Assembly (NCBI RefSeq): GCF_005576615.1
Contig: NZ_CP040330.1
Location: 1,178,001 to 1,242,000, forward strand
DNA: 64,000 bases
Direction: 5' to 3'
Origin: Natrinema versiforme
GTDB lineage: Archaea > Halobacteriota > Halobacteria > Halobacteriales > Natrialbaceae
Under the pieces are notes generated by a model. It had not been told where the DNA came from. It was given only the letters and a program-made list of their open reading frames with translations, and searched no databases. How positions within the stretch are numbered: the first letter of the stretch is position 1; every line of letters starts with the position of its first letter. Below, in pieces: positions 1 to 64,000 of the stretch. The position numbers were made by a program, and so were the translations under genes.

Positions 1-652
1 TCCACGCCGCGTGCATCCCGCTGATCCCCGTCCACGCGTGGGCCTCGTCGATCACGAGCAACTCGCAGTTCGCGTGGAAGTCGGCCCAGCGGTGGTGGCC
101 CTCGAGGTACTGGTTCACCCCCGCGAAGTTCGTGATGACGACGTTTGCGTCCTCGCGGATGCGCGCTTTCTCCTGTCGTTTCGTGTCGCCGTCGTAGACG
201 CCGACGGTGACCTCGAGTCCGAGCGCGTCGAAGAGGTCGTTGAGTTCCCGCTCCTGATCGCGGCTGAGCGCCTTCGTCGGGTAAACGAGCAACGCGCGCA
301 CGTCGGAGTTTTCTCGAAACCGTCGCGCGATGTCCAGTCCGTAGACGTAGGTCTTCCCGGAGGACGTCGAGGTCGCGACGCAGACGTTCTCGCCCGCGGA
401 CAGCGACTCGAGCGCCGCGGCCTGATGGCTCCACGGGTCGACCGCGAGTGTCGCCGCGAGTTCGGGCGGTAACACCTCGCGGGCCGGGACGTGGCTGGCG
501 GACTCGGCCGGCAGCGTGAACCGCTCGCGGTCCTGGCCGCTGTAGCGACTCGAGGGATACGTCTCGACCAGTTCCGCGGCGGTCAGCGCGAGGCCGTCCG
601 TCGGGATGCTGTCTCCGTCCGTCGTCAGGGTCTCGGTGTCGTCAGTTGGCAT
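1..652 (-). CDS. DEAD/DEAH-box helicase, MrfA/Hrq1-like (3' end outside window)
   Basis: Superfamily 2 helicase; only the first 217 residues are inside the window. Visible in order: a Q-motif-like WSHQ near residue 77, Walker A (ATSTSSGKT) at 93-101, motif Ia PTKAL near 125, YDGDTKRQEKARI near 154, ITNFAGVNQYL near 175, and Walker B DEAH at 202-205 followed by AWTGISG. The DGDT..R..I and DEAH-x5-G pattern is typical of the YprA/MrfA-Hrq1 group, which carries a DUF1998 zinc region at its C-terminus (not visible here). The ATG at 652 lies two bases after the stop of the upstream exonuclease gene, so the two are almost certainly co-translated. The likely role is 3'-5' unwinding in DNA damage repair. 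The family call is strong; the repair role is inference. Confidence 0.85.
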   Translation of the reverse strand, partial: MPTDDTETLTTDGDSIPTDGLALTAAELVETYPSSRYSGQDRERFTLPAESASHVPAREVLPPELAATLAVDPWSHQAAALESLSAGENVCVATSTSSGKTYVYGLDIARRFRENSDVRALLVYPTKALSRDQERELNDLFDALGLEVTVGVYDGDTKRQEKARIREDANVVITNFAGVNQYLEGHHRWADFHANCELLVIDEAHAWTGISGMHAAW

Positions 653-654
653 AC

Positions 655-2151
655 TCAAAAGTCTGCGAGTCCGGTCTGGGTCGTCGAATCGTCCGTCGCT
701 CGATCTCCGTTTGCGCCGCGCTCGGTCGCGGGCGGAGCCGCGGCGATCGCATCGTAGACCGCGGCCAGTTCGCGAACGTCTGCCTCGCAGTACCGACGCG
801 CCGCGTCCCAGTCGATACCGAAATCGGTCGCGGCATCCGAGCCGCCGTTCGCGCCGGAATCGGGACCGCTCGAGCCCTCGAGCAATCGCCGAATCCGCTC
901 GGCGAGGGTCTTCCCGTCGAGGGCCGCCGCGGCACCCGAGCGGTCGCAGCCGAGCGCGTGCGCGACATCCTCGAGTCGGTCGGTCCGGCCCGGCAGGACG
1001 GCATTGTCCCGTCGCACCGCCCAGTCGTAGGGATCGTAGGTGGACACGTGTTCGCGCCAATACTCGTGATACGCGGGCGCGTCACGGGCGATGAACCGCT
1101 CGAGGTGCTCGTAGTCGAACGAGTGGCCGTTCCACGCGACCAGCGACGGGGCGTCGTACTCGGCGGCCAGCCACGAGACGAACTCGCGGGTCGCCGCGCC
1201 CGGGTCGTCGCGGGTCGGCTCGGTGTCGACGAAGTCGAGGTAGGCGTCGCGTTCGGGATCGTAGACACCGATTACCCAGATGATCGTCGGCTGGAGCCCG
1301 TCGGTTTCGATGTCGACGAACAGCGGCGTCGCCGCGTCGGCCGCCGGCGGGACCGGGTCGGCGGTTCGTCGGACGACGCGGGACTCGGCGAGCGCCCGCG
1401 CGCCGTCGACGATCTCGCGAGCCGTCGACGTGCCGATGCCGTCGATCGCACACAGCGCCGTCTCCGTCGCCTCGGCGACGGCCGCGCGCGTGTCGTACCC
1501 GTTTTCCCGAAGTCGCTCCGCCGTCGTCGGGCCGACGCCGGCGAGCGCCCGCAGCCCGAACCGGTCCGCCGGGACCGACGAGACCGCGACCGACCCCGAT
1601 CGATCGCAGGTGAGACCCGCGAGTTCCGCGGCACCGGACCGGCGGAGCGGGGCGACCCCCCGAACCGGCAGTCGGACCGACTCGCCGTCGACGGTCGCCG
1701 CCCAGACGTGGTCGTAACTCGCCTCGAGCGCGCCGGTGAGAAACGTCGGGTCCCCGCCCGCTCGGGCCCGGTAGCGGGCGGCGGCCTCGCGGCCGGCGAG
1801 AGTCGCCGCCAGCGAGACGGCGTCGGTCGTCGGCTCGAGGTCGTCACAGACGACGTAGTCAGCGGATGGGTGGCTTTCGGCCGCGTCCTCGAGCAGCGCG
1901 GCCGATCCCGAGAAGAGAAACGAAACGTCACCGACGGTCTCCGTCCGGACCTCCGCGGGACCGGCGGCGGAGACGACCGGCCCGTCGAACGCGCGCCGGA
2001 GGCGGCTCACGACGCGGACGTCCGAGGCGTCGCGAACGACGTAGACGAGGGCCGGATCGAAGTAGCCGAGCACGTCGCGCAGCGCCGACCCGTCCAGTTC
2101 GGCGACGGCGTCACAGCGCAGCGCCAACAGCTCGGCACCCTCGGCAGACAT
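655..2151 (-). CDS. RNase H-fold 3'-5' exonuclease with HhH motifs, MrfB/YprB-like
   Basis: 498 residues. The C-terminal half has a DEDD exonuclease pattern: D280-I-E282 (LFVDIETDG), D346 in WNGHSFDYEHL, and Y454-x3-D458 in YCEAD, which fits the DEDDy subclass. Before it are two helix-hairpin-helix motifs, LAGVGPTTAERL (203-214) and IDGIGTSTAREI (236-247), suggesting duplex or junction binding. The N-terminal 190 residues look like a further RNase H-like or nuclease-remnant domain without clear catalytic residues. It is followed after two bases by the MrfA-like helicase, the same helicase-exonuclease pairing as Bacillus YprA/YprB (MrfAB), which repairs mitomycin C lesions. No TPR region is obvious. 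Start chosen at MSAEGAE. Enzyme class confident; pathway inferred from the pairing. Confidence 0.85.
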   Translation of the reverse strand: MSAEGAELLALRCDAVAELDGSALRDVLGYFDPALVYVVRDASDVRVVSRLRRAFDGPVVSAAGPAEVRTETVGDVSFLFSGSAALLEDAAESHPSADYVVCDDLEPTTDAVSLAATLAGREAAARYRARAGGDPTFLTGALEASYDHVWAATVDGESVRLPVRGVAPLRRSGAAELAGLTCDRSGSVAVSSVPADRFGLRALAGVGPTTAERLRENGYDTRAAVAEATETALCAIDGIGTSTAREIVDGARALAESRVVRRTADPVPPAADAATPLFVDIETDGLQPTIIWVIGVYDPERDAYLDFVDTEPTRDDPGAATREFVSWLAAEYDAPSLVAWNGHSFDYEHLERFIARDAPAYHEYWREHVSTYDPYDWAVRRDNAVLPGRTDRLEDVAHALGCDRSGAAAALDGKTLAERIRRLLEGSSGPDSGANGGSDAATDFGIDWDAARRYCEADVRELAAVYDAIAAAPPATERGANGDRATDDSTTQTGLADF

Positions 2152-2214
2152 AGAGATGGCCTAGCAGCGGGCGGCCATAAGGTTCGTGGACTCGCGCGGT
2201 CCGCGAGCCCCGCT

Positions 2215-2298
2215 CATACGGTCTCCTGTCCGTCATTGCCGGCGCAACCCAGCGCGGTCGGGGTTGCGCCGGTCAATCAGTACCGCGACCCGTATCAG
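2215..2298. repeat. 84-bp dispersed palindromic repeat, copy 1
   Basis: Holds a perfect 12-bp inverted repeat (CCGGCGCAACCC / GGGTTGCGCCGG) inside imperfect outer ends (CATACGG... / ...CCGTATCAG). A second 84-bp copy lies at 30292-30375. The stop codon of the thioredoxin gene (2295-2297) falls in its right end, so insertion here may have set that protein's C-terminus. Confidence 0.8.
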
Positions 2299-2645
2299 TC
2301 GGCGTCGACGGCGTTCGGAACGTGGGTCTCGAGGAAGTCGGTAACGGCGTCGCCGCCCTGAAAGCCCTCCGCCAGTCGCGCGGTTTCGTCACCGTCCTCG
2401 AACAGGATCAGCGTCGGCACCGACCGGATGTCGAACCGGTCGACGAGCTCGATATCGTCGCCGGGGTTGACCATCCCGATGGCGACGTCGGTCGCGCGGG
2501 CGACGTTCCCCAGTACCGGCTCCATCGCCTGACACAGCGCACAGCCGCTGGTGTAGAACTCGACGAGCGCCACGTCGTGGCTCTCCACGAAGGTCTCGAG
2601 GTCGTCGCCGGTCTCGAACCGGCTCGGTTTGCTGGTCGCGGCCAT
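2295..2645 (-). CDS. thioredoxin family protein
   Basis: 116 residues with a thioredoxin fold. The redox motif is C35-A-L-C38 (FYTSGCALCQAM), not the classical WCGPC, and the cis-proline loop is present in RSVPTLILFEDGD. It would act as a cytoplasmic thiol-disulfide oxidoreductase, but the non-canonical CALC centre means its redox potential and partners may differ from housekeeping TrxA. The start MAATSKPS was chosen because the upstream in-frame extension is Arg/Ser-rich shadow sequence without thioredoxin similarity. The gene's last codons and stop overlap the 84-bp palindromic repeat. No obvious operon partner: the MrfB-like gene begins 143 bases further along the same strand. Confidence 0.85.
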   Translation of the reverse strand: MAATSKPSRFETGDDLETFVESHDVALVEFYTSGCALCQAMEPVLGNVARATDVAIGMVNPGDDIELVDRFDIRSVPTLILFEDGDETARLAEGFQGGDAVTDFLETHVPNAVDAD

Positions 2646-2853
2646 ACTCGAACGGAGGGTCTCGCCGCGGAAATCGGTGACGGATGTCGCGGTGTTCGGC
2701 CGACGGAGAGGGCCTATTCGACGGACGGCGCCACGTCGACACGACACCCCTCGGATCGATTGACGGTGTCGTAGCGGAGATTCACCGGTAAACTGTATTG
2801 TGTGAAGGGGTTACGGAGTGTGACTTTATACGTGGCCGCTGTAGCCTCGCTCG

Positions 2854-3201
2854 ATGACCCAGCCAGCATCCACCCGCGACGACGGTGCGCCGACACGGCG
2901 AAAAGCGACGCTGTTCTGCTGGGAGTGTGATCACGCGAGTCCGATCGACGGCGACTGGCAGGTGCAGTCACGGCCACGACACGTCGCATACGTCTGCCCG
3001 TCCTGTGAGACCACGCTCGCGAAACGACCGCGGCGTACCGACCCGTCGCCCGCTCGAGCGCCGACCCCGCTGACGGTGTGGCGGCGCGCGCTCCGCACCT
3101 CGGCGACCGTCTGGCGGGCGAGCATCGATATCGGCATCTCGAGTCTGACCGCAGCGGCGGCGGTCGGTGCCGTCAGCGGCCGCGCCTTCGAGATGAGCTA
3201 A
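2854..3201 (+). CDS. haloarchaeal zinc-ribbon protein of unknown function
   Basis: 115 residues. Two CxxC knuckles, C22-W-E-C25 and C48-P-S-C51, form a small zinc ribbon in the first half. The second half contains a Ser/Ala-rich stretch (about residues 95-108) that could be an amphipathic or weak membrane segment. A good TATA-like CTTTATACG lies about 26 bases before the ATG, so the mRNA is probably leaderless, which supports both the start and the reality of the gene. Function unknown; the two-knuckle ribbon suggests nucleic-acid or protein binding, but nothing specific can be read. Confidence 0.7.
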   Translation: MTQPASTRDDGAPTRRKATLFCWECDHASPIDGDWQVQSRPRHVAYVCPSCETTLAKRPRRTDPSPARAPTPLTVWRRALRTSATVWRASIDIGISSLTAAAAVGAVSGRAFEMS

Positions 3202-3404
3202 CCGGCCCGCCGGGCGGTAACGGCGGCGGGAACGCGCGATTCGATCGGACCGGTGAACCGCGTTCTCGAGCCGACTCTCCACGACTATTCAATTCCGACG
3301 ATATTTTTCAGCCAATGTCATCCTCACTCCGAATATTCCATATTATAAACTACGAACGACCATTTTTATCTCCATTTGCGGATATTCGCCAACAACAATA
3401 GAAC

Positions 3405-3420
3405 TTTAATAGTAGAATCC
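3405..3420 (+). promoter_or_regulatory. TATA element of glnA
   Basis: The AT-rich run around CTTTAATAG lies about 28 bases before the ATG at 3442, placing the transcript start at or a few bases before the start codon. The whole 3283-3441 stretch is much more AT-rich than its surroundings and holds other TATA-like words, so nitrogen-regulated alternative starts are possible. Confidence 0.5.
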
Positions 3421-3441
3421 ATTGGCTTAGGCGAGCAGAAG

Positions 3442-4794
3442 ATGACGAACGGAAACTTAACCGCCGCGGAAGAGGACGTACTGGACGAGATCGAGGAGGA
3501 GAACATCGACTTCCTCCGACTGCAGTTTACCGACATTCTCGGGACGGTCAAGAACGTCTCCGTGCCGGCCCGACAGGCCGAGAAGGCGTTCACCGAGGGA
3601 ATCTACTTCGACGGCTCCTCGATCGAAGGCTTCGTTCGCATTCAGGAGTCGGACATGCGGCTCAAGCCCGACCCGGACACGTTCGCGATTCTCCCGTGGC
3701 AGGACCGCGAGGACGGCGCATCGGCCCGAATGATCTGTGACGTCATCGACACCTCCACGGGCGAGCCCTTCGAGGGCGACCCGCGCCGCGTGCTCAAGAA
3801 CGCACTCGAGCGCGCCGACGACCTCGGCTACACGGTCAACGCCGCGCCCGAGCCGGAGTTCTTCCTCTTCGAGGAGGACGAGGACGGCCGCGCGACGACG
3901 GAGACGGGCGACCATGGCGGCTACTTCGACCTCGCGCCGAAAGACCTCGCGAGCGACGTCCGCCGCGACATCATCTACGGCCTCGAGGACATGGGCTTCG
4001 AGATCGAAGCGAGCCACCACGAGGTCGCCAAGGGCCAACACGAGATCAACTTCGAGTACGACGACGCCCTGACGACGGCGGACAACGTCGCCACCTTCCG
4101 GACTGTCGTCCGCGCCATCGCCGCCCAACACGACCAGCACGCGACGTTCATGCCCAAGCCGATCCCACGCATCAACGGCTCGGGGATGCACACGCACCTC
4201 TCGCTGTTCGAAGACGGCGAGAACGCGTTCCACGACGACGACGACGAGTTCGACCTCTCGGAGACCGCTCACTCCTTCATCGCCGGGATCCTCGAGCACG
4301 CGCCGGCGATCACGGCGATCTCGAACCCTACCGTCAACAGCTACAAGCGACTGGTGCCCGGCTACGAGGCACCCGTCTACGTCGCGTGGTCCGACCGCAA
4401 CCGCTCGGCACTGATCCGCAAACCGGCCGCCCGCGTCCCGGCCGCCTCGCGCATCGAGGCCCGCTTCCCCGACCCGTCCTGTAACCCCTACCTCGCGCTC
4501 GCGGCGCTCATCCACGCGGGTCTCGACGGGGTCGAGCGCGACCTCGACTGTCCGGACCCGGTCCGGGAGAACATCTACGAGTTCGACGAGGAGAAACGCG
4601 AAGAGTACGGCATCGACACGCTGCCGACGAACCTCGGCGAGGCCGTCGAGGCCCTCGAGGAGGACGAAGTCATCTACAGCGCGCTCGGCGAGCACGTCGG
4701 GCCGAAGTTCGTCGAGGCCAAGAGCCAAGAGTTCGAGGACTACCTCGTCGACGTCTCCGACTGGGAACTCGACCGCTACCTCGAGACCTTCTGA
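3442..4794 (+). CDS. glnA: glutamine synthetase, type I
   Basis: 450 residues, normal length for archaeal GSI. It forms glutamine from glutamate, ammonia and ATP in the cytoplasm. Motifs seen: beta-grasp FDGSSIEGF (56-64), a glutamate/metal-site EPEFFLFE region, [12 protein letters not shown] near residue 244, and the [26 protein letters not shown] block near 330-350. There is no recognisable adenylylation tyrosine loop; control through GlnK, as known in haloarchaea, is therefore more likely. The start at MTNGNLT was chosen over an upstream in-frame ATG at 3376 because the TATA element at about 3410 fits transcription starting just before 3442, and family members begin near here. Convergent with the small winged-helix gene downstream. 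Confidence 0.97.
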
Positions 4795-4946
4795 GGCGAC
4801 TCCCGCTTTCACCGCGTCTAACTCCGCCGCGATCGACACACCGGCGACGATTCTGTGACTGCCGCGGCTCACTGCGGCCGATTCCGTTTTCGTCGACACC
4901 GTCGTGAGAACAGCGACCCCTCGTCGGCTCCGCCCGCGTCTCGGGA

Positions 4947-5180
4947 TTAGTTTGCGACGACGTACTCCGAGTCCGCCTGCTCGACGTAGCCGGCACTCGA
5001 GAGCGAGTTCAGCACGCTCAGAACGTCGATCTTCTTCATCGCCAGTATCTCCCCCAGTTCGTCGATCGTCGCGCCGTCGGCCGCCTCGAGATAGAGATAG
5101 ACGAGTTTCGCGCTGGCTGACTCGAGGTCGTCGGGAACCGGATCGATCCGGGTGTCGGGACGCTGCTTTTGTGAACTCAT
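4947..5180 (-). CDS. small winged-helix (HTH) protein
   Basis: 77 residues. After a basic/polar N-terminus (about 1-17) the rest is one winged helix: helix 1 around SAKLVYLYLEAADG, then TIDELGEILAMKKIDVLSVLNSLSSAGYVEQADSEY, the classic helix-turn-helix plus wing. Likely a DNA-binding regulator of the MarR/ArsR/TrmB type, reduced to the DNA-binding domain alone. The TATA-like TTTATATAC lies about 25-30 bases before the ATG at 5180, supporting this start over the in-frame ATG at 5219. It is convergent with glnA, so a nitrogen link is possible but unproven. Confidence 0.75.
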   Translation of the reverse strand: MSSQKQRPDTRIDPVPDDLESASAKLVYLYLEAADGATIDELGEILAMKKIDVLSVLNSLSSAGYVEQADSEYVVAN

Positions 5181-5368
5181 TGTCACCTGTGTCGACCTCG
5201 TTCTAGTATATAAAGCCACTCGTAATTGGAGTACTGATGCATACTAGGACTCAATACGGATCGAGTCAACACACCGCAGATCGCGATGAACGAGACGGTC
5301 TCGAGACTGGACGGCACTCTCGGACGGAAAGACGATGTTTTACGGTCGTCAGCCCACCACCGAGAGAC

Positions 5369-5683
5369 ATGACCGCGGACGAGCGACCGACTGTGCCGAC
5401 GGAACTGGACCGCACGGGTCGCGAGGCAGTCCGAGAACTCGCGACGCGAGAGCCGGCGACGCTCCGGGCAGTGAGTTCCTATCTCGAGGAGGTGGCGGCG
5501 TGGAAAGCACGGGACGGCGAAGCGGAGAAAGGGGACGAGTCAACAGTGGCCGATCCGGAGACGTACCCCGACGGCATCCCGGAACGAGCGACGGTCTCGG
5601 TGACTGAGATCGCCGGCGTCGAGTACTACTACTACCAGTGGCGAGACGGTGACGAAATCAGGTCCGAAACGAGAGAGCGGTGA
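5369..5683 (+). CDS. small conserved haloarchaeal protein of unknown function
   Basis: 104 residues, acidic. The N-terminal half (about 10-45) is predicted helical (RTGREAVRELATREPATLRAVSSYLEEVAAWKA); the C-terminal part has a Tyr-rich strand (VEYYYYQWRDGDEIRSE) resembling the ending of a compact beta-sheet domain. The start at MTADERP was chosen because an in-frame upstream extension to 5237 lacks similarity to a folded protein. No catalytic motif visible. Function unknown. Confidence 0.6.
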   Translation: MTADERPTVPTELDRTGREAVRELATREPATLRAVSSYLEEVAAWKARDGEAEKGDESTVADPETYPDGIPERATVSVTEIAGVEYYYYQWRDGDEIRSETRER

Positions 5684-5777
5684 TCCTCGTGCAACCGCGG
5701 TCGGTTCTGCCGAGCGAGGGGGTGCGATTCAGCGTCTCCACACCGGGAGCCGGTCACGCGACCGGGCCAGTCGGCGG

Positions 5778-6602
5778 TTACTCGGACTCGAGCACTCGTT
5801 CAATCGCGTCCGCCACCCGCCGGGGCTGTGTCATCGGTTTCGTGGCACACCGAATTGGAAGCGGCCACGGCAGTCCGCGACGGATCTCGAGACGGCCGTC
5901 CGTGAGATCGACTGACTGCAACTGAGTACGGGGGACAAACTGGTAATTGAACGTCTTCGCTCGGCGAACGCACAGCCCGCTCTCGAAGAGCGTGTACGTT
6001 CGCTGTCTGCCGCCGCCGATCGCCTGTCCGATCATCGCACCACCGAACGCAGGAAGCGGATTGAGGACCAGCGGAATCGAGACTGTGAGAAGAAGGCCGC
6101 CGACGAGGCAGACGCAACCGAGAGCGAACCCGAGTCCGCGAATCAGTCGCCGGTATCTGGTATCTGGATGCGATGTCCACTCGGCCAGGACCGATTCCCG
6201 TTCACGAAGGGACGCCGCGTGTCGGTTCACGGTGACGAAATAGAAGACCGCTCCCGCGAGGGCGAAGACGAGGTATTCACCAAGCCAGGCCCTCAGCCAC
6301 GTCTCGTAGCCACGGGTGGCGGTCAGTTGGAAAAGCAAAACCGCAAGAACCGGGACGAATACGGCTATGATCGGGAAAAGGTACAGCCGCGTTCGGACGA
6401 GGGAAGTCGCAGGAGCCGTCGACAGATAGGTACGGAGTGCCACGAGAAGACCGGTACACCCACCAGCAACCACGGACCACGCTGTGACGTATCCCGATCC
6501 GAGGACGAGGCCCGTTCCACCCAGCGTGAGAAGGCCGACGTAACTCCCAGCAACGACCGAGAAGAACGCCGCAGAGGGTTGGCGGAACGACATATCCTCC
6601 AA
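5778..6602 (-). CDS. membrane protein with C-terminal PH-like domain, unknown function
   Basis: 274 residues. Hydrophobic segments around 12-35, 40-58, 75-95, 110-128 and 155-190 suggest four to six membrane spans. The C-terminal 80 residues (TYTLFESGLCVRR...TQLQSVDLTDGRLEIRRGL) resemble the YdbT/PH-like or YcxB-like domains found at the end of many small archaeal membrane proteins. The alternative start MSFRQP (6593) is equally possible. The sequence is slightly less GC-rich than its neighbours. No operon partner. Confidence 0.65.
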   Translation of the reverse strand: MEDMSFRQPSAAFFSVVAGSYVGLLTLGGTGLVLGSGYVTAWSVVAGGCTGLLVALRTYLSTAPATSLVRTRLYLFPIIAVFVPVLAVLLFQLTATRGYETWLRAWLGEYLVFALAGAVFYFVTVNRHAASLRERESVLAEWTSHPDTRYRRLIRGLGFALGCVCLVGGLLLTVSIPLVLNPLPAFGGAMIGQAIGGGRQRTYTLFESGLCVRRAKTFNYQFVPRTQLQSVDLTDGRLEIRRGLPWPLPIRCATKPMTQPRRVADAIERVLESE

Positions 6603-6702
6603 TTATGTAGTCTGTCTTAAATTACCTTGGGAGTAGATTCGATAGCGTGGAAAGATAGTGATTTGTCGATCCTGCTTGTTTCGGTCGGTCCCACTCGTTT
6701 CC

Positions 6703-7542
6703 TTACACCGATTCGTACGGCCCGAGTCGCGTCCCGTCTACCAGGTAGGCCTCGCCCCCGGCCAGCCCTGCGGGGAGAAACGGCGAGAGAAACGACTGCC
6801 CGGTCACGTTGATCCACGTCCCGCCGACGAGGTCGTTGAACGCCGGTATCACGACCGCTCGAGGCGGTGGTTCGTCCGCGTCCTCGAGCCACGAGACCCC
6901 CTCGTACTCGGGGCGGTCGCGAAACGGCTCGAGATCGAGGCGGCCGCGCAGCCACGCGCGCTCGACGCGACTACCGCCGACCTCGTCCTCGAGTCGCACA
7001 CAGGGGTGTTCGTGGCCCAGACAGAGTACGTCGCTCTCGAGGGCGGCCCGCGACGGCCACGTGTGGCCGTGACAGACGCCGATATCGCCGAGGGCAACGC
7101 CGTCGCCGGGGACGACATCGACCGTCGCCTCGATATCGTCGCCGTCAGCCAGCCACGTTTCGATCCGGCCGTCGTGGTTGCCCTTGACGACCGTCACCGC
7201 GAGATCGGCTCCGAAGGATTCGAACAGCACCTCGAGTTCGCCGCGTTCGGCCCCGCCGGGGTCCCCGATCGAGTGCATCAGATCGCCGCAGACGACCAGC
7301 CGATCGGGGTCGGTGCGCTCGAGCAGAGACAGCAGTCGCTCCCGGCGGTCGGGTGCCTGACTCGGAACGTCGACGCCGCGCTCGTATCGCAGCCCCGCCT
7401 CGTAGCCGGCGTGGTAGTCGGCGACGAACAGTGCTCGATCGCCGCCGACCGCGGCGGTCGCGGCCGGTTCGCCGGGAAGCGGTTCGATTCGAGTCGGCGG
7501 CGACCCGGCTTCAGTCGTGCTGGGACGGGAATCGTCTCGCAT
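6703..7542 (-). CDS. rpe: calcineurin-like metallophosphoesterase of the RPA1 operon (Rpe)
   Basis: 279 residues. It carries the metallophosphoesterase blocks in order: ADYHAG (near 42), VCGDLMHS (near 84), KGNHDG (near 120), VCHGHTWP (near 157) and LGHEHPCV (near 173), which build a dimetal site. In Haloferax the third gene of the rpa1-rpap1-rpe operon encodes such a protein, and gene order, strand and family match here. Starts 10 bases after the rpap1 stop, so it is part of the same transcript. Its substrate is not known; a DNA phosphodiester or nucleotide is plausible by association. Confidence 0.88.
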   Translation of the reverse strand: MRDDSRPSTTEAGSPPTRIEPLPGEPAATAAVGGDRALFVADYHAGYEAGLRYERGVDVPSQAPDRRERLLSLLERTDPDRLVVCGDLMHSIGDPGGAERGELEVLFESFGADLAVTVVKGNHDGRIETWLADGDDIEATVDVVPGDGVALGDIGVCHGHTWPSRAALESDVLCLGHEHPCVRLEDEVGGSRVERAWLRGRLDLEPFRDRPEYEGVSWLEDADEPPPRAVVIPAFNDLVGGTWINVTGQSFLSPFLPAGLAGGEAYLVDGTRLGPYESV

Positions 7543-7552
7543 CGTCGCCCGA

Positions 7553-9361
7553 TCAGATCGCCTTCAGCGTCTCGTCGTCGGGTTCGTAACACTGGCCGCC
7601 CATCAGGGCGTCCTGAATTGCGTCTTCGACCTCGGTGGCGGACGCGCCGGTGTCGTCGGCGACCGCCTCGATCAGCGCCGTCCGATCGGCACCGTCGCCG
7701 TCGTCGAGTTCCTCCATGGTCTCGACGACGTAGTCCTCGAGATCGACGTCCGCGGCCGGTTCGTCGTCATCCTCGGTGTCGTCGATGTCGGCCTCCTCGT
7801 CGGCTTCGGATTCGGACTCGGCGTCCGGTTCGTCGGTCTCGTCGGCCTCCTCGGCCTCGAGTCCGGACTCCGGCGGTGCGCCGAGGTCGTCGGCGGGCTC
7901 GCTCGATTCGGTGTCGGCGGTATCGCTCTCCGCCGGCTCGGTCGCCGTCTCAGCGTCGCCCGTGGCGTCGTCCGATTCGGACTCGTCGCCGGTCTCGGCG
8001 TCCTCCGGCTCGGGAACGTCGATATCGGCCTCGCCGGGGTCGTCGACCTCGCTGCCGGTCGTGAACTCCGCGCCGAACTCCTCCTCGAGCTGTTCGCGCT
8101 CCGCTTCGTCCATCTCGTACATGCTGTCGTCGACGTCGCCGGCGTCGAAGTCGCCGAGATCGTCGGCGTCATCGGCATCATCGGCGTCGTCGGACGCCGA
8201 CTCCTCGACAGCGGGCTCGTCGACGGCGTCGTCCGTCGTTTCAGTCCCGGTATCGGATTCGAAATCGACGGATTCCGATTCCTCGCTCGCCGAGCCACCG
8301 GTCGCCGTCTCGGCGGTCTCGGATTCGGACTCCGAGTCGGTGACACCACTCGTGTCCGTGCCGAGGTCGCCCTCGGCCGTGTCGTTCTCGGACTCGGCCG
8401 CGGTCGGTTCGCTCTCGAGGTCAGCGTCGATCTCGGCGCTCTCGGCGGCGTCCGTCCCGTCGCTCGTGGCCGTTCCGGCCGCGGAGCCGGAGTGTGCGTC
8501 CGCGGGGTCGGCCGCTGCGCCGCTGCCGCCGGCCGCCGCCGCGACCGGCTCCGGTTCCGGTTCGGACTCGGCACCGGCCTCGAGCGCCTCGGTATCGACG
8601 CCCTCGAGATCGGCGAGTGACGCGACGGACGCGTCGTAGTCGGGGCTCGTCGCGTCGGGCGCGATATCGAGCCCGCTGACCTGATCGCGCTCGCCCGCGA
8701 CGACCTCGACCGCCTCGAGCGCGCACTCGCGCAGCGCGGCGAGATACGACGGCGTCGTCCCGTAGTGTTCTTGTGCGAGCGGAATTCCCGCTGCCAGACC
8801 AGATTCGACGCCGGCCTCGAGCAGGGCGTCGGTCAGCGCCTCGTCAGTCACACCGAGTTCGGTGGCTCCCGCGACGGTGCCGATCCGCTCGAGGGTTTGC
8901 TCGGTCGCGCTGACGACCCAGCGATCCCGGGTGTCGGCGTCGACCGTCGCGATGCTTTCCGGACGGATCGAGGTGTAGACCTGCTCCGAATCGTCGGGCT
9001 GGAAGGTCCGGGCCTTGCCCGTCACCGCGACGAACGCCGGCGGTTCGGCCTGCTCTAAGAAGGCGAGTTCGTCGGGCTGGTACTGGCCGGCGTAGACGAC
9101 GAACGCGCCGGTCGGGTCGACGACGCGGGCCCGGACCATCTCGTCGTTGACCGACGTGACTTCGGTCAGCGTCCCGACGGCGAAGACCCGGTTGAGCCGC
9201 GCGCCGGTCGGCGTGATCACGTAGTTCGGGGCCCGTTCCTCGTCGCTCTCGGCGTAGGAGAGCGAGGCGTCGTCGTACTCCGCCGCGAAGAGCCGGTAGG
9301 CGAGTTCTCGTCCCGGCACCTCGTCGTCGCCATCGCCGTTTCCGTCGTCGTTCGCGCTCAT
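7553..9361 (-). CDS. rpap1: RPA-associated protein (RPAP1, COG3390)
   Basis: 602 residues. An N-terminal OB-fold-like domain (about 15-165, with NYVITPTGARLNRVFAVGTLTEV and the following DPTGAFVVYAG) is followed by a helical region to about 235. Then comes about 270 residues of Glu/Asp/Ser/Ala low complexity, and a winged-helix-like C-terminus (VDLEDYVVETMEELDDGDGADRTALIEAVADDTG). In Haloferax RPAPs partner specifically with their cognate RPA on single-stranded DNA. Start MSANDD at 9361 overlaps the rpa1 stop in ATGA; the longer open frame to 9724 is only the shadow of rpa1. The acidic linker is far longer than needed for a simple connector. Confidence 0.9.
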   Translation of the reverse strand: MSANDDGNGDGDDEVPGRELAYRLFAAEYDDASLSYAESDEERAPNYVITPTGARLNRVFAVGTLTEVTSVNDEMVRARVVDPTGAFVVYAGQYQPDELAFLEQAEPPAFVAVTGKARTFQPDDSEQVYTSIRPESIATVDADTRDRWVVSATEQTLERIGTVAGATELGVTDEALTDALLEAGVESGLAAGIPLAQEHYGTTPSYLAALRECALEAVEVVAGERDQVSGLDIAPDATSPDYDASVASLADLEGVDTEALEAGAESEPEPEPVAAAAGGSGAAADPADAHSGSAAGTATSDGTDAAESAEIDADLESEPTAAESENDTAEGDLGTDTSGVTDSESESETAETATGGSASEESESVDFESDTGTETTDDAVDEPAVEESASDDADDADDADDLGDFDAGDVDDSMYEMDEAEREQLEEEFGAEFTTGSEVDDPGEADIDVPEPEDAETGDESESDDATGDAETATEPAESDTADTESSEPADDLGAPPESGLEAEEADETDEPDAESESEADEEADIDDTEDDDEPAADVDLEDYVVETMEELDDGDGADRTALIEAVADDTGASATEVEDAIQDALMGGQCYEPDDETLKAI

Positions 9362-10632
9362 GCGTCCACCTCCTCTAAGAAGGCCGTCGCACGGGCGGCC
9401 GGATCGTCCTTGCTCTCCTCGAATATCTCGGCGTCGAGATTCGCGCCGTACTCGTCGACGGAGAGGTGACCGCGCACGCGGTACTCGCGACCGACGATGC
9501 GCTCGCGGATGCGATCCGCGACGACCTCCTGGTCCATCGCCTCGCGGGCCTGTTCTAAGGCGTCCTCTAAGGTGCCGCCGTAGACGCGCTCGGTGAGCTC
9601 GTCGTCGAGGACCACGGTGACGGTCCCGGTGCCGTCGTCGAGGATTCCCTTGACGCGCATGTCGTCGATCCCGTCGACGTCGCCGTGGGTCCGGCACTGC
9701 CCCTTCTGGATGACGCGATAGCACTCCGGACAGCGCTGGATGAGTCCGGAGCCGTCCCGGACCGCCAGCAGGTTGCCGACGACTTCCACGTCGTAGATGC
9801 CGCCCGTGCCGACGGCGTCACCGACGTCCATCGTCGAGGTATTGCTGCCGACGTCGATCTCCCGATCGAGCGCGCTGACCGTCGAGAACTCCGAGACGTT
9901 GACCTCGGGCACCCCGCGGAACTCCTGGACGTAGGCGTTCTCGATGCGGACCGAGCCGCCGTTCTCGATCTCCGGGGCGGGGTCCCAGTTCGTGAAGGGG
10001 AGCCGCCCGCTCTCGTCGCCGAAGACGCCGTTCAGGATGTCCGTTTCGCCGTCGCGGCCGTCGATCGTCTTGCGCTCGCACTCGAGGACCGAGACCTCGA
10101 TGGTGACCGCGCGATTGCCGGTCTGGAGATCGGCCAGTTGGGCGTCGCCGCCGATTTCGTACGGCACCTCGAGCGAGTCGTCGTCGAACGACAGCGAGGT
10201 GCTCTCTCCGAGGTTGAGTTCGGGTTCGCCGTCCCACTCGCGGACGCCCGCGTTGCCCGCGGTGATCGTGTCGCCGGGCTCGAGGCCGAAGTCCTCCCAC
10301 GCCGTGTAGTCGATGACGCCGGTCTCGTCGGCCAGCCGGCCTTCCACGATGACGTGATCGGAGCCCTGATAGCGGATCGACCGCTCGCCGGCCGTCAGGA
10401 CGACGCCCGTGACGGTAACCGACCCGTCGTCGGGCGTGATTTCGGCGATGTCCTTCGCCGACGGTGTCCCACCACCGCCGCCGGAATCGTCGCCGTACTT
10501 CCGTCGGAGGCTCTGTTTGGCCTCGTCGACCGGCACGCTGTACTCCACCAAGTTCTGCAGGTCGTCTTTGACCTCCTCTTTGTCAACACCGAGGTCGGAG
10601 GCGAGATCCTCGGCATGATCGTCGAGTTCCAT
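9358..10632 (-). CDS. rpa1: single-stranded DNA-binding replication protein A, RPA1
   Basis: 424 residues from the ATG at 10632. Three to four OB folds are visible (e.g. VTVTGVVLTAGERSIRYQGSDH, RAVTIEVSVLECERKTIDG, GDAVGTGGIYDVEVVGNLLAVRDG). Near the C-terminus is a zinc finger, CPECYRVIQKGQCRTHG. The protein coats single-stranded DNA in replication and repair. The start MELDDHAED was chosen because a TATA box (CTTTTTATG, 10654-10662) is centred about 26 bases upstream, giving a leaderless mRNA. The in-frame ATG at 10656 lies inside that TATA box. First gene of rpa1-rpap1-rpe; the stop overlaps rpap1 by four bases. Confidence 0.95.
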   Translation of the reverse strand: MELDDHAEDLASDLGVDKEEVKDDLQNLVEYSVPVDEAKQSLRRKYGDDSGGGGGTPSAKDIAEITPDDGSVTVTGVVLTAGERSIRYQGSDHVIVEGRLADETGVIDYTAWEDFGLEPGDTITAGNAGVREWDGEPELNLGESTSLSFDDDSLEVPYEIGGDAQLADLQTGNRAVTIEVSVLECERKTIDGRDGETDILNGVFGDESGRLPFTNWDPAPEIENGGSVRIENAYVQEFRGVPEVNVSEFSTVSALDREIDVGSNTSTMDVGDAVGTGGIYDVEVVGNLLAVRDGSGLIQRCPECYRVIQKGQCRTHGDVDGIDDMRVKGILDDGTGTVTVVLDDELTERVYGGTLEDALEQAREAMDQEVVADRIRERIVGREYRVRGHLSVDEYGANLDAEIFEESKDDPAARATAFLEEVDA

Positions 10633-10653
10633 CACTTGCCTTTCGAGTTGGGG

Positions 10654-10662
10654 CATAAAAAG
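10654..10662 (-). promoter_or_regulatory. TATA box of the rpa1 operon
   Basis: The minus-strand word CTTTTTATG is centred about 26 bases upstream of the ATG at 10632, the spacing of a haloarchaeal leaderless promoter. It decides the rpa1 start. Confidence 0.6.
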
Positions 10663-10664
10663 CG

Positions 10665-11275
10665 TTCCCGGAGGAGGGCGAAAGTGAACCGGGCGGGGGA
10701 TCGCTCGAGGCGTTCGGTCCCTGAATCACGTATAAAGGACTGAAATCGACGACTCGTTCCGAAGTGGGCAGCCGATACTGCGGTGGCGCGCGCTGGACCA
10801 CGGTGAGTCATTGACGAACCGTGGTCGAACCCGTGCGAGGTCTTCGTGAACGGAGTGAACGAAGGCTTGGAAGACGCGAAGCGTCTTCATGTGGATGAGC
10901 GAGGGAACGACGTGACTGAGCGAATCGGTTGGGGAGGGCGTGGTGATTCCGTGTTGCCAGCCTGAGCAGAACGCTCTGCCTCGTTTCGTTCCCTCTTTCC
11001 AGCGAGTAAGAACATACCGTCAGTATACAGAGCACCCTCGAGGACAAGCGCCGGGTACCGGACTCAAACTGCGCATCTGCGCCGCTACCGGACGATAGCA
11101 ACAGGAACAGAGGACCGCCATAGCGACCGCTCAGGGTTGTTGGAAAGACGGGGTAGGTCAGTCAGGTGAACACCCGTGGAAACCACGCGTGCTGAAAGGT
11201 AACTGTCTGACCGTGCCGTCTACCACCCACTCACCGCTATCGGCATAAAACCCCTCCGGTACGCAGAGCGATCGC
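10665..11275. other. gene-free stretch with hairpins
   Basis: No convincing coding sequence. It contains a perfect 8-bp hairpin with a GAA loop at 10870-10888 (GAAGACGC/GCGTCTTC), a looser palindrome at about 10845-10865, and the haloarchaeal-type repeat sequence around 10905-10945. A candidate structured RNA is listed separately at about 11147-11220. Confidence 0.6.
11147..11220 (-). ncRNA. candidate structured RNA (unassigned)
   Basis: Nested complementary blocks GACGG/CCGTC (11147-11151 with 11216-11220) and GGTCAG/CTGACC (11156-11161 with 11207-11212) enclose an inner stem of about nine pairs with one mismatch and a 3-nt loop around 11172-11190. On the minus strand a TATA-like TTTTATG (11234-11240) lies about 25 bases before 11212, so a transcript could begin at the second stem. 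No match to RNase P, 7S or a clear H/ACA box could be made by eye. Confidence 0.3.
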
Positions 11276-12271
11276 TCAGGGTCGCGGTGCCGCCTTCTGC
11301 AGCGCCGTCTCGGCGATGTTCCCGCCGTAGTCGGCGCTTCTGGACAGCGAGTCGACGATCAGTCCCAGCGACTGGGCCTGGACCGGCTCGAGGTCCCGAA
11401 GCATGTCGTCGATCTGGCGCGTGTGCTCGTCGATCTCGAGGACGTTCTCCCGGGCGTCGTGGCCGAGTTGATTCGCCTCGCCCGCATCGTCGGCGAACAG
11501 CGCGTCCATCGCCTTCTCGAGGACCGTCGAGGCGTCGGCCTGCAGTTCCTCGAGCCCCTCCGCGACGGGTTCGGGGATCTCGCCGAGTTTGAGCGCGATG
11601 TTACTGATCTTGGCCGCGTGGTCGGCCACGCGCTCGAGTTGCCGGGCGCTCGAGTGAAAGTCGAAGCAGTCCTCGCGGGGCACCCCGAGTTCCTCGGCGG
11701 CCCGCGGCGATCGGAGGGTCGCGCGGAAGATTCGCGAGACGACCAGCCAGAGCCGGTCGACGTCGTCGTCGCGCTCGATCACGTCGTGAGCGATGTCGTC
11801 GTCGTCCTCGATCAGCGCCCGGACAGCGTCCTCGAGCATCGATTGGGCGATCAAGCGCATGCGTGTCACGGCGTTGACGATCGAGAGTTCGGAGGAGTCG
11901 AGCAGGTCCTGAATGACCACGCTATCGCCCGTCTCCTCTAAGACTTCGACGCCGACCAGCCCCTGGGTGGCGTCGCGGATCGCCCGGCGCTGGTCCGTCG
12001 TGATCCGACCCGCCTCGAGCCTGATGATGTCGAAGCCGCTGACGTACATCGTCATCACGGCCCGAGTCAGGCGCTCGCCCTCGAGACTCGAGATATCGAG
12101 GACCCCTTCCTGCCGGTCGGTCTCGTCCCGGGGCGTGAGCAAGAGCGCGTCGTCTTCGGGGTAGAACTCGACGGTCGTCCCGGCGCTGACGTCGTTTTCG
12201 GTCGCCCACGTCTTCGGTAGCGAGACGGTGTACGTCGATCCGCCGGTCACCTGGACCTTGCGCGTCTCCAT
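11276..12271 (-). CDS. AbrB-type DNA-binding domain fused to PhoU domain, phosphate regulator
   Basis: 331 residues from METRKVQ. Residues 1-45 form a SpoVT/AbrB swapped-hairpin domain (VQVTGGSTYTVSLPKTWA); residues about 100-330 are two PhoU three-helix bundles with the D/E-rich signature (ERDDDVDRLWLVVSR, SARQLERVADHAAKISNIAL). This fusion couples DNA binding to PhoU-type phosphate signalling. It is transcribed divergently from pstS1, the expected place for a regulator of that operon. The start at 12271 was chosen because a strong TATA (TATATTTATA) lies about 25-30 bases upstream; the GTG/ATG candidates further up are not supported. A CTATAGAGCAC-like motif sits just before the TATA box. 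Confidence 0.9.
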   Translation of the reverse strand: METRKVQVTGGSTYTVSLPKTWATENDVSAGTTVEFYPEDDALLLTPRDETDRQEGVLDISSLEGERLTRAVMTMYVSGFDIIRLEAGRITTDQRRAIRDATQGLVGVEVLEETGDSVVIQDLLDSSELSIVNAVTRMRLIAQSMLEDAVRALIEDDDDIAHDVIERDDDVDRLWLVVSRIFRATLRSPRAAEELGVPREDCFDFHSSARQLERVADHAAKISNIALKLGEIPEPVAEGLEELQADASTVLEKAMDALFADDAGEANQLGHDARENVLEIDEHTRQIDDMLRDLEPVQAQSLGLIVDSLSRSADYGGNIAETALQKAAPRP

Positions 12272-12313
12272 GTTGCGGGGGTTTCGACCGCCCGAATATA
12301 AATATATGTGCAT

Positions 12314-12324
12314 CTATAGAGCAC
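12314..12324 (-). promoter_or_regulatory. motif before the AbrB-PhoU TATA box
   Basis: The minus-strand word GTGCTCTATAG precedes TATATTTATA by a few bases. It resembles GTGCTCATAG, found at the same place before the pstS2 TATA box and (GGCTCATAG) before that of pstS1. Confidence 0.4.
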
Positions 12325-12410
12325 CGCCGATATACGGGTATAGTTGCCGTTCAGTGGTCGGTTCTGGCCGATTTTGGAATGGAGAAATACGTAGCAATAC
12401 CGCCGTCGAT

Positions 12411-12427
12411 GTTCTATACTATAGAAC
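12411..12427. promoter_or_regulatory. perfect palindrome, candidate phosphate-regulon operator
   Basis: GTTCTATA-C-TATAGAAC is a perfect 17-base palindrome in the divergent region between the AbrB-PhoU gene and pstS1. Its half-site GTTCTATA recurs at 12762 before pstS1 and at 18472 before pstS2. Confidence 0.45.
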
Positions 12428-12761
12428 TATATAGCAGTGTGGTTGTGGAGTAACAACACACCGTCACAGTATCGATCGCCGATTCCCGCCCTCTAGTCAC
12501 CGACCGACCCTGTACGCACCCCGAACTCGAGTCACCGGAACTGCCGCGAAACCGGGTTCGAACGGCCAGTGTCACGTCCGACTCGAGGCGTGACAGCGAT
12601 CGACGAGTCAACGTCACAGTCGTCGGATGCGGAGCGCGGGATGGCTGTCGCGGGTCGAACTGGCCGGAACGACGTGAAATAGTCATCCGCGAGCGCCGTC
12701 ACTCGATTCCCTCAAACCGGCGAAATCGGACGCGAAAGACGATTTTCCAGAGACAGTAATT

Positions 12762-12824
12762 GTTCTATATAGGGATATGTGCCCACTGATCGATATATAC
12801 GGCTCATAGCATCGTATTTTTATA
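12762..12824 (+). promoter_or_regulatory. pstS1 promoter region
   Basis: Contains GTTCTATATAG (12762-12772), GGCTCATAG (12801-12809) and the TATA-like TATTTTTATAC (12814-12824). The TATA centre is about 26 bases before the pstS1 start, so transcription probably begins at the ATG. The rest of the 12314-12842 gap is AT-rich without a credible gene. Confidence 0.55.
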
Positions 12825-12845
12825 CCCTCTCGAATTGACCACGTG

Positions 12846-13820
12846 ATGGCAGATAACCAGTTCGGACGCGACGCAGTATCGCGACGGAAATTCATCGCCG
12901 CAACCGGTGCTGCCGGTACGGCCGCGATCGCAGGGTGCAGCGACACGAGCAGCGGGAATGGCGACGGCGAGCTCTCGGGGGAGGTCATCGTCAAGGGGTC
13001 GAGCACGGTGTTCCCCATCTCCGACGCGATGGCCCAGCGGTTCATGGAGGAGAACCCGGAGGTCAACGTCACGGTCGACTCGACCGGCAGCGGCGGCGGC
13101 TTCGAGAATCACTTCTGCCCCGGTGACGCCGACATCAACGGCGCATCGCGGCCGATCAAATCCGAAGAGGAGGACCACTGCGCCGAGAACGACGTCTCGC
13201 CGATCGAGATGCACATCGCGGGCGACGCGCTCACGGTGGCCGTCAGCCCCGATAACGATTGGGTCGATAGCATGACCTTCGACGAACTGGCACAGATCTG
13301 GGGCGACGACAGCGCCACGACGTGGTCCGACATCAATTCCGACTGGCCCGACGAAGAACTCGAGCTCTACGGCCCCGACACGACCTCAGGGACCTACGAC
13401 TGGTTCAGCGAGAACGTCAACGGCGGCGGCCACCGGACCGAGTACGAGGGGACCGAGGACGACAACACGATCATTCAGGGCCTCGAGAACAGCCCGTACG
13501 CGATGGGGTACTTCGGCTACGCCTACTACAGCGAAAACGAGGACCGCGTCAAGGCCCTCGAGATCGCAGAGAGCGAGAGCGACGAGCCGTCCGCCCCGAG
13601 TCTGCAGGCGGCCAGCGAGGGAACGTATCCGCTGGCCCGACCGCTGTTCATCTATCCTGCCGAGGGCGCGCTGGAGCGCGAGCCGGTCTCCGAGTTCGTC
13701 AACTTCTACCTCGAGAACTCGAGCGCCGACTGGATCGCCGACGACGTCGGCTACGTCCCGTCGAACCAGGACATGGTCGACGAGAACATGAGCGCGCTCG
13801 AGGACGCAGCGGGCGAGTAA
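12846..13820 (+). CDS. pstS1: phosphate ABC transporter substrate-binding lipoprotein PstS1
   Basis: 324 residues. Tat signal with lipobox: SRRKFIAATGAAGTAAIAGC, so it is exported folded and lipid-anchored outside the membrane. The mature part has PstS features: KGSSTVFPISDAMAQRF, DSTGSGGGFENHFCPGDADINGASR for phosphate binding, and DTTSGTYDWF. It delivers phosphate to PstC1/A1/B1. The preferred start is the ATG at 12846, preceded by a GTG at 12843; both fit the leaderless promoter. First gene of pstS1-C1-A1-B1-phoU1. It is a diverged paralogue of PstS2 (18528), of equal length. Confidence 0.95.
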   Translation: MADNQFGRDAVSRRKFIAATGAAGTAAIAGCSDTSSGNGDGELSGEVIVKGSSTVFPISDAMAQRFMEENPEVNVTVDSTGSGGGFENHFCPGDADINGASRPIKSEEEDHCAENDVSPIEMHIAGDALTVAVSPDNDWVDSMTFDELAQIWGDDSATTWSDINSDWPDEELELYGPDTTSGTYDWFSENVNGGGHRTEYEGTEDDNTIIQGLENSPYAMGYFGYAYYSENEDRVKALEIAESESDEPSAPSLQAASEGTYPLARPLFIYPAEGALEREPVSEFVNFYLENSSADWIADDVGYVPSNQDMVDENMSALEDAAGE

Positions 13821-13860
13821 CGCGGACGACTCGATTTTTCGGCGGAAAACCGAATAGAAA

Positions 13861-14802
13861 ATGAGTGACACATCAATGGACGCCGATCTCACGCGATCGG
13901 CAAACGGACGAATTGCAAAGGAACGATTGTATCACGGGTTGTTGTTCTGCTGTGCGGCACTGACTGTCTTCGTGACGATAAGCATCGTCGCCACGCTGGC
14001 GATCGACGCCGTCGAGTTCTTTCGCCGCGTCGATCCCAACGCCTTCTTCACCGGAACGGAGTGGGTCCTGCGGAGCGACAACCCGATTCTCGGTATCCTG
14101 CCGCTGGTGTCTGCCACGCTCATCGTGATGATCGTCTCGGCGCTCGTCGCGATCCCGATCGGAACGGCGGCCGCGGTCTATCTGAGCGAATACGCGAGCG
14201 ATCGGATGCGATCGGTACTGAAACCGGCCCTCGAGATCCTCGCGGGAATTCCGACCGTCGTGTACGGCTTTTTCGCGCTGGTGTACCTGACGCCGTGGCT
14301 CCAGGGGTTGGGGCTCGACCTGAGCCTGTTTAACCTGCTGTCGGCATCGATCATGGTCGGGATCATGATCATTCCGATGGTCTCCTCGATCAGCGAGGAC
14401 GCGATGAGCGCGGTACCCGATTCCCTGCGGCAGGCGGGATACGGCCTCGGTGCCACGAAATTCGAGGTCTCGACGAAGATCGTCATCCCGGCGTCGATTT
14501 CGGGGATCTTCTCCTCGTACATCCTGGCGCTCTCGCGGGCGATCGGCGAGACGATGATCGTCGTGGTCGCCGGTGGCAGCCAGGCCCGAATGTTCAATCC
14601 CTCCGAGCCGTTCGCGAACCTCCTCAATTCCGGACAGACGATGACCGCTGCCATGGTGCAGGCGGTGACGACGGACCTGTCGGGCGGAACCGCCGGCTAC
14701 TACTCGATGTTCGCGATCGGGCTGACACTCTTTGTCATCACGTTCAGCATGAACCTACTCAGCAACCGCATCGCCGCTCGATACCGGGAGGAGTACCAAT
14801 GA
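13861..14802 (+). CDS. pstC1: phosphate ABC transporter permease PstC1
   Basis: 313 residues with about six membrane spans. The signature DAMSAVPDSLRQAGYGLGATKFEV and the preceding SISEDAM form the cytoplasmic coupling loop that contacts the PstB ATPase, and ARAIGET-type residues follow (LALSRAIGETMIVVVAGG). Forms the channel with PstA1. 40 bases after pstS1; 49 bases before the pstA1 start. Very similar in sequence to PstC2 at 19499, so the operons arose by duplication or one was acquired. Confidence 0.95.
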   Translation: MSDTSMDADLTRSANGRIAKERLYHGLLFCCAALTVFVTISIVATLAIDAVEFFRRVDPNAFFTGTEWVLRSDNPILGILPLVSATLIVMIVSALVAIPIGTAAAVYLSEYASDRMRSVLKPALEILAGIPTVVYGFFALVYLTPWLQGLGLDLSLFNLLSASIMVGIMIIPMVSSISEDAMSAVPDSLRQAGYGLGATKFEVSTKIVIPASISGIFSSYILALSRAIGETMIVVVAGGSQARMFNPSEPFANLLNSGQTMTAAMVQAVTTDLSGGTAGYYSMFAIGLTLFVITFSMNLLSNRIAARYREEYQ

Positions 14803-14851
14803 ACCGACCACCCACTGCGACCGTCACGGTCACGACGGAGGTGCGTCGCTG

Positions 14852-16489
14852 ATGGCGACGACCGACGAGTCGACGGGCGCTTGGTTCGGCACGGACGGAC
14901 AGGTGAGTCAGCTCCGCGGGCTGTTGTTCAAAGCCGGCTGCCTCGGCGCGACGGTGCTCACGCTGTTCCTCGTGTTCGTCTTTCTGGTCTACGTGGCGGT
15001 CGACGCGATCGAACCGGGGACGGCCGATCCGGCCTGGTGGGCGACGGTCGTCGCGACCGTCGCGGTCCCGGGGGTCGCCCTCTCGGCCTACTACTACCGC
15101 TTCGAACCACAGGCAGGTGAGGTCGCGTACACGGCCCTCGGACTGCCCGTCGCCGCGACGCTGCTCGCCGGCGGCGTCGGCATCGTTTTCAGACACATCG
15201 TCAGTCCACACGAGTGGCTCGCGCTCGTCGTCGCGGTACTCGTGGCCTACGTCGCACTCGAGGCCCACGAGCGAATTCGGGACGCCGGAGCGCTCGAGCG
15301 GGCCGCGGTCGCCGTGGCTGTCCTGGGACTCACGATCGCCGGAGTCCCCGGGCTCGTTCCGAGTCTCCGTGCGCTGATCCTGTCGCTTCCGGTCCTCCCG
15401 ATGGCACCGCTGTCGCTTCTGGGAGCGTTCGTGGTCCCGATCGGGATCGCGGTCGGCTGGTACCTCCGTCGCGCCCGGGAAAGCGACCGGGCGGGTGTGA
15501 TCGCTGGGGGAGCGACGGTCATCGCGGCCGCGCTCGGCGTCGTCGCCGGACCGGTTGCGGGCGTCTCCTGGACGACGTGGCTCATTCTGACGACGGTCGT
15601 CGGCGTTCCCGTCGGGCTATACGTCGAACGAGTTCTCAGAGGGGGTGAGGGCGTCTCCGGACTCGCACTGCCGGTCGCACTCGCCGTCGGCGCGGTCGTC
15701 TGTGCCGTCGTCGTCGACGCGGCCGGATTCGCCGGCCCGGACGTCTGGCTCGACTGGGAGTTCCTGACCAACGCTCACAATCGGACGCCGCGGGACGCCG
15801 GCATCTACCCCGCGCTCGTCGGATCGGTGATGATGATCATCGTCGTCGCGCTCGCGGCGTTTCCGGTCGGTGTCGGCGCTGCGATCTACCTCGAGGAGTA
15901 CGCGCCGAGCAACGGACTGCTCGGATCGATCGTCGAACTCATCGAGATCAACATCGCGAATCTCGCCGGGGTCCCATCGGTGGTCTACGGACTGCTCGGC
16001 CTGGCGCTGTTCGTCAAGACGGGCGGGCTGCGTCCGGGAATCGTCATCGTCGGCGGGTTGACGGTGGCACTGCTGATCCTGCCGATCGTCATCGTCTCCG
16101 CACAGGAGGCGATCCGTGGGGTGCCCGACTCGCAGCGACAGGCGGCCTACGGCATGGGTGCGACGAAGTGGCAGACGGTCCGAACCGTCGTCCTGCCGCG
16201 GGCGATGCCCGGAATTCTCACGGGGACGATCCTCGCGCTCGGCCGCGCGATCGGCGAAACGGCACCGCTGTTGATGGTCGGCGTTGCGGCGGTCGTCCGG
16301 ATCTCGCCGAACTCGTTTGTCGGGCTGTTCAGCGCGATGCCGCGACAGCTCTACTCGTGGGCGCAGTTGGCCAAGCCGGACTTCTACCACGGCGTTCTCG
16401 CGGCCGGCGTCCTCGTGTTGCTCATCGTCTTGCTGATGATGAACGGCACCGCGATCCTGCTTCGCAACAAGTACCAGAAAGATAACTAA
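14852..16489 (+). CDS. pstA1: phosphate ABC transporter permease PstA1 with long N-terminal membrane extension
   Basis: 545 residues, nearly twice the usual length of about 290. The last 290 residues are a normal Pst[54 protein letters not shown] and the coupling loop [21 protein letters not shown]. The first 250 residues hold roughly eight extra hydrophobic segments (about 25-48, 58-75, 88-108, 115-135, 150-175, 185-205, 212-250, 265-285) absent from PstA2. The extra part could be a membrane sensor or a stabilising domain. Operon position (C1, then A1, then B1) confirms the assignment. Confidence 0.92.
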
Positions 16490-16490
16490 G

Positions 16491-17402
16491 ATGACTCGAA
16501 ACGACATTCGAAACGCCGACGACGGCGACGAGCAGCGAACGGACGGCAGCGCAACGACCGTCTCCGAACCGATCACGGGAGCCGACACGACGAACGACTC
16601 GCTACTCGACGACTCGTTCGATGTCGATAGGGGTTCCCTGCCGGCAGACACTGAGACGGTGATCGAGGCGCGGGATATCGACGTCTTCTACGACGACGTG
16701 CAGGCCCTGCAAGGCGTCGACATCGAGATCCCCGAAAACGGCGTCACGGCGCTCATCGGCCCGTCGGGCTGCGGGAAATCGACGTTCCTGCGCACGATCA
16801 ACCGGATGAACGACCTCATCGACGCCGCTCGCGTCGAGGGCGAACTGCGATTCGAAGGGAAGAACGTCTACGACGACGACGTCGATCCGGTCGCGCTGCG
16901 CCGGAAGATCGGCATGGTCTTTCAGACGCCGAACCCCTTCCCCAAATCGATCCGGGACAACGTCGCGTTCGGACTGGACGTCCAGGACAAGGACGTCGAC
17001 GTCGACGAGACGGTCCGGAGCGCCCTCGAGCGAGCGGCCTTACTCGAGGAGGTCGAAGATCAACTCGACTCGAGCGGGCTGGACCTCTCGGGCGGCCAGC
17101 AACAGCGGCTGTGTATCGCGCGGGCGATCGCGCCGGACCCGGACGTGATTCTCATGGACGAGCCCGCCTCGGCGTTGGATCCGATCGCGACCTCGAAGAT
17201 CGAGGACTTGATCGCGGATCTGGCCGAGGAGTACACGGTTATCATCGTCACGCACAACATGCAGCAGGCGGCCCGTATCTCGGACAAGACGGCGGTCTTC
17301 CTGACCGGCGGCGAACTCGTCGAGTTCGACGACACCGACAAGATCTTCGAGAACCCCGAGCACGACCGCGTCGAAGACTACATCACCGGCAAGTTCGGGT
17401 GA
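16491..17402 (+). CDS. pstB1: phosphate ABC transporter ATP-binding protein PstB1
   Basis: 303 residues. After a disordered acidic N-terminus of about 55 residues comes a full ABC ATPase: Walker [10 protein letters not shown] (near 87), Q-loop [10 protein letters not shown], signature [14 protein letters not shown], Walker [13 protein letters not shown] and the H-loop [10 protein letters not shown]. It energises phosphate import at the inner face of the membrane. Starts one base after pstA1. Its last 99 coding bases are identical to those of pstB2, including silent sites, which points to recent gene conversion or duplication. Confidence 0.97.
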
Positions 17403-17409
17403 CGGCCCG

Positions 17410-18129
17410 ATGACTCGCGAGGACTATCGAGCGCGCCTCGAGCGGCTTCGCGACGCGGTCGTCTCGATGGGGGATCTGGTTTGCGAGCGGCTCGCCGACG
17501 CCGTGACGGCGCTGTTTACCGACGACAGAGCGCTCGCCGGCGAAGTGATCACGGACGACAGCAGCGTCAACGACCGGTACCTCGAGGTCGAGCGCGAGTG
17601 TCTCGACCTGCTGGCGCTGTACCAACCCGTCGCCGGGGACCTGCGGTTCGTCGTCGCCGCGTTCAAGATCGCCACCGACCTCGAGCGGGTCGGCGATCTC
17701 GCCGTCAATCTGGCCGAGTACACCCTGTCCTCGACGGACGCGTCGCCGCCGATTCCCGACGTCGATTTCGAGCGGATCGCCGCGCTCGCCCTCGAGCAGA
17801 TCGAGCGCGCGGTCGAGGCGTTCGGCACGGACGACGCCGACGCCTGTTTTGCGATCGCCGACCGCGACGACGAACTCGATGCCCGCTGTGCTACCGTCGC
17901 CGAGCGCGTCGTCCGGACGCTCATCGAGTTACGCGCGCCGGACCCCAACTCGAACAGGGGTCGGGACATCCGTCACGATCTCGTCGATTCGCCGATAGCG
18001 GACGTGATCTCCGACGTCTCGCGGACGTTCGTCATCGTTCGCGACCTCGAGCGGGTCGGCGACCACGCGGTGAACGTCGCCGCTCGCACGCTGTACGCCC
18101 TCGAGAACAGCGAGGAGTTACTCGTTTGA
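17410..18129 (+). CDS. phoU1: phosphate transport regulator PhoU1
   Basis: 239 residues. Two PhoU three-helix bundles; metal-binding E/DxxxD-type signatures VAAFKIATDLERVGDLAVNLAEY and RTFVIVRDLERVGDHAVNVAART are clear. PhoU proteins restrain Pst activity and relay phosphate status. Last gene of the first pst operon, seven bases after pstB1. One of three PhoU-domain proteins in the window. Confidence 0.95.
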   Translation: MTREDYRARLERLRDAVVSMGDLVCERLADAVTALFTDDRALAGEVITDDSSVNDRYLEVERECLDLLALYQPVAGDLRFVVAAFKIATDLERVGDLAVNLAEYTLSSTDASPPIPDVDFERIAALALEQIERAVEAFGTDDADACFAIADRDDELDARCATVAERVVRTLIELRAPDPNSNRGRDIRHDLVDSPIADVISDVSRTFVIVRDLERVGDHAVNVAARTLYALENSEELLV

Positions 18130-18527
18130 CGCCGCTGTGGGTTCGAATCCGCTGTGCTCGTGTTCGTTGCTGTTTCTCCCAGTTGATCGTCGCTCGAGCA
18201 CTGAAAACCGCCCCAACGCGATCTATAGACCGCTATACGGCGATATCGAGCCCGGAGGATGAAACTGTACTCGACGCCGTCCGTGATCGTGGCTACTCGT
18301 CTCGCAATCGAATCTATATATGCTGTCATTATTATCCGGACGATAGATCCGAAATATTGTCCGTGATCGGTGGGCGAAAATACGGAACGTCAACTATTGG
18401 CATATGTATGCGTTTCGAGTACTGACGTTGGCACTCGCTGTACTACCACAAGCGCCCCGAATGGATACATAGTTCTATATAGTGCTCATAGTAGTATACT
18501 TACCCGTTCTGTGGCTTCGATTTGGTG
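18130..18527. other. AT-rich promoter region upstream of pstS2
   Basis: No credible gene in about 400 bases. From about 18220 on it is AT-rich with several TATA-like words. The functional end is GTTCTATATAG (18472-18482), GTGCTCATAG (18482-18491) and a TATA-like AGTATACTTA (18493-18502) about 30 bases before the pstS2 ATG. Confidence 0.6.
18472..18502 (+). promoter_or_regulatory. pstS2 promoter with shared phosphate motif
   Basis: GTTCTATATAG, GCTCATAG and the TATA-like AGTATACTTA follow each other without gaps. The first two words also occur in the pstS1 promoter, although spaced differently there. Confidence 0.5.
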
Positions 18528-19502
18528 ATGTCGAGAGATACCACGGCGTCTTTGTCGACCGGCTTCGGTCGACGTGATTTTCTCGCCGCGGCAAGCGTTG
18601 CTCTCTCCGGTGGACTGGCCGGTTGTACCGGCGTCTTCGCCGCGGAGGGCAACCAAGTGAACATCGCGGGAAGCAGTACGGTGTTTCCCGTGACCGAGGC
18701 GATCGCCTCCTCGTTCTCCGAAGAAAACCCGACGGTCAACTTATCGATGAGTAAGACCGGGACCGGCGGTGGATTCGGGAACTTCTTCTGTGCGGGGCGG
18801 ACCGACATTAACAACGCGAGTCGGGCGATCGCCGACGCCGAAACCGAGCAGTGTGGCTCCAACGACGTCACGCCGCTCGAGTTCACGGTCGCAACGGACG
18901 CGCTGACGGTCGTCGTCAACCCCGATGCCGACTGGATCGACTGTCTCACCGTCGAACAACTCCAAGAGATCTGGCAGGCCGACGGGGCGCAGCGCTGGAG
19001 CGATATCAACGAGGACTGGCCCGACGAGGAGGTCGAACTCTACGGCGCCGCGACGACCTCCGGGACGTTCGACTACTTCAAAGAGGCGGTCCTCGGCGAA
19101 GAACTGAACCACCGGAGCGACTACTACGCGACCGAGCGCGATCGGACGATCGTCCAGGGGGTCCAAGGGTCGGAGGCCGCAATGGGCTACTTCGGCTTTT
19201 CCTACTACAGTGAAAACCCGAACTCGATCAAGGCAGTCTCGATCGACGACGGGAACGGCTGCGTCGAGCCCTCGATCGAGACGGCGAAATCCGGTGAATA
19301 CACGCCGCTCTCGCGGCCGCTGTACATCTACGTCGCGAAGGAATCGCTCGCCGAACCCGCCGTACGGGACTTCGTCCGGTTCTACATGGAACAGGCCGCG
19401 ACGGACCTCGTCTCGGAGGTCGGCTACGTGCCGATCACCGACCAACAACGCGACGACAACCTCGAGAAACTCGAGACCCACGTTGAGGAGGTGACCGAAT
19501 GA
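18528..19502 (+). CDS. pstS2: phosphate ABC transporter substrate-binding lipoprotein PstS2
   Basis: 324 residues. Tat motif GRRDFLAAASVALSGGLAGC with lipobox cysteine near residue 28. Phosphate-binding stretches AGSSTVFPVTEAIASSF, KTGTGGGFGNFFCAGRTDINNASR and ATTSGTFDYF match PstS1 with many substitutions, so affinity may differ. The ATG at 18528 was chosen; TTG and GTG codons just upstream are in frame. Its stop overlaps pstC2 by four bases (ATGA). First gene of the second, phoU-less pst operon. Confidence 0.95.
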   Translation: MSRDTTASLSTGFGRRDFLAAASVALSGGLAGCTGVFAAEGNQVNIAGSSTVFPVTEAIASSFSEENPTVNLSMSKTGTGGGFGNFFCAGRTDINNASRAIADAETEQCGSNDVTPLEFTVATDALTVVVNPDADWIDCLTVEQLQEIWQADGAQRWSDINEDWPDEEVELYGAATTSGTFDYFKEAVLGEELNHRSDYYATERDRTIVQGVQGSEAAMGYFGFSYYSENPNSIKAVSIDDGNGCVEPSIETAKSGEYTPLSRPLYIYVAKESLAEPAVRDFVRFYMEQAATDLVSEVGYVPITDQQRDDNLEKLETHVEEVTE

Positions 19503-20422
19503 GCGCACCCGATTTCTCTCACGACGCGAGCCGCACGGCGCGGGGCACCGTCTTTCGCTATCTCTTCATGCTGTGTGCGCTCCTGTCGATCCTAACGACC
19601 GTCGCGATCGTGTTGACGCTGCTGGTCGACGCGATCGATTTCTTCGCGCAGATCTCGGTCGTCGACTTCCTCACCGGAACGCGGTGGAGTCCGACGAACG
19701 ACCCGATCGCGTTCGGCGTCCTCCCGCTGATCTCGGGGACGCTGGTCATCACGATCGGCTCGGCGATGGTCGCGCTCCCGATCGGTCTGCTGACGGCGAT
19801 CTATCTCAGCGAGTACGCCTCCGAGCGCCGCCGGGCCTATCTGAAGCCGGCCCTCGAGGTGCTGGCGGGCGTTCCGACGGTCGTCTACGGCTACTTCGCG
19901 CTCGTCTACGTCACGCCGGCGCTGGACACGTTCCTGCCGCTCTCGACGTTTAACGCGCTGTCGGCGTCGATCATGGTCGGCATCATGATCATCCCGATGG
20001 TGTCCTCGATCAGCGAGGACGCGATGAGCGCGGTGCCCGATTCCCTGCGGCAGGCGAGTTACGGGCTTGGTGCGACGAAGTACACCGTCTCGACCTCCGT
20101 CGTCGTTCCGGCGGCGCTGTCGGGCATCTTCTCCTCGTTCATCCTCGCGCTCTCGCGGGCGATCGGCGAGACGATGATCGTCGCCATCGCGGCGGGACAG
20201 ACGCCGCGACTGGCCGACGTGACCGATCCCGCGGGGCTGTTCCTCAACTCGATCCAGACGATGACCGCCGCGATGGTCCAGATCGGGACTGGTGACATCG
20301 TCGGACAAGGCGTCGCGTACAAGAGCCTGTTCGCGGTCGGACTCACCCTGTTCGTCATCACCTTCATCATGAACCTTGTCAGCGAGTTCGTCGCGTCGCG
20401 GTATCGCGAGGTGTATCGCTAA
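19499..20422 (+). CDS. pstC2: phosphate ABC transporter permease PstC2
   Basis: 307 residues and about six membrane spans. It contains SISEDAMSAVPDSLRQASYGLGATKYTV as the ATPase-coupling loop and LALSRAIGETMIVAIAAG, closely matching PstC1. Overlaps pstS2 by four bases and shares one base with the pstA2 start (TAATG), so the operon is tightly coupled. Confidence 0.95.
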   Translation: MSAPDFSHDASRTARGTVFRYLFMLCALLSILTTVAIVLTLLVDAIDFFAQISVVDFLTGTRWSPTNDPIAFGVLPLISGTLVITIGSAMVALPIGLLTAIYLSEYASERRRAYLKPALEVLAGVPTVVYGYFALVYVTPALDTFLPLSTFNALSASIMVGIMIIPMVSSISEDAMSAVPDSLRQASYGLGATKYTVSTSVVVPAALSGIFSSFILALSRAIGETMIVAIAAGQTPRLADVTDPAGLFLNSIQTMTAAMVQIGTGDIVGQGVAYKSLFAVGLTLFVITFIMNLVSEFVASRYREVYR

Positions 20423-21300
20423 TGGCGGCCGACACGCAGGACGCACCCGACGCCGGTTTCGGGCAGGTCAGCCGGACGAAAGACGTCGCCTTCCGCGTGC
20501 TCGCGCTGGCGGCGACGCTGCTCGGCATCGTCTCGCTCGCGGCACTCCTGGCGAACGTCGCCGTCGACGCCGTCGGCTGGCTCGACTGGCAGTTCCTCAC
20601 GAACCCGCCGCATCCGGACCCCTACGCGGCCGGGTACTTCCCCGCGCTGGTGGGCTCCATCGCGATCATGCTCCTGATCGCGCTGATCACGTTCCCGCTC
20701 GGGGTCGGGGCCGCGGTCTACCTCGAGGAGTACGCCGACGACGGCTATCTCACGAAATTCATCCAACTCAACATCGCGAACCTTGCAGGGGTTCCCTCGG
20801 TCGTCTACGGCCTGCTGGGACTGGGGCTGTTCGTCGGCCTCCTGAACCTCGGCTACGGGACGGTTCTCGTCGCCGGGTTCACCGTCTCCCTGCTCATCCT
20901 GCCGATCGTCATCATCTCGGCACAGGAGGCCATCCGATCGGTGCCCGACTCCCAGCGGCAGGCCTCCTACGGGATGGGTGCGACGAAGTGGCAGACGATC
21001 CGTAACGTCGTCCTGCCGCGGGCGATGCCCGGCATCATGACCGGGACGATCCTCGCGCTCGGTCGGGCGATCGGCGAGACCGCGCCGCTGATCATGATCG
21101 CCGCGCCCACGACCGTCTTCGGGATTCCCAACAGCCTCTTCAGCAAGGTCAGCGCCATGCCCTTGCAAATTTACAACTGGGCGTCGTATCCCGAGACGGA
21201 GTTCCAGTACGGCGTCGTCGCCGCCGGCGTCGTCACGCTGCTCGTCGTCCTGCTAACGATCAACTCGATCGCGATCGTCATCCGGAACCGCTATCAATAG
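20422..21300 (+). CDS. pstA2: phosphate ABC transporter permease PstA2
   Basis: 292 residues, standard PstA length, six membrane spans. Motifs [54 protein letters not shown] and [23 protein letters not shown] align with the C-terminal half of PstA1. It lacks the extra N-terminal membrane domain of that paralogue, which makes a useful contrast. pstB2 starts 11 bases downstream. Confidence 0.96.
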
Positions 21301-21311
21301 AGATACTGACA

Positions 21312-22184
21312 ATGACTAACGAACAGATGACTTCCTCGGAAACGGAACCGACCGACGACCAGCCAGCCCCGACGCCGGGAACCGGCGGCCTCGACGACCG
21401 TACCGCCGACACTGGCGGGGAGACGATGACGGATCGCACCCTCCTCGAGGCGCGCGATCTGGATGTCTACTACGGCGACGATCAGGCGCTCCGAGGGATC
21501 GACATGGAGATTCCCGAAAAACAGGTGACGGCGCTCATCGGCCCATCCGGCTGCGGGAAGTCGACGTTCCTGCGCTCGATCAACCGCATGAACGACCTCA
21601 TCGACATCGCTCGCGTCGAGGGCGACCTCTACTTCCGCGGGAAGAACGTCTACGACGACGACGTCGATCCGGTCGCGCTGCGCCGGAAGATCGGCATGGT
21701 CTTCCAGTCACCCAACCCCTTCCCGAAGAGCATCTACGATAACGTCGCCTACGGACTGAAGGTCCAGGGGAAAGACGAGAACGTCGACGAGAAGGTCCAC
21801 ACTGCCCTCGAGCGAGCGGCCTTACTCGAGGAGGTCGAAGATCAACTCGACTCGAGCGGGCTGGACCTCTCGGGCGGGCAGCAACAGCGGCTCTGTATCG
21901 CTCGCGCCATCGCGCCGGATCCGGAAGTGATCCTGATGGACGAGCCGGCGTCGGCGCTCGACCCGGTCGCGACCTCGAAGATCGAGGACCTGATCGAGGA
22001 CCTCGCGGAGGAGTACACGGTCGTCATCGTCACCCACAACATGCAGCAGGCGGCCCGTATCTCGGATAAGACGGCCGTTTTCCTGACCGGCGGCGAACTC
22101 GTCGAGTTCGACGACACCGACAAGATCTTCGAGAACCCCGAGCACGACCGCGTCGAAGACTACATCACCGGCAAGTTCGGATAA
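21312..22184 (+). CDS. pstB2: phosphate ABC transporter ATP-binding protein PstB2
   Basis: 290 residues. A polar N-terminal tail of about 40 residues is followed by Walker [11 protein letters not shown]-loop [10 protein letters not shown], signature [14 protein letters not shown] and Walker [13 protein letters not shown]. An internal ATG ([17 protein letters not shown]) could be a shorter start but the upstream one keeps the operon spacing. Blocks of its DNA are identical to pstB1, notably the final 99 coding bases (22083-22181). Confidence 0.97.
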
Positions 22185-22389
22185 CCGGCTGGTTTTCGTT
22201 CGATCGGTCTCGCGTTCCGTTCGAGCCGCGTTACAGTTCGCGTCCCACCGAGTCACCACACCGCGTCGAGTCGCCGTTCGTGTTCGTATTCGGTGCGTCT
22301 ACTCGCTCGAGAGAGACTGTCTGCGTCGCGACTAAGTGTCGGTTTCTAACCACGTCGCTTATGCGCGGATATCGCATGGGTTGGAAGGG

Positions 22390-22881
22390 ATGGTTGCCAC
22401 TGGGGTCCACATCCTGATCGGTCTCGCGCTGGTCCTGCTCGTCTCCCGATCCGGACGGGCCGAGCCGTATCTCGTCGTTGCACTCGCCGCCATGGCCCCC
22501 GATATCGACACGTTCGTCTTCCGGCCGCTGGTCGAATTCGGATACGTTTCGGGGCCGCTATGGAGCCATCGAGGACTGACGCATTCGCTGCTCGGGGGCG
22601 TCGTCGTGGTCGCACTCCTCGCGTATTTCGGTCCGTGGCGAGCCGCCGCGATCGGATTCGGCTCGCACGTCGGCTTCGATATGCTGACCGGGGGCGTGCG
22701 ACTGTTCGCTCCCGTCGATCCCACACTGTACGGAACGTCCGTCGATTGGCTGCTCCTGAATATGCTCGCGTCCGTCGTCGCAGTCATCATCATCCTCGGC
22801 GGGTTGCTCGGCATGAAATACGACTTCGAGCGCCCGATCGACGCACACGCCCCGAAAACGACACTCGAGTGGTTCCGGTAG
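22390..22881 (+). CDS. DUF457/YdjM-like membrane-bound metal-dependent hydrolase
   Basis: 163 residues with four membrane spans. Conserved acidic/histidine pattern: MAPDIDTFVFRPL, WSHRGLTHSLLGG and GFGSHVGFDMLTGGVRLFAP, as in the DUF457 (YdjM/YfhO-neighbour, LexA-regulated) family of predicted membrane metal hydrolases. The reaction is not known. The start MVATGVH was preferred to the upstream in-frame GTG at 22336 because the hydrophobic domain begins here. It sits between the second pst operon and phoU2 but need not belong to them. Confidence 0.8.
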   Translation: MVATGVHILIGLALVLLVSRSGRAEPYLVVALAAMAPDIDTFVFRPLVEFGYVSGPLWSHRGLTHSLLGGVVVVALLAYFGPWRAAAIGFGSHVGFDMLTGGVRLFAPVDPTLYGTSVDWLLLNMLASVVAVIIILGGLLGMKYDFERPIDAHAPKTTLEWFR

Positions 22882-23131
22882 CGCGACCCATCACGATCGA
22901 TCGGCGGCACGGTCAGCGCCACCGTTGTGCCTGCGCGTGGTGGCGTTACCGACGGGCTCGGTGTGCCATGCCTCATCTCACACCGCGTCTCACTCGAGGA
23001 GGCCCCCGAGATGGACGAGCGCTTCGACGAGCGCGAAGCGGGTGTCACGAAGGTCCTGCTTTCGCCGTAGCCGGCGAAAGTCCAATGTGACGCACACAGT
23101 CTTTATCAGGGACGGACGACGTGCCAACAGT

Positions 23132-23803
23132 ATGGCCAGACAATCCTATCAGGAGAAGCTCACGGAACTCCGTGAGGACGTGCTCTACATGAGCGAGGTC
23201 GTCATGGAGCGGCTTCGAATGGGACTCGACGCCCTCGAGCAGAAAGACGAAGCGCTCGCACAGGAAGTGATCGAAGGCGACGGCGAGATCAACCGGATGT
23301 ACCTCGATCTCGAGCAGGACTGTATCGACCTGCTCGCGCTCCAGCAGCCGGTCGCGAGCGATCTGCGGTTTATCGCCGCCTCGTTCAAGATCATCACCGA
23401 CCTCGAGCGGATCGCCGACCTCGCGACCAACCTCGGCGAGTACACGATGGACGCCGAACAGGACCTGTTCCCCGACGTCGACGTCCAGGAAATGGGCGAT
23501 CTCACCCTCGACATGCTCGAGGACGCGATGATCGCGTACGACACCGAGAACACTGACACGTGTCGGCGACTGGCGTCCCGCGACGACGAACTCGACGAGT
23601 TCGCCGAACGGGCGAGCGAGATCGTCGTCCGCGACCTGATCGAACGCGAACTCGAGTCGCCCGACGAGGTCGAGCGGATCCTACAGGACGTCTCGCGACT
23701 CCTACTGACGATTCGAGACCTCGAGCGCGTCGGCGATCACACGGTCAATATCGCTGCGCGGACGCTGTACATGGTCGAAAACGACGACGAACTCATCTAC
23801 TAA
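23132..23803 (+). CDS. phoU2: phosphate regulator PhoU2
   Basis: 223 residues, a complete two-bundle PhoU. Signatures SYQEKLTELREDVLYMSEVVMERL, AASFKIITDLERIADLATNLGEY and LLLTIRDLERVGDHTVNIAART. It has its own promoter: a TATA-like CTTTATCAG about 30 bases before the ATG at 23132, without the GTTCTATA/GCTCATAG motifs of the pst operons. So it may be expressed independently of phosphate. Paralogue of phoU1. Confidence 0.95.
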   Translation: MARQSYQEKLTELREDVLYMSEVVMERLRMGLDALEQKDEALAQEVIEGDGEINRMYLDLEQDCIDLLALQQPVASDLRFIAASFKIITDLERIADLATNLGEYTMDAEQDLFPDVDVQEMGDLTLDMLEDAMIAYDTENTDTCRRLASRDDELDEFAERASEIVVRDLIERELESPDEVERILQDVSRLLLTIRDLERVGDHTVNIAARTLYMVENDDELIY

Positions 23804-23853
23804 CGGCCGGTTCGGTCGGAGACGGATCGAGACGCCGCCGAACGGTGGCCGAC

Positions 23854-24465
23854 TTACTCCTCGGATTCGTTGCCGCCCTCGGACTCGTTGCCACCTTCGG
23901 ATTCGTTACCGCCTTCGGTTTCGTTGCCACCCTCGGACTCGTTGCCGTCTTCGGATTCGTTGCCACCGCCGCCGTCGCCGCCATCGATCTCGAGATCGCC
24001 TCGCATCTGTGCCTGGTGCGGTTGGCAGACGTACTGGGCCATCTCGCTGCTCGCCGTGATATCCAACATCTGGTCTTCGGTCGGTTCCGCGACCTCTTCG
24101 GTCTCAAGGTCGTCGACGACTTCGTCGCTGTCGTCTCGAATTTCGATATTGTGGTTGGAACCGTCGCCTTCCGTCCAGCCGATCGTGTAGTCTTCGCCCT
24201 CCTGCAGGATCAGCGTCGGGTTCGACTCGCCCTCGATCTGGGACGGTGCGAGCCCTTCCCACTCGGACGTCTGCCCGCTGAACTCGATATCGGTGCCGGG
24301 TTCGATCTCGTAGCCGTCACCGCCGCCACCGTTGCCACCGTTACCGCCGTTGCCGCCGTTACCGTTGCCGCCGCCGCCACCACAGCCAGCGATGAACGCC
24401 GTTGAACTCGCGACACCTGTCAACTGAAGCATCCGCCGTCGGGATAACCGATCGTCTCGTGCCAT
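23854..24465 (-). CDS. halocyanin-like type I copper lipoprotein with tandem-repeat tail
   Basis: 203 residues. Tat-like signal with lipobox: SRRRMLQLTGVASSTAFIAGC, so membrane-anchored outside the cell. A Gly/Asn-rich linker (about 28-52) precedes a cupredoxin domain (about 55-160). Copper ligands visible: His in SNHNIEI, and C-Q-P-H-Q-A-Q-M in YVCQPHQAQM. The Cys-x2-His-x3-Met spacing differs from plastocyanin's x2/x4. The C-terminus is about six GGNESE-like hexapeptide repeats encoded by imperfect 18-bp units. Start MARDDRLS is supported by the Tat motif. Acts as a mobile or anchored electron carrier. Confidence 0.9.
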   Translation of the reverse strand: MARDDRLSRRRMLQLTGVASSTAFIAGCGGGGGNGNGGNGGNGGNGGGGDGYEIEPGTDIEFSGQTSEWEGLAPSQIEGESNPTLILQEGEDYTIGWTEGDGSNHNIEIRDDSDEVVDDLETEEVAEPTEDQMLDITASSEMAQYVCQPHQAQMRGDLEIDGGDGGGGNESEDGNESEGGNETEGGNESEGGNESEGGNESEE

Positions 24466-24575
24466 CAGGCTGACTTTGTGCCCAACGGGAATAGTCGAAT
24501 ACCCGTCTACTGCGTGGGAGTCAAGTACGGGTCGGTTTGGGACACGTTGACGCCGATTTCGGCTGTCGGCCCTAC

Positions 24576-24995
24576 TCACCGTGACGGCCGTGGCCCCGCC
24601 CCTGATTCACGCTCGGGAACACGTGTCAACAACTGTGTCGTATCAATGATATTTCGGGTCTCGAGCAGCAGTTCGGCCGCCGTCCGAATCGCAAACTCGG
24701 CCTCGAGGGCGACGCCGTGACAGCGCGTGTAACACTCGAGCCAGCGGTTCATCGCGTCCTCGAGCGCGGCGAGCTCGGCCGCAGTGAGCGGGACCCTGCG
24801 GCCGCCTGTCCGGGCCTCGACGTAGAGCCAGACGGCCTGTCCCGCCCCCTCTCGGAGGTATGCGGTGGGGTCGTCGGGTTCCGTTCCCGTACTCGTCGAA
24901 CCGGCGGGTCGGTGCCCGTCGCCGCTCTCGAACGCGGCTCGCTCGCGCTCGGCGCGGCGAGCGAGCGCGGCGATGCGAGGCCCGTACCGGCTCAT
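24576..24995 (-). CDS. haloarchaeal helical protein of unknown function
   Basis: 139 residues. Largely helical: RYGPRIAALARRAERERAAF at the start, a flexible acidic stretch, then YLREGAGQAVWLYVEARTGGRRVPLTAAELAALEDAMNRWLECYTRCHGV and ETRNIIDTTQLLTRV. No catalytic motif. The ATG at 24995 follows the fixC stop by one base, so it is the last gene of the etfB-etfA-fixCX transcript, suggesting an accessory role for that complex. The upstream frame to 25265 is a shadow of fixC. Confidence 0.7.
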   Translation of the reverse strand: MSRYGPRIAALARRAERERAAFESGDGHRPAGSTSTGTEPDDPTAYLREGAGQAVWLYVEARTGGRRVPLTAAELAALEDAMNRWLECYTRCHGVALEAEFAIRTAAELLLETRNIIDTTQLLTRVPERESGAGPRPSR

Positions 24996-24996
24996 A

Positions 24997-26679
24997 TTAT
25001 CCCTCGCGGTAGTCCACGCCCTTGCCGCCGCGGGGGTGTTCCCACTCGGTGTCGGCGACGATCGCACAGGTGCCACACTCGACGCAGGGCTGGGTGTCCA
25101 GACTGACCAGCGTCTCCTCGGTGCCGTTCGTGTTGACCACCTCCGAGCGGTAACAGCCGCCGCCGAAGTCCGTCGCGCTGACTGGACAGGCCGTGACGGC
25201 CGCGCCGCTTGCCGCGACGGACTCGTCTCTGAGTTCGATATGCGGGTTCCCCACGTCGGTGTCATACGTCAGGTCGCCGATTCGCTCCTCGAGACTCGGC
25301 GGCTCGATATCGCTCTCCCAGTGGATCGTCTTGCCGTGTTCCTCGGCGATCAGCGTCGGCAGGGAGACGTAGCCGGTCTTCGTGTCGGGGAGCATCGACA
25401 CCAGAAACGGCGAGTTGTACGCCCGCTGTAACAGCCGGTCCGCGATCGGGTTGCCGACCGCGAGCGATCCGAGCGGCGACTCGAGTACCCGTTCGACCAC
25501 GTTCGTCACGGCGTCGTGCTCACCGACGGTCCGGGAGAGTTCGTACCGCCGCGGCCGGAGTTTGTCCATCGTGCCGGAATTCTCGAGCAGCTTCGTGTAC
25601 CGCCGGCCCGCCGCCTCGGAATCGGGATCGCCGCGCGCGGCGACGAAGGCGTCGGCCGCGAGCGCGCCGGCGGTGACGGCGTGGTTCATCCCCTTGATGA
25701 TCGGCCCTTGGGCCTGCATCTGGCCGGCCGCGTCGCCGACGAGGACGAGCCGGTCGCGGTAGGGCTCGCGGTGGGCGACCTTCTTCGAGTCCGGGACGAG
25801 CTTGGCGGCGTACTCGCGCTCGCGATACTCGTTTTTGAACCAGCCCGCAAGCAGCGGGTGGGTCAGCAGGGCGTCGAGCAGTTCGTGGGGTTCGGCCTCC
25901 CGCTCGACGAGGCTGTCGAGGTGGAAGACGGTCCCGATCGACAGCGAGTCCTCGTTGGTGTAGCAAAAGCCGCCGCCGCGAACGCCCTCGAAGAGGTCGC
26001 CCGAGAACAGGTGGGCGGCCCCCTCGTCGGGCTCGAGATCGAACCGGTCGTCGATCGCGTCGGGGTCCATGTCGACGACGGCCTTGACGCCCTGGAACCA
26101 CTCGTCGGGTTCCTCCCAGTCCATCAGCCCGGCGTCGCGGGCGAGTTCGGAGTTGACGCCGTCGGCTGCGACGATCAGGTCCGCCTCGATCGGCTCGAGT
26201 TCGTCACAGGTGACGCCGACGATCTCTCCGTTCTCGCGCAGGAGACCGTTCACCCGCACGTTCGTCAGTACTCCGCCACCGGTCTCGCTGGTCTTCTCGT
26301 GGACCCGTGCCTCGAGCCACGAGTCCATCTTCCGGCGGAGCACGGCGTCACACCAGTCGGTGTCGTGCTCGTGGAGGTCGGCCAGCTCGTACGTCTTGAC
26401 CGAGTTCCCGGCGACGTTGTGGATGTAGTAGTCCGTGACGGGCCGCTCTGTCGCTTCCTCGCGGACGCCGTCGAAGAGGTCCGCGAGCGTGTACGGTGCG
26501 GACTCCTCGGCGTAGAGCAGTCCGCCGGAGACGTTTTTCGACCCCGCCTCCGTTCCGCGCTCCAAGACGAGCGTCTCGACGCCGTGGTCGGCCAATCGTG
26601 CGGCCGCCGCGGCCCCGCCGGGGCCACAGCCCACGACGACGGCCTCGTAGTGTTCGTAGTCGTCCGTTGCGGCCGCCAT
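24997..26679 (-). CDS. fixC: FixC-FixX fusion: ETF-quinone oxidoreductase-like flavoprotein
   Basis: 560 residues. N-terminal FAD fold VVVGCGPGGAAAAARLADHGV (near 15-35), the GDAAG motif in RLVLVGDAAGQMQAQGPIIKGM, and the geranylgeranyl reductase-type body. The last 95 residues correspond to the small ferredoxin-like FixX: CPVSATDF, CVECGTCAIVADTEWEHPRGGKG. FixC and FixX are separate in diazotrophs and many archaea; here they are fused. It takes electrons from ETF (next genes on the same strand) and passes them to menaquinone or performs flavin bifurcation. The ATG at 26679 overlaps the etfA stop (TGATG). Confidence 0.92.
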   Translation of the reverse strand: MAAATDDYEHYEAVVVGCGPGGAAAAARLADHGVETLVLERGTEAGSKNVSGGLLYAEESAPYTLADLFDGVREEATERPVTDYYIHNVAGNSVKTYELADLHEHDTDWCDAVLRRKMDSWLEARVHEKTSETGGGVLTNVRVNGLLRENGEIVGVTCDELEPIEADLIVAADGVNSELARDAGLMDWEEPDEWFQGVKAVVDMDPDAIDDRFDLEPDEGAAHLFSGDLFEGVRGGGFCYTNEDSLSIGTVFHLDSLVEREAEPHELLDALLTHPLLAGWFKNEYREREYAAKLVPDSKKVAHREPYRDRLVLVGDAAGQMQAQGPIIKGMNHAVTAGALAADAFVAARGDPDSEAAGRRYTKLLENSGTMDKLRPRRYELSRTVGEHDAVTNVVERVLESPLGSLAVGNPIADRLLQRAYNSPFLVSMLPDTKTGYVSLPTLIAEEHGKTIHWESDIEPPSLEERIGDLTYDTDVGNPHIELRDESVAASGAAVTACPVSATDFGGGCYRSEVVNTNGTEETLVSLDTQPCVECGTCAIVADTEWEHPRGGKGVDYREG

Positions 26680-28259
26680 CACTCGTCACCCCCGTCGGCG
26701 ACGGCCTCGGGCTCGAGGTCGATCGACCCCGATTCGACGGCCTCGGTGAGCCGCGGCAAGACCTCGAAGAGATCGCCCTCGATGAAGTAATCCGAGAAGT
26801 CCCGGATGCGGGCGTCGGTGTCGGTGTTGACGGCGATGATCGTCTCGGACTCGTCCATGCCGACCTTGTGCTGGACCGCCCCGGAGACGCCGGCCGCGAT
26901 GTAGACGTCGGGCGCGACGACCTGTCCGGTCTCGCCGATCTGGCGCTCCTCCTTCGAGTACGCCTCGACGTGGCCCTCGAACTGGTAGGAGGAGGTGACG
27001 ATCCCCCGCGTAATCCCGAGTTCGGCGTCCTCGAACGCGTCGACCAGCTCGAGACCCAACTCCATCCCCGCGGTCGGATCGTCGGCGATCCCGCGGCCGA
27101 GACAGACGATCACGTCGTGGCCCGTGAGATCGATCCCGGCCTCGAGCCGATCGTACTCGGTGATCGCGACGCGGAACCAGTCGTCGTCCAGTTCCATGTC
27201 GTGTTCGACGACCAGTCCCTCGCGGTCGGGATCCGGATCCATCGGGTCGAAGCTCCCAGGAATGACCGACGCTCCCTGCGGGTGGAAGTCCCGGCCCGGA
27301 TTGTCGAGACAGAGGATCGTCGAGTACTCGAAGCCCGAGAAGTCCGGCCGCTTCATGTGCAGGACCTTCTCGACGGTCTTCTTCACGCCGGGTTCGCCGG
27401 TCTTGACCGGGTTCGAGACCTCCTCGTCCGCGATGAACAGATCCGAACAGTCCGAGGCCAGCCCGGAGTCGAGTTCGGCCTGGACCGTCGCCGAGAGATC
27501 GCGGCCGTTGTTCGTCGCCGGAAACAGGATATAGCGCGGTTTGTCGTACTCGCGCCAGTCGGTGCTCTCGACGGTTCCCTCGCCGCGAGCCATGTGGGCC
27601 GCGATTTCGGCGTAGGGCTTGTGCAGGAACCGCTCGAGTCGCTCGTCGTCGTGATAGACCGCAACGTCGGCCCCGGAGGCGATGCACTCCTCGGCGAGGC
27701 CCTCGCAGTCGTCGCCGACGAGGAATGCGACGACGCCCTCTTCCTCACCGTAGTCCGCCTCGAACTGGTCCATCAGTTCGCGGGCTTTCCCGAGCATCTC
27801 TCTTGCGACGTCGAGCAACTCGCCGCCCTGCGTTTCACAGAAGACCCACACATCCGCGTAGTCGCCGTCCTCGAGCGCCCGCACGTGTTTCTTGTCGCGG
27901 GTGGGATGGGAGAGCCCGTCGTCTTCTTCCTCGTCGGTCTCGGGCTCCGCTCCCGTCTCCCCGGTCTCCGCAGTTTCGTCCTCGCTCTCCGCGTCGCCCG
28001 CCACTTCGTCGCCCACTGACTCTTTCGTCTCCTCGTACTCGCCTTCGGTCTCCGTGCCCTCCTCGACGCCGTCGCTTTCACCCTCCGCATTGGCACCGAT
28101 CTCCTCGAGTCGCTTCCGGACCGCCTCGCGGGCCGTCGCACGATCCTGCCCGGTCCGCTCGGCCTCGAGGATCGCCTGTAGTTCGTCCGCGTCGTCGACC
28201 GTCTCGAGTGCCGCCGTCAGTTCGTCGACCGTGTGCTCGTCGGGGTCGATCGCCGTCAT
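26679..28259 (-). CDS. etfA: electron transfer flavoprotein alpha subunit with N-terminal extension
   Basis: 526 residues; typical EtfA is about 320. The C-terminal 390 residues have the family pattern, including the FAD-binding stretch with PQVGASG-like GETGQVVAPDVYIAAGVSGAVQH and AINTD-type IIAVNTDTDARIRD. The first about 50 residues are helical (HTVDELTAALETVDDADELQAILEAERTGQD), followed by about 60 residues of acidic low complexity, then the ETF domain near residue 130. The extension may bind the partner or another protein. ATG starts one base after the etfB stop. Confidence 0.92.
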   Translation of the reverse strand: MTAIDPDEHTVDELTAALETVDDADELQAILEAERTGQDRATAREAVRKRLEEIGANAEGESDGVEEGTETEGEYEETKESVGDEVAGDAESEDETAETGETGAEPETDEEEDDGLSHPTRDKKHVRALEDGDYADVWVFCETQGGELLDVAREMLGKARELMDQFEADYGEEEGVVAFLVGDDCEGLAEECIASGADVAVYHDDERLERFLHKPYAEIAAHMARGEGTVESTDWREYDKPRYILFPATNNGRDLSATVQAELDSGLASDCSDLFIADEEVSNPVKTGEPGVKKTVEKVLHMKRPDFSGFEYSTILCLDNPGRDFHPQGASVIPGSFDPMDPDPDREGLVVEHDMELDDDWFRVAITEYDRLEAGIDLTGHDVIVCLGRGIADDPTAGMELGLELVDAFEDAELGITRGIVTSSYQFEGHVEAYSKEERQIGETGQVVAPDVYIAAGVSGAVQHKVGMDESETIIAVNTDTDARIRDFSDYFIEGDLFEVLPRLTEAVESGSIDLEPEAVADGGDE

Positions 28260-28260
28260 T

Positions 28261-29130
28261 TCAATCACCCGCCCCCGCGGCGTAGGGTTGTAGTTCCTCG
28301 AGTACGTCGCCCATTTCCTCGCCGTCGTCGGGTTCGATCATCGTCGCCTCCCGTTCGGACGGCGCTTTGGGGATCGGATCGACCGACGAGACGATCGTGG
28401 GCGACCCGTCGAGCCCGATGTAGTCGGGATCGAGGTTCAGATCGGTGTGATCCCACGTCGTCAGATGGTCGTCGTGATTCTCGGCTCGCCCTTCGGTTTC
28501 GGCCCGGAGCTCTTTGCGGGTCAACCGGTGGGACGCCCTCCGATAGGTCGGCTCGAACTCGGGATCGGTGACGACGACACAGGGCAGCGGCGCTTCGACC
28601 GTCTCGATCTCGTCGACATCGCCCTCGACGAGGCGCTTCGCGCGCAGCGTCCGCTCGTCGGGATCGATGTCGAGCGCGACGACGTGGGTGACGATCGGCC
28701 AGTCCATCGCCCAGCAGGTCTGGGGCCCGGTCTGGCCGGTCTCGCCGTCGGCCGTTTTGAACCCCGCAAACACCAGATCGATGTCGGCGACTTCCTCCCG
28801 ATACGTTTCCAGGCCCGCGCTGAGTGCGATCGCCGTCGCCCACGTGTCGGAGGCGGCCAGCTCGCGATCCGAGAGCAGGTAGCTGTCGTCGGTGTAGACC
28901 GTCTCCATCGCCCCCCGAAGGACCTCGGCGTATCCCGGCGGCCCCATGCTCATCCCGCTGACGTGACCGCCGTGGCGGATCTTGGTCTGCAACGCGGCCC
29001 GCAGCGCGAACTCGTCGTTCGGGTTCATCACCGTCGGCGTCTTCCCCCGCTCGAGGTGGCCGTCTTCGTCGAACGAGACGGCTCCCTCCGAGAAGTCCGG
29101 GACCCCTTTCGTCAGTACGATCGATCGCAT
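28261..29130 (-). CDS. etfB: electron transfer flavoprotein beta subunit
   Basis: 289 residues. N-terminal MRSIVLTKGVPDF, MNPNDEFALRAAL nucleotide-binding region and GPPGYAEVLRGAM are typical of EtfB (FixA). Binds AMP and pairs with EtfA. First gene of the etfB-etfA-fixCX-(24576) operon; a promoter is expected in the AT-rich 29140-29215 gap (TATA-like words around 29195). Tight stop-start junctions all the way down indicate one transcript. Confidence 0.93.
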   Translation of the reverse strand: MRSIVLTKGVPDFSEGAVSFDEDGHLERGKTPTVMNPNDEFALRAALQTKIRHGGHVSGMSMGPPGYAEVLRGAMETVYTDDSYLLSDRELAASDTWATAIALSAGLETYREEVADIDLVFAGFKTADGETGQTGPQTCWAMDWPIVTHVVALDIDPDERTLRAKRLVEGDVDEIETVEAPLPCVVVTDPEFEPTYRRASHRLTRKELRAETEGRAENHDDHLTTWDHTDLNLDPDYIGLDGSPTIVSSVDPIPKAPSEREATMIEPDDGEEMGDVLEELQPYAAGAGD

Positions 29131-29335
29131 GGATACCCCCGTTGCCAGAGTGTGTTAGTTTCTGCCATGGCTGTCGGACTCTACCATAGTATCAGTATTA
29201 AGAATAGGGGTGAAATTCGCCGATAAATTGTCCCGAACGCGGAGACAGTCTCCCGGAGAATTCGTCCGGCTTCGATGGTGGTCGTCGTGGGTCGAGCGTC
29301 TCGCTCGAGCGAAACCCGTCCGGATGCCGACCCCG

Positions 29336-30220
29336 TTACTCGCGCTCGCGTTCGGTCGTTCGCATCGTGATCTCGCCGTCGGCGCGGATCGTCCCGTCGA
29401 CTTCGGCGTCGGGGCCCAGTTCGAAGTCCTCACAGGAAACGTCGCCGAGGACGCGGGCGTCGCGCTCGACGACGACATCGCCGTCGCGGGTGGTCACGTC
29501 GCCGTGGATACGGGTCCCCTCGCCCACGGTGACGTCGCCGCGTGCCCGGAGGCTGCCGAAGACGTTGCAGTCGGCACCGACGTCGATCGTCTCGGCGCGG
29601 ACGTTGCCGTGGAGCCGGCAGTCGTCACCGATCGTCGCGGGCGTCGAGACGCGCCACGCGTCGTCACCGACGGTCGCGTTCCGGGGAATGACGAGCGGGT
29701 CGGCGTCGGGTTCGTCCTCGTCGTCATCGTCGTCGACGATTTCGGAGATCAGCCGCTGTGCGGCGTCGTCCTCGCCGATCAGGAGGAGGTGTTTGAGGTA
29801 GACGAACAGAAAGACGATCGTCGGCATCGGGTTCCGGATGACGATCCAGCCGTTGGCTTCGAACCCCTCCTCGATCTCGACGTCGTCGCCGATGTCGAGG
29901 TCACCGGCGACTTTCAATCGGCCGCCGATGTGGACACGCTCGCCGATGTAGGCGTCCTCCCCGACCAAGACGTTCTCGGCGACGTCACACCACATGTCGA
30001 GCCGACAGTCGCCGTCGGCCTCGATTGCGCCGCCGAACTCGGCCGACTCGCCGGCCAGCACGTTTCGGCCGCGGACGCCGAACCCGATGGTCGCCCGGCC
30101 GCCCACGAGGACATCCCCGTCGGTTACGAGGTCGCGCTCTTGGGCTTCCGTTCCGTCGGGAACGACGAGTTCGTCGAGCGGATCCCTGCTGAAGGCCACA
30201 CTCGCATCCAAAGGGAGCAC
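29336..30220 (-). CDS. bactofilin-like polymer-forming protein with embedded hydrophobic segment
   Basis: 294 residues. Two stretches of short repeating G/V/D turns (about 30-115 and 195-285; e.g. VGEDAYIGERVHIGGRLKVAGDLDIGDDV, VGADCNVFGSLRARGDVTVGEGTRIHGDV) indicate right-handed beta-helix layers as in bactofilins and acyltransferase hexapeptide proteins. Between them lies a hydrophobic segment (about 125-150, RNPMPTIVFLFVYLKHLLLI) and an acidic loop of eight or more Asp/Glu. It could anchor a filament to the membrane. No acyltransferase catalytic His seen. Function inferred only from fold. Confidence 0.75.
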   Translation of the reverse strand: MLPLDASVAFSRDPLDELVVPDGTEAQERDLVTDGDVLVGGRATIGFGVRGRNVLAGESAEFGGAIEADGDCRLDMWCDVAENVLVGEDAYIGERVHIGGRLKVAGDLDIGDDVEIEEGFEANGWIVIRNPMPTIVFLFVYLKHLLLIGEDDAAQRLISEIVDDDDDEDEPDADPLVIPRNATVGDDAWRVSTPATIGDDCRLHGNVRAETIDVGADCNVFGSLRARGDVTVGEGTRIHGDVTTRDGDVVVERDARVLGDVSCEDFELGPDAEVDGTIRADGEITMRTTERERE

Positions 30221-30291
30221 CGCCTAATAAACCTCGCGCGTCGTCAGTCGTCCGTCTGACGCCGTCGCCCGCGCCGCCCTCGCCATCGCTT

Positions 30292-30375
30292 CATCCGGTC
30301 TGCTGTCCGTCATTGCCGGCACAACCCCGATCGCTCTGGGTTGCGCCGGGACATCGGTACAGCAACCGGTATCAG
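30292..30375. repeat. 84-bp dispersed palindromic repeat, copy 2
   Basis: The same length and the same paired CCGGCACAACCC / GGGTTGCGCCGG core and CATCCGG / CCGGTATCAG ends as the copy at 2215-2298; most positions match. It lies about 50 bases before the DUF5800 gene, upstream of its TATA element (CTTTTAC around 30395). Confidence 0.8.
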
Positions 30376-30426
30376 CCGTCGAGTACAGTCGCCTCGCTTT
30401 TACACCCCCGCTGCATACGACCAGCC

Positions 30427-30624
30427 ATGACTACGCTCGCGTTCGACGACGACGGCGTCGATGTCGTCTACGAAGGCACCGAGTTCCGCCTCGAGCAGGA
30501 ACTCATCGAGGAAGCGACCCAGAAGTCCTACTACGACGTGACCGACCACGAGGTGTTGAAGATCGTCGCCGAACAGCCGAACCTGCAGGGCGAACCCCGC
30601 CGTATCGGCGATATTCTCGACTGA
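30427..30624 (+). CDS. DUF5800-like small haloarchaeal protein
   Basis: 65 residues, acidic. Sequence: an N-terminal beta region (TLAFDDDGVDVVYEGTEFRL) then helices (EQELIEEATQKSYYDVTDHEVLKIVAEQPNLQGEPRRI). This is a widely conserved haloarchaeal family whose role is not known. A TATA-like TTTTAC about 30 bases upstream supports this start; the longer upstream frame runs through the palindromic repeat and is spurious. Confidence 0.75.
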   Translation: MTTLAFDDDGVDVVYEGTEFRLEQELIEEATQKSYYDVTDHEVLKIVAEQPNLQGEPRRIGDILD

Positions 30625-30645
30625 ACACGGACGGTGTGCCCGCCG

Positions 30646-31209
30646 TCAGTACACGCCGTGGAGTAACACGAACACGACGATCCCCAGCGAAAAGGAGATC
30701 AGCCACAGCGTCGCCGCGACGCGGCCGATCCGGGCGTGGCTCGTCTGCGGAATCTCCGTGACCGGACGGGACGCCGCGAGCAGGAGGACGTAGTAGAGCA
30801 GGGGGATACAGACGATCGCGAGGAAGATGTGGATCGCGAGCAGCGGCAGGTAGACGAACTGGTAGACCGCGTCGGGTCCGGGAAACGGCTGCGGACCGCC
30901 GGTTACGGTCAGCCGGTAGAGATAGAGCGCGAGAAAGCCCGCGAACAACCCGAACGAGGCGAGCATCGTGACGCGGTGGCGTTCGATCCGACCGCGACGG
31001 ATCGCCCGCCAACCCACCGTGATCGTCCCGATCGCGACCGCGCTGATCACGGCGTTGACCAGCGGAATCACGTCGATGACCCACTCCGGGGCCGCCGGCA
31101 CGCTCGAGGGCGGAATTCGTCCGCCCGCGGCCGCGAAGACGACTGCCAACGACACCACGCTCAAGACGCCGGTGAGCAGGCGCACGCGCTCTCGAGGGAC
31201 GTATTCCAT
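30646..31209 (-). CDS. DUF420 family membrane protein
   Basis: 187 residues with five membrane spans. The DUF420 pattern is seen in WVIDVIPLVNAVISAVAI, HRVTMLASFGLFAGFLALYLYRL and YLPLLAIHIFLAIVCIPLLYYVLLLA, with conserved His residues (H in ERHRVTML, LAIHIFLA). Members are often linked to haem-copper oxidases (CtaM-like) and assembly, which is the best guess. Convergent with the DUF5800 gene. Clear N-terminal membrane segment supports the start. Confidence 0.8.
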   Translation of the reverse strand: MEYVPRERVRLLTGVLSVVSLAVVFAAAGGRIPPSSVPAAPEWVIDVIPLVNAVISAVAIGTITVGWRAIRRGRIERHRVTMLASFGLFAGFLALYLYRLTVTGGPQPFPGPDAVYQFVYLPLLAIHIFLAIVCIPLLYYVLLLAASRPVTEIPQTSHARIGRVAATLWLISFSLGIVVFVLLHGVY

Positions 31210-31322
31210 GTATGGTCGTTCGAGCGGAACGTGAAAGTGGTTATCGTCTCCGGCGGAGAGCCGTCACCGCTCGTCGCCGTCCTCCGATTTCCAGTACTCG
31301 TGTCGAGACAATAGCCACAGCG

Positions 31323-31445
31323 ATCGCTCGTCGGAAGTAGTGTCGGAAAGGATTATGCGTGGGTGATGTCCACGAAGGGAAATCACCTGCATCGATCTTT
31401 GGTGGAGCTCAGCCACCTGTGCGATGCGTGGGACCGGATTCGAAC
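31323..31445. repeat. 123-bp direct repeat, copy 1 (tRNA-Leu 3' end and downstream)
   Basis: Matches 31544-31666 at an offset of 221 bases, with about two mismatches. The right end is the T-arm of a tRNA-Leu fragment, where the copies diverge. Confidence 0.85.
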
Positions 31446-31528
31446 TTCCGTCGTTGCGCTTCGCTCCACGACGGCATTCGCGATTGGCAAGCCAATCGCT
31501 CATCGGCGGACCCCGACGGGACAGCGCC
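31426..31528 (-). pseudogene. partial tRNA-Leu copy interrupted by a 58-bp insertion
   Basis: Positions 31426-31445 and 31504-31528 reproduce the acceptor, T-arm and variable-arm sequence of the intact tRNA-Leu (31647-31730). A 58-bp palindrome-rich insert (31446-31503) separates them, and the D-arm and anticodon half are missing. The insert has two inverted repeats, one with a GCGCTTCGC-like centre. Not a functional tRNA. Confidence 0.75.
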
Positions 31529-31543
31529 ATCGTCGAGAGACTA

Positions 31544-31646
31544 ATCGCTCGTCAGGAGTAGTGTCGGAAAGGATTATGCGTGGGTGATGTCCACGAAGGG
31601 AAATCACCTGCATCGATCTTTGGTGGAGCTCAGCCACCTGTGCGAT

Positions 31647-31666
<20 letters not shown>
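31544..31666. repeat. 123-bp direct repeat, copy 2
   Basis: Copy adjoining and entering the functional tRNA-Leu. Its right 20 bases are the 3' end of that tRNA. Confidence 0.85.
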
Positions 31667-31730
<64 letters not shown>

Positions 31731-31972
31731 TCGCGGTCTCTGTCTGCACTCATTCGTATCCAGTGTGATTATAAAAGCCCTTTCCTTTGGGTCGGCGACT
31801 GCGGCGGGGTCACACGGAAACGACGGTCTCACGTGACACGTGAGCGGTCCACGCAACCCGTCGGCGTCGGGGCTCGAGCGGCATCGATCGTCGGCGGTTC
31901 GTGCAGCTCGAATCCGTCCTCAAGTCGGGTGAGACACAAAGGTTTCAACGCTCGAGCGGGATTTCAGGTCGA

Positions 31973-32710
31973 ATGTCGGTGTCGTCGGTCCGGACGCGTG
32001 CGCTCGCCGGTGTGATCGCGGCCAGCGGCATGGTCGCCGCGGGCCTGCTCGTCTCGCCGTCGAAGGCGATGGGGACCGTCGACGCCCTCGTTGCGGACCC
32101 GTTCCTGTTCGGTCTCGTCGTCGCCGGGCTCTACCTCGTGCGGCCGCTTCTCGCGTGGCCCACGACGCCGCTCGCGATCGTCGTCGGCTACGGCTTCGGC
32201 GTCGCGGCCGGCGTCCCACTTGCGCTCGTCGGCGTCGTCACGACCGTGCTCCCGGTCTTCCTCGTCACCCGCTGGCTCGCCACCGGCGAGGCGGACACGG
32301 CTCGTGAGTCCCATGCTGAGAGCGAGGGGGGCGGCTCTCGGTTCCTCGAGCGGGCCGGTGATGTCGTCGCGCGCTATTACGAGACGGCGGGACCGCTCCG
32401 CGGCGTCACCGCCTCGCGGCTGGCACCGATCCCGTCGGACGTCGCGACGTGTGCCGCCGCGGTCAGCGGCGTCACGCTCCGCCAACTGGTGGTCGGGACG
32501 GCGATCGGCGAACTCCCGTGGACGATCGCCGCGGTCGTCGTCGGCGCTTCGGCGGCGACGATCACCTCGAGCGGACTCGGCGAACTCGGTGTGGCGTTGT
32601 CGGTCGCCTGTGCGCTCGCCGCCGTCGTCCTCCTCGCCGGCCCCGTCTACCGCACGCTCCGGACGGACCGAACGCGAACCGAGGGCGCGGGACGATCGAC
32701 GGACAGCTAG
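31973..32710 (+). CDS. TVP38/TMEM64 (VTT-domain) family membrane protein
   Basis: 245 residues with about six hydrophobic segments. Diagnostic: LRPLLAWPTTPLAIVVGYGFGV (the F/Y-G-x-x-x-G reentrant loop) and SRLAPIPSDVATCAAAVSGVTLRQLVVGTAIGELPWTI. VTT-domain proteins are lipid scramblases or transport-related DedA relatives. The start MSVSSVRT was chosen because the in-frame extension upstream reaches into the region after tRNA-Leu. No operon partner. Confidence 0.85.
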   Translation: MSVSSVRTRALAGVIAASGMVAAGLLVSPSKAMGTVDALVADPFLFGLVVAGLYLVRPLLAWPTTPLAIVVGYGFGVAAGVPLALVGVVTTVLPVFLVTRWLATGEADTARESHAESEGGGSRFLERAGDVVARYYETAGPLRGVTASRLAPIPSDVATCAAAVSGVTLRQLVVGTAIGELPWTIAAVVVGASAATITSSGLGELGVALSVACALAAVVLLAGPVYRTLRTDRTRTEGAGRSTDS

Positions 32711-32791
32711 TCGGCTCGGTCGGCGGTGGTCCTGCCGGTCGTGATGTGGGCCGCGAAAATCAGGCGGCAACTGCGCGGTATCGCTGTCCGA

Positions 32792-33313
32792 TCACCCGTC
32801 TCCCTCCTCGATCAACGAATCGCTCAGGTCCTGTAACTCCGACTCGAGTCGCTGGTAGCCCTCGGTCTCGGTCAACTCCTCGACGGAGTGCTCGTCCTCT
32901 AAGGTCTCCATCTTGTTCGAGATGGACTCGAGTTCGCGCCGGTCGCCGCCGCCGTAGCGCGACTGGACCCGCAGGTTCTCGATGATTCGGGTCAACTGGG
33001 CTCGCGTGACCGGCTTCGTGACGTAGTCGTCGAGATCCAGTTCGACGATATCCAGTCCCGGATCGACGGCGGTCACCATGATCACCCAGCAGTCGTAGCC
33101 CGCCGCGCGGATCTCCTCGAGCACGCGATCCCCGGTGATATCGGGCATGTGCCGGTCGAGCAGGACGATGTCGATCGCGTCGCTCATTCGCTCGAGTGCG
33201 GTGGTCCCGTCGTAGGCGGTCACGACCTCGTAATCCTCACCGACCCACATCGCGTAGAGGTCGGCCAACTCCCGTTCGTCGTCGACGACGAGAATCGTCG
33301 GTTGCGCAGACAT
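32792..33313 (-). CDS. response regulator with HalX domain
   Basis: 173 residues. Receiver domain: acidic pair D11-D12 (VVDDEREL), phospho-acceptor D53 in IVLLDRHMPD, T81 and K100 in DDYVTKPVT. The C-terminal 65 residues (ENLRVQSRYGGGDRRELESISNKMETLEDEHSVEELTETEGYQRLESELQDL) are the haloarchaeal HalX coiled helices. It should be phosphorylated by a histidine kinase encoded elsewhere. The start MSAQPTI (33313) fits the receiver fold; the longer frame is shadow. Confidence 0.92.
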   Translation of the reverse strand: MSAQPTILVVDDERELADLYAMWVGEDYEVVTAYDGTTALERMSDAIDIVLLDRHMPDITGDRVLEEIRAAGYDCWVIMVTAVDPGLDIVELDLDDYVTKPVTRAQLTRIIENLRVQSRYGGGDRRELESISNKMETLEDEHSVEELTETEGYQRLESELQDLSDSLIEEGDG

Positions 33314-33416
33314 AGAGATCAGTGTCCGAGACCACAAACCGCCGTCTTGTAGGGATTCCGGGCGACTCAGTACTCGAGTCGGGCGCTGATTCGGTCGTTC
33401 GGCGAGAAAAGGGCGG

Positions 33417-33614
33417 TCAGCGGAAGGGGTCGCTGCAGTCGAGGATGACCCCGTGCTGGGGACAGACGTACTTGCAGTGACGTTTGTACATCGGGGCCTC
33501 GCAGTGCGGACAGCGCGGCGCGCCGGCAGGTTGGGATACTGTCTTTTCTCCGTCTGTTCCGACCGCTTTATCTGTGCGATCTTCGGCGACAGACTCATCG
33601 ATGTCGGCAGTCAT
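33417..33614 (-). CDS. small haloarchaeal zinc finger protein, HVO_2523-like
   Basis: 65 residues. The C-terminal half has two zinc knuckles, C-P-H-C and C-P-Q-H plus C/H residues: CPHCEAPMYKRHCKYVCPQHGVILDCSD. This fits the family of very small haloarchaeal zinc fingers (the HVO_2523-like assignment is from memory of the motif, not a search). The N-terminal 30 residues are acidic and disordered. The likely role is nucleic-acid or protein binding. Confidence 0.75.
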   Translation of the reverse strand: MTADIDESVAEDRTDKAVGTDGEKTVSQPAGAPRCPHCEAPMYKRHCKYVCPQHGVILDCSDPFR

Positions 33615-33711
33615 ATATTTTCTATCGATCCGCCCGTGCTAAGTCCTGACGATCGGCTCAAGTTACGGGGAAAGCGAGCGCAGCCGAAATCGATCAGTTT
33701 TGGGTTCGTTC

Positions 33712-33794
33712 TATAGTGGCCACGGAAAATCATTGATACCAGATCACGCGACAGCGTTGCCAGCAGAGTGTGAATCGTTTCAGTGGCTACTATA
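33712..33794. mobile_element. MITE, copy 1 (non-autonomous transposon relic)
   Basis: An 83-bp element with terminal inverted repeats of about 17 bp: TATAGTGGCCACGGAAA at the left and TTTCAGTGGCTACTATA at the right, differing at a few positions. The interior has no gene. A related element lies at 56279-56354, sharing the GTAGCCACTGAAACGA end. The surrounding 33615-33979 is AT-rich with no gene. Confidence 0.75.
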
Positions 33795-33979
33795 AATGCC
33801 ATTGTGTTTATTGAGTTTCCGTATTGTACGCGTGAGCACTCGACGGCATATCGTTGATTATCCCGCTATCTATCGTTTCGCTCGGCGTCCGCACGGCGGT
33901 TGTCGTTTTCCGGTGCTGATATGCCGAGTCCACCCGAGAAGCGGATGAAGCGTCCGCTGATTGGGCACCGATAGACTGA

Positions 33980-34876
33980 TCAGCAGTTGCATTGGGAGTC
34001 GATGACTGCTGGGAGCTTTTCACGCTCGTCCCACTGTAGATGCACGTCACACGGTAACTCCGAGCCAACGACGAGATACGTATAGTCGTACCTATCCATG
34101 AATTTCGTAGCCTTCGTTTCATCGTCTTCCCAAACCATTCCCTTGACCTCAATCACTACGTTCTCTGTAACGAAACCCGGCGTGTATGTGCGATCACCCA
34201 ATTCAAAATATCGGTCTTCATACGTATAATCGATCCCCGCATCATACAAGATTAGATCTATTGCTGCTTCCCAACCGTTTCTGACGATATTTCTCGTCTT
34301 AATGACCTGGCGTGGTTTGGATCTTCCCGGTACACGCCCTTTCAGTGCGTCACTGAGTCTCTGAAGTTGCTCATCCGACCAGTCGTATCCATAAAGCGGA
34401 TGGTCCTCTCCTGTCCGCCCATACATCGAATGCTTCGTTGGATCTTCTTCGTATGTCTCTTTAAGTGATTCAGATAGTCTCTGTCGGCTTTCTTCGTCCA
34501 TCTCGAAAGAGACGCCATACATTGGATGATCTTCGCCAGTGACTCCGTACCAAGGGTTATTTTCACCCTGTAGAGATTTACTTATTTTTCGGCGTGTTTC
34601 TTCAGACACTTCGTGTCCTGTCAAAGATTCGCTGATCTTCCGCTTCGCTTCTTCTGGCATTTCCCTTCCTGAAGACGCTTCACCGATCTTTCGTTTTGCT
34701 TCCTCGGACATCTCGTGTCCTTTCATTGGGTGATTTTCACCGGATATGAGATCACGACCTAGCTCTTCCTGACTCTCGGTAGTTTCTTCACAATATCTCA
34801 CCAAATGAACCCCGATACCGTACTCGTTCTTGAAATCATCCCTTCCGCAGGCTGGACATTCTTCTATATCATTCAT
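33980..34876 (-). CDS. NUMOD3-containing homing-endonuclease-like protein
   Basis: 298 residues. An N-terminal zinc finger (CPACGRDDF...HLVRYC, 7-29) is followed by several NUMOD3-type DNA-binding repeats (about 45-185: GENHPMKGHEMSEEAKRKIG, GENNPWYG, GEDHPMYG, GEDHPLYG). The C-terminal nuclease domain (about 200-290) resembles VSR/EDxHD or PD-(D/E)xK enzymes: E203 in GWEAAID, then YTPGF and IEVKG (E243, K245). Where the family usually has Asp (YTPDF), Gly234 (codon GGT) is present, so activity may be reduced. AT-rich, unlike its neighbours, and 70 bases downstream of nrdJ. Gene transfer is likely. Confidence 0.85.
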   Translation of the reverse strand: MNDIEECPACGRDDFKNEYGIGVHLVRYCEETTESQEELGRDLISGENHPMKGHEMSEEAKRKIGEASSGREMPEEAKRKISESLTGHEVSEETRRKISKSLQGENNPWYGVTGEDHPMYGVSFEMDEESRQRLSESLKETYEEDPTKHSMYGRTGEDHPLYGYDWSDEQLQRLSDALKGRVPGRSKPRQVIKTRNIVRNGWEAAIDLILYDAGIDYTYEDRYFELGDRTYTPGFVTENVVIEVKGMVWEDDETKATKFMDRYDYTYLVVGSELPCDVHLQWDEREKLPAVIDSQCNC

Positions 34877-34946
34877 AAAGAGGTTTCTACCGCATTGGTT
34901 TAAAAAATATAAGCCGCGAATCTATCGTTTCAACAGTACTACTGGA

Positions 34947-37900
34947 TCAACATTCCGACCAGCCACAACTATTGCAAGTTTTGCAGCCTTCGGAGAAGTA
35001 CAGCGACATCGAGCCGCAGTCGGGACACTCCGGCGATTCGCCGGCGTCGATGAGGTCTTGGGTCGTGTCGTCGTCAGCGTCCGCGGTCGAGCCGCTATCG
35101 GCGGCGGCCGCGCCGCCGTCGGTCTTCGGCCCGTCGTACTCGGCGAAGTCCGCGTCGGCCGACTCCTCGAGCGTCTGCTGTTTCGGGTACGGCTTGTCGA
35201 TCTCGTTCTCGAGGTAGCGGCGCATCGCGGTGCCGATGGCGTCGGGGATGGACTGGATCTGTTCGCCCTTGTCCCACGCGACCTTCGGCGAGCGCGTGCC
35301 ACAGAGTTCGTCGACGATCTCCTCGGGGTCGACGCCCGAACGCAGCGAGGTCGAGATGACCTTCGCCAGCGCCTCGGTAAAGGAGTTCGTGAAGCCACCG
35401 GAGTGGCCGATGTTGGCGAACAGCTCGAACGGCTGGCCGGTCTCGGGGTCCTCGTTGATCGTCACGTAGATCTTCCCGTAGCCGGTGTCGATGCGCTGGC
35501 TGACGCCCTGCAGGGCGTCGGGACGCTCGCGCTTCTCGGTGAAGTCGATCTCGACCGGTTGGCCGTCCTCGCCGAGCAGCGCGTCGACGTCCTCCTCGAG
35601 GACGTCCGCGACCTCTTCGCTCTCGAGGAAGCCTTCGAGACCGCCGAAGATCTCGTCGATCTGTTCGACCAGGGCCTGTGCGGCCTCGGTCTCGTCGGCG
35701 AAGTCGGCGTTGTCTGCGCGCGTCGTCAGCACCTGCTTCGAGCGGGTGCCGTCGCGGTAGTAGGTGACGCCCTTGCCGCCGTTCTCGTAGACCCACTCGA
35801 AGACCTCCTTTGCGTCCTCGAGCGAGGAGTCGTTGGGTGCGTTGACCGTCTTCGAGATCGAGGAGTCGACGCCCTTCTGACAGGCACACTGGACCGCGGC
35901 GTGCTGTTTCGCGGAGAGGTCGCTGGTGATGACGAACAGTTCGCCGATGGCGTCGGGCACGGTCGAGAGCCCTTCGACGCCGTCGAACTGGTTCGTCGCC
36001 ATCTGCTCCTGTGCCTCCTCCTTGACGGCGTCGACGTCGATGTCGTTCGCCTCGAGGGTGCGCAGGAAGTAGTCGTCGAACTCGACGAGCATCTCGTCGC
36101 CCTGGACGTCGTCGGTGACGTTCTTGTAGTAGGCGACGTTGTAGATGGGCTCGCAGCCGCCGGTGGTGTTGCCGACCATGGAGGTCGTTCCGGTCGGCGC
36201 GATGGTCGTGACGTTGTGGTTGCGGATGGGGAAGCCGTCTTCCCAGTCGTCGGCGTCCTCGCCGGTCTGGTGCTCGAACCACTCGCGGTACTCGGTCGGG
36301 TTCGCGTACTTCGAGTCGCCCCAGTCGTTAAAGGAGCCGCGCTCGGTGGCGAGTTCGTGGCTCTTGGCCTTCGCGCCGTGGTTGATGTGGGTCATCAGCT
36401 GGCGGGCGACTTCGTTCCCTTCGTCGCTGCCGTACTTGATCCCGAGCTGGACGTACAGCTGAGCGAGCCCCATGATGCCCAGCCCGATCTTGCGCATGTC
36501 CCGGACCTTCTCCTCGATCTCTTCGACCGGGAAGTCGGACATCGTGACGACGTTCTCGAGGAAGCGCGTGCCGTACTCGATGCGCTCGTCGAACTCCTCG
36601 AAGTCGATGGCCTCCTCGAGGAAGGCTTCGATAGCCGCCGCTTGGGAGTCGTACTCGTCGCCGTGTTCGTCGGACCAGACGCGCCAGTCGGGGGCGTCCA
36701 GATCGGCGAGCGTCGAGAGGTTGATGTGGCCGAGGTTACAGGCCTCGTGTTCCTCCAGCGGCTGTTCGCCACAGGGGTTGGTCGCGAGGATCTGGTGGTC
36801 CTCCTGTTTCTCGACGTCGAAGGAGTGCTGGTCGTTCACTCGCTCGAGGTAGATGACGCCCGGTTCGCCGTTCTCGTGTGCGCCTTGGACGATGCGTTCC
36901 CAGACGAGTTCCGCGGGGACCGAGAGCGGTTCGCCGACCTCGACGTGCTCGCCGAGGTCGTACCGGCTGTACATCTCCTTGGTCTCCTCGCTCGCGATGT
37001 GGGGCTCTTCCGTCCGCGGGTTGGTGAAGGTGTACTCCTCGCCGTTCTGGACGGCCTCCATGAAGTCGTCCGTGACGCCGACGGAGATGTTGAAGTTCGA
37101 GAGGTGGCCCTCGACGGCGTTGCGCAGGTGCTTGGGGACCCGCCCGTCCTCGTCGATCAGCTCGCGGGCCTCCTCGAGCGCTTCCGAGAAGGTGGTGTAG
37201 GTGTAGTCGTCGGGGTCGTTGAGTCGCAGCGTGTGGGCCAGCGAGACATCCTTGTTCTTGGCGTGGATGAACTCGATAACGTCCGGGTGGGAGACGCGCA
37301 TGATGCCCATCTGGGCACCGCGTCGGGTTCCGCCCTGAGCGATCGTCTCACAGAGCTGGTCGTAGGTCCGCATGAAGGTGATCGGGCCGGAGGCGATACC
37401 GCCCGTCGAGCCGACCGAGTCGCCGTAGGGACGCAGTTGCCAGAAGCCGTAGCCGACGCCGCCGCCGGACTGGAAGACTTCGGCCGCCTTCTTGGCGGTC
37501 TCGTGGATGTCCGAGAGGTCGTCGTCGGGCGACATAACGAAACAGGCCGAGAGCTGCTGGAGTTCGTCACCGGCGTTCATCAGCGTCGGCGAGTTCGGCA
37601 TGAAGGAAAGCGACTCCATGCCGTCCGTGAAGGTCCCGGCGACGTCCTCGACGTGGCTTCGGACCTCGTCGGGAAGCTCGGGGACGACCGTCTCGTAGGC
37701 GAACTTGTTGACGTTGTGTTCGGTCAGGGCGGTTTCCGCGTCGTCGTCGGCCGTCACGCCCTTGTCTTCTCGCGGGCTTTGCCCGCTCGAACGGTCCGAG
37801 GCGCTTTGCGCCTCGCTACCGAAGACCTCCGCGGCGAGCTCGTCTCGGCGCGGGTGGTCGGGCTTCAACTGGTCGGGCGTGACCGTGATCTCGAGGTCGC

Positions 37901-38126
37901 GCTTTTCGGCCTCGTAGACGGCTTCGGCCAGCGCGACGTTCTTGCCGACGCGGTCGAAGAGGTCCTCTTGGGTCTCGATCAGCTCGCCGTTCGAGTCCTT
38001 CCGGAGATACCGGGCCGGGAGAATGTTCTGGTATGCGTTGTCAGTTAATCGTTCCTCTAAGGTGTCACCATCGGAGCGCTTGATCGGAAGCGTGAGGTCT
38101 GCCGCGGAGAGTTCGACATCGCTCAC
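34947..38126 (-). CDS. nrdJ: adenosylcobalamin-dependent (class II) ribonucleoside-diphosphate reductase
   Basis: 1059 residues from the GTG at 38126. Key sites: FMPNSPTLMNAGDELQQLSACFV (first redox Cys), FQSGGGVGYGFWQLRP, GQ-type loop GGTRRGAQMGIMRVSHPD, radical-cysteine region NPCGEQPLEEHEACNLG, PTGTTSMVGNTTGGCEPIYNV, and a C-terminal zinc ribbon CPDCGSMSLYF...CKTCNSCGW. Makes deoxynucleotides using cobalamin. The GTG at 38126 was chosen (SDVELSAADLTLPIK) over the in-frame ATG at 38150. A small upstream frame ends in GTGA here. Residues about 104-118 contain an in-frame insertion encoded by two hairpins. No intein. Confidence 0.95.
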   Translation of the reverse strand: MSDVELSAADLTLPIKRSDGDTLEERLTDNAYQNILPARYLRKDSNGELIETQEDLFDRVGKNVALAEAVYEAEKRDLEITVTPDQLKPDHPRRDELAAEVFGSEAQSASDRSSGQSPREDKGVTADDDAETALTEHNVNKFAYETVVPELPDEVRSHVEDVAGTFTDGMESLSFMPNSPTLMNAGDELQQLSACFVMSPDDDLSDIHETAKKAAEVFQSGGGVGYGFWQLRPYGDSVGSTGGIASGPITFMRTYDQLCETIAQGGTRRGAQMGIMRVSHPDVIEFIHAKNKDVSLAHTLRLNDPDDYTYTTFSEALEEARELIDEDGRVPKHLRNAVEGHLSNFNISVGVTDDFMEAVQNGEEYTFTNPRTEEPHIASEETKEMYSRYDLGEHVEVGEPLSVPAELVWERIVQGAHENGEPGVIYLERVNDQHSFDVEKQEDHQILATNPCGEQPLEEHEACNLGHINLSTLADLDAPDWRVWSDEHGDEYDSQAAAIEAFLEEAIDFEEFDERIEYGTRFLENVVTMSDFPVEEIEEKVRDMRKIGLGIMGLAQLYVQLGIKYGSDEGNEVARQLMTHINHGAKAKSHELATERGSFNDWGDSKYANPTEYREWFEHQTGEDADDWEDGFPIRNHNVTTIAPTGTTSMVGNTTGGCEPIYNVAYYKNVTDDVQGDEMLVEFDDYFLRTLEANDIDVDAVKEEAQEQMATNQFDGVEGLSTVPDAIGELFVITSDLSAKQHAAVQCACQKGVDSSISKTVNAPNDSSLEDAKEVFEWVYENGGKGVTYYRDGTRSKQVLTTRADNADFADETEAAQALVEQIDEIFGGLEGFLESEEVADVLEEDVDALLGEDGQPVEIDFTEKRERPDALQGVSQRIDTGYGKIYVTINEDPETGQPFELFANIGHSGGFTNSFTEALAKVISTSLRSGVDPEEIVDELCGTRSPKVAWDKGEQIQSIPDAIGTAMRRYLENEIDKPYPKQQTLEESADADFAEYDGPKTDGGAAAADSGSTADADDDTTQDLIDAGESPECPDCGSMSLYFSEGCKTCNSCGWSEC
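37772..37814. repeat. two 3-nt-loop hairpins inserted in frame in nrdJ
   Basis: GCGGGC-TTT-GCCCGC (37772-37786) and GAGGCGC-TTT-GCGCCTC (37798-37814) are perfect stems with identical TTT loops, 11 bases apart, inside a non-conserved Ser/Asp-rich loop of NrdJ. Confidence 0.75.
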
Positions 38127-38224
38127 GCGTGCGTCACCTCGTCGGTACACTGCTGCAGCACGTCGATTCTGGCGTCGGACTGGGTCCTAGCTCGCATCAT
38201 TCGTAACGAAGGTTCGATATTCAT
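38123..38224 (-). CDS. possible short upstream ORF of nrdJ
   Basis: A 33-residue frame begins at the ATG at 38224, with internal ATG-ATG at 38200/38197. It ends at TGA 38123-38125 so that GTGA overlaps the nrdJ start. The TATA-like TTTTATG (about 38231-38241) suggests transcription starts near 38205-38212, so the shorter version of about 25 residues is more realistic. Could couple translation to nrdJ or be chance. Confidence 0.25.
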   Translation of the reverse strand: MNIEPSLRMMRARTQSDARIDVLQQCTDEVTHA

Positions 38225-38562
38225 TGATACCTCATAAAACGTGGTGTTGTTGTCCTACTTTTCTTGTAGTAATACAAATCTGGTTGCAAAGATGTCTCTG
38301 TAACCTTTCGTTTCTGTTCCTCCGGCGACCGCCGAGACGGCCACCTGTGTGGTCAATAGACCCTACGCAGTCGACTGCCTTAACGATTTTCAGACCGAAT
38401 TGAACGTGACTGTTTCCGACACGAGGCCGTCGCAAGCGGGCGAATTTCCCGTTTTCCGGTGATCCGGTTGGACTGACCGATATACTCCCTCGAGTCACTC
38501 ACGCTCGCGAGTCAGTCACGATATCCAGAAAGATTACGTCCCTGCGGTACGGGGAGGTTCGT

Positions 38563-38748
38563 ATGATCGATGCACTGCTGTCGGCACCACCGATCCTGCT
38601 GGTGCTGGCCGTTCTCGCCGCCTTCGCAGTCGCGGTTATCGCCCTCCGAATCGCGATCAAACTGGCCGTCCGCGTCGGTATCGTCGCCGCGGTCGTCCTC
38701 GCCGCCCTCTACGCGGTCGGGCAACTCGAGTTGCTCCCCGGCGTCTAA
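38563..38748 (+). CDS. small single-span to two-span membrane protein
   Basis: 61 residues, almost wholly hydrophobic: APPILLVLAVLAAFAVAVIALRIAIKLAVRVGIVAAVVLAALYAVG. Two membrane helices separated by a basic turn. A strong Shine-Dalgarno GGGAGGTT sits seven to eight bases before the ATG, unusual against the leaderless genes around it. This supports a real gene although no function is known. No operon partner. Confidence 0.65.
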   Translation: MIDALLSAPPILLVLAVLAAFAVAVIALRIAIKLAVRVGIVAAVVLAALYAVGQLELLPGV

Positions 38749-38866
38749 GGACGATCGTCCAGTCCCGTCGAATAGCTCCCGGACGCGGGAATCACTCGCC
38801 GAGAGATCGCTGTTCAGTCCGTGCCGATCTTTTCAGACGACCGCAACGAAAAATGCGCAGCGACGC

Positions 38867-39514
38867 TCAGACGCTCGAGAGGAAGTTCTCGATCACGTCG
38901 TGGCCCGCCGCCGTCAGCACGCTCTCTGGGTGAAACTGCACGCACTCGAGGGGATACTCCTCGTGGCGGACGCCCATGACGAGCGTTTCCTCTCCGTGTT
39001 CCGCGGTCGCCGAGACCGCGAGACAGTCCGGCACTTCGGTCGCGACGAGCGAGTGATAGCGACCCGCGCGAAAGCCCTGCTCGAGGCCCTCGAAGACCCC
39101 CTCGCCGTCGTGGTCGACGGCGGAGGCCTTCCCGTGAATTGGGTCCGGCGCGCGGCCGACGGTGCCGCCGTACTCGTAGACCGCGGCCTCGAGGCCGAGA
39201 CAGACGCCGAGGGTCGGCACGTCGGGTGAGATCTCCCGGAGCACGTCCATCGTGACGCCGACATCGCGGTCGTTTTTCGGATGCCCCGGCCCCGGACTGA
39301 CGATGATCGCGTCGGGGTCGACGGCGCGCACGTCCGCGAGCGACGCGGTATTTTTCAGGACCTCGGTCTCGGTGCCGGCCTGCTGGCTGACGTACTCGAC
39401 GAGGTTGTAGGTAAAGGAGTCGTAGTTGTCGACGAACAGGACCGTGATCGGCTCCGCGTCGCTTTGCTCGTCGTCCGCTGCGGTCGCGTCGGCTTCGTCC
39501 GCCGTCGCACTCAT
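38867..39514 (-). CDS. trpG: anthranilate synthase component II (glutamine amidotransferase)
   Basis: 215 residues. Class I amidotransferase triad: Cys in GVCLGLEAA, and His-x-Glu in QFHPESVLTAAG; N-terminal FVDNYDSFTYNLVEYV is typical. The N-terminal 22 residues are an acidic haloarchaeal tail. Supplies ammonia to TrpE for anthranilate synthesis. Its start overlaps the trpE stop by four bases; last gene of trpDFEG. Confidence 0.96.
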   Translation of the reverse strand: MSATADEADATAADDEQSDAEPITVLFVDNYDSFTYNLVEYVSQQAGTETEVLKNTASLADVRAVDPDAIIVSPGPGHPKNDRDVGVTMDVLREISPDVPTLGVCLGLEAAVYEYGGTVGRAPDPIHGKASAVDHDGEGVFEGLEQGFRAGRYHSLVATEVPDCLAVSATAEHGEETLVMGVRHEEYPLECVQFHPESVLTAAGHDVIENFLSSV

Positions 39515-41199
39515 CGGCTCACCTCCGCCGTCGCTTCGGGGTCATCGTCCGGCGTCGACCCGTCGGCCGGCAGTTCGATCGCCTCGAGCGCGGCGAGGAC
39601 CCCGCCCATCTTCTGCTCGGTCTCCTCGTACTCGGCGGTGGGGTCGCTGTCGGCGACCAGCCCCGCGCCGGCTTGGACCGTGATCCGGTCCTGCTCACCT
39701 TCATCTTCGACAGTTGCAGTCCGAATCACGATCGCGAAGTCCGTATCGCCCGTCCACGAGTAGTAGCCGACGCCGCCGCCGTAGAGGCCGCGAGGGGTGG
39801 ACTCGAGGTCGTCGATGATCTCCATCGCGCGGATCTTCGGGGCTCCAGAGAGGGTGCCGGCAGGGAACGAGGCTCGAGTCGCGTCGAACCCGTCCGAGTC
39901 CGCGGCCAGCGTCCCCGTCACGGTCGATTCGATGTGCTGGACGTGGCTGTACTTGAGGACGTTCATGAACTCGTCGACCCGGACCGAGCCCGGTTCGGAG
40001 ACGCGGCGCACGTCGTTGCGCGCCAGATCGACCAGCATCGTGTGCTCGGCGCGTTCCTTGCCGTCGGCCAGCATCTCGCCCGCGAGCCGCCGGTCCTCGA
40101 CGGGACTCGAGCCGCGGTCGCAGGTGCCGGCGATGGGGTTGGACATGACCTCGCGACCGCGTACGGAGATCAGGGTCTCGGGGCTCGCCCCGACGACGGT
40201 CAGGTCGTCGTGGTCGAGCAGGTACATGTACGGCGACGGGTTCACGTCCCGCATGGCCTCGTAGAAGCCGAGGGTGGCCACGTCGCCGTAGAGCTCTCGG
40301 GTTCGGGAGATGACGCCCTGATAGATGTCTCCGTCGAGGACGTGCTCTTTGGCTCGCCGGACGCTTTCCTCGTACTCGTCTTTGGGACCCGCAACCTCGT
40401 CTTCGCGGACGAACCCGCCCGTTTCCGGCCGTTCGGCCGCCCGCAGCGTCGCCGCGATGTCGTCGGCCTCCGCCCGGAGAGCGTCGTATACCTCGCCGGG
40501 GTCGTCGTCGGCCTCGAGGACGGGCGTACAGACCAGCGAGACCGTCCCGTCGCGCTCGTCGAAGGCCAGCGTTTTCGTCGTCAGGAGGAACTGAGCGTCC
40601 GGGAACCGCGAGTCGGGGCGCTCGCAGCCGACCTCCTCGAGCCAGAGGTCGTAGACGGCGTCGTAGGCCAGAAAGCCGACCAGTCCGCCCTCGAGGTGCT
40701 GGCGGTCGTGATCGGGCATATTTTCGAGGCGAACGTCGGGCATCGCGGCCCGCAGCGCGTCGACGGTATCGCCGTCCGCGTCCGTCTCGATCGCTTCGAG
40801 CGGCGCGTCCTCGGACAGCGCCTCGACGGTCGCCTCGCCGGACTCGACGGTCACGACGGCCTCGGGGTCGTAGCCCACGTAAGAGTAGCGCGCGTGGCGC
40901 TCGGCGTCCGCGGCGCTCGGCCGAAACGCGCCGTCCGGATCGCTCGAGGCCGTTTTCTCCGCGCTCTCGAGCAGGAAGGCGTACGGCGAGCGCTCGCGAT
41001 CGACCGCGTCGGAGCGGCCGGTCAGCGCCGCGTAGGCGGCCAGCGGCGTCGTCTCGCACTCGAGGGTCGCGACGGTGTGGACGACGGCGGGTCGGTCCGC
41101 CCGCTCCTCGCTCGTGCCCGCGTGGTCGCGGAACGTCTCTCGGTCGATGTCGAATACCGGTCGGTCGGCCGGCGTCGAATCGAAGTCGGCATCGTGCAT
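39511..41199 (-). CDS. trpE: anthranilate synthase component I
   Basis: 562 residues. Chorismate-binding enzyme core in the C-terminal half: GDIYQGVISRTREL, SPETLISVRGREVMSNPIAGT, MLVDLARNDVRRV, FPAGTLSGAPKIRAMEII and GGGVGYYSW. The N-terminal half carries the tryptophan-binding LLESAEK-like element (YAFLLESAEKTAS). Converts chorismate to anthranilate. ATG at 41199 preferred (GTG at 41205 possible); about nine bases after the trpF stop. Confidence 0.96.
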   Translation of the reverse strand: MHDADFDSTPADRPVFDIDRETFRDHAGTSEERADRPAVVHTVATLECETTPLAAYAALTGRSDAVDRERSPYAFLLESAEKTASSDPDGAFRPSAADAERHARYSYVGYDPEAVVTVESGEATVEALSEDAPLEAIETDADGDTVDALRAAMPDVRLENMPDHDRQHLEGGLVGFLAYDAVYDLWLEEVGCERPDSRFPDAQFLLTTKTLAFDERDGTVSLVCTPVLEADDDPGEVYDALRAEADDIAATLRAAERPETGGFVREDEVAGPKDEYEESVRRAKEHVLDGDIYQGVISRTRELYGDVATLGFYEAMRDVNPSPYMYLLDHDDLTVVGASPETLISVRGREVMSNPIAGTCDRGSSPVEDRRLAGEMLADGKERAEHTMLVDLARNDVRRVSEPGSVRVDEFMNVLKYSHVQHIESTVTGTLAADSDGFDATRASFPAGTLSGAPKIRAMEIIDDLESTPRGLYGGGVGYYSWTGDTDFAIVIRTATVEDEGEQDRITVQAGAGLVADSDPTAEYEETEQKMGGVLAALEAIELPADGSTPDDDPEATAEVSR

Positions 41200-41207
41200 G
41201 GTCACGG

Positions 41208-41858
41208 TTACAGCTCCGCCGGTTTGCGGGCGTTCTTGGCTCGGTCGACGAACGACCGCACGGCGTCGACATCCTTGACGCCGCCGCGTTTCTCGACGCC
41301 GCTTGCCACGTCGACCGCGAAGGGGTCGACGGTTCGGACCGCGTCGCCGACGTTCTCCGGCGTGAGCCCGCCCGCGAGGACAAGCGGCGACTCGAGGTCC
41401 GCAGCGGCCATTCGCGTCTGATCCCAGTCGTGGGTGCGGCCGGTACCACCGCCGCCGCCGTCGCCGGGCGTGTCGACGATGAGGGCGTCGACGATGTCGT
41501 CGTAGGTCTCGGCGGTCGTCGCGTCGTCGGCGTCGACCGCGAGCAGGAGTTCCGTCTCGAGTTTCGCGCGCAGGTAGGCGAGGTCGCCGACCCGCATGTC
41601 GCTGTGGATCTGGAGCGCGTCGGGTTCGATCTCCTCGACCAACTCGATCGCCTCCTCGGGGCTATCCGGCATCGTCACGAGCACGCTCGTCACGAACGGC
41701 GGGGTCGCCGCCGCGAGCGCCGCGGCCCGCTCGATCGAGACCTCACGGGGCGTGTCGACCGACACGTCGCAGATGATGCCGATCGCGTCCGCCCCCGCGT
41801 CGATCGCGGCCTCAAGGTCGGCTTCGGTGGTCAGTCCGCAGACCTTGACGCGGGTCAT
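41208..41858 (-). CDS. trpF: phosphoribosylanthranilate isomerase
   Basis: 216 residues, TIM-barrel. N-terminal TRVKVCGLTTEADLEAAIDAGADAIG carries the catalytic Cys7; the usual catalytic Asp is in VDALIVDTPGDG; the phosphate-binding loop is in LAGGLTPENV and VASGVEKRGGVKD. Start overlaps the trpD stop by four bases. Third step of tryptophan synthesis. Confidence 0.96.
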   Translation of the reverse strand: MTRVKVCGLTTEADLEAAIDAGADAIGIICDVSVDTPREVSIERAAALAAATPPFVTSVLVTMPDSPEEAIELVEEIEPDALQIHSDMRVGDLAYLRAKLETELLLAVDADDATTAETYDDIVDALIVDTPGDGGGGGTGRTHDWDQTRMAAADLESPLVLAGGLTPENVGDAVRTVDPFAVDVASGVEKRGGVKDVDAVRSFVDRAKNARKPAEL

Positions 41859-42871
41859 TGGCCCTCCGCCCGCGCCGTCGCGCCACAGAGTTGCTCGAGT
41901 TTCCGCGCCGCCTCACCGTTCTCGATCGCCTCGCGGGCCACCTCGGCACCCGCCTCGAGCGAGTCGGCCTCGCCGGCGACGTAGATCGCCGCGCCGGCGT
42001 TCGCGAGGATGACGTCCCGTTTCGCGCCGGTCACGTCGCCCTCGACGATGCCGCGCATGTCGACCGCGTTCTCCACGGGCGAGCCGCCGGCGATGTCGTC
42101 GATATCGTGCTCCGCGAGCCCGAGATCCGCCGGCTCGAGCGCGTACTCCTCGACAGCTTCGCCGTTGACTTCTGCAACGCGGGTTTCGCCGTGGATGGCG
42201 ATCTCGTCGGTGCCCGCGCCGTGGACGACCAGCGCGCGGTCGATGTCCATCCGCGAGAGCGCCTCCGCGAGCACGGGAACGAGATCGGGGTCGTAGACGC
42301 CGACGACCTGTGCGTCCGCGCCGGCGGGGTTGGTCAGCGGCCCGAGCACGTTGAAGATCGTCCGCATTCCCAGTTCCTTGCGCGGGCCGATAACGGCCTT
42401 CATCGCCGGGTGGAACACCGGCGCGAGCATGAAGCCGATGCCGTCGACTTCGATCGCGTCCTCGACGGCCGGCGGCTCGGCCTCGATGTCGACGCCGACC
42501 TCCTCGAGCACGTCCGCGCTGCCCGAGGACGAGGAGACCGAGTAGTTGCCGTGTTTGGCGACCGGAACGCCGGCCCCGGCGGCCACGATCGCGCTCGTCG
42601 TCGAGACGTTGATCGTGTTGTAATCGTCGCCGCCGGTGCCGCAGGTGTCGACCAGCGGCTCCCGATCCGGCGAGATCGTCCTGGCCGCGTCGCGCATCCC
42701 CTCGGCAAAGCCGGCGATCTCGGCTTCGGTCTCTCCCTTCGAGCGCAGTGCCGCCAGCAGCGCGCCGATCTGTGCTTCCGTCGCATCCTCGAAAACGGCC
42801 GTTGAAGCCGCTCGAGCGTCCGATTGTGTGAGATCCTCCCCGTCCGCGACTCGTTCGACATACTCCTGCAT
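41855..42871 (-). CDS. trpD: anthranilate phosphoribosyltransferase
   Basis: 338 residues. PRPP-binding GTGGDDYNTINVSTTSAIVAAGAG and KHGNYSVSSSSGSADVLEEVG, plus MKAVIGPRKELGMRTIFNVLGPLTNPAG, are diagnostic. Transfers phosphoribose to anthranilate. Start MQEYVERV at 42871 chosen; upstream in-frame extension is shadow. First gene of the trpDFEG operon, preceded by an inverted-repeat candidate operator. Confidence 0.96.
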   Translation of the reverse strand: MQEYVERVADGEDLTQSDARAASTAVFEDATEAQIGALLAALRSKGETEAEIAGFAEGMRDAARTISPDREPLVDTCGTGGDDYNTINVSTTSAIVAAGAGVPVAKHGNYSVSSSSGSADVLEEVGVDIEAEPPAVEDAIEVDGIGFMLAPVFHPAMKAVIGPRKELGMRTIFNVLGPLTNPAGADAQVVGVYDPDLVPVLAEALSRMDIDRALVVHGAGTDEIAIHGETRVAEVNGEAVEEYALEPADLGLAEHDIDDIAGGSPVENAVDMRGIVEGDVTGAKRDVILANAGAAIYVAGEADSLEAGAEVAREAIENGEAARKLEQLCGATARAEGQ

Positions 42872-42882
42872 AGTGGACACCA

Positions 42883-42929
42883 ATGTACGTAGTTGTCTTG
42901 TAATGCCCAAATCCGTACATCGACTTAAG
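42883..42929 (-). promoter_or_regulatory. trpDFEG promoter with inverted-repeat candidate operator
   Basis: ATGTACG (42883-42889) and its exact reverse complement CGTACAT (42914-42920) frame a 24-base spacer just upstream of trpD. A TATA-like CTTAAG (42924-42929) next to the outer arm puts the transcription start near 42900, between the arms. The words resemble TGTACA-type TrpY/Lrp boxes. Confidence 0.4.
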
Positions 42930-43055
42930 CGTATCGGACGGGTGCGTGGTGGAGACTCGCGTACGGCAGTCGATTCGAAACCTTCAATTGGTGTGGCGGG
43001 CAACGACTGAATGCAGACAACGTGGCGACGCAGGCCACGGACGAAAGCCAAACCA

Positions 43056-43130
43056 GGGTTGGTGGTCTAGTCTGGTTACGACACCTCCTTGACATGGAGG
43101 AGGCCGGCAGTTCAAATCTGCTCCAACCCA
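43056..43130 (+). tRNA. tRNA-Val(GAC)
   Basis: 75 bases. Acceptor GGGTTGG/CCAACCC, D-arm GGTCTAGTCTGGTTACGACACC-like, anticodon stem CCTCC/GGAGG with loop TTGACAT giving anticodon GAC (GUC/GUU valine), and T-arm CGGCAGTTCAAATCTGCTC. No encoded CCA. Followed by a T-arm remnant at 43196-43250. Confidence 0.93.
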
Positions 43131-43195
43131 CTTTTCGAGCGACACTACGCGAGGAGCGAAGCGACGAGCGCGTCGCTCGAAAATTGGTACAGCAG

Positions 43196-43250
43196 TTTGA
43201 ACCAGGGAGCAGCTTTGCTGCGACCGTGGTTCAAATCTGCTCCACCCCGT
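43196..43250 (+). pseudogene. tRNA-Val T-arm/acceptor remnant within a nested palindrome
   Basis: Sixteen bases (43229-43244) are identical to the tRNA-Val T-arm and acceptor (43110-43125), followed by a degenerate end. The copy sits in a nested palindrome: TTTGAACCA (43196-43204) pairs with TGGTTCAAA (43227-43235), around the hairpin GCAGC-TTT-GCTGC (43209-43221). Confidence 0.65.
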
Positions 43251-43343
43251 TTCTGCCGATTTCGAAAATCGCGTCTCAGTGAGTAGGTTTGCGAGCCCTC
43301 GAGCAGTCCCGTCCTCGCCGGGACGCCTATCGACGCCGCGCCG

Positions 43344-43574
43344 CTACCCGTAGTTGAAGAGTCGCCCGACGACGAGCGCGACGGCGACGGCCAAGACGAG
43401 CGTGAGTAGCAGTTCCGAAAGCCACTGTATCGGCCACGGACCGACGGACCCGAGGCGAACGAAGCCCGCGGCGAGCACCACGATATTCGTTCCGAGAAGT
43501 AGATTCGTCGTTTCTCGGCTGGCCGCCCAGTCTCGAGCCTCCTCCGATGGCATGGGTGGCTTCTCGTCGGCCAT
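43344..43574 (-). CDS. small two-span membrane protein of unknown function
   Basis: 76 residues. Polar N-terminal 20 residues (MADEKPPMPSEEARDWAASR) then two hydrophobic helices (about 24-44 and 50-72) with a short WPIQW turn. Similar small membrane proteins recur in haloarchaea, but no function is assigned. Conserved-looking composition and a normal start support it; no partner. Confidence 0.55.
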   Translation of the reverse strand: MADEKPPMPSEEARDWAASRETTNLLLGTNIVVLAAGFVRLGSVGPWPIQWLSELLLTLVLAVAVALVVGRLFNYG

Positions 43575-43660
43575 CTATTGTTACTGTTCCGATACGTTAC
43601 CGCGCCCAGTAGCTTGCCCGGATCGAACAGTACAAAGCCGTGAGTCGATTCGGCCGGGGT

Positions 43661-44569
43661 ATGGAAGTCGTCGGTCGACTGTTGGCGCTACTCGTCGTGT
43701 TGCTGGTCGGAGCGGGGTTGCGGACGACCGGCGTTCTCGACGCGCGCCGGACCTCGTTTCTGAACGACACCGCCTACTACGTCGCACTCCCGGCGCTGAT
43801 CTTCGTCTCGACCTACGACCGATCGATCAGTGCGCTCCTCTCGCCCGCGCTGCTCGGGGGACTGCTGTTCGTGCTGTTCGCGACCGCAGGGATCGCGTGG
43901 CTCGTCCATCGACATCGCGACTCGAGTGCGCGCCGGAGCGTCGCGATCGTCCAGTCGTATCACTCGAATCTGGGCTATCTCGGCCTGCCGCTGGTCGCCG
44001 CGACGTTCAACGATTCGGTGACGGCGATCGCGAGCGTCGTACTCGGCGTCGTGTCGTTGGCACAGGTGCCGCTGACGGTCGTCGTGCTCTCGATGCTCAA
44101 CGGGACCGACGCCTCGATCGAGCGGGAACTCCGCGGACTCGGTCGAAATCCCGTCTTGCTGGCGCTGCTCGCCGGGCTGACGATCGGCTCGGTCGGCGCA
44201 TCGATTCCGTCGCTCGCCGCGACCGGCCTCGATGCGGTCGGCTCGCTCGCGCTGCCGGTCGCACTGCTCTGTGTCGGTGCCTCGCTGGAGGTCGACGCGC
44301 CGTCGATCGATGTCGGTGCGACCGCCGCCGTCGTGGCGCTCAAGATCTGCCTGATGCCTGTACTCGCGTGGGCCGTCTTCTCGACGCTCGCCGTCGACTC
44401 GGCGACGTTCACCGCCACCGTGGTGATGCTCGGCACGCCGACGGCCGTCTCGACGTTCGTCTTCGCGAGCGAACTCGGCGGCGACAGGAAATTTGCATCC
44501 TTGAACGTCTTCGTCACGACGCTCGTCTCGATCGCGACGATGTTCGTCCTGATATCGCTGGTCGGTTAA
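43661..44569 (+). CDS. AEC (auxin efflux carrier) family transporter
   Basis: 302 residues with about ten hydrophobic segments in two five-helix halves: VVGRLLALLVVLLVGAGLRTTGVLD, LNDTAYYVALPALIFVSTYDRS and SYHSNLGYLGLPLVAATF in the first; [33 protein letters not shown] and VVMLGTPTAVSTFVFASELGGD in the second. AEC proteins export or import organic acids or auxin-like compounds; the substrate is unknown. ATG at 43661 chosen over the GTG at 43640. No operon partner. Confidence 0.9.
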   Translation: MEVVGRLLALLVVLLVGAGLRTTGVLDARRTSFLNDTAYYVALPALIFVSTYDRSISALLSPALLGGLLFVLFATAGIAWLVHRHRDSSARRSVAIVQSYHSNLGYLGLPLVAATFNDSVTAIASVVLGVVSLAQVPLTVVVLSMLNGTDASIERELRGLGRNPVLLALLAGLTIGSVGASIPSLAATGLDAVGSLALPVALLCVGASLEVDAPSIDVGATAAVVALKICLMPVLAWAVFSTLAVDSATFTATVVMLGTPTAVSTFVFASELGGDRKFASLNVFVTTLVSIATMFVLISLVG

Positions 44570-44585
44570 CCGTCGCGACCGGCGG

Positions 44586-45326
44586 TTACCGCGAGAAGAA
44601 ACCCTTGATTTTGCCGATCAGTCCGGACGAATCGTCCTCGTCGTCATCCGTTGCGGGTCCGTCGTCGGGGTCGACCGATCCGGCGAGCGGACCGGCGTCG
44701 TCGGCCACGTCCGCACCGTTGGCTCCGCCGGCCCGCGTCGTCTCGAGGTCGTCCATCGAGAGCTCGACGTCGTCGATCTCGGGGGTCGACTCGCGGCCCT
44801 CGCCGGCTTCGGCCGCGCGGACGTCCGCGCCGGTGACGTCGCCCTGCTCGACGCGGGCGGCGAGGTCCTCGGGCGAGTCGTCGGCGATATCGTCCGGGAG
44901 GGAGGCCGCAGCCGAGTCGACCGCGGACGGCTCGGGGTCGCTCTCAGCGTTCTCGGTGCTCTCGGGGCTCGAGCCCGGTTCGTCGAAACTGGCCTCGGCA
45001 CCGTCCGTCGATTCGGTGTCGCTCGAGGCCGAGGCCGAGGTCGGGGACGGGGATTCGTCGGCGTCGGTATCGGGACCGGGATCGGGATCGGCCTCGGCGG
45101 TGGTCGTAGTTACCGTCTCGGTCGCGCTCGAGTCGGTCGATACCGAGGTGGCCGACGCCGATTTCGTCGAGTCCAGCGAGTCGAGGATGTCGTCGACGCT
45201 CTCCTCGGAGACGACCCGTTGGGGGCCGCCGTTGGGCTCGAGGGCGTCGCCCGAATCGGCCTCGTTCGTCTCGTCCGCCGCACCGTTTTCGTCGGTCGCG
45301 GCGGCGGTGGATCGGTCGTCGCTCAT
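44586..45326 (-). CDS. acidic low-complexity protein with amphipathic C-terminus
   Basis: 246 residues. About 60% Ser/Asp/Glu/Ala/Thr, with no large folded domain except perhaps a short helical block near 130-150 (DDIADDSPEDLAARVEQGDVTGADVRA). It ends with GLIGKIKGFFSR, an amphipathic, positively charged helix able to sit on a membrane. Reads as a disordered, possibly membrane-tethered protein. It is probably a haloarchaeal paralogue family, but no function can be given. Confidence 0.55.
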   Translation of the reverse strand: MSDDRSTAAATDENGAADETNEADSGDALEPNGGPQRVVSEESVDDILDSLDSTKSASATSVSTDSSATETVTTTTAEADPDPGPDTDADESPSPTSASASSDTESTDGAEASFDEPGSSPESTENAESDPEPSAVDSAAASLPDDIADDSPEDLAARVEQGDVTGADVRAAEAGEGRESTPEIDDVELSMDDLETTRAGGANGADVADDAGPLAGSVDPDDGPATDDDEDDSSGLIGKIKGFFSR

Positions 45327-45413
45327 GGTGGTGGTCTGTCGCTGCCGGGGACATAATCTTTCCCCTGTGAAGAGGGTTCAGGAAACGAGGGAGACGGCGG
45401 TCACAGCGGCGGC

Positions 45414-46196
45414 CTATTCCGCGATCGAGGGCCGCGCTCGGACGACGTTGAGCACGGCGCCGACGAGGATGATGATGCCGGCGAAGTAGAGCCACGTGAC
45501 GAACAGGAGGACGGCACCGACGGCCCCGTAGGCCTCGTATTGGGCGGCGTTCGCCGCGTAGAGCTGGAAGCCGAGCTGGAGGATCGTCCAGCCGACGGCG
45601 GCGAAGACCGCGCCCGGGAGGATCTCGCCGAGGTCGACCGGGACGGGCGGGAGGACGTAATAGATCGGGAGGAAGACGAGGACGAGTCCGCCGAGCAGGA
45701 CGAGCCAGCCGAGCACGCCGGCGAACGGGACGGTGTCGGCCACGGTCCTGAGCGCGGCGCCGATCCCGAGCATCAACACGATCGCGCCCGCACCAGCGAC
45801 GATCACGGTGAGTCCGTCCCTGATCTGATCGACGAGCGAGTCCTCGGCGACCTCGTCGTAGACCTTGTCGAACGCGAGGCTCAGCCCGCGAAAGACCTTG
45901 AGCGCACCCCACGTGGCGACGCCGAGCGCGACGACGGTCGCCTCTGCGCGCCCGGATTCGGTCGTCAGCGCCTCGGTGACGAGGTCCTCGCCCGACGCCG
46001 GGAGGAAGTCGCCGGCGGCGGTGATGAGTCGCTGGGCGGCCTGCTCGCCGCCGAGCAGCGAGCCGACGACGAGCGCGAGCAGGACCAGCGGAATCAGCGA
46101 CACGAACGCGTAGTAGGCGAACCCGGCCGCGAGAAAGGTCAGGTCGCGGTCGCTCGCCGTCCGATAGATCGCGGTGAGTGTCTCCGGAATTTCCAT
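45414..46196 (-). CDS. YihY/UPF0761 (BrkB-like) inner membrane protein
   Basis: 260 residues and six membrane spans. Family pattern: FLAAGFAYYAFVSLIPLVLLALVVG near the start, VALGVATWGALKVFRGLSLAFDKVYDE, and LLFVTWLYFAGIIILVGAVLNVV at the end. The YihY family is conserved in many prokaryotes with an unproven role (not RNase BN). The start MEIPETLT at 46196 was chosen; the 54-residue in-frame upstream stretch is shadow. Confidence 0.88.
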   Translation of the reverse strand: MEIPETLTAIYRTASDRDLTFLAAGFAYYAFVSLIPLVLLALVVGSLLGGEQAAQRLITAAGDFLPASGEDLVTEALTTESGRAEATVVALGVATWGALKVFRGLSLAFDKVYDEVAEDSLVDQIRDGLTVIVAGAGAIVLMLGIGAALRTVADTVPFAGVLGWLVLLGGLVLVFLPIYYVLPPVPVDLGEILPGAVFAAVGWTILQLGFQLYAANAAQYEAYGAVGAVLLFVTWLYFAGIIILVGAVLNVVRARPSIAE

Positions 46197-46364
46197 ACGA
46201 TTCGTACGACGATCGGAACCAATAACGTGTAAGTCGTTCGCAGTTCCTGCGGCCCGCCCATGCCGGCGATTTCCGCCGCGTCTGTCACCGCTCGAGACTG
46301 ACTGGTCGCCGAACGGTCGCGGATCGCGATGACAATGGCGATGGCGAGTGCCGCGCAACGACGG

Positions 46365-47114
46365 CTACCACTCGCGACAGAAGTTCTGGCCGGCGTAGAC
46401 GGAGCCGTCGTCGGCGATGTAGACGCCGACGCCCGCTCGGTCCCAGCGGGGCGTCTCGCCGTCCTCGAGGATCGCCTCTCGGTGATCCGTCGAGTTCATC
46501 CACTGGTTGACCAGCCCGGTCGCGAGTCCCTCGGCGGTCTGATATCGAACGGGGCCGCCCTCCCCGGGTCGTTCGACGCGCCGGTCGACCCACGTCATGG
46601 CGATGTTCTCGCCGTACCCCTGACAGTAACTGTCGACGTCGCGGAACCGATCGTAGGGTCCCTCCCCGTCGGGGTTCGTGTGCGCGAAGTAGTCGCGCTG
46701 AGCCATGTCGTCACTGTGTGCGCGCGAGACGGACGCGATCGTCCCGTCCCACGCGAGGGGCTCGAGGCCGTGGTCGGCCCGCCGCTCGTTGATCTCGGCG
46801 TGGACGAAGTCCTCGACGGTGGGGGAGCGGACCGTCTCGATGTCGGTCTCGTAGCTCGAGTTGCCGGGGTCGTCCGGATCGGTTACGCTGGGGTTGCGTT
46901 CGCCGGCCGGCGGCGGGTCGGAACTGGGCGAGGGTCGGTCCCCGAGACCCAGATCGAGGCCGTCGATGAGCTGGGGCGCGAACAGCGCGGTGCCGAGCGC
47001 GAGCGAGGAGATGAGGAGGAGCGAGACGAGGACGTTGAGCAGGCCCCGGAGCAGTGCGCGGTCGCCGCTCCCGTCCGTCTCAGTCGATGCCGTCTCGGAT
47101 CGCCGGCCGTCCAT
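46365..47114 (-). CDS. membrane-anchored CAP/SCP domain protein
   Basis: 249 residues. An N-terminal cytoplasmic tail is followed by one membrane helix (about 23-48), a Pro/Ser-rich linker, then a CAP (cysteine-rich secretory protein-type) domain from about 100: VHAEINERRADHGLEPLAWDGTIASVSRAHSDDMAQRDYFAHTNPDG, GYGENIAMTW and NQWMNSTDHREAIL. The His and Glu residues of the CAP cavity are present. Located outside the membrane; probably lipid or cell-wall interaction. No operon partner. Confidence 0.88.
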   Translation of the reverse strand: MDGRRSETASTETDGSGDRALLRGLLNVLVSLLLISSLALGTALFAPQLIDGLDLGLGDRPSPSSDPPPAGERNPSVTDPDDPGNSSYETDIETVRSPTVEDFVHAEINERRADHGLEPLAWDGTIASVSRAHSDDMAQRDYFAHTNPDGEGPYDRFRDVDSYCQGYGENIAMTWVDRRVERPGEGGPVRYQTAEGLATGLVNQWMNSTDHREAILEDGETPRWDRAGVGVYIADDGSVYAGQNFCREW

Positions 47115-47228
47115 CGAGTCGAACGACCAGACAGCGACACAAGACTGTCGCGGTCAGTTACAGTCAGTGAGACGTGAGTGTTGCAGTGGAAACAGGTGCG
47201 CAGTTGCCGTCGAGTTGGCTCGTCACCG

Positions 47229-47546
47229 TCACCGACTCGGTGGCCCGTCGCGGTCGCCGAAAATGGTCTCGTGGAACCCGATGACGAGGCCGGGAACGAC
47301 CGCCATGAAGAGGTGTTCCTCGAGCGGGATGCCGGCGACCTCGATTCCGGTCCGGAGTTTGATGTCGAAGACGTCGACCGCGAGGGTGTACCGGTCCCAG
47401 ACGTAGGCGACGGGGTACAGCGCGAGGATGGTCACTGCCGCCTTCCGAAGGGCGTTCGCGCGGGACAACAGCAGGGCTGCGACGGTTCCCCAGACGACCT
47501 CCGTCACGAGGTACGTGTAGCGACCGAAGACACTGATATCGAGCAT
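47229..47546 (-). CDS. single lycopene cyclase-like (CrtYc/d-type) domain protein
   Basis: 105 residues with three membrane spans. The heterodimeric lycopene cyclase signature PLEEHLFM (compare P-I/L-E-E in CrtYc/d and CruF-associated proteins) appears at about 72-82, with WDRYTLAVDVFD ahead. Full archaeal cyclases (CrtYcd fused, about 240 residues) have two such domains, so this is half length. A standalone half could need a partner or serve another carotenoid step. Confidence 0.75.
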   Translation of the reverse strand: MLDISVFGRYTYLVTEVVWGTVAALLLSRANALRKAAVTILALYPVAYVWDRYTLAVDVFDIKLRTGIEVAGIPLEEHLFMAVVPGLVIGFHETIFGDRDGPPSR

Positions 47547-47651
47547 CGGGCCAGGTTCAACGGCCGGTGCAAAAATCCCCCGGGCCGGTCCTCCTTGGAT
47601 AGAACGGGCAGTACGTTAAATACCTCTGCGTCAGTATGTTCCCCTAGAAGG

Positions 47652-48809
47652 ATGAATATCGCTGATATCGCCACCACGGAGTTCATCGAAGTCGACGTCG
47701 GCACACGCATGGGGAAGGTCCGTTCGATGTTCGAGGACGGCAACCCCAAGGGAATCATCGTCACCGACGACGGGGAGTACGAGGGCGTCATCAGCGAGCG
47801 GGAGGTCCTCCAGTCCCACGTCGAGGACGACGCCAAGGTGGCGGCACTCACCAAACCGAGCCGGAACACGCCGTCGCCCAAGGTCGACCGCCAGGAGGAC
47901 GTCCGGGAGACCGCACGCGTCCTCGTCGAGAGCAACGCCAAGGTCGCCCCGGTCTTCGAGAACGGCGACCTCTGGGGCGTCATCACCGACGACGCCATCC
48001 TCGAGGCCGTCCTCGAGAACCTGGACGCGCTGACCGTCGAGGACATCTACACCGCCGACCCGGTCACGCTCACCGAAGATGACGGGATCGGCAAGGCGAT
48101 CAACCACTTGCGCGAGCACGGGATCTCCCGACTGCCGATTCTCAACGAGAACGGCTACCTCTCCGGGGTCGTAACGACCCACGACATCGCGGACTTCGTC
48201 ATCCGGAAGAACAACACGACGACCACCGGCGATCGGGTCGGCGACACTCAGCGGATGCTCGACGTGCCGGTCTACGACATCATGTCGAGCCCCGTCGAGA
48301 CGACGACCCTCGACACGACCGCCGAGGAGGCCGTCGAGGCGATGCTCGACGACGATTACGCGGGGCTGATGGTCACGCCGGCGGACGACGACCGCATCGT
48401 CATCGGCGTCATCACCAAGACGGACGTGCTGCGCGCGCTGACGTTCACCGAGGAAGAGCACATGGACGTCCAGATCACGAACATCTCGATGCTCGACACC
48501 ATCACTCGAGAGGGTATCGTCGAGAACATCGAGGAGGTCGTCGACAAGTACCAGGACATGCAGGTGATGCACGCACACGTTCGATTCAAAGAACACCAAG
48601 AGCGACTCCGCGGCACCCCGCTCGTGCAGTGTCAGATCCGCCTGCGAACGAACAAGGATCAGGTCGCCGGCACCGGCGAAGGCTACGGCTCCGAGAACGC
48701 CTTCCGCGTCGCGCTGGACAAACTCGAGCGCAACGTCTTGGAACTCAAGGGCGTCACCAGCGACGAGGAGTACCGCGGCCAGCTCCTGCGGAAGCTCAAC
48801 CAGCTGTAG
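47652..48809 (+). CDS. CBS domain protein with ribosome-hibernation-like C-terminus
   Basis: 385 residues. Four CBS repeats (about 1-55, 75-125, 128-185, 200-260) with typical GVISEREV, GVITDDAIL, GVVTTHDIADFV and GVITKTDVLRA ends. After these a domain at about 280-385 (VVDKYQDMQVMHAHVRFKEHQERLRGTPLVQCQIRLRTNKDQVAGTGEGYGSENAFRVALDKLERNV) has the HPF/RaiA-type beta-alpha pattern. CBS pairs bind adenine nucleotides or SAM; the tail may bind ribosomes. Start MNIADIATT fits TATA-like AAATAC about 30 bases upstream. Confidence 0.8.
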   Translation: MNIADIATTEFIEVDVGTRMGKVRSMFEDGNPKGIIVTDDGEYEGVISEREVLQSHVEDDAKVAALTKPSRNTPSPKVDRQEDVRETARVLVESNAKVAPVFENGDLWGVITDDAILEAVLENLDALTVEDIYTADPVTLTEDDGIGKAINHLREHGISRLPILNENGYLSGVVTTHDIADFVIRKNNTTTTGDRVGDTQRMLDVPVYDIMSSPVETTTLDTTAEEAVEAMLDDDYAGLMVTPADDDRIVIGVITKTDVLRALTFTEEEHMDVQITNISMLDTITREGIVENIEEVVDKYQDMQVMHAHVRFKEHQERLRGTPLVQCQIRLRTNKDQVAGTGEGYGSENAFRVALDKLERNVLELKGVTSDEEYRGQLLRKLNQL

Positions 48810-48951
48810 CGGGTACTGCCGCAGACGGCCGCCACCGTCGACGCCACGCTGTCTCGATTATTTTCGACCGCCGAACGGAATGCGGACCCGGGTACTCGAC
48901 AGCGATACGACACGAAACGATACGCGTACCGGGGTGATCGAAACTACGGAT

Positions 48952-49701
48952 TCAGGATCGGACCGTCTCGTCTTCGCCCTCGAGGCCGGTGTCGGTGATC
49001 CGGAACTGGGCCGATTGGCCGGCGGGCTTGGAGCGGTGTTTCTCCAGCGTCGCGCGCCGTTTCCCGCCGCGGAAGCGCTCGAGGCGGAGGACGGTCCCGG
49101 TCCAGTGCTCTAACGTGTTGCCGCCGAGCCCCTTGGTGCGATCCGAGTCGGGGTCCGAAAAGACCTGATTCGTCAGGACGACCGCCAGATCGTGTTTCCG
49201 GGCCAGCGAGAGCAGGTGCGTTACCTGCCGGGTGACGCTTCGCAGCGCCTCTCCCTCGTCGCCGTCGGCGGTGCGCTCGAGCCGGTAGAAGCCGGTCGCG
49301 CTGTCCAGGACGATCAGTTCCGCGCGCTCGGCGAACTCCTCGGCGTCGCGGACGGCCTCGGCCTGCTCGTCGAAATCCAGTGCGTCCTCGATGACGATTC
49401 GCGAGGCGACGGCTTCGATGTCGTCGGCCGCATCTGCGTCTCGAGTGCCGTCGGTTCGCGGCGACTGCGTCTCGACGGTGGCCTCGAGCAGCTGCTGGAA
49501 GCGGTCGACCGAGACCCCCTCGGTATCGATGTAGACGGCGGTGCCGCCGTCGACGGCCGTTTGGACGGCCGCCGACAGCGCCAGATTCGTCTTTCCGGCG
49601 GCCGGCGGCCCGTATAACTGCGTGACGGTGCCGCGTTCGAACCCCCCACCGAGCAACTCGTCGACCGGGCCGCAGCCGGTTGGAATCGCCTCGTCGGTCA
49701 C
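48952..49701 (-). CDS. radB: DNA repair and recombination protein RadB
   Basis: 249 residues. RecA/RadA core: Walker A GPPAAGKTNL (31-40), Walker B ELIVLDSATGFYR, and the L-loop region RQVTHLLSLARKHDLAVVLTNQVFSDPDSD. The N-terminal HhH domain of RadA is missing, as in RadB. It assists RadA in recombination. The likely start is GTG at 49701 (VTDEAIPTG), as expected from family length; an upstream in-frame ATG at 50025 would add unlike sequence. Divergent from a RuvC-like nuclease gene. Confidence 0.92.
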   Translation of the reverse strand: MTDEAIPTGCGPVDELLGGGFERGTVTQLYGPPAAGKTNLALSAAVQTAVDGGTAVYIDTEGVSVDRFQQLLEATVETQSPRTDGTRDADAADDIEAVASRIVIEDALDFDEQAEAVRDAEEFAERAELIVLDSATGFYRLERTADGDEGEALRSVTRQVTHLLSLARKHDLAVVLTNQVFSDPDSDRTKGLGGNTLEHWTGTVLRLERFRGGKRRATLEKHRSKPAGQSAQFRITDTGLEGEDETVRS

Positions 49702-49894
49702 GGTTCGAGTTGGCAGGGTACGCGCAAAAAGGCCCCGGAACGGGCCCGCGCTCGCGTCCGGTTCGCGCAGCGAGTATCGGTCGCAGTTCAGGACCGATCG
49801 CAGTTCGGAATCGGTCGTGAAACGCGCGGTCGGGAGTGGTGGTGGAGCCGGCGGTTCGCGTACGTTTATTCGTCGCGGGGGCGAAGCCCGGCCT

Positions 49895-50698
49895 GTGATC
49901 GTCGTCGCTACGGCGGACTTCGAGGTGTACCACGGCGTCGTCAACGAGCTCCGGGACCGCGGGACGGTGTTTACCACCGTCGAACCCGACGAGGAGCTGC
50001 CGGAACAGGCCACCGTCGTCGTCACGGGGGCGGACCACGCAGACGCGTTCGCGGACGTGCCGACGATCGTCGCCGAACCCGACCACCCTCGGCGGGCGGT
50101 CGATCAGGCGCTGGCCGCGGTCCGCGGCGACGGCGGCCGAACGATCATCGGCATCGATCCGGGGAAGAAACCCGGCATCGCCGTTCTCACCGGCGAGACC
50201 ATCGTCGCGACCTTTCAGGTACCCCTCGGCGACGCCGTCGACGTGATCCAGCGCGAGGCCGCCGAGGCACCGTCGCCGGTCGTCCGGATCGGCGACGGCT
50301 CCCGCCTCGAGAGCGCGAAACTGGTCAACGAACTCGACACCGTCCACGTCGAACTCGTCGACGAGACGGGGACGACGCCCTATCTCGGAACGGGCTCGAG
50401 GGGGATGGGTGACGTGCTCGCCGCGGTCAACATCGCTCGGCTCGAGGGGGAGGTGGTCGACGCCCGTGAGATCGAGCCGACGGAGGGCGAGATTCAGGTG
50501 ATCAAGGACCGCTCGCGCGAACGGAGCGAGCGCAATCGGGCGATCGACGAGGTCCTCGCCCGCCGCGTCGCGTCCGGGGAGTTGACCATCGACGAAGCGC
50601 TTTCGGAGCACCGGAACGGCTCCGATGGGGATGGTAGTAGCGACGAAGATGGGAGCGGTGACGACCCGAGAGACGGCGACAGCGACGGAGACGAGTAA
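49895..50698 (+). CDS. RuvC-fold nuclease-like protein
   Basis: 267 residues. An N-terminal Rossmann-like part (VIVVATADFEVYHGVVNELRDRG, VVVTGADH) is followed by a RuvC/RNase H-type nucleotide-binding start TIIGIDPGKKPGIAVLTG (84-100) with the catalytic Asp and DPG pattern seen in RuvC, YqgF and related resolvases. A later Asp/Glu cluster in GMGDVLAAVNIARLEG could complete the site. The C-terminal 30 residues are acidic and disordered. GTG start at 49895 lies about 26 bases after TATA-like TTTATTC, giving a leaderless mRNA. Paired divergently with radB. Confidence 0.75.
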   Translation: MIVVATADFEVYHGVVNELRDRGTVFTTVEPDEELPEQATVVVTGADHADAFADVPTIVAEPDHPRRAVDQALAAVRGDGGRTIIGIDPGKKPGIAVLTGETIVATFQVPLGDAVDVIQREAAEAPSPVVRIGDGSRLESAKLVNELDTVHVELVDETGTTPYLGTGSRGMGDVLAAVNIARLEGEVVDAREIEPTEGEIQVIKDRSRERSERNRAIDEVLARRVASGELTIDEALSEHRNGSDGDGSSDEDGSGDDPRDGDSDGDE

Positions 50699-50713
50699 GA
50701 CCGGTCCCGGCGC

Positions 50714-52510
50714 TCACTCGACCGTCACGCTCTTCGCGAGGTTTCTGGGCTTGTCGATCGATCGACCGAGTCGGTTCGCGACCCAGTACGACAGCAGTTG
50801 GAGCTGTACGTTCGCCAGTATCGGCAGCAACTGCGGTCGGGTCTCGGGGATACGCAAGCGGTCGTCGACGTGGTGTTCGACCGCGTCCGCCGAATCCGTC
50901 ACCGCGACCACCGGCGCGTTGCGGGATTCGGCCTCCTTGACGTTCCCGATCATTTTCTCCCGTTTCGACGAGCCGCTGATGATCGCGAAGACCGGCGTCC
51001 GCTCGGACACCAGCGCCAGCGGCCCGTGTTTCAACTCGCCGGCGGGGAACCCCTCGGCGTGTTTGTACGTGATCTCCTTCATCTTCAGCGCGCCCTCGAG
51101 GGCCACCGGTGCGCCGTAACCCCGGCCGATGAAGAAGTACGCGTCCGACTCCACGTAGTCGCGGGCGATCGCCTTCGCGCGCGACCGGTCCAAGATCGAC
51201 TGTATCTGGTCCGGCAACGCCCGAAGCGCCTCGACGAACCCGCGGGAACACTCGCCGGTGAGCGCGCTCGAGAGCATCGCCAGCGCGGCCTGCTGGGAGG
51301 CGAACGTCTTCGTCGCGGCGACGCTGATCTCCGGGCCGGCTCGGATGTACATCGCGTGGTCGGCCTCGCGCGACGCCGAACTCCCGACGACGTTGGTCAC
51401 TGCAAGCGTCTCGGCACCCCAGCGGTTCGCGTCCCGGAGCGCCCCGAGCGTGTCGGCGGTCTCGCCGCTCTGGGTGACCGCGATCACCAGCGTGTCGTCG
51501 CCGATGGGAATCGCATCGGCGTCGTACTCGCTCGCGTGGAAGGCCGACGCCGTGATGCCGCGGTCGCGAAAGAGCCGCGCGGCGTAGAGCGACGCGTGGT
51601 ACGACGTTCCGCAGGCGACGAGTTGGACCCGCGCCGGCGGACTGAGGTCGTCGATTTCGTCGATCGACACGGAGCGGTCGATCTCGTCGATGCGCTCGCG
51701 GAGACAGTTGCGAATCGCCCGCGGTTGTTCGTTGATCTCCTTTCGCATGTAGTGGTCGTAGCCGCTCTTTCCGGCCTCCTCTGGGTCCCACTCGACGGTC
51801 TGTACCGGCATGTCCACGAGCGCCCCGGACTCGTCGGTGATCTCGACGCCCGACGGTCGAATCGTCGCGAACTGTCCGTCTCGCAGGTAGACGACCCGAT
51901 CCGTGTGCTCGAGAAACGCCGGCACGTCGCTCGCGAGGTGATAGCCGTCGTCGCCGATGCCGAGGACGAGCGGCGACCGGTGGCGCGCGGCGAGGACCCC
52001 CTCGGTGCCGGAACAGACCGCCGCGACGGCGAAACTCCCCTCCAACCGATCTACCGCGCGCCGAAACGCCGTCTCGATGCCAGCCCCCTGTTCGAGCGAC
52101 ATCTCGATCAGGTGCGGGACGACCTCGGTGTCGGTCTCGCTGTCGAACTCGTGGCCCGCGGCCTCGAGTTCCGCGCGGAGGTCGCGGTAGTTCTCGATGA
52201 TCCCGTTGTGAACGACGGCGACGGAGCCGTCGCAGTCAGTGTGGGGGTGTGCGTTCTCGTCGGTCGGCGGCCCGTGGGTCGACCAGCGGGTGTGGCCGAT
52301 CCCGGCCCGTCCGTCGACGGACCCGTCCGGTACCGCCGCCTCGAGTTCCGAGAGTTCGCCGTTTCGCTTGTACACGGAGACCGACGAATCGGCGATGGCG
52401 ACGCCCGCCGAGTCGTACCCCCGGTACTCCAGCCCCGAGAGGCCGTCCAGCAGCACGTCGAGGATGTCGGGGTCCGTCTGTGCGGGCGTGTAGCCGATGA
52501 TTCCACACAT
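50714..52510 (-). CDS. glmS: glutamine-fructose-6-phosphate transaminase (isomerizing)
   Basis: 598 residues. N-terminal glutaminase domain: Cys2 nucleophile in MCGIIGY, GIGHTRWSTHG, HNGIIENYRDLR. C-terminal SIS domains: CGTSYHASL, VTQSGETADTLGAL and EGALKMKEITYKHAEGFPAGELKHGP. First step of UDP-GlcNAc synthesis. The start at 52510 leaves the nucleophile at residue 2. It overlaps the stop of the preceding GlmU-like gene by one base (TGATG), so the two steps are translated together. Confidence 0.97.
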   Translation of the reverse strand: MCGIIGYTPAQTDPDILDVLLDGLSGLEYRGYDSAGVAIADSSVSVYKRNGELSELEAAVPDGSVDGRAGIGHTRWSTHGPPTDENAHPHTDCDGSVAVVHNGIIENYRDLRAELEAAGHEFDSETDTEVVPHLIEMSLEQGAGIETAFRRAVDRLEGSFAVAAVCSGTEGVLAARHRSPLVLGIGDDGYHLASDVPAFLEHTDRVVYLRDGQFATIRPSGVEITDESGALVDMPVQTVEWDPEEAGKSGYDHYMRKEINEQPRAIRNCLRERIDEIDRSVSIDEIDDLSPPARVQLVACGTSYHASLYAARLFRDRGITASAFHASEYDADAIPIGDDTLVIAVTQSGETADTLGALRDANRWGAETLAVTNVVGSSASREADHAMYIRAGPEISVAATKTFASQQAALAMLSSALTGECSRGFVEALRALPDQIQSILDRSRAKAIARDYVESDAYFFIGRGYGAPVALEGALKMKEITYKHAEGFPAGELKHGPLALVSERTPVFAIISGSSKREKMIGNVKEAESRNAPVVAVTDSADAVEHHVDDRLRIPETRPQLLPILANVQLQLLSYWVANRLGRSIDKPRNLAKSVTVE

Positions 52511-53694
52511 CAGGACCGCACCTCCGTTCCCTCGGGGATCGTTCCGCGGACGGTCGTCCCCGGGTGGACGTCCACGTCGGGGCCGACGATCGATCCGGGA
52601 ACGTACGTGACGCCGCCGCCGTCGCGGGCCCGATCGGCTAAGAGCGCGCCGAGGGACTCGTCCTCGAAGATCCGGTCCCTGACGCGGACGTCGCCGGGGC
52701 CCCCGGAGACTGTCGATCCAGCGCCGATCGTCACGCCGATGCCGGTGATACACTCGACCGCCGTCGCGTTGGCTCCGAGGCGCGTGTCGGCGTCGATGAC
52801 GCTCTCTTCGACGACCGCGTTCGAGCCGACGGTCGCGTTCTCGCCGAGACAGACGTAGGGGCCGACGACGGCACCCGGTCCGATGACGCAGTCGCGGTCG
52901 ATGACGACGGGTTCTCGAATCATCGCCGACGCGTGCACGCTCACGCCGCGGTGATCGTCCAGCGGTCGGTCCCCGTCGACGATTCCCGCATCGAAGAGTT
53001 CGAACGAGACGTCGAGCAGGTCCCACGGATAGGTCGCGTCGGCCCAGATCCCCTCGGAGACCACCCCGCCGACGATTTCGCCGGAATCGACGAGTGCCGA
53101 TAGTCCGTCCACCAGGTGGTGCTCGCCGGCAGTCGGTTCCACTGCTCGAACGGCATCGAACACCGCCGGCTCGGCGACGTAGACACCGGCGTTGAGGTAG
53201 TAGTCTCGGTCGTCGTGCGGGTTTTCGACGATGTTCGTCACGTGCCCGTCCTCGAGGGTGACGCCGCCGTAGGATTCGACGGACGAGCGCTGTAACAGCC
53301 CGAGCGTCGCGGCCGAATCGGACTCGTGGCCCGCGATCGTCTCCCGGATAATGCGGCTATCGACGATCTGATCGCCGTTGATCACGAGGCAGGGCCCGTC
53401 GACGGCGGATTCGGCCGCGAGTAGGGCGTGGCCGGTTCCGAGTTGGTTCTCCTGCGTGACGTACGTGAGCGGAACGTTCCGGTACGTCGGCCCGAAATAC
53501 GACTGGACGCGGTCGCACCGGTAGCCGACGACGACGACGATTTCGTCGATGCCGGCATCGACGAGCTGATCGAAGACGTGCTCGAGGATCGGCTTCGTGG
53601 CGGCGGGAAGCATCGGTTTCGGCCGGTTCCGTGTCAGCGGGCGCAGCCGGGTTCCCTCCCCGGCCGCGAGGACGATAGCAGTATAATCGAGCAT
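52510..53694 (-). CDS. GlmU-like bifunctional sugar nucleotidyltransferase/acetyltransferase
   Basis: 394 residues. N-terminal nucleotidyltransferase: LAAGEGTRLRPLTRNRPKPMLPAATKPI (9-36), QENQLGTGHALLAAE, INGDQIV. C-terminal left-handed beta helix (about 250-390) with repeated V/I-G-x4 hexapeptides: IDRDCVIGPGAVVGPYVCLGENATVG. Fits archaeal GlmU (GlcN-1-P acetyltransferase plus GlcNAc-1-P uridyltransferase). Paired with glmS supports UDP-GlcNAc supply. The catalytic His of acetyltransferase is not clearly visible, so glucose-1-phosphate thymidylyltransferase activity remains possible. Confidence 0.88.
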   Translation of the reverse strand: MLDYTAIVLAAGEGTRLRPLTRNRPKPMLPAATKPILEHVFDQLVDAGIDEIVVVVGYRCDRVQSYFGPTYRNVPLTYVTQENQLGTGHALLAAESAVDGPCLVINGDQIVDSRIIRETIAGHESDSAATLGLLQRSSVESYGGVTLEDGHVTNIVENPHDDRDYYLNAGVYVAEPAVFDAVRAVEPTAGEHHLVDGLSALVDSGEIVGGVVSEGIWADATYPWDLLDVSFELFDAGIVDGDRPLDDHRGVSVHASAMIREPVVIDRDCVIGPGAVVGPYVCLGENATVGSNAVVEESVIDADTRLGANATAVECITGIGVTIGAGSTVSGGPGDVRVRDRIFEDESLGALLADRARDGGGVTYVPGSIVGPDVDVHPGTTVRGTIPEGTEVRS

Positions 53695-53810
53695 ACGGCT
53701 GCTCGTTACCGAGCCCCACGTTTTGAGACCCTAGACAGTCTCACCAAGCCAATAACAGAAATAACGTGGAACATTATCGCCGTCGCAACCACAGCGGGAG
53801 AAACAGTTTC

Positions 53811-54926
53811 TTATCCGGCAACGGATTCCGTGGCGTTGCCCGCGTCCGACCCGTCGGACAGCGCGAGATGGACGTGTCCGTCCGCGTTCGAAACGGACGG
53901 CTCGTCCGGGGGATCGCCCGGATAGAGCAGCCAGACGACCCGAACGTCCTCGCCCGTCATCGTCGGCTCGAGGTCGTAGTCGATCTCGGCGGTTTCACCG
54001 GCATCGACGCGTACGTCGCGCCGGTCGAGTTCTCGTTGATCCGCGATCATCGTGTCCGTTTCGTCCGACGCAATCTCCTGTTCCGCGGCGATCACGGTGT
54101 AGTTCACGGACTGGCCCTCGCGGTTCTCGATGCCGACGGTGAGCGCGGCGCTGTCGCCCGGTTCGAGGTCAGTCGGATAGCTATCGGCCTCGAATTCGTC
54201 CTCCGAGAGGAGATAAATCGCCGAATAGTCGTCGTCTTGGGGAAGCTCCGTGGCGGCGTAGCCGACGCTGCCGGCCGCGAGTAACACTGCCGCGATCAAC
54301 AGTCCGTTCAGCGCCACGTCCGCGTGGCTGTCGGGACCGCGTATCGCGGCCCGTCCCCTCGCCAGCCACGCCCGGTAGGGGACTCGAAAACGGTCCGGTT
54401 CCGGGACGGCCAGCCGGCGGACGGTGGCGACGACCGTCGTGACCGCGGTGACGGCGCTGAGCGCGACGACGAACGGGGCCGGTCGAATCCCCCACGGCGT
54501 TAGCTCGAGCGAGACGGCGACGAGCGGGGCGATCACGAGGCTCGTTCCGACCGCGTAGGCAACGCGCTCAATGCCGTCGATCCGTGCGGGCCACGGGGCG
54601 TTCCACACTCGCGGATCGAGTCGGTCACCGTCGGCTCGGCTTCCGCGGTCCGCGGTCGACGGTTCGCGCTCGGGGTCGGGGTCCTCGAGGTCCCCCTCCG
54701 TCCGTCCCGGGCCTCGTTCGGGAAAGAGGGCGGCAATGAAAACGTATCCCGGCACGAAGAGCACGAAGGCGACCCCCACCGGGACCCGCAGCGGGGTCTC
54801 TCGAACGACCGGCGCGAACACGGCGGCGTTTGCGAGTAGCGTCACCGCGACGGCGGCGGCGAGGTCCGCCGGCAGTGCGCGGATCGTTCGAAGCCGCGAG
54901 CGCGTCGGTGAACGAACATCGGCCAT
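53811..54926 (-). CDS. DUF1616 membrane protein
   Basis: 371 residues. Membrane spans about 22-42, 50-70, 120-142, 148-170 and 212-230. Beyond these a C-terminal extracytoplasmic beta domain (DLEPGDSAALTVGIENREGQSVNYTVIAAEQ, DVRVDAGETAEIDYDLEPTM) resembles DUF1616. A cytosolic acidic loop near 75-105 lies between the first spans. DUF1616 proteins often occur in archaeal glycosylation/S-layer loci, which suits the surrounding genes. Divergent from the FemAB-like gene. Confidence 0.8.
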   Translation of the reverse strand: MADVRSPTRSRLRTIRALPADLAAAVAVTLLANAAVFAPVVRETPLRVPVGVAFVLFVPGYVFIAALFPERGPGRTEGDLEDPDPEREPSTADRGSRADGDRLDPRVWNAPWPARIDGIERVAYAVGTSLVIAPLVAVSLELTPWGIRPAPFVVALSAVTAVTTVVATVRRLAVPEPDRFRVPYRAWLARGRAAIRGPDSHADVALNGLLIAAVLLAAGSVGYAATELPQDDDYSAIYLLSEDEFEADSYPTDLEPGDSAALTVGIENREGQSVNYTVIAAEQEIASDETDTMIADQRELDRRDVRVDAGETAEIDYDLEPTMTGEDVRVVWLLYPGDPPDEPSVSNADGHVHLALSDGSDAGNATESVAG

Positions 54927-55238
54927 TGCCGATGGTATCTCTGCCGGTGTCTAAAACCGGCGGGTTCGTTTCGACGGACAACGCGATACACCGGAGGGAT
55001 ACGGACGTATTACCGACTCCTAACGACGGCCAACGGCGGGCGAGACGCCCGCCGGTTCGGACTCGGCCGTCGGACGCTAAATCGGCGGTCAGTTCCCGGC
55101 TGCTTCGGACGATTGGATCGGCCGTCTCCGGTCGTCCCTTGTTTTTCCCGGAGATACCGGGTGTTAACTGAGAGACGAGCACCGACTCTTTTGGACGGCA
55201 GTGCCGTCGATAGCGTATCCGCTCGGTGATCCCCTCGC
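54927..55238. other. divergent intergenic region without a recognised gene
   Basis: About 310 bases between the DUF1616 gene (minus) and the FemAB-like gene (plus). No TATA motif or ORF that I would defend. Composition is moderately GC-rich. Confidence 0.5.
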
Positions 55239-56261
55239 ATGTCCCTCGACGTTCGGAAACACAGCAGTATCAAACCGGTGAACCGAAACCAGTGGAATCA
55301 GGTCGTGACCCAGTCGGATCAGGGAAGCGTGTTTCACCGCTACGAGTGGCTCCGGGCGATCGAGGACGGGACGTCGCTCGAGCCGAGACATCTCCACGTC
55401 TCGAAAAAGGGGAATCCGATCGCGATCTTACCGAACTTCGTCCACCGGGTCGGCTCGACCCCGATACGGCGTCTCGTCTCCGTTTCCCCCGGCTCGGGCG
55501 GGCCGGTCGCGATGACCGACGAGGAGGCGGCCGTCGAACGGTTGGTCGAGGGGGTTTCCCACCTCTGTTCCGGACTGGTCGCCTTCAACCAGCTGCGAAT
55601 GACCTACCCGGAGTCGGTTCGATACCACGACTTCCTGAAGGAACGGGGGTACCGGCTGACGGTCCGGCGGTGTCGGTTCACGCTCGATCTCACCCGCCAG
55701 TGGGACCGGCTCAGTTCCGAGATGCACAGTTCGCGCCGGCGGGCGATCGAGCAGGGACACGATCAGGAGTACGAGATCGTCGACGAGGTCCTCAGCGAGA
55801 CCACGTTATCCGAGTTCTACGACAACTTCTCGTCGGTGATGGACCGCGTCGAGGGCGACGGCCTCCCGCGGTCGTTCTTTCGCGCGCTCGGCGAGTTCCC
55901 CGAGCGGGTGACGGTGTTCTCCCTCCGCGTCGACGGGGACAGACGCGGCATGATCATGGTCCTGTTGGACGACGATCGATCGACCCTCCACTACCAGTTT
56001 TCCGGGATCACGGAGGACCACTTCGAGTACAACGCGTCGGAACTCCTCCACGAGCACGCGATCAAGTGGGGGATCGAACACGGGTACGAGACCTACGACT
56101 TCCGCGGGACGGACCCGGACTTCAGGGACGGCCTCTTCCGCTTTAAGGAGCGGTTCGGCGGGAAAGCGAAACCGATGCTCTGGTGGGAACGCGGTCATCC
56201 GACGCCGGCGCTACCGGCCTTGAACGCCGGCCGAACCATCTATCGACGGTACACGTCCTGA
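55239..56261 (+). CDS. FemAB/BioF2-like GNAT family acyl- or aminoacyltransferase
   Basis: 340 residues. Two GNAT-like halves as in FemAB enzymes: N-terminal VFHRYEWLRAIEDGTSLEPRHLHV with AILPNFV, and C-terminal FSLRVDGDRRGMIMVLLDDDRSTLHYQFSGI, EYNASELLHEHAIKWGIEHGYETYDFRGTDPDF then FRFKERFGGK. In bacteria these transfer aminoacyl groups in peptidoglycan; archaea lack it, so here the acceptor is probably a glycan or lipid. Context: ATP-grasp, flippase and GT-C genes follow within 7 kb. Confidence 0.85.
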   Translation: MSLDVRKHSSIKPVNRNQWNQVVTQSDQGSVFHRYEWLRAIEDGTSLEPRHLHVSKKGNPIAILPNFVHRVGSTPIRRLVSVSPGSGGPVAMTDEEAAVERLVEGVSHLCSGLVAFNQLRMTYPESVRYHDFLKERGYRLTVRRCRFTLDLTRQWDRLSSEMHSSRRRAIEQGHDQEYEIVDEVLSETTLSEFYDNFSSVMDRVEGDGLPRSFFRALGEFPERVTVFSLRVDGDRRGMIMVLLDDDRSTLHYQFSGITEDHFEYNASELLHEHAIKWGIEHGYETYDFRGTDPDFRDGLFRFKERFGGKAKPMLWWERGHPTPALPALNAGRTIYRRYTS

Positions 56262-56278
56262 CGTCGCCGGCACCGCTG

Positions 56279-56354
56279 GTAGCCACTGAAACGAGTTCCA
56301 CACTGATCGTACCGCCGGCCAGCGATCAGGTGTGCATTGACTTTCAGTGGCGAC
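56279..56354. mobile_element. MITE, copy 2 (decayed member of the same family)
   Basis: The left end GTAGCCACTGAAACGAGTTC and the right end TTTCAGTGGCGAC form imperfect inverted repeats. The GTAGCCACTGAAACGA run equals one end of the MITE at 33712-33794, read on the other strand. The interior is of similar length and alignable. The rest of the 56262-56646 gap has no gene. Confidence 0.65.
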
Positions 56355-56646
56355 GAGATCGCGTCCGCCGCCATCACCTACCGGAGACACCGTCGAATGG
56401 CTCCTCCCCCGGGTTAACCGGATCTTTCGCGACCGTGACCATCACTGGTTTCAAACCCGCGTCGCCCGTCGTGGGCGGTATGTTTTCGCCGACAGCCGAT
56501 CGACCGCTCTCCGTCGGCAGCGGCCGCCGTCCCCGTCGATCGGCCGCTTCGACGCCGCCGGTGGCCGACCGCTGCATCGATTTCTCGCTTCCCCGTCGAC
56601 GCACGGTCCCTCGAGCAGCAACAGGGCCGTCACGCTCGCGTGGCAC

Positions 56647-57501
56647 ATGAGTGCGGACAACACCAAGAACAGGGCCACAGCGACGGAGACGGCGACCGAA
56701 CACGGCGACGACGCCGGAGGGGACGATCGGAGCAGCGGTCCGGACCGCGAGGAACGACCTCGATACCGCCCCCGCGACGGACGCTCGCTCGAGTCCCGGT
56801 ATCGGCGGACGATGCTCGGCTCGCTCGCACTCGGCGCCCTCGCCGCCCTCGGTGGACTCGTCGTTCCCGACGCGCGCCGGATTCTCTTCGCGTTCGCCGG
56901 AACGGGACTGTTCGGCGGGCTGCTCGCCTACTCCCTGTCGCCGACCGCTGTCGTCCCCGCAGCGGTCACCGACCGCGTCTCGACGGCGACCGCCGAGAAT
57001 CAACGCGCGGTCGCCGACGCGGTCGGCGGAAACCGTGACCCGGTCTACGTCCCGCACGACGGCGCGGTCCCGGCGCGGCTCCACCTCTCCGGACCCGTCG
57101 ATTCGACCCGGTCCGGAGACGCGCTCGCTCGAGGCGGAGACGAGACCGGGACGACCCTCGAGCCCTCGGGCGGTCGACTCTTCTGCGATTTCGAACGCGA
57201 GTTACACGAGGAACTCGGGAGCGCGCCGCGGCCGCTTGCCGCCCAGCTTGCGGCGGGTCTCGTGGACCTATTCGAACTCGCGCGGGCAGTCGAGCCGTCC
57301 GAGGTCGGTGACGGCTCTCTCACGCTCACCGTCTCCGGCAGCGTCCTCAACGATCTCGACCGGTTCGATCACCCCGTCGCCTCGTTTCTCGCAGTTGGCT
57401 TCGCGACCGGACTCGATCGCCCGGTCCGCCTCGAGGTCGCACCGGGGTCCGACGAGACGGAGTGGCTGGTCACGTGTCGGTGGCCGCCTCAGGGGGAGTG
57501 A
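56647..57501 (+). CDS. haloarchaeal membrane protein of unknown function
   Basis: 284 residues. Acidic, disordered N-terminus of about 50 residues; two membrane helices (about 53-74 and 78-98); then an extracytoplasmic or cytoplasmic globular domain to the end, with strands such as GGRLFCDFERELHEELG, SLTLTVSGSVLNDLDRFD and RLEVAPGSDETEWLVTCRWPP. Start MSADNTKN at 56647 was chosen because the upstream frame crosses the MITE. Followed by a convergent small membrane gene. Function unknown. Confidence 0.65.
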   Translation: MSADNTKNRATATETATEHGDDAGGDDRSSGPDREERPRYRPRDGRSLESRYRRTMLGSLALGALAALGGLVVPDARRILFAFAGTGLFGGLLAYSLSPTAVVPAAVTDRVSTATAENQRAVADAVGGNRDPVYVPHDGAVPARLHLSGPVDSTRSGDALARGGDETGTTLEPSGGRLFCDFERELHEELGSAPRPLAAQLAAGLVDLFELARAVEPSEVGDGSLTLTVSGSVLNDLDRFDHPVASFLAVGFATGLDRPVRLEVAPGSDETEWLVTCRWPPQGE

Positions 57502-57516
57502 CGGCTCGAGGGAGCC

Positions 57517-57795
57517 TCACGGAAGCGGACCGGCCGACAGGATGTCGGTGAGACGGAGGACGACGACGACCGCGTAGCCGAGGAGACCGAGCGCCGCGAG
57601 CCGTCGGAGCCGCGAGCGCCACGGGAGGGCCACGAGCCGCGACATCGAGAGCTCCGTGACGACCACCAGTCCGAGCAGCGATACTCCGAAAAACAGGCCG
57701 TAGAAGAGCGAGTCCAGTACGGCGAGCGAGAGCGCCGTCGCTCCCATCACCGCGATCTGCCACCGAACGATTCGGAACCGGCGGCGCGTCGTCAT
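57517..57795 (-). CDS. small membrane protein
   Basis: 92 residues with three membrane helices: RWQIAVMGATALSLAVLDSLFYGLFFGVSLLGLVVVTELSM and LRRLAALGLLGYAVVVVLRLTD. Start MTTRRRFRI at 57795 preferred to the upstream in-frame ATG at 57855. Convergent with the gene before it, 15 bases apart. No function known. Confidence 0.6.
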   Translation of the reverse strand: MTTRRRFRIVRWQIAVMGATALSLAVLDSLFYGLFFGVSLLGLVVVTELSMSRLVALPWRSRLRRLAALGLLGYAVVVVLRLTDILSAGPLP

Positions 57796-58044
57796 CGGCC
57801 GTAGACAGGACGACCGGACTCGTAAAGCCACCTCTTGGTCGGGGCAGGTGGTCATGGGTAATGGTGTCTTTCGGACGGATACCGCACTCGGTCACGCAGC
57901 AGGCGTCGACTCGGCGGTCCGCGAGCGATCGCGAGCGGGTAGCTGCCCGCCGCTCTAAATGGTATGTAAATGATCCTTTTCGCCGCCGGGACGGACGGAC
58001 CGCTTTTACCGAGGGTGAGCAGATAGTGGTATCGATAACGCCCT

Positions 58045-59247
58045 ATGGTCGACCGAACCGACGCTCAGGCGTCAGTGCTCATTCCGACGGGGTTCGCTCC
58101 GGGCGGCTACTCGTGTGTCCGGTCGCTCGCTCGGCGCGGCGTTCGAACCGTCGTCGCGTCGGAGCACAGGGACGTTCCGGCCGGCGCGTCCCGATTCTGT
58201 GACGAACGGCTCCGTATCCCGGCACCTCGAGACGACCTGCTCGCCTACAGGGACGCACTGGAACGGATCGCGGCGCGGCCGGGAATCGAGACGATCGTCC
58301 CGATGCGACCGCAGGACACCTATCTCTTCGCGAAGTATCGCGAGGCGTTCGATCGACACGTCTCGCTCGTCGTCCCGCCGTTCGAGACGCTCGAGACGGT
58401 TCACGACCGAATCGCGCTCTTCGAGGCCGCGTCGGAAGCGGGCGTTCCGGTGCCGGAAACCGGCAGCCTCGACGAGTTCGCCGACGGGCATGCGGAGTAC
58501 ATCGTCAAATCACGGTACAACCTCCTCGCCAGCGAGTACGTACCGTCGTACTCGCCGACCGAATCCGGCTTCGCGGACGGGATACGACACGTCGAGCCCG
58601 GCAGCGAACCCGACATCGCCGCGCTCACCGCGGAGATGGAGCACGTGCCGATCGGCCAAGAGCGCATCCGCTCGGAGACGCAGTACGTCTTCGGTGCGCT
58701 CTACGACCGCGGCGAGCCGGTGACCACGTTTCAGCACAGACAGATTCGCGGCAACTCCTACGCCAGCGGCGGCGGCGTCTATCGGGAGTCGATGTACGAT
58801 CCCGAACTCGAGTCGGTCGGGAGTCGGCTATTGGATCACCTCGAGTGGCACGGCCTCGCGTGCGCGGAGTACGCGAAAGACAGCGAGACGGGCGAGTACA
58901 AACTGCTCGAGATCAACCCCCGAATGTGGCAGTCGCTCCCGTGTGCCGTCCGCGCCGGCGCGGACTTTCCGTACGATTACTGGTGTCTCGCCACGGGTCG
59001 ACCGGAGTCGATCGATCCCCGCTACGACGTCGGCGTCAAGAGCCACTTCCTGTATGGAGAACTGAACCACCTCCTCAGCGTGCTTCGCGACGAATCGAGC
59101 ATGGCGGCCCGACCGGAGTTTACGACGCGGACGTGGGAGATACTCAAATCGTTCTGCCTCGCGCCCCACTTCGACGAGTTCAGACTCGACGATCCGGTTC
59201 CGTTCGCTTGCGGGCTCTGTCACCTCCTCAGAACCAGACTGCGGTAG
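58045..59247 (+). CDS. ATP-grasp family carboxylate-amine ligase-like protein
   Basis: 400 residues. The N-terminal domain (1-110) has a PreATP-grasp fold; the middle carries FEAASEAGVPVPETG and the ATP-binding YIVKSRYNLL; the C-terminal half has QEYV-like IGQERIRSETQYVF, HRQIRGNSYASGGGVYRESM and the Mg-site LLEINPRMWQSLP. These enzymes join a carboxylate to an amine or thiol using ATP, releasing ADP. The exact substrate is unknown; in polysaccharide loci they can attach amino acids to sugars. TATA-like TATGTAAATG lies well upstream of the start. Confidence 0.85.
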   Translation: MVDRTDAQASVLIPTGFAPGGYSCVRSLARRGVRTVVASEHRDVPAGASRFCDERLRIPAPRDDLLAYRDALERIAARPGIETIVPMRPQDTYLFAKYREAFDRHVSLVVPPFETLETVHDRIALFEAASEAGVPVPETGSLDEFADGHAEYIVKSRYNLLASEYVPSYSPTESGFADGIRHVEPGSEPDIAALTAEMEHVPIGQERIRSETQYVFGALYDRGEPVTTFQHRQIRGNSYASGGGVYRESMYDPELESVGSRLLDHLEWHGLACAEYAKDSETGEYKLLEINPRMWQSLPCAVRAGADFPYDYWCLATGRPESIDPRYDVGVKSHFLYGELNHLLSVLRDESSMAARPEFTTRTWEILKSFCLAPHFDEFRLDDPVPFACGLCHLLRTRLR

Positions 59248-59321
59248 CGGGCTCGTCGGAGTCCGGTCGTCACACTCGCCGCCAAGTTATTAGTGCGTGT
59301 CCGGCGGAGGACTGTCGATAC

Positions 59322-59408
59322 ATGAACCAGCAGACGACTCACGGTCGGAATCCGACGGCCGCTCGCTGCGAGTATCGATCGCGCGACCTCGAGCACGCGA
59401 CCCCCTAA
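59322..59408 (+). CDS. possible short leader ORF before the flippase gene
   Basis: 28 codons after a Shine-Dalgarno-like GGAGGA (about 14 bases before the ATG) and a TATA-like GTTATTA about 30 bases upstream. It is Arg/Thr-rich, starts MNQQTTHGR and ends before the flippase start. Could be a chance ORF in the leader. Confidence 0.2.
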   Translation: MNQQTTHGRNPTAARCEYRSRDLEHATP

Positions 59409-59509
59409 TCGATGGGGGGAACCGGGTTCGAAGCGCCCGCGGTTTCGAGAACCTCGCCTCGTCGATTCCGTCGAGTCACACACCGCGATCCCCTCCGCAC
59501 GCTCCCGCC

Positions 59510-60970
59510 ATGGTGAGCCGATTGCTCTCCAACGTGCTCTCCGATTTCGGCGGGAGAGTCGTCCACGTCATCAGCACCGGCGTATTACTCATATTCCTAA
59601 CCCGAACGCTGGGGCCGGAGTTGTACGGGCTGCTCGCGCTGGCGATATCCATCTTCGCGACCGCGCGATTTTTCAGCGAATCCGGCCTCCCGCGCTCTGC
59701 GGCGCGATACATCGCGCAGTTCAAGGAGGACGACCCGGGGACGGCGTTCAGGACTGTCCTCGAGTCCTGGAAACTACTCGCCGTCGCCGCGGCCGTCGTC
59801 TCGCTCGCGCTCGCTGCCCTCTCCGAACCGGTGGCGACACACCTCGACGAACCGGCGCTCGCACCGCTGCTCGTCGTCGGATCCGGGTACGTCTTCTTCT
59901 ATTCGATCCACACCCACCACCGGTTCGTGATGCAGGGGTTCGAGGCGATCGCCGCCAGCGCGAAGGTCCACTCGCTCGAGGGCGCTTGCACGCTCGTCTT
60001 CGTCGTGGGACTCGTCCTGTACGATCCGACGCCGCTGTCGGCCGTCACCGGCTACGTGCTCGGGTACGCGGTCGCCGCCGTCGCCGGGTTCGTCGTCGTC
60101 TACCGGCTGACAACGGGGATCGATGCGTCCGACTCGAGTCGGGGAACAGTCCGAGCCAAGATCCTCACATACAACGTCCCGATGAGCGTGACGCGGCTCT
60201 CCGACGAGGTCGATCAGGAACTGGACACCGTTCTGGTCGGCTTCTTTACCAACCCGACGCAGGTCGCCTTCTACACGCTCGGGAAACAGATCAGTCAGTT
60301 CACGCGGGTGCCGGCGGCCTCGATCGGGTTCGCGCTGTCGCCGACCTACGGCTCCGAGCAGGCGAGCGGGCAACTCGAGCAGGCGACCGAGGTCTATCAG
60401 GAGAGTCTCTCGAAGACGCTGATCCTCTACGTCCCCGCGGTGGCGGGAATTCTCGCCATCGCCGACGTCGCGATTCCGACGATCTTCGGCGAGGGGTACG
60501 CCGACGGGGTGCTCGTCGTCCGGGTACTGGCGCTGTTCGTCCTGTTCGAGGCCTTGGAACAGATCTCCGGTCCCGCGCTGGATTACCTCGGCAGAGCGCG
60601 GTCGCGGGCGGTTCTCAAGTCCGTCACGTCGTTCGGCAACCTCGGGTTGAATCTCGTCCTGATCCCGCTCTACGGGGCGGCCGGAGCCGCCGCGGCGACG
60701 GTCGTCACCTTCGGGCTCTACGCGGTCTGCTCCGTCGCGATCGTCTACACGGAGCTTCCCTTCGATCCCCGACGGGTCGGGATCAGCCTCTCGAAGGTGG
60801 CGGGGATTTCGCTGGTGATGGGGACCAGCGTCTACGGGCTCACGGACGCGCTCACGGGGTACGCCTCGCTGGTGCTCGGCGTCGGCGTCGGCGTGGCGAT
60901 CTGGCTACTCGCCTGCCACCTCTTCGGGCTCCTCGATTTCCGGCGGCTCCTCGTCCAACTCAGGGGGTGA
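59510..60970 (+). CDS. Wzx-type polysaccharide/lipid-linked oligosaccharide flippase
   Basis: 486 residues with about 12-14 membrane spans. Family features: LSNVLSDFGGRVVHVISTGVLLIFLTRTLGPELYGLLALAISIFATARFFSESGLPRSAARYIA at the start; a centre with PMSVTRLSDEVDQELDTVLVGFFTNPTQVAFYTL; and YLGRARSRAVLKSVTSFGNLGLNLVLIPLYGAAGAAAATVVTFGLY. It moves lipid-linked glycans across the membrane. The first membrane helix begins at the ATG at 59510, supporting that start. Convergent with the GT-C membrane gene. Confidence 0.9.
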   Translation: MVSRLLSNVLSDFGGRVVHVISTGVLLIFLTRTLGPELYGLLALAISIFATARFFSESGLPRSAARYIAQFKEDDPGTAFRTVLESWKLLAVAAAVVSLALAALSEPVATHLDEPALAPLLVVGSGYVFFYSIHTHHRFVMQGFEAIAASAKVHSLEGACTLVFVVGLVLYDPTPLSAVTGYVLGYAVAAVAGFVVVYRLTTGIDASDSSRGTVRAKILTYNVPMSVTRLSDEVDQELDTVLVGFFTNPTQVAFYTLGKQISQFTRVPAASIGFALSPTYGSEQASGQLEQATEVYQESLSKTLILYVPAVAGILAIADVAIPTIFGEGYADGVLVVRVLALFVLFEALEQISGPALDYLGRARSRAVLKSVTSFGNLGLNLVLIPLYGAAGAAAATVVTFGLYAVCSVAIVYTELPFDPRRVGISLSKVAGISLVMGTSVYGLTDALTGYASLVLGVGVGVAIWLLACHLFGLLDFRRLLVQLRG

Positions 60971-60994
60971 GCGCCAGTCGCGCGAGCCAGTCGG

Positions 60995-62815
60995 TTACGC
61001 GTAGTACGACACCGAGCCCGAATCGTAGACTCGGTGGCGGTCGTTTAGCTCCTCCCGCGGGAACTCGGACTCGGGGACGTACTCTCTGAACTGTAACGGC
61101 CGCCGCTCGAGTTCGCCCTCGCGGACGACGACGCCGTCGTACCCCGCGAACAGGTCCTCGTCCGCGGCGTTGGCGATCGTACACGTCGACGAGCGGACCT
61201 CGGTCAGATAGCGACAGGTGACTCGGTCGGCACCGATCTCGCCGGCGCGTCGCTCGTCGATCGATTCGAAGGACCCCCGCTCCTGCTCGGTGAGGTAGTA
61301 CGTATAGAACGGGCGTTCGACCATCGGGTTGTCCGTGGCGACGAAGTCGTTCGAGACGGCCGCGACGGAGAAACAGGAGACGACGAGGAGCAAGACGACG
61401 AAGGCCTTGAACCCGCCCCGGCGCAACAGCTGGTGGAGCCCGACGGCCCCGGTCAGCGCCACGAGCATGAAGCTGTAGTGCTCGAACCGACCGACGTTCA
61501 CGCCGACCAGCGAGTCCAACAGGAGCGTCGGTCCCGGGAAGACCAGCGGGATCAGTACGACGGTCAGTACGCCGACCGCGACGAACGTCGTGTCGTGGGT
61601 CCGCGTCGACCGGAGCCAGAACAGGAACCCGAGCAAGACGAACCCCAAGAGGAACGCGTACGGGACGTAATTGGCGAGTTCGACCCACGGCGCAGTGAGC
61701 ACGCTCGAGGGGGCGGACTCCCCGCCGGAGCCGGCGAAACTCGTGACGATCGCGTCCGCGATTCGCGCGACGAGAAACTCCGCGCGGTAGAGCCAGTACG
61801 TGGTCGTGACGAGGGCCGCCGACGCGAGGAGGAACCCGTCGACGATCCGGGCTCGACGGCCGAGGAGCCGCTCCGCGACGAACAACACGCCGAGGATGAC
61901 CAGCACGAACGGGATCGAAACGGGGTGATAGACCACGATTCCGAGGAGGAAGAGCAGGGTCAGCGCCCGCGTTCGGGCCGATGGCGGCGTCACGGCCGCG
62001 AGCAGCAGTCCGAGGAAGAGCACGGACGTGATGCTCCGGGGGATCGAATACATCCCGTAGAAGATGTACATCGGGACGGAGATCAGGAGCAGACACGATA
62101 GCAGCCCGACCCGCTCGTTGGGGTACACTCGGCGGGCAAAGGAGTACATCATCGGCACGCCGGCGCCGAAGGTGAGCCCGGAGAGCAGATACATCGTGGC
62201 GTGGGGTGAGACCCAGTCGCCGAACACCTGCGACGTGGCTCCCGCGAGGGCGTGCCAGAGGACGAACGGCTCGTACGACGCGGGCTGTGACGGCGTCGAC
62301 CCCGTTTCGACGACGAAATTCGTCATTGAGATGTGGGTCGACAGATCGGTTCGACCGACGAAGAAGTCGTAGTTGAGCGTCACGCTGAAGATCACGAGCA
62401 ACAGCGCGACCGCGACGTGATAGAGGACGATCGTCCGGCTCGCACTCTCGCCGCTCGAGACGGCGAGCAGGAAACACGTCGTGTACAGCGCCCCGACGCC
62501 CAGGAAGAACACCGTGGGACGAACCGCGGTGCGGGCGACGAGGAGTACGAGCGCGCTCAGGATGACGTGGAAGACGATCGAGAGGAGTCGCCAGTCGATG
62601 GCCCCGAGGGAGCCGAGCTGGGTGTGGCGGGCGATTCGGTCGGTGCCGACTCGACGGACGACGAGCGGCGAGGCGACCATCGGAATCGCGACGTACAGCC
62701 CCAGAACGGCGAGGTTAGATAGCCCGAGCCAGAGCGGCACGGCGAGCCCGATCACTGCTACGATCGGCAGCGCGACCATTGCGCCGACGGAGAGGGCGAC
62801 AAGTCGCCGACTCAT
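60995..62815 (-). CDS. large multispan membrane protein, GT-C/DUF2206-like
   Basis: 606 residues, about 13 membrane spans, followed by a C-terminal soluble domain (about 500-606) rich in charged residues. After the first helices a luminal region (DFFVGRTDLSTHISMTNFVVETGSTPSQPASYEPFVLWHALAGATSQVFGDWVSPHATMYLLSG) resembles the first loop of GT-C glycosyltransferases, including acidic residues in the D/E position (FFVGRTDLSTH), and the TM pattern fits DUF2206-like archaeal proteins. It may use dolichol-phosphate sugars. Start MSRRLVALS was chosen. No clear DxD motif elsewhere. Confidence 0.75.
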   Translation of the reverse strand: MSRRLVALSVGAMVALPIVAVIGLAVPLWLGLSNLAVLGLYVAIPMVASPLVVRRVGTDRIARHTQLGSLGAIDWRLLSIVFHVILSALVLLVARTAVRPTVFFLGVGALYTTCFLLAVSSGESASRTIVLYHVAVALLLVIFSVTLNYDFFVGRTDLSTHISMTNFVVETGSTPSQPASYEPFVLWHALAGATSQVFGDWVSPHATMYLLSGLTFGAGVPMMYSFARRVYPNERVGLLSCLLLISVPMYIFYGMYSIPRSITSVLFLGLLLAAVTPPSARTRALTLLFLLGIVVYHPVSIPFVLVILGVLFVAERLLGRRARIVDGFLLASAALVTTTYWLYRAEFLVARIADAIVTSFAGSGGESAPSSVLTAPWVELANYVPYAFLLGFVLLGFLFWLRSTRTHDTTFVAVGVLTVVLIPLVFPGPTLLLDSLVGVNVGRFEHYSFMLVALTGAVGLHQLLRRGGFKAFVVLLLVVSCFSVAAVSNDFVATDNPMVERPFYTYYLTEQERGSFESIDERRAGEIGADRVTCRYLTEVRSSTCTIANAADEDLFAGYDGVVVREGELERRPLQFREYVPESEFPREELNDRHRVYDSGSVSYYA

Positions 62816-63179
62816 CGGACCCCCTCGAGCGGACGGGTGATCGCCGGGTCGCGACGGCTCGAGCGGGCGACACACCGGTCGTTTCGTCCGGGCAGCGCTG
62901 CAGTTGCTGTCGTCGCGGGCACGGATGGCTCGCCCCTACGCGGACCACTCCGGAAAAGCTATCCACCGTCGTTCGTGCGTTCGTGAACGTTACTGCCGGC
63001 CGATCTCGATCGGGGAGCCGGTCGAGCCGGAGCGGTCCGCGGGATCGGCCGTCGCTGTTCCGTTCGCGCGGGTCGTATCAGCGTAGGTTTCGATTACTCG
63101 ACCGGGACCCGCCTAATCAGAGATTCCGAACGGGCACAGTACGAACTGTATTGTCACCGGAGCCGATACCGTCGATAGA
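62816..63179. other. divergent intergenic region without a recognised gene
   Basis: About 364 bases between the GT-C-like gene (minus) and the secreted lyase-like gene (plus). No gene, repeat or clear TATA box that I can defend. Confidence 0.5.
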
Positions 63180-64000
63180 ATGCGAACTCGACGGTCGTAT
63201 CTAAAGGGCGCGGGAGCGCTGCTGGCGGGCGTGGGGGTGGCGGTCGGTGCCGCGAGGTTCACGCCGACGGACGGCCGGACGGATCAGGGCAACGCGACCG
63301 ACGACGACGCCATCGAACCGCCCGAACAGCCGGCTGACGACGCGGCGGTGATCGACATCGATTACGACCAACACGATCGGCCGGGGGATGTCTACCGCAT
63401 CTGGACGGGCAAGGAGGGAGAGAGCTACTCGTTCGTCGATGATCGAGTGTACAACGGCGACAGCGCCATGCGCTGCCGGATCGGGAACGGCGAGAACAAC
63501 GGCAGCAACGCGACGTACTGGTTGCCCGTCAACGGCTACGGCCAACCCAGCGAGGTCTACCAGCGAGCGGTAATCTCGCTGGGCGACGACTGGGAAATGG
63601 AGGGCAAGGACGTCTGCCGGTTCTGGTGTACCGGGCTAAACGACGAGGCCGGTCCGGCCGGTTCCGGCGGCAACGGACCGCCCACCGGCGACGACGGCTG
63701 GTCGAACCTCGTGACCGTCACCACTCGCGGACCGGACGGGAACGGGACCGACGAGTACAATCTGGCCGCCTACACGTACCACATGGACCAATCGTACTCG
63801 GCCGGCGAACTCGAGGTCATCGCGGCACCGATCCCGAGCGGCGAGTGGTTCGAACTCGAGACCCACGTACGGATGAACTCGATCGTCGACGGGGAGGCGG
63901 TGCCCAACGGCGAGGTTCGGTACTGGCTGAACGGAGAACTGGTGTACGAACGGACGGACTTTCGGTGGACGACGACCGACGCGCAGGCCGTCGAACACGC
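63180..64000 (+). CDS. Tat-exported polysaccharide lyase-like protein (3' end outside window)
   Basis: 273 residues visible. N-terminal Tat signal RTRRSYLKGAGALLAGVGVAVGAA, without a lipobox cysteine, so probably released or anchored otherwise. After an acidic linker comes a beta-rich domain: YRIWTGKEGESYSFVDDRVYNGDSAMRCRIG, VYQRAVISLGDDWEMEGKDVCRFWCTGLND and WFELETHVRMNSIVDGEAVPNGEVRYWLNGELV, matching the jelly-roll of polysaccharide lyase family 14/20-like or concanavalin-like proteins. Start is ATG at 63180 (supported by the Tat motif). Fits the surrounding glycan genes; enzyme activity is inference. Confidence 0.7.
   Translation, partial: MRTRRSYLKGAGALLAGVGVAVGAARFTPTDGRTDQGNATDDDAIEPPEQPADDAAVIDIDYDQHDRPGDVYRIWTGKEGESYSFVDDRVYNGDSAMRCRIGNGENNGSNATYWLPVNGYGQPSEVYQRAVISLGDDWEMEGKDVCRFWCTGLNDEAGPAGSGGNGPPTGDDGWSNLVTVTTRGPDGNGTDEYNLAAYTYHMDQSYSAGELEVIAAPIPSGEWFELETHVRMNSIVDGEAVPNGEVRYWLNGELVYERTDFRWTTTDAQAVEH

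Follow-up and report, generated by a model that had tools for sequence, protein, structure and literature searches.

A probable free-standing homing endonuclease element with a recoded gene tail at the 3′ end of haloarchaeal nrdJ

Why does a free-standing, AT-rich nuclease gene lie directly behind the class II ribonucleotide reductase gene nrdJ of Natrinema versiforme, and what has happened to the end of the gene that it follows? The features concerned, in the window (the whole 64,000-nucleotide stretch of DNA analyzed here) and in related loci, are collected in Table 1. The ORF starts with ATG 70 bp past the nrdJ stop codon and encodes an N-terminal finger of the pattern CPAC...H...C, NUMOD3 in four stretches (Pfam E 1.8e-25, 89 bits against a gathering score of 20.4) and a nuclease domain with the motifs YTPGF, in which Gly stands where D is expected, and then, toward the C terminus, IEVKG. 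This position and domain order agree with an earlier sequence-only reading. The gene is outside any intron or intein, nrdJ being uninterrupted with its frame intact, and a group I or group II intron, or another kind of structured RNA, was rejected for that reason and because no Rfam intron was found within 33300-35200. Its GC content is 47% in surroundings of about 65%, so that the AT-richness remarked on earlier is real; by itself it does not indicate recent import, since all four orthologous genes are low in GC (45-51%), which makes this a family trait. The small zinc-ribbon gene starts ∼110 bp past nrdJ in gene-free congeners; in the window, the endonuclease gene and a further 365 bp lie between the two. 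The palindromic repeat in those 365 bp occurs about ten times in the genome, at 73-84% identity, with a second copy in the window (56279-56354), and is an insertion separate from the endonuclease element.

Table 1. Features of the nrdJ locus in the window and of related loci elsewhere
Feature	Position	Strand	Remarks
NUMOD3/T7-endonuclease-I-like homing endonuclease gene, free-standing	33980..34876	-	298 aa, Asp234 = Gly
Nuclease domain, about residues 185-298	33980..34324	-	E203 (WE), G234, E243, K245
C2HC-type finger, N-terminal, about residues 6-29	34790..34861	-	CPACGRDDFKNEYGIGVHLVRYC; from sequence, finger conserved in orthologues
Spacer, endonuclease gene to nrdJ stop	34877..34946	-	70 bp; unalignable with gene-free sister genome
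Likely archaeal TATA box for endonuclease gene, within spacer	34897-34911	-	TATATTTTTTAAACC
nrdJ, class II ribonucleotide reductase, host gene	34947..38150	-	intein-free in this genome
Recoded nrdJ tail, last 36 bp (12 codons including stop)	34947..34982	-	CKTCNSCGWSEC end; co-occurs with endonuclease gene
Small zinc-ribbon gene, far side of insertion	33417..33614	-	directly after nrdJ in gene-free relatives
MITE-like palindromic repeat, downstream of endonuclease gene	33712..33794	.	83 bp
thyX tail and its repeat, HVTV-1 (L069)	7714-7752 and 8478-8516		
polB-splitting relative, G247	L100 (G247:C6:83000-95000) 5275-8987	minus	
polB-splitting relative, G408	L099 (G408:C3) 281-5191		

The nuclease had been taken at first for the VSR type. 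No Vsr-type family matched in Pfam at E up to 1, and a Vsr or EDxHD-type nuclease was rejected for want of Pfam support. With the single window sequence, Pfam gave a weak match to phage endonuclease I (residues 191-256, E 0.003, 17.5 bits against a cut-off of 29.1), PHROGs matched an “endonuclease” family (1.4e-30) and a Holliday-junction-resolvase family (6.5e-4), and T7 endonuclease I ranked first in a phmmer search of the PDB (E 0.03). A profile of 19 relatives matched T7 endonuclease I (Phage_endo_I, PF05367; PDB 1m0d) with an E value of 9.2e-8 over about 70 positions, TYTPDF and VETKG being in register, so that the domain is a T7-endonuclease-I-like PD-(D/E)XK nuclease. The aligned E, D, E, and K are presumably the catalytic residues of T7 endonuclease I. 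The likeness lies in the nuclease domain: T7 endonuclease I is a stand-alone resolvase with neither finger nor NUMOD3, unlike the window protein, in which, moreover, Gly replaces the Asp. An AlphaFold model of the single window sequence had a mean pLDDT of 32, too low for interpretation.

The catalytic set E-D-E-K, complete in the wider family, is thus incomplete in the window copy. All three orthologues, from genomes G023 (82% identical), G096 (74%), and G021 (74%), read YTPDF, and in about 30 relatives beyond these the nuclease domain likewise has Asp at the YxPDF position, leaving the window protein as the only Gly member. The metal-binding Asp aligns at this position in every other aligned member and was found at no other, so that its loss, GGT versus GAT and hence one transition, is real, as had been proposed, and it is private to the window genome. 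Gly234 may be a sequencing error or a strain polymorphism, the species being represented by one genome. The window branch has 9 unique amino acid changes versus 12, 21, and 23 on the other branches and thus no excess; together with a dN of 0.10-0.21 at saturated synonymous sites, this suggests that the gene was constrained until recently, and it appears to be under purifying selection. Catalytic activity has probably been lost from the window copy. Of the earlier alternatives “disabled or adapted,” the first is the more likely, and the second has nothing in its favor beyond the open frame. We think it unlikely that the window copy has been repurposed, the D234G protein binding DNA and repressing or marking its own site near nrdJ: a fully open frame and a branch with few changes would fit such a role but are equally expected from a recent substitution, and Asp is kept in every other member, so that there is no lineage in which the role persisted. 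This alternative concerns the window copy and is compatible with a homing explanation for the family.

The endonuclease gene is present in 4 of 125 genomes of the family, each from another genus, and in all four it directly follows nrdJ on the same strand, with gaps of about 70, 72, 76, and 107 bp. The other 28 genomes of the window's genus do not have it. Presence in four genera and absence from their congeners indicate that the gene is mobile, and presence or absence at one site, nrdJ, among related genomes is a mark of a free-standing homing endonuclease. The sequence-only reading of a mobile, homing-endonuclease-type gene tied to nrdJ is borne out by these four close copies, a small sample in which all adjoin nrdJ; orthologues away from nrdJ were sought, and none was found. 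The copies from G023 and G096 are apparently intact, that of the window has the catalytic substitution, and that of G021 is interrupted by a TGA near codon 95. A fifth, distant match (G007) is an intein in an RfcS gene. A pattern scan of GTDB r220 contigs and viral contigs confirmed no close relative, the scan being insensitive where a genome search found relatives.

Comparison of nrdJ 3′ flanks with and without the gene, which had been suggested as a way of finding the insertion site, revealed a point missed in the earlier note: the insertion is marked by a recoding of the last 36 bp of nrdJ, which belongs to the element and is the strongest indication of its site of action. The carrier genes end in AAA ACN TGC AAT AGY TGY GGN TGG TCS GAA TGY TGA (CKTCNSCGWSEC), and most others end in AAG ACS TGC GAG TCC TGT GGC TGG AGC GAG TGC TGA (CKTCESCGWSEC). 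Between the window and its closest gene-free sister, G077, 39 of 1365 positions differ in the body of nrdJ (2.9%) and none from -66 to -35, versus 11 of the last 36 (31%, p 1e-8); comparison of each of the three other carriers with members of its own genus gives a like jump (p 0.014 to 1e-5). By pattern search, CNSC-type tails occur in 7 of the 125 family genomes (the four carriers together with G071, G074, and G078), and CESC-type tails in 107, none of them a carrier (Fisher p 5e-6 for association of the CNSC tail with the gene). Across the class (391 genomes), tails of this kind are found in six: the four carriers, G074, and, as a CNNC variant, G247. The tail is AT-rich in all four carriers and in each has the Asn codon AAT, which makes up 0/22, 1/22, 2/22, and 1/23 in the nrdJ bodies. 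The mismatch jump limited to the tail, the co-occurrence, and the AAT usage show that the tail arrived together with the endonuclease gene. The difference at the presumed site between carrier and non-carrier genomes is also the pattern of flank co-conversion.

Genomes G074 (L014), G071 (L015), and G078 (L020) have the foreign nrdJ tail, no endonuclease gene, and ordinary flanking DNA; these tail-only alleles have arisen either through loss of the gene or through short-tract conversion. A CNNC tail is present in G055 (L071), a genome with no endonuclease of the family at E 0.001, and in G247 (L116), where no endonuclease of the family was found alongside and the long match is on a different contig, in polB. 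In some gene-free genomes of another genus (e.g., G103), the codons of the tail recur in part. A viral donor of the tail was rejected, haloviral nrdJ tails being CEAC-type, not CNSC. Downstream of the endonuclease gene, a displaced native nrdJ tail could not be found convincingly above shuffled sequences.

The tail might instead be the target, not a shield, with the gene inserting only where a CNSC tail that had spread by other means already exists. We regard this as improbable: the three tail-only genomes, with their ordinary DNA past the stop codon, speak for it, but an active gene would bring about cutting of its own chromosome at an intact target 100 bp away, the four genera in which the tail came with the gene otherwise have mostly CESC tails, and the G078 tail has drifted at two codons to the common ones (AAC and GAG), as expected of a relic. 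Equally improbable is plain homologous recombination with an AT-rich donor, replacing the nrdJ 3′ end and the DNA downstream with the endonuclease as passenger: AT-richness extends over tail, spacer, and gene, and haloarchaea recombine often (PMC4071816, PMC3990103), but the tract covers only about 36 bp of the 3.2-kb nrdJ, an identical tail type recurs in four genera, the endonuclease gene is under apparent purifying selection, and its copies are only 67-76% identical in DNA (83-94% for the tails), which argues against one recent spread.

The best account, which we hold with considerable though not full confidence, is a free-standing homing endonuclease element at the nrdJ 3′ end that carries a recoded tail. 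The mobile unit would consist of the recoded 36-bp tail of nrdJ, the spacer with its promoter, and the endonuclease gene. The finger and NUMOD3 repeats would recognize the normal nrdJ 3′ end, where the conserved cysteine tail of the C terminus is encoded, and the T7-endonuclease-I-like domain would cut this CESC-type end; repair from an element-bearing chromosome would then bring in the endonuclease gene together with the recoded tail, with which the reductase would still work and the target would be gone. We infer, then, that the protein cuts the normal nrdJ end and that the recoding blocks cutting. The intact, substituted, and nonsense copies and the three tail-only congeners fit a homing cycle. 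Against homing, the nrdJ cases have no displaced native tail, unlike the thyX case below; the tail without the gene in three congeners means that the tail might have spread first; and the AT-richness of the tail could reflect an AT-rich donor, not selection to escape cutting.

Relatives of the gene are found at other loci. In the haloviruses HVTV-1 (L069) and HCTV-5 (L118), a relative follows thyX at a distance of 38 bp. Its final 13 codons, counting the stop, duplicate those of thyX in recoded form with nearly identical protein, EEM[I/V]HRKNRLAP, over 41 bp; no counterpart follows the related thyX of HCTV-1. Such a repeat is the remnant that would be expected if a tail-bearing element had inserted 13 codons before the old stop, and the duplication reads as a direct trace of an element bringing its own tail. 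In G247 and G408, which belong to two families, a relative inside polB divides it into two ORFs, one ending in ...KKRYAGLKSWIR at a stop codon and the other running M-NELPG...DITGFEY.... No second polB was found in G247 (99% complete) or G408 (88% complete), and polB in these genomes is a gene in pieces; phage Aeh1 has a comparably split nrdA. The RfcS inteins of many haloarchaea, in frames of about 770-890 aa (e.g., L005/L047, L048, and L066), carry the NUMOD3/T7-endonuclease-I-type nuclease domain; one of them (L111) has ELKE instead of EVKG, and its nuclease has probably lost activity. nrdJ itself hosts inteins in many relatives. The nrdJ, thyX, polB, and rfcS cases are all consistent with homing into conserved parts of genes for DNA synthesis. 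Whether they extend to a general rule seems to us evenly balanced: a hitherto undescribed NUMOD3/T7-endonuclease-I homing family of haloarchaea and their viruses would target conserved ends or active-site stretches of these four essential genes, its free-standing members carrying a recoded tail of ∼12 codons.

Intronless homing is known from phages (PMC2988022), and the nrdJ element resembles the free-standing endonucleases of T-even phages in lying outside an intron or intein near its presumed target and in flank co-conversion. It differs from them in its archaeal chromosomal setting, in having a T7-endonuclease-I-like and not a GIY-YIG or HNH nuclease, and in a recurrent unit that includes the 36-bp tail, whereas T-even cut sites are hundreds to thousands of bp away (PMC2988022). 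F-CphI of cyanophage S-PM2 is likewise a free-standing, Holliday-junction-resolvase-type nuclease, but it is of phage source and has the endonuclease VII motif of the DHHRN family (PMC6083498), for which reason we rejected membership in the same nuclease family. The LAGLIDADG genes of Haloferax are free-standing homing endonucleases on haloarchaeal chromosomes but belong to another nuclease family, lie in glycosylation islands, and have no target gene identified (PMC5867893). Among the haloarchaeal inteins of rfc and rir1 (PMC4071816), those of RfcS share the nuclease domain with the window gene, which differs in lying outside its host gene and having no splicing domain. The literature searched, which included few subscription journals, contained no description of a tail-carrying element at nrdJ. 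New here are the archaeal setting, the nuclease family, and the recoded tail; intronless homing is known.

Most known free-standing homing endonucleases come from phages, whereas this one is on an archaeal chromosome beside an essential gene. The intact, disabled, nonsense, and lost states among its relatives make the homing cycle directly testable, and the recoded tail offers a cheap test of how the element shields the gene that it attacks. Protecting the attacked gene is a trick built into engineered home-and-rescue drives (PMC7968924), and, if the general rule for the NUMOD3/T7-endonuclease-I family holds, that family would be a natural counterpart of the home-and-rescue gene drive.
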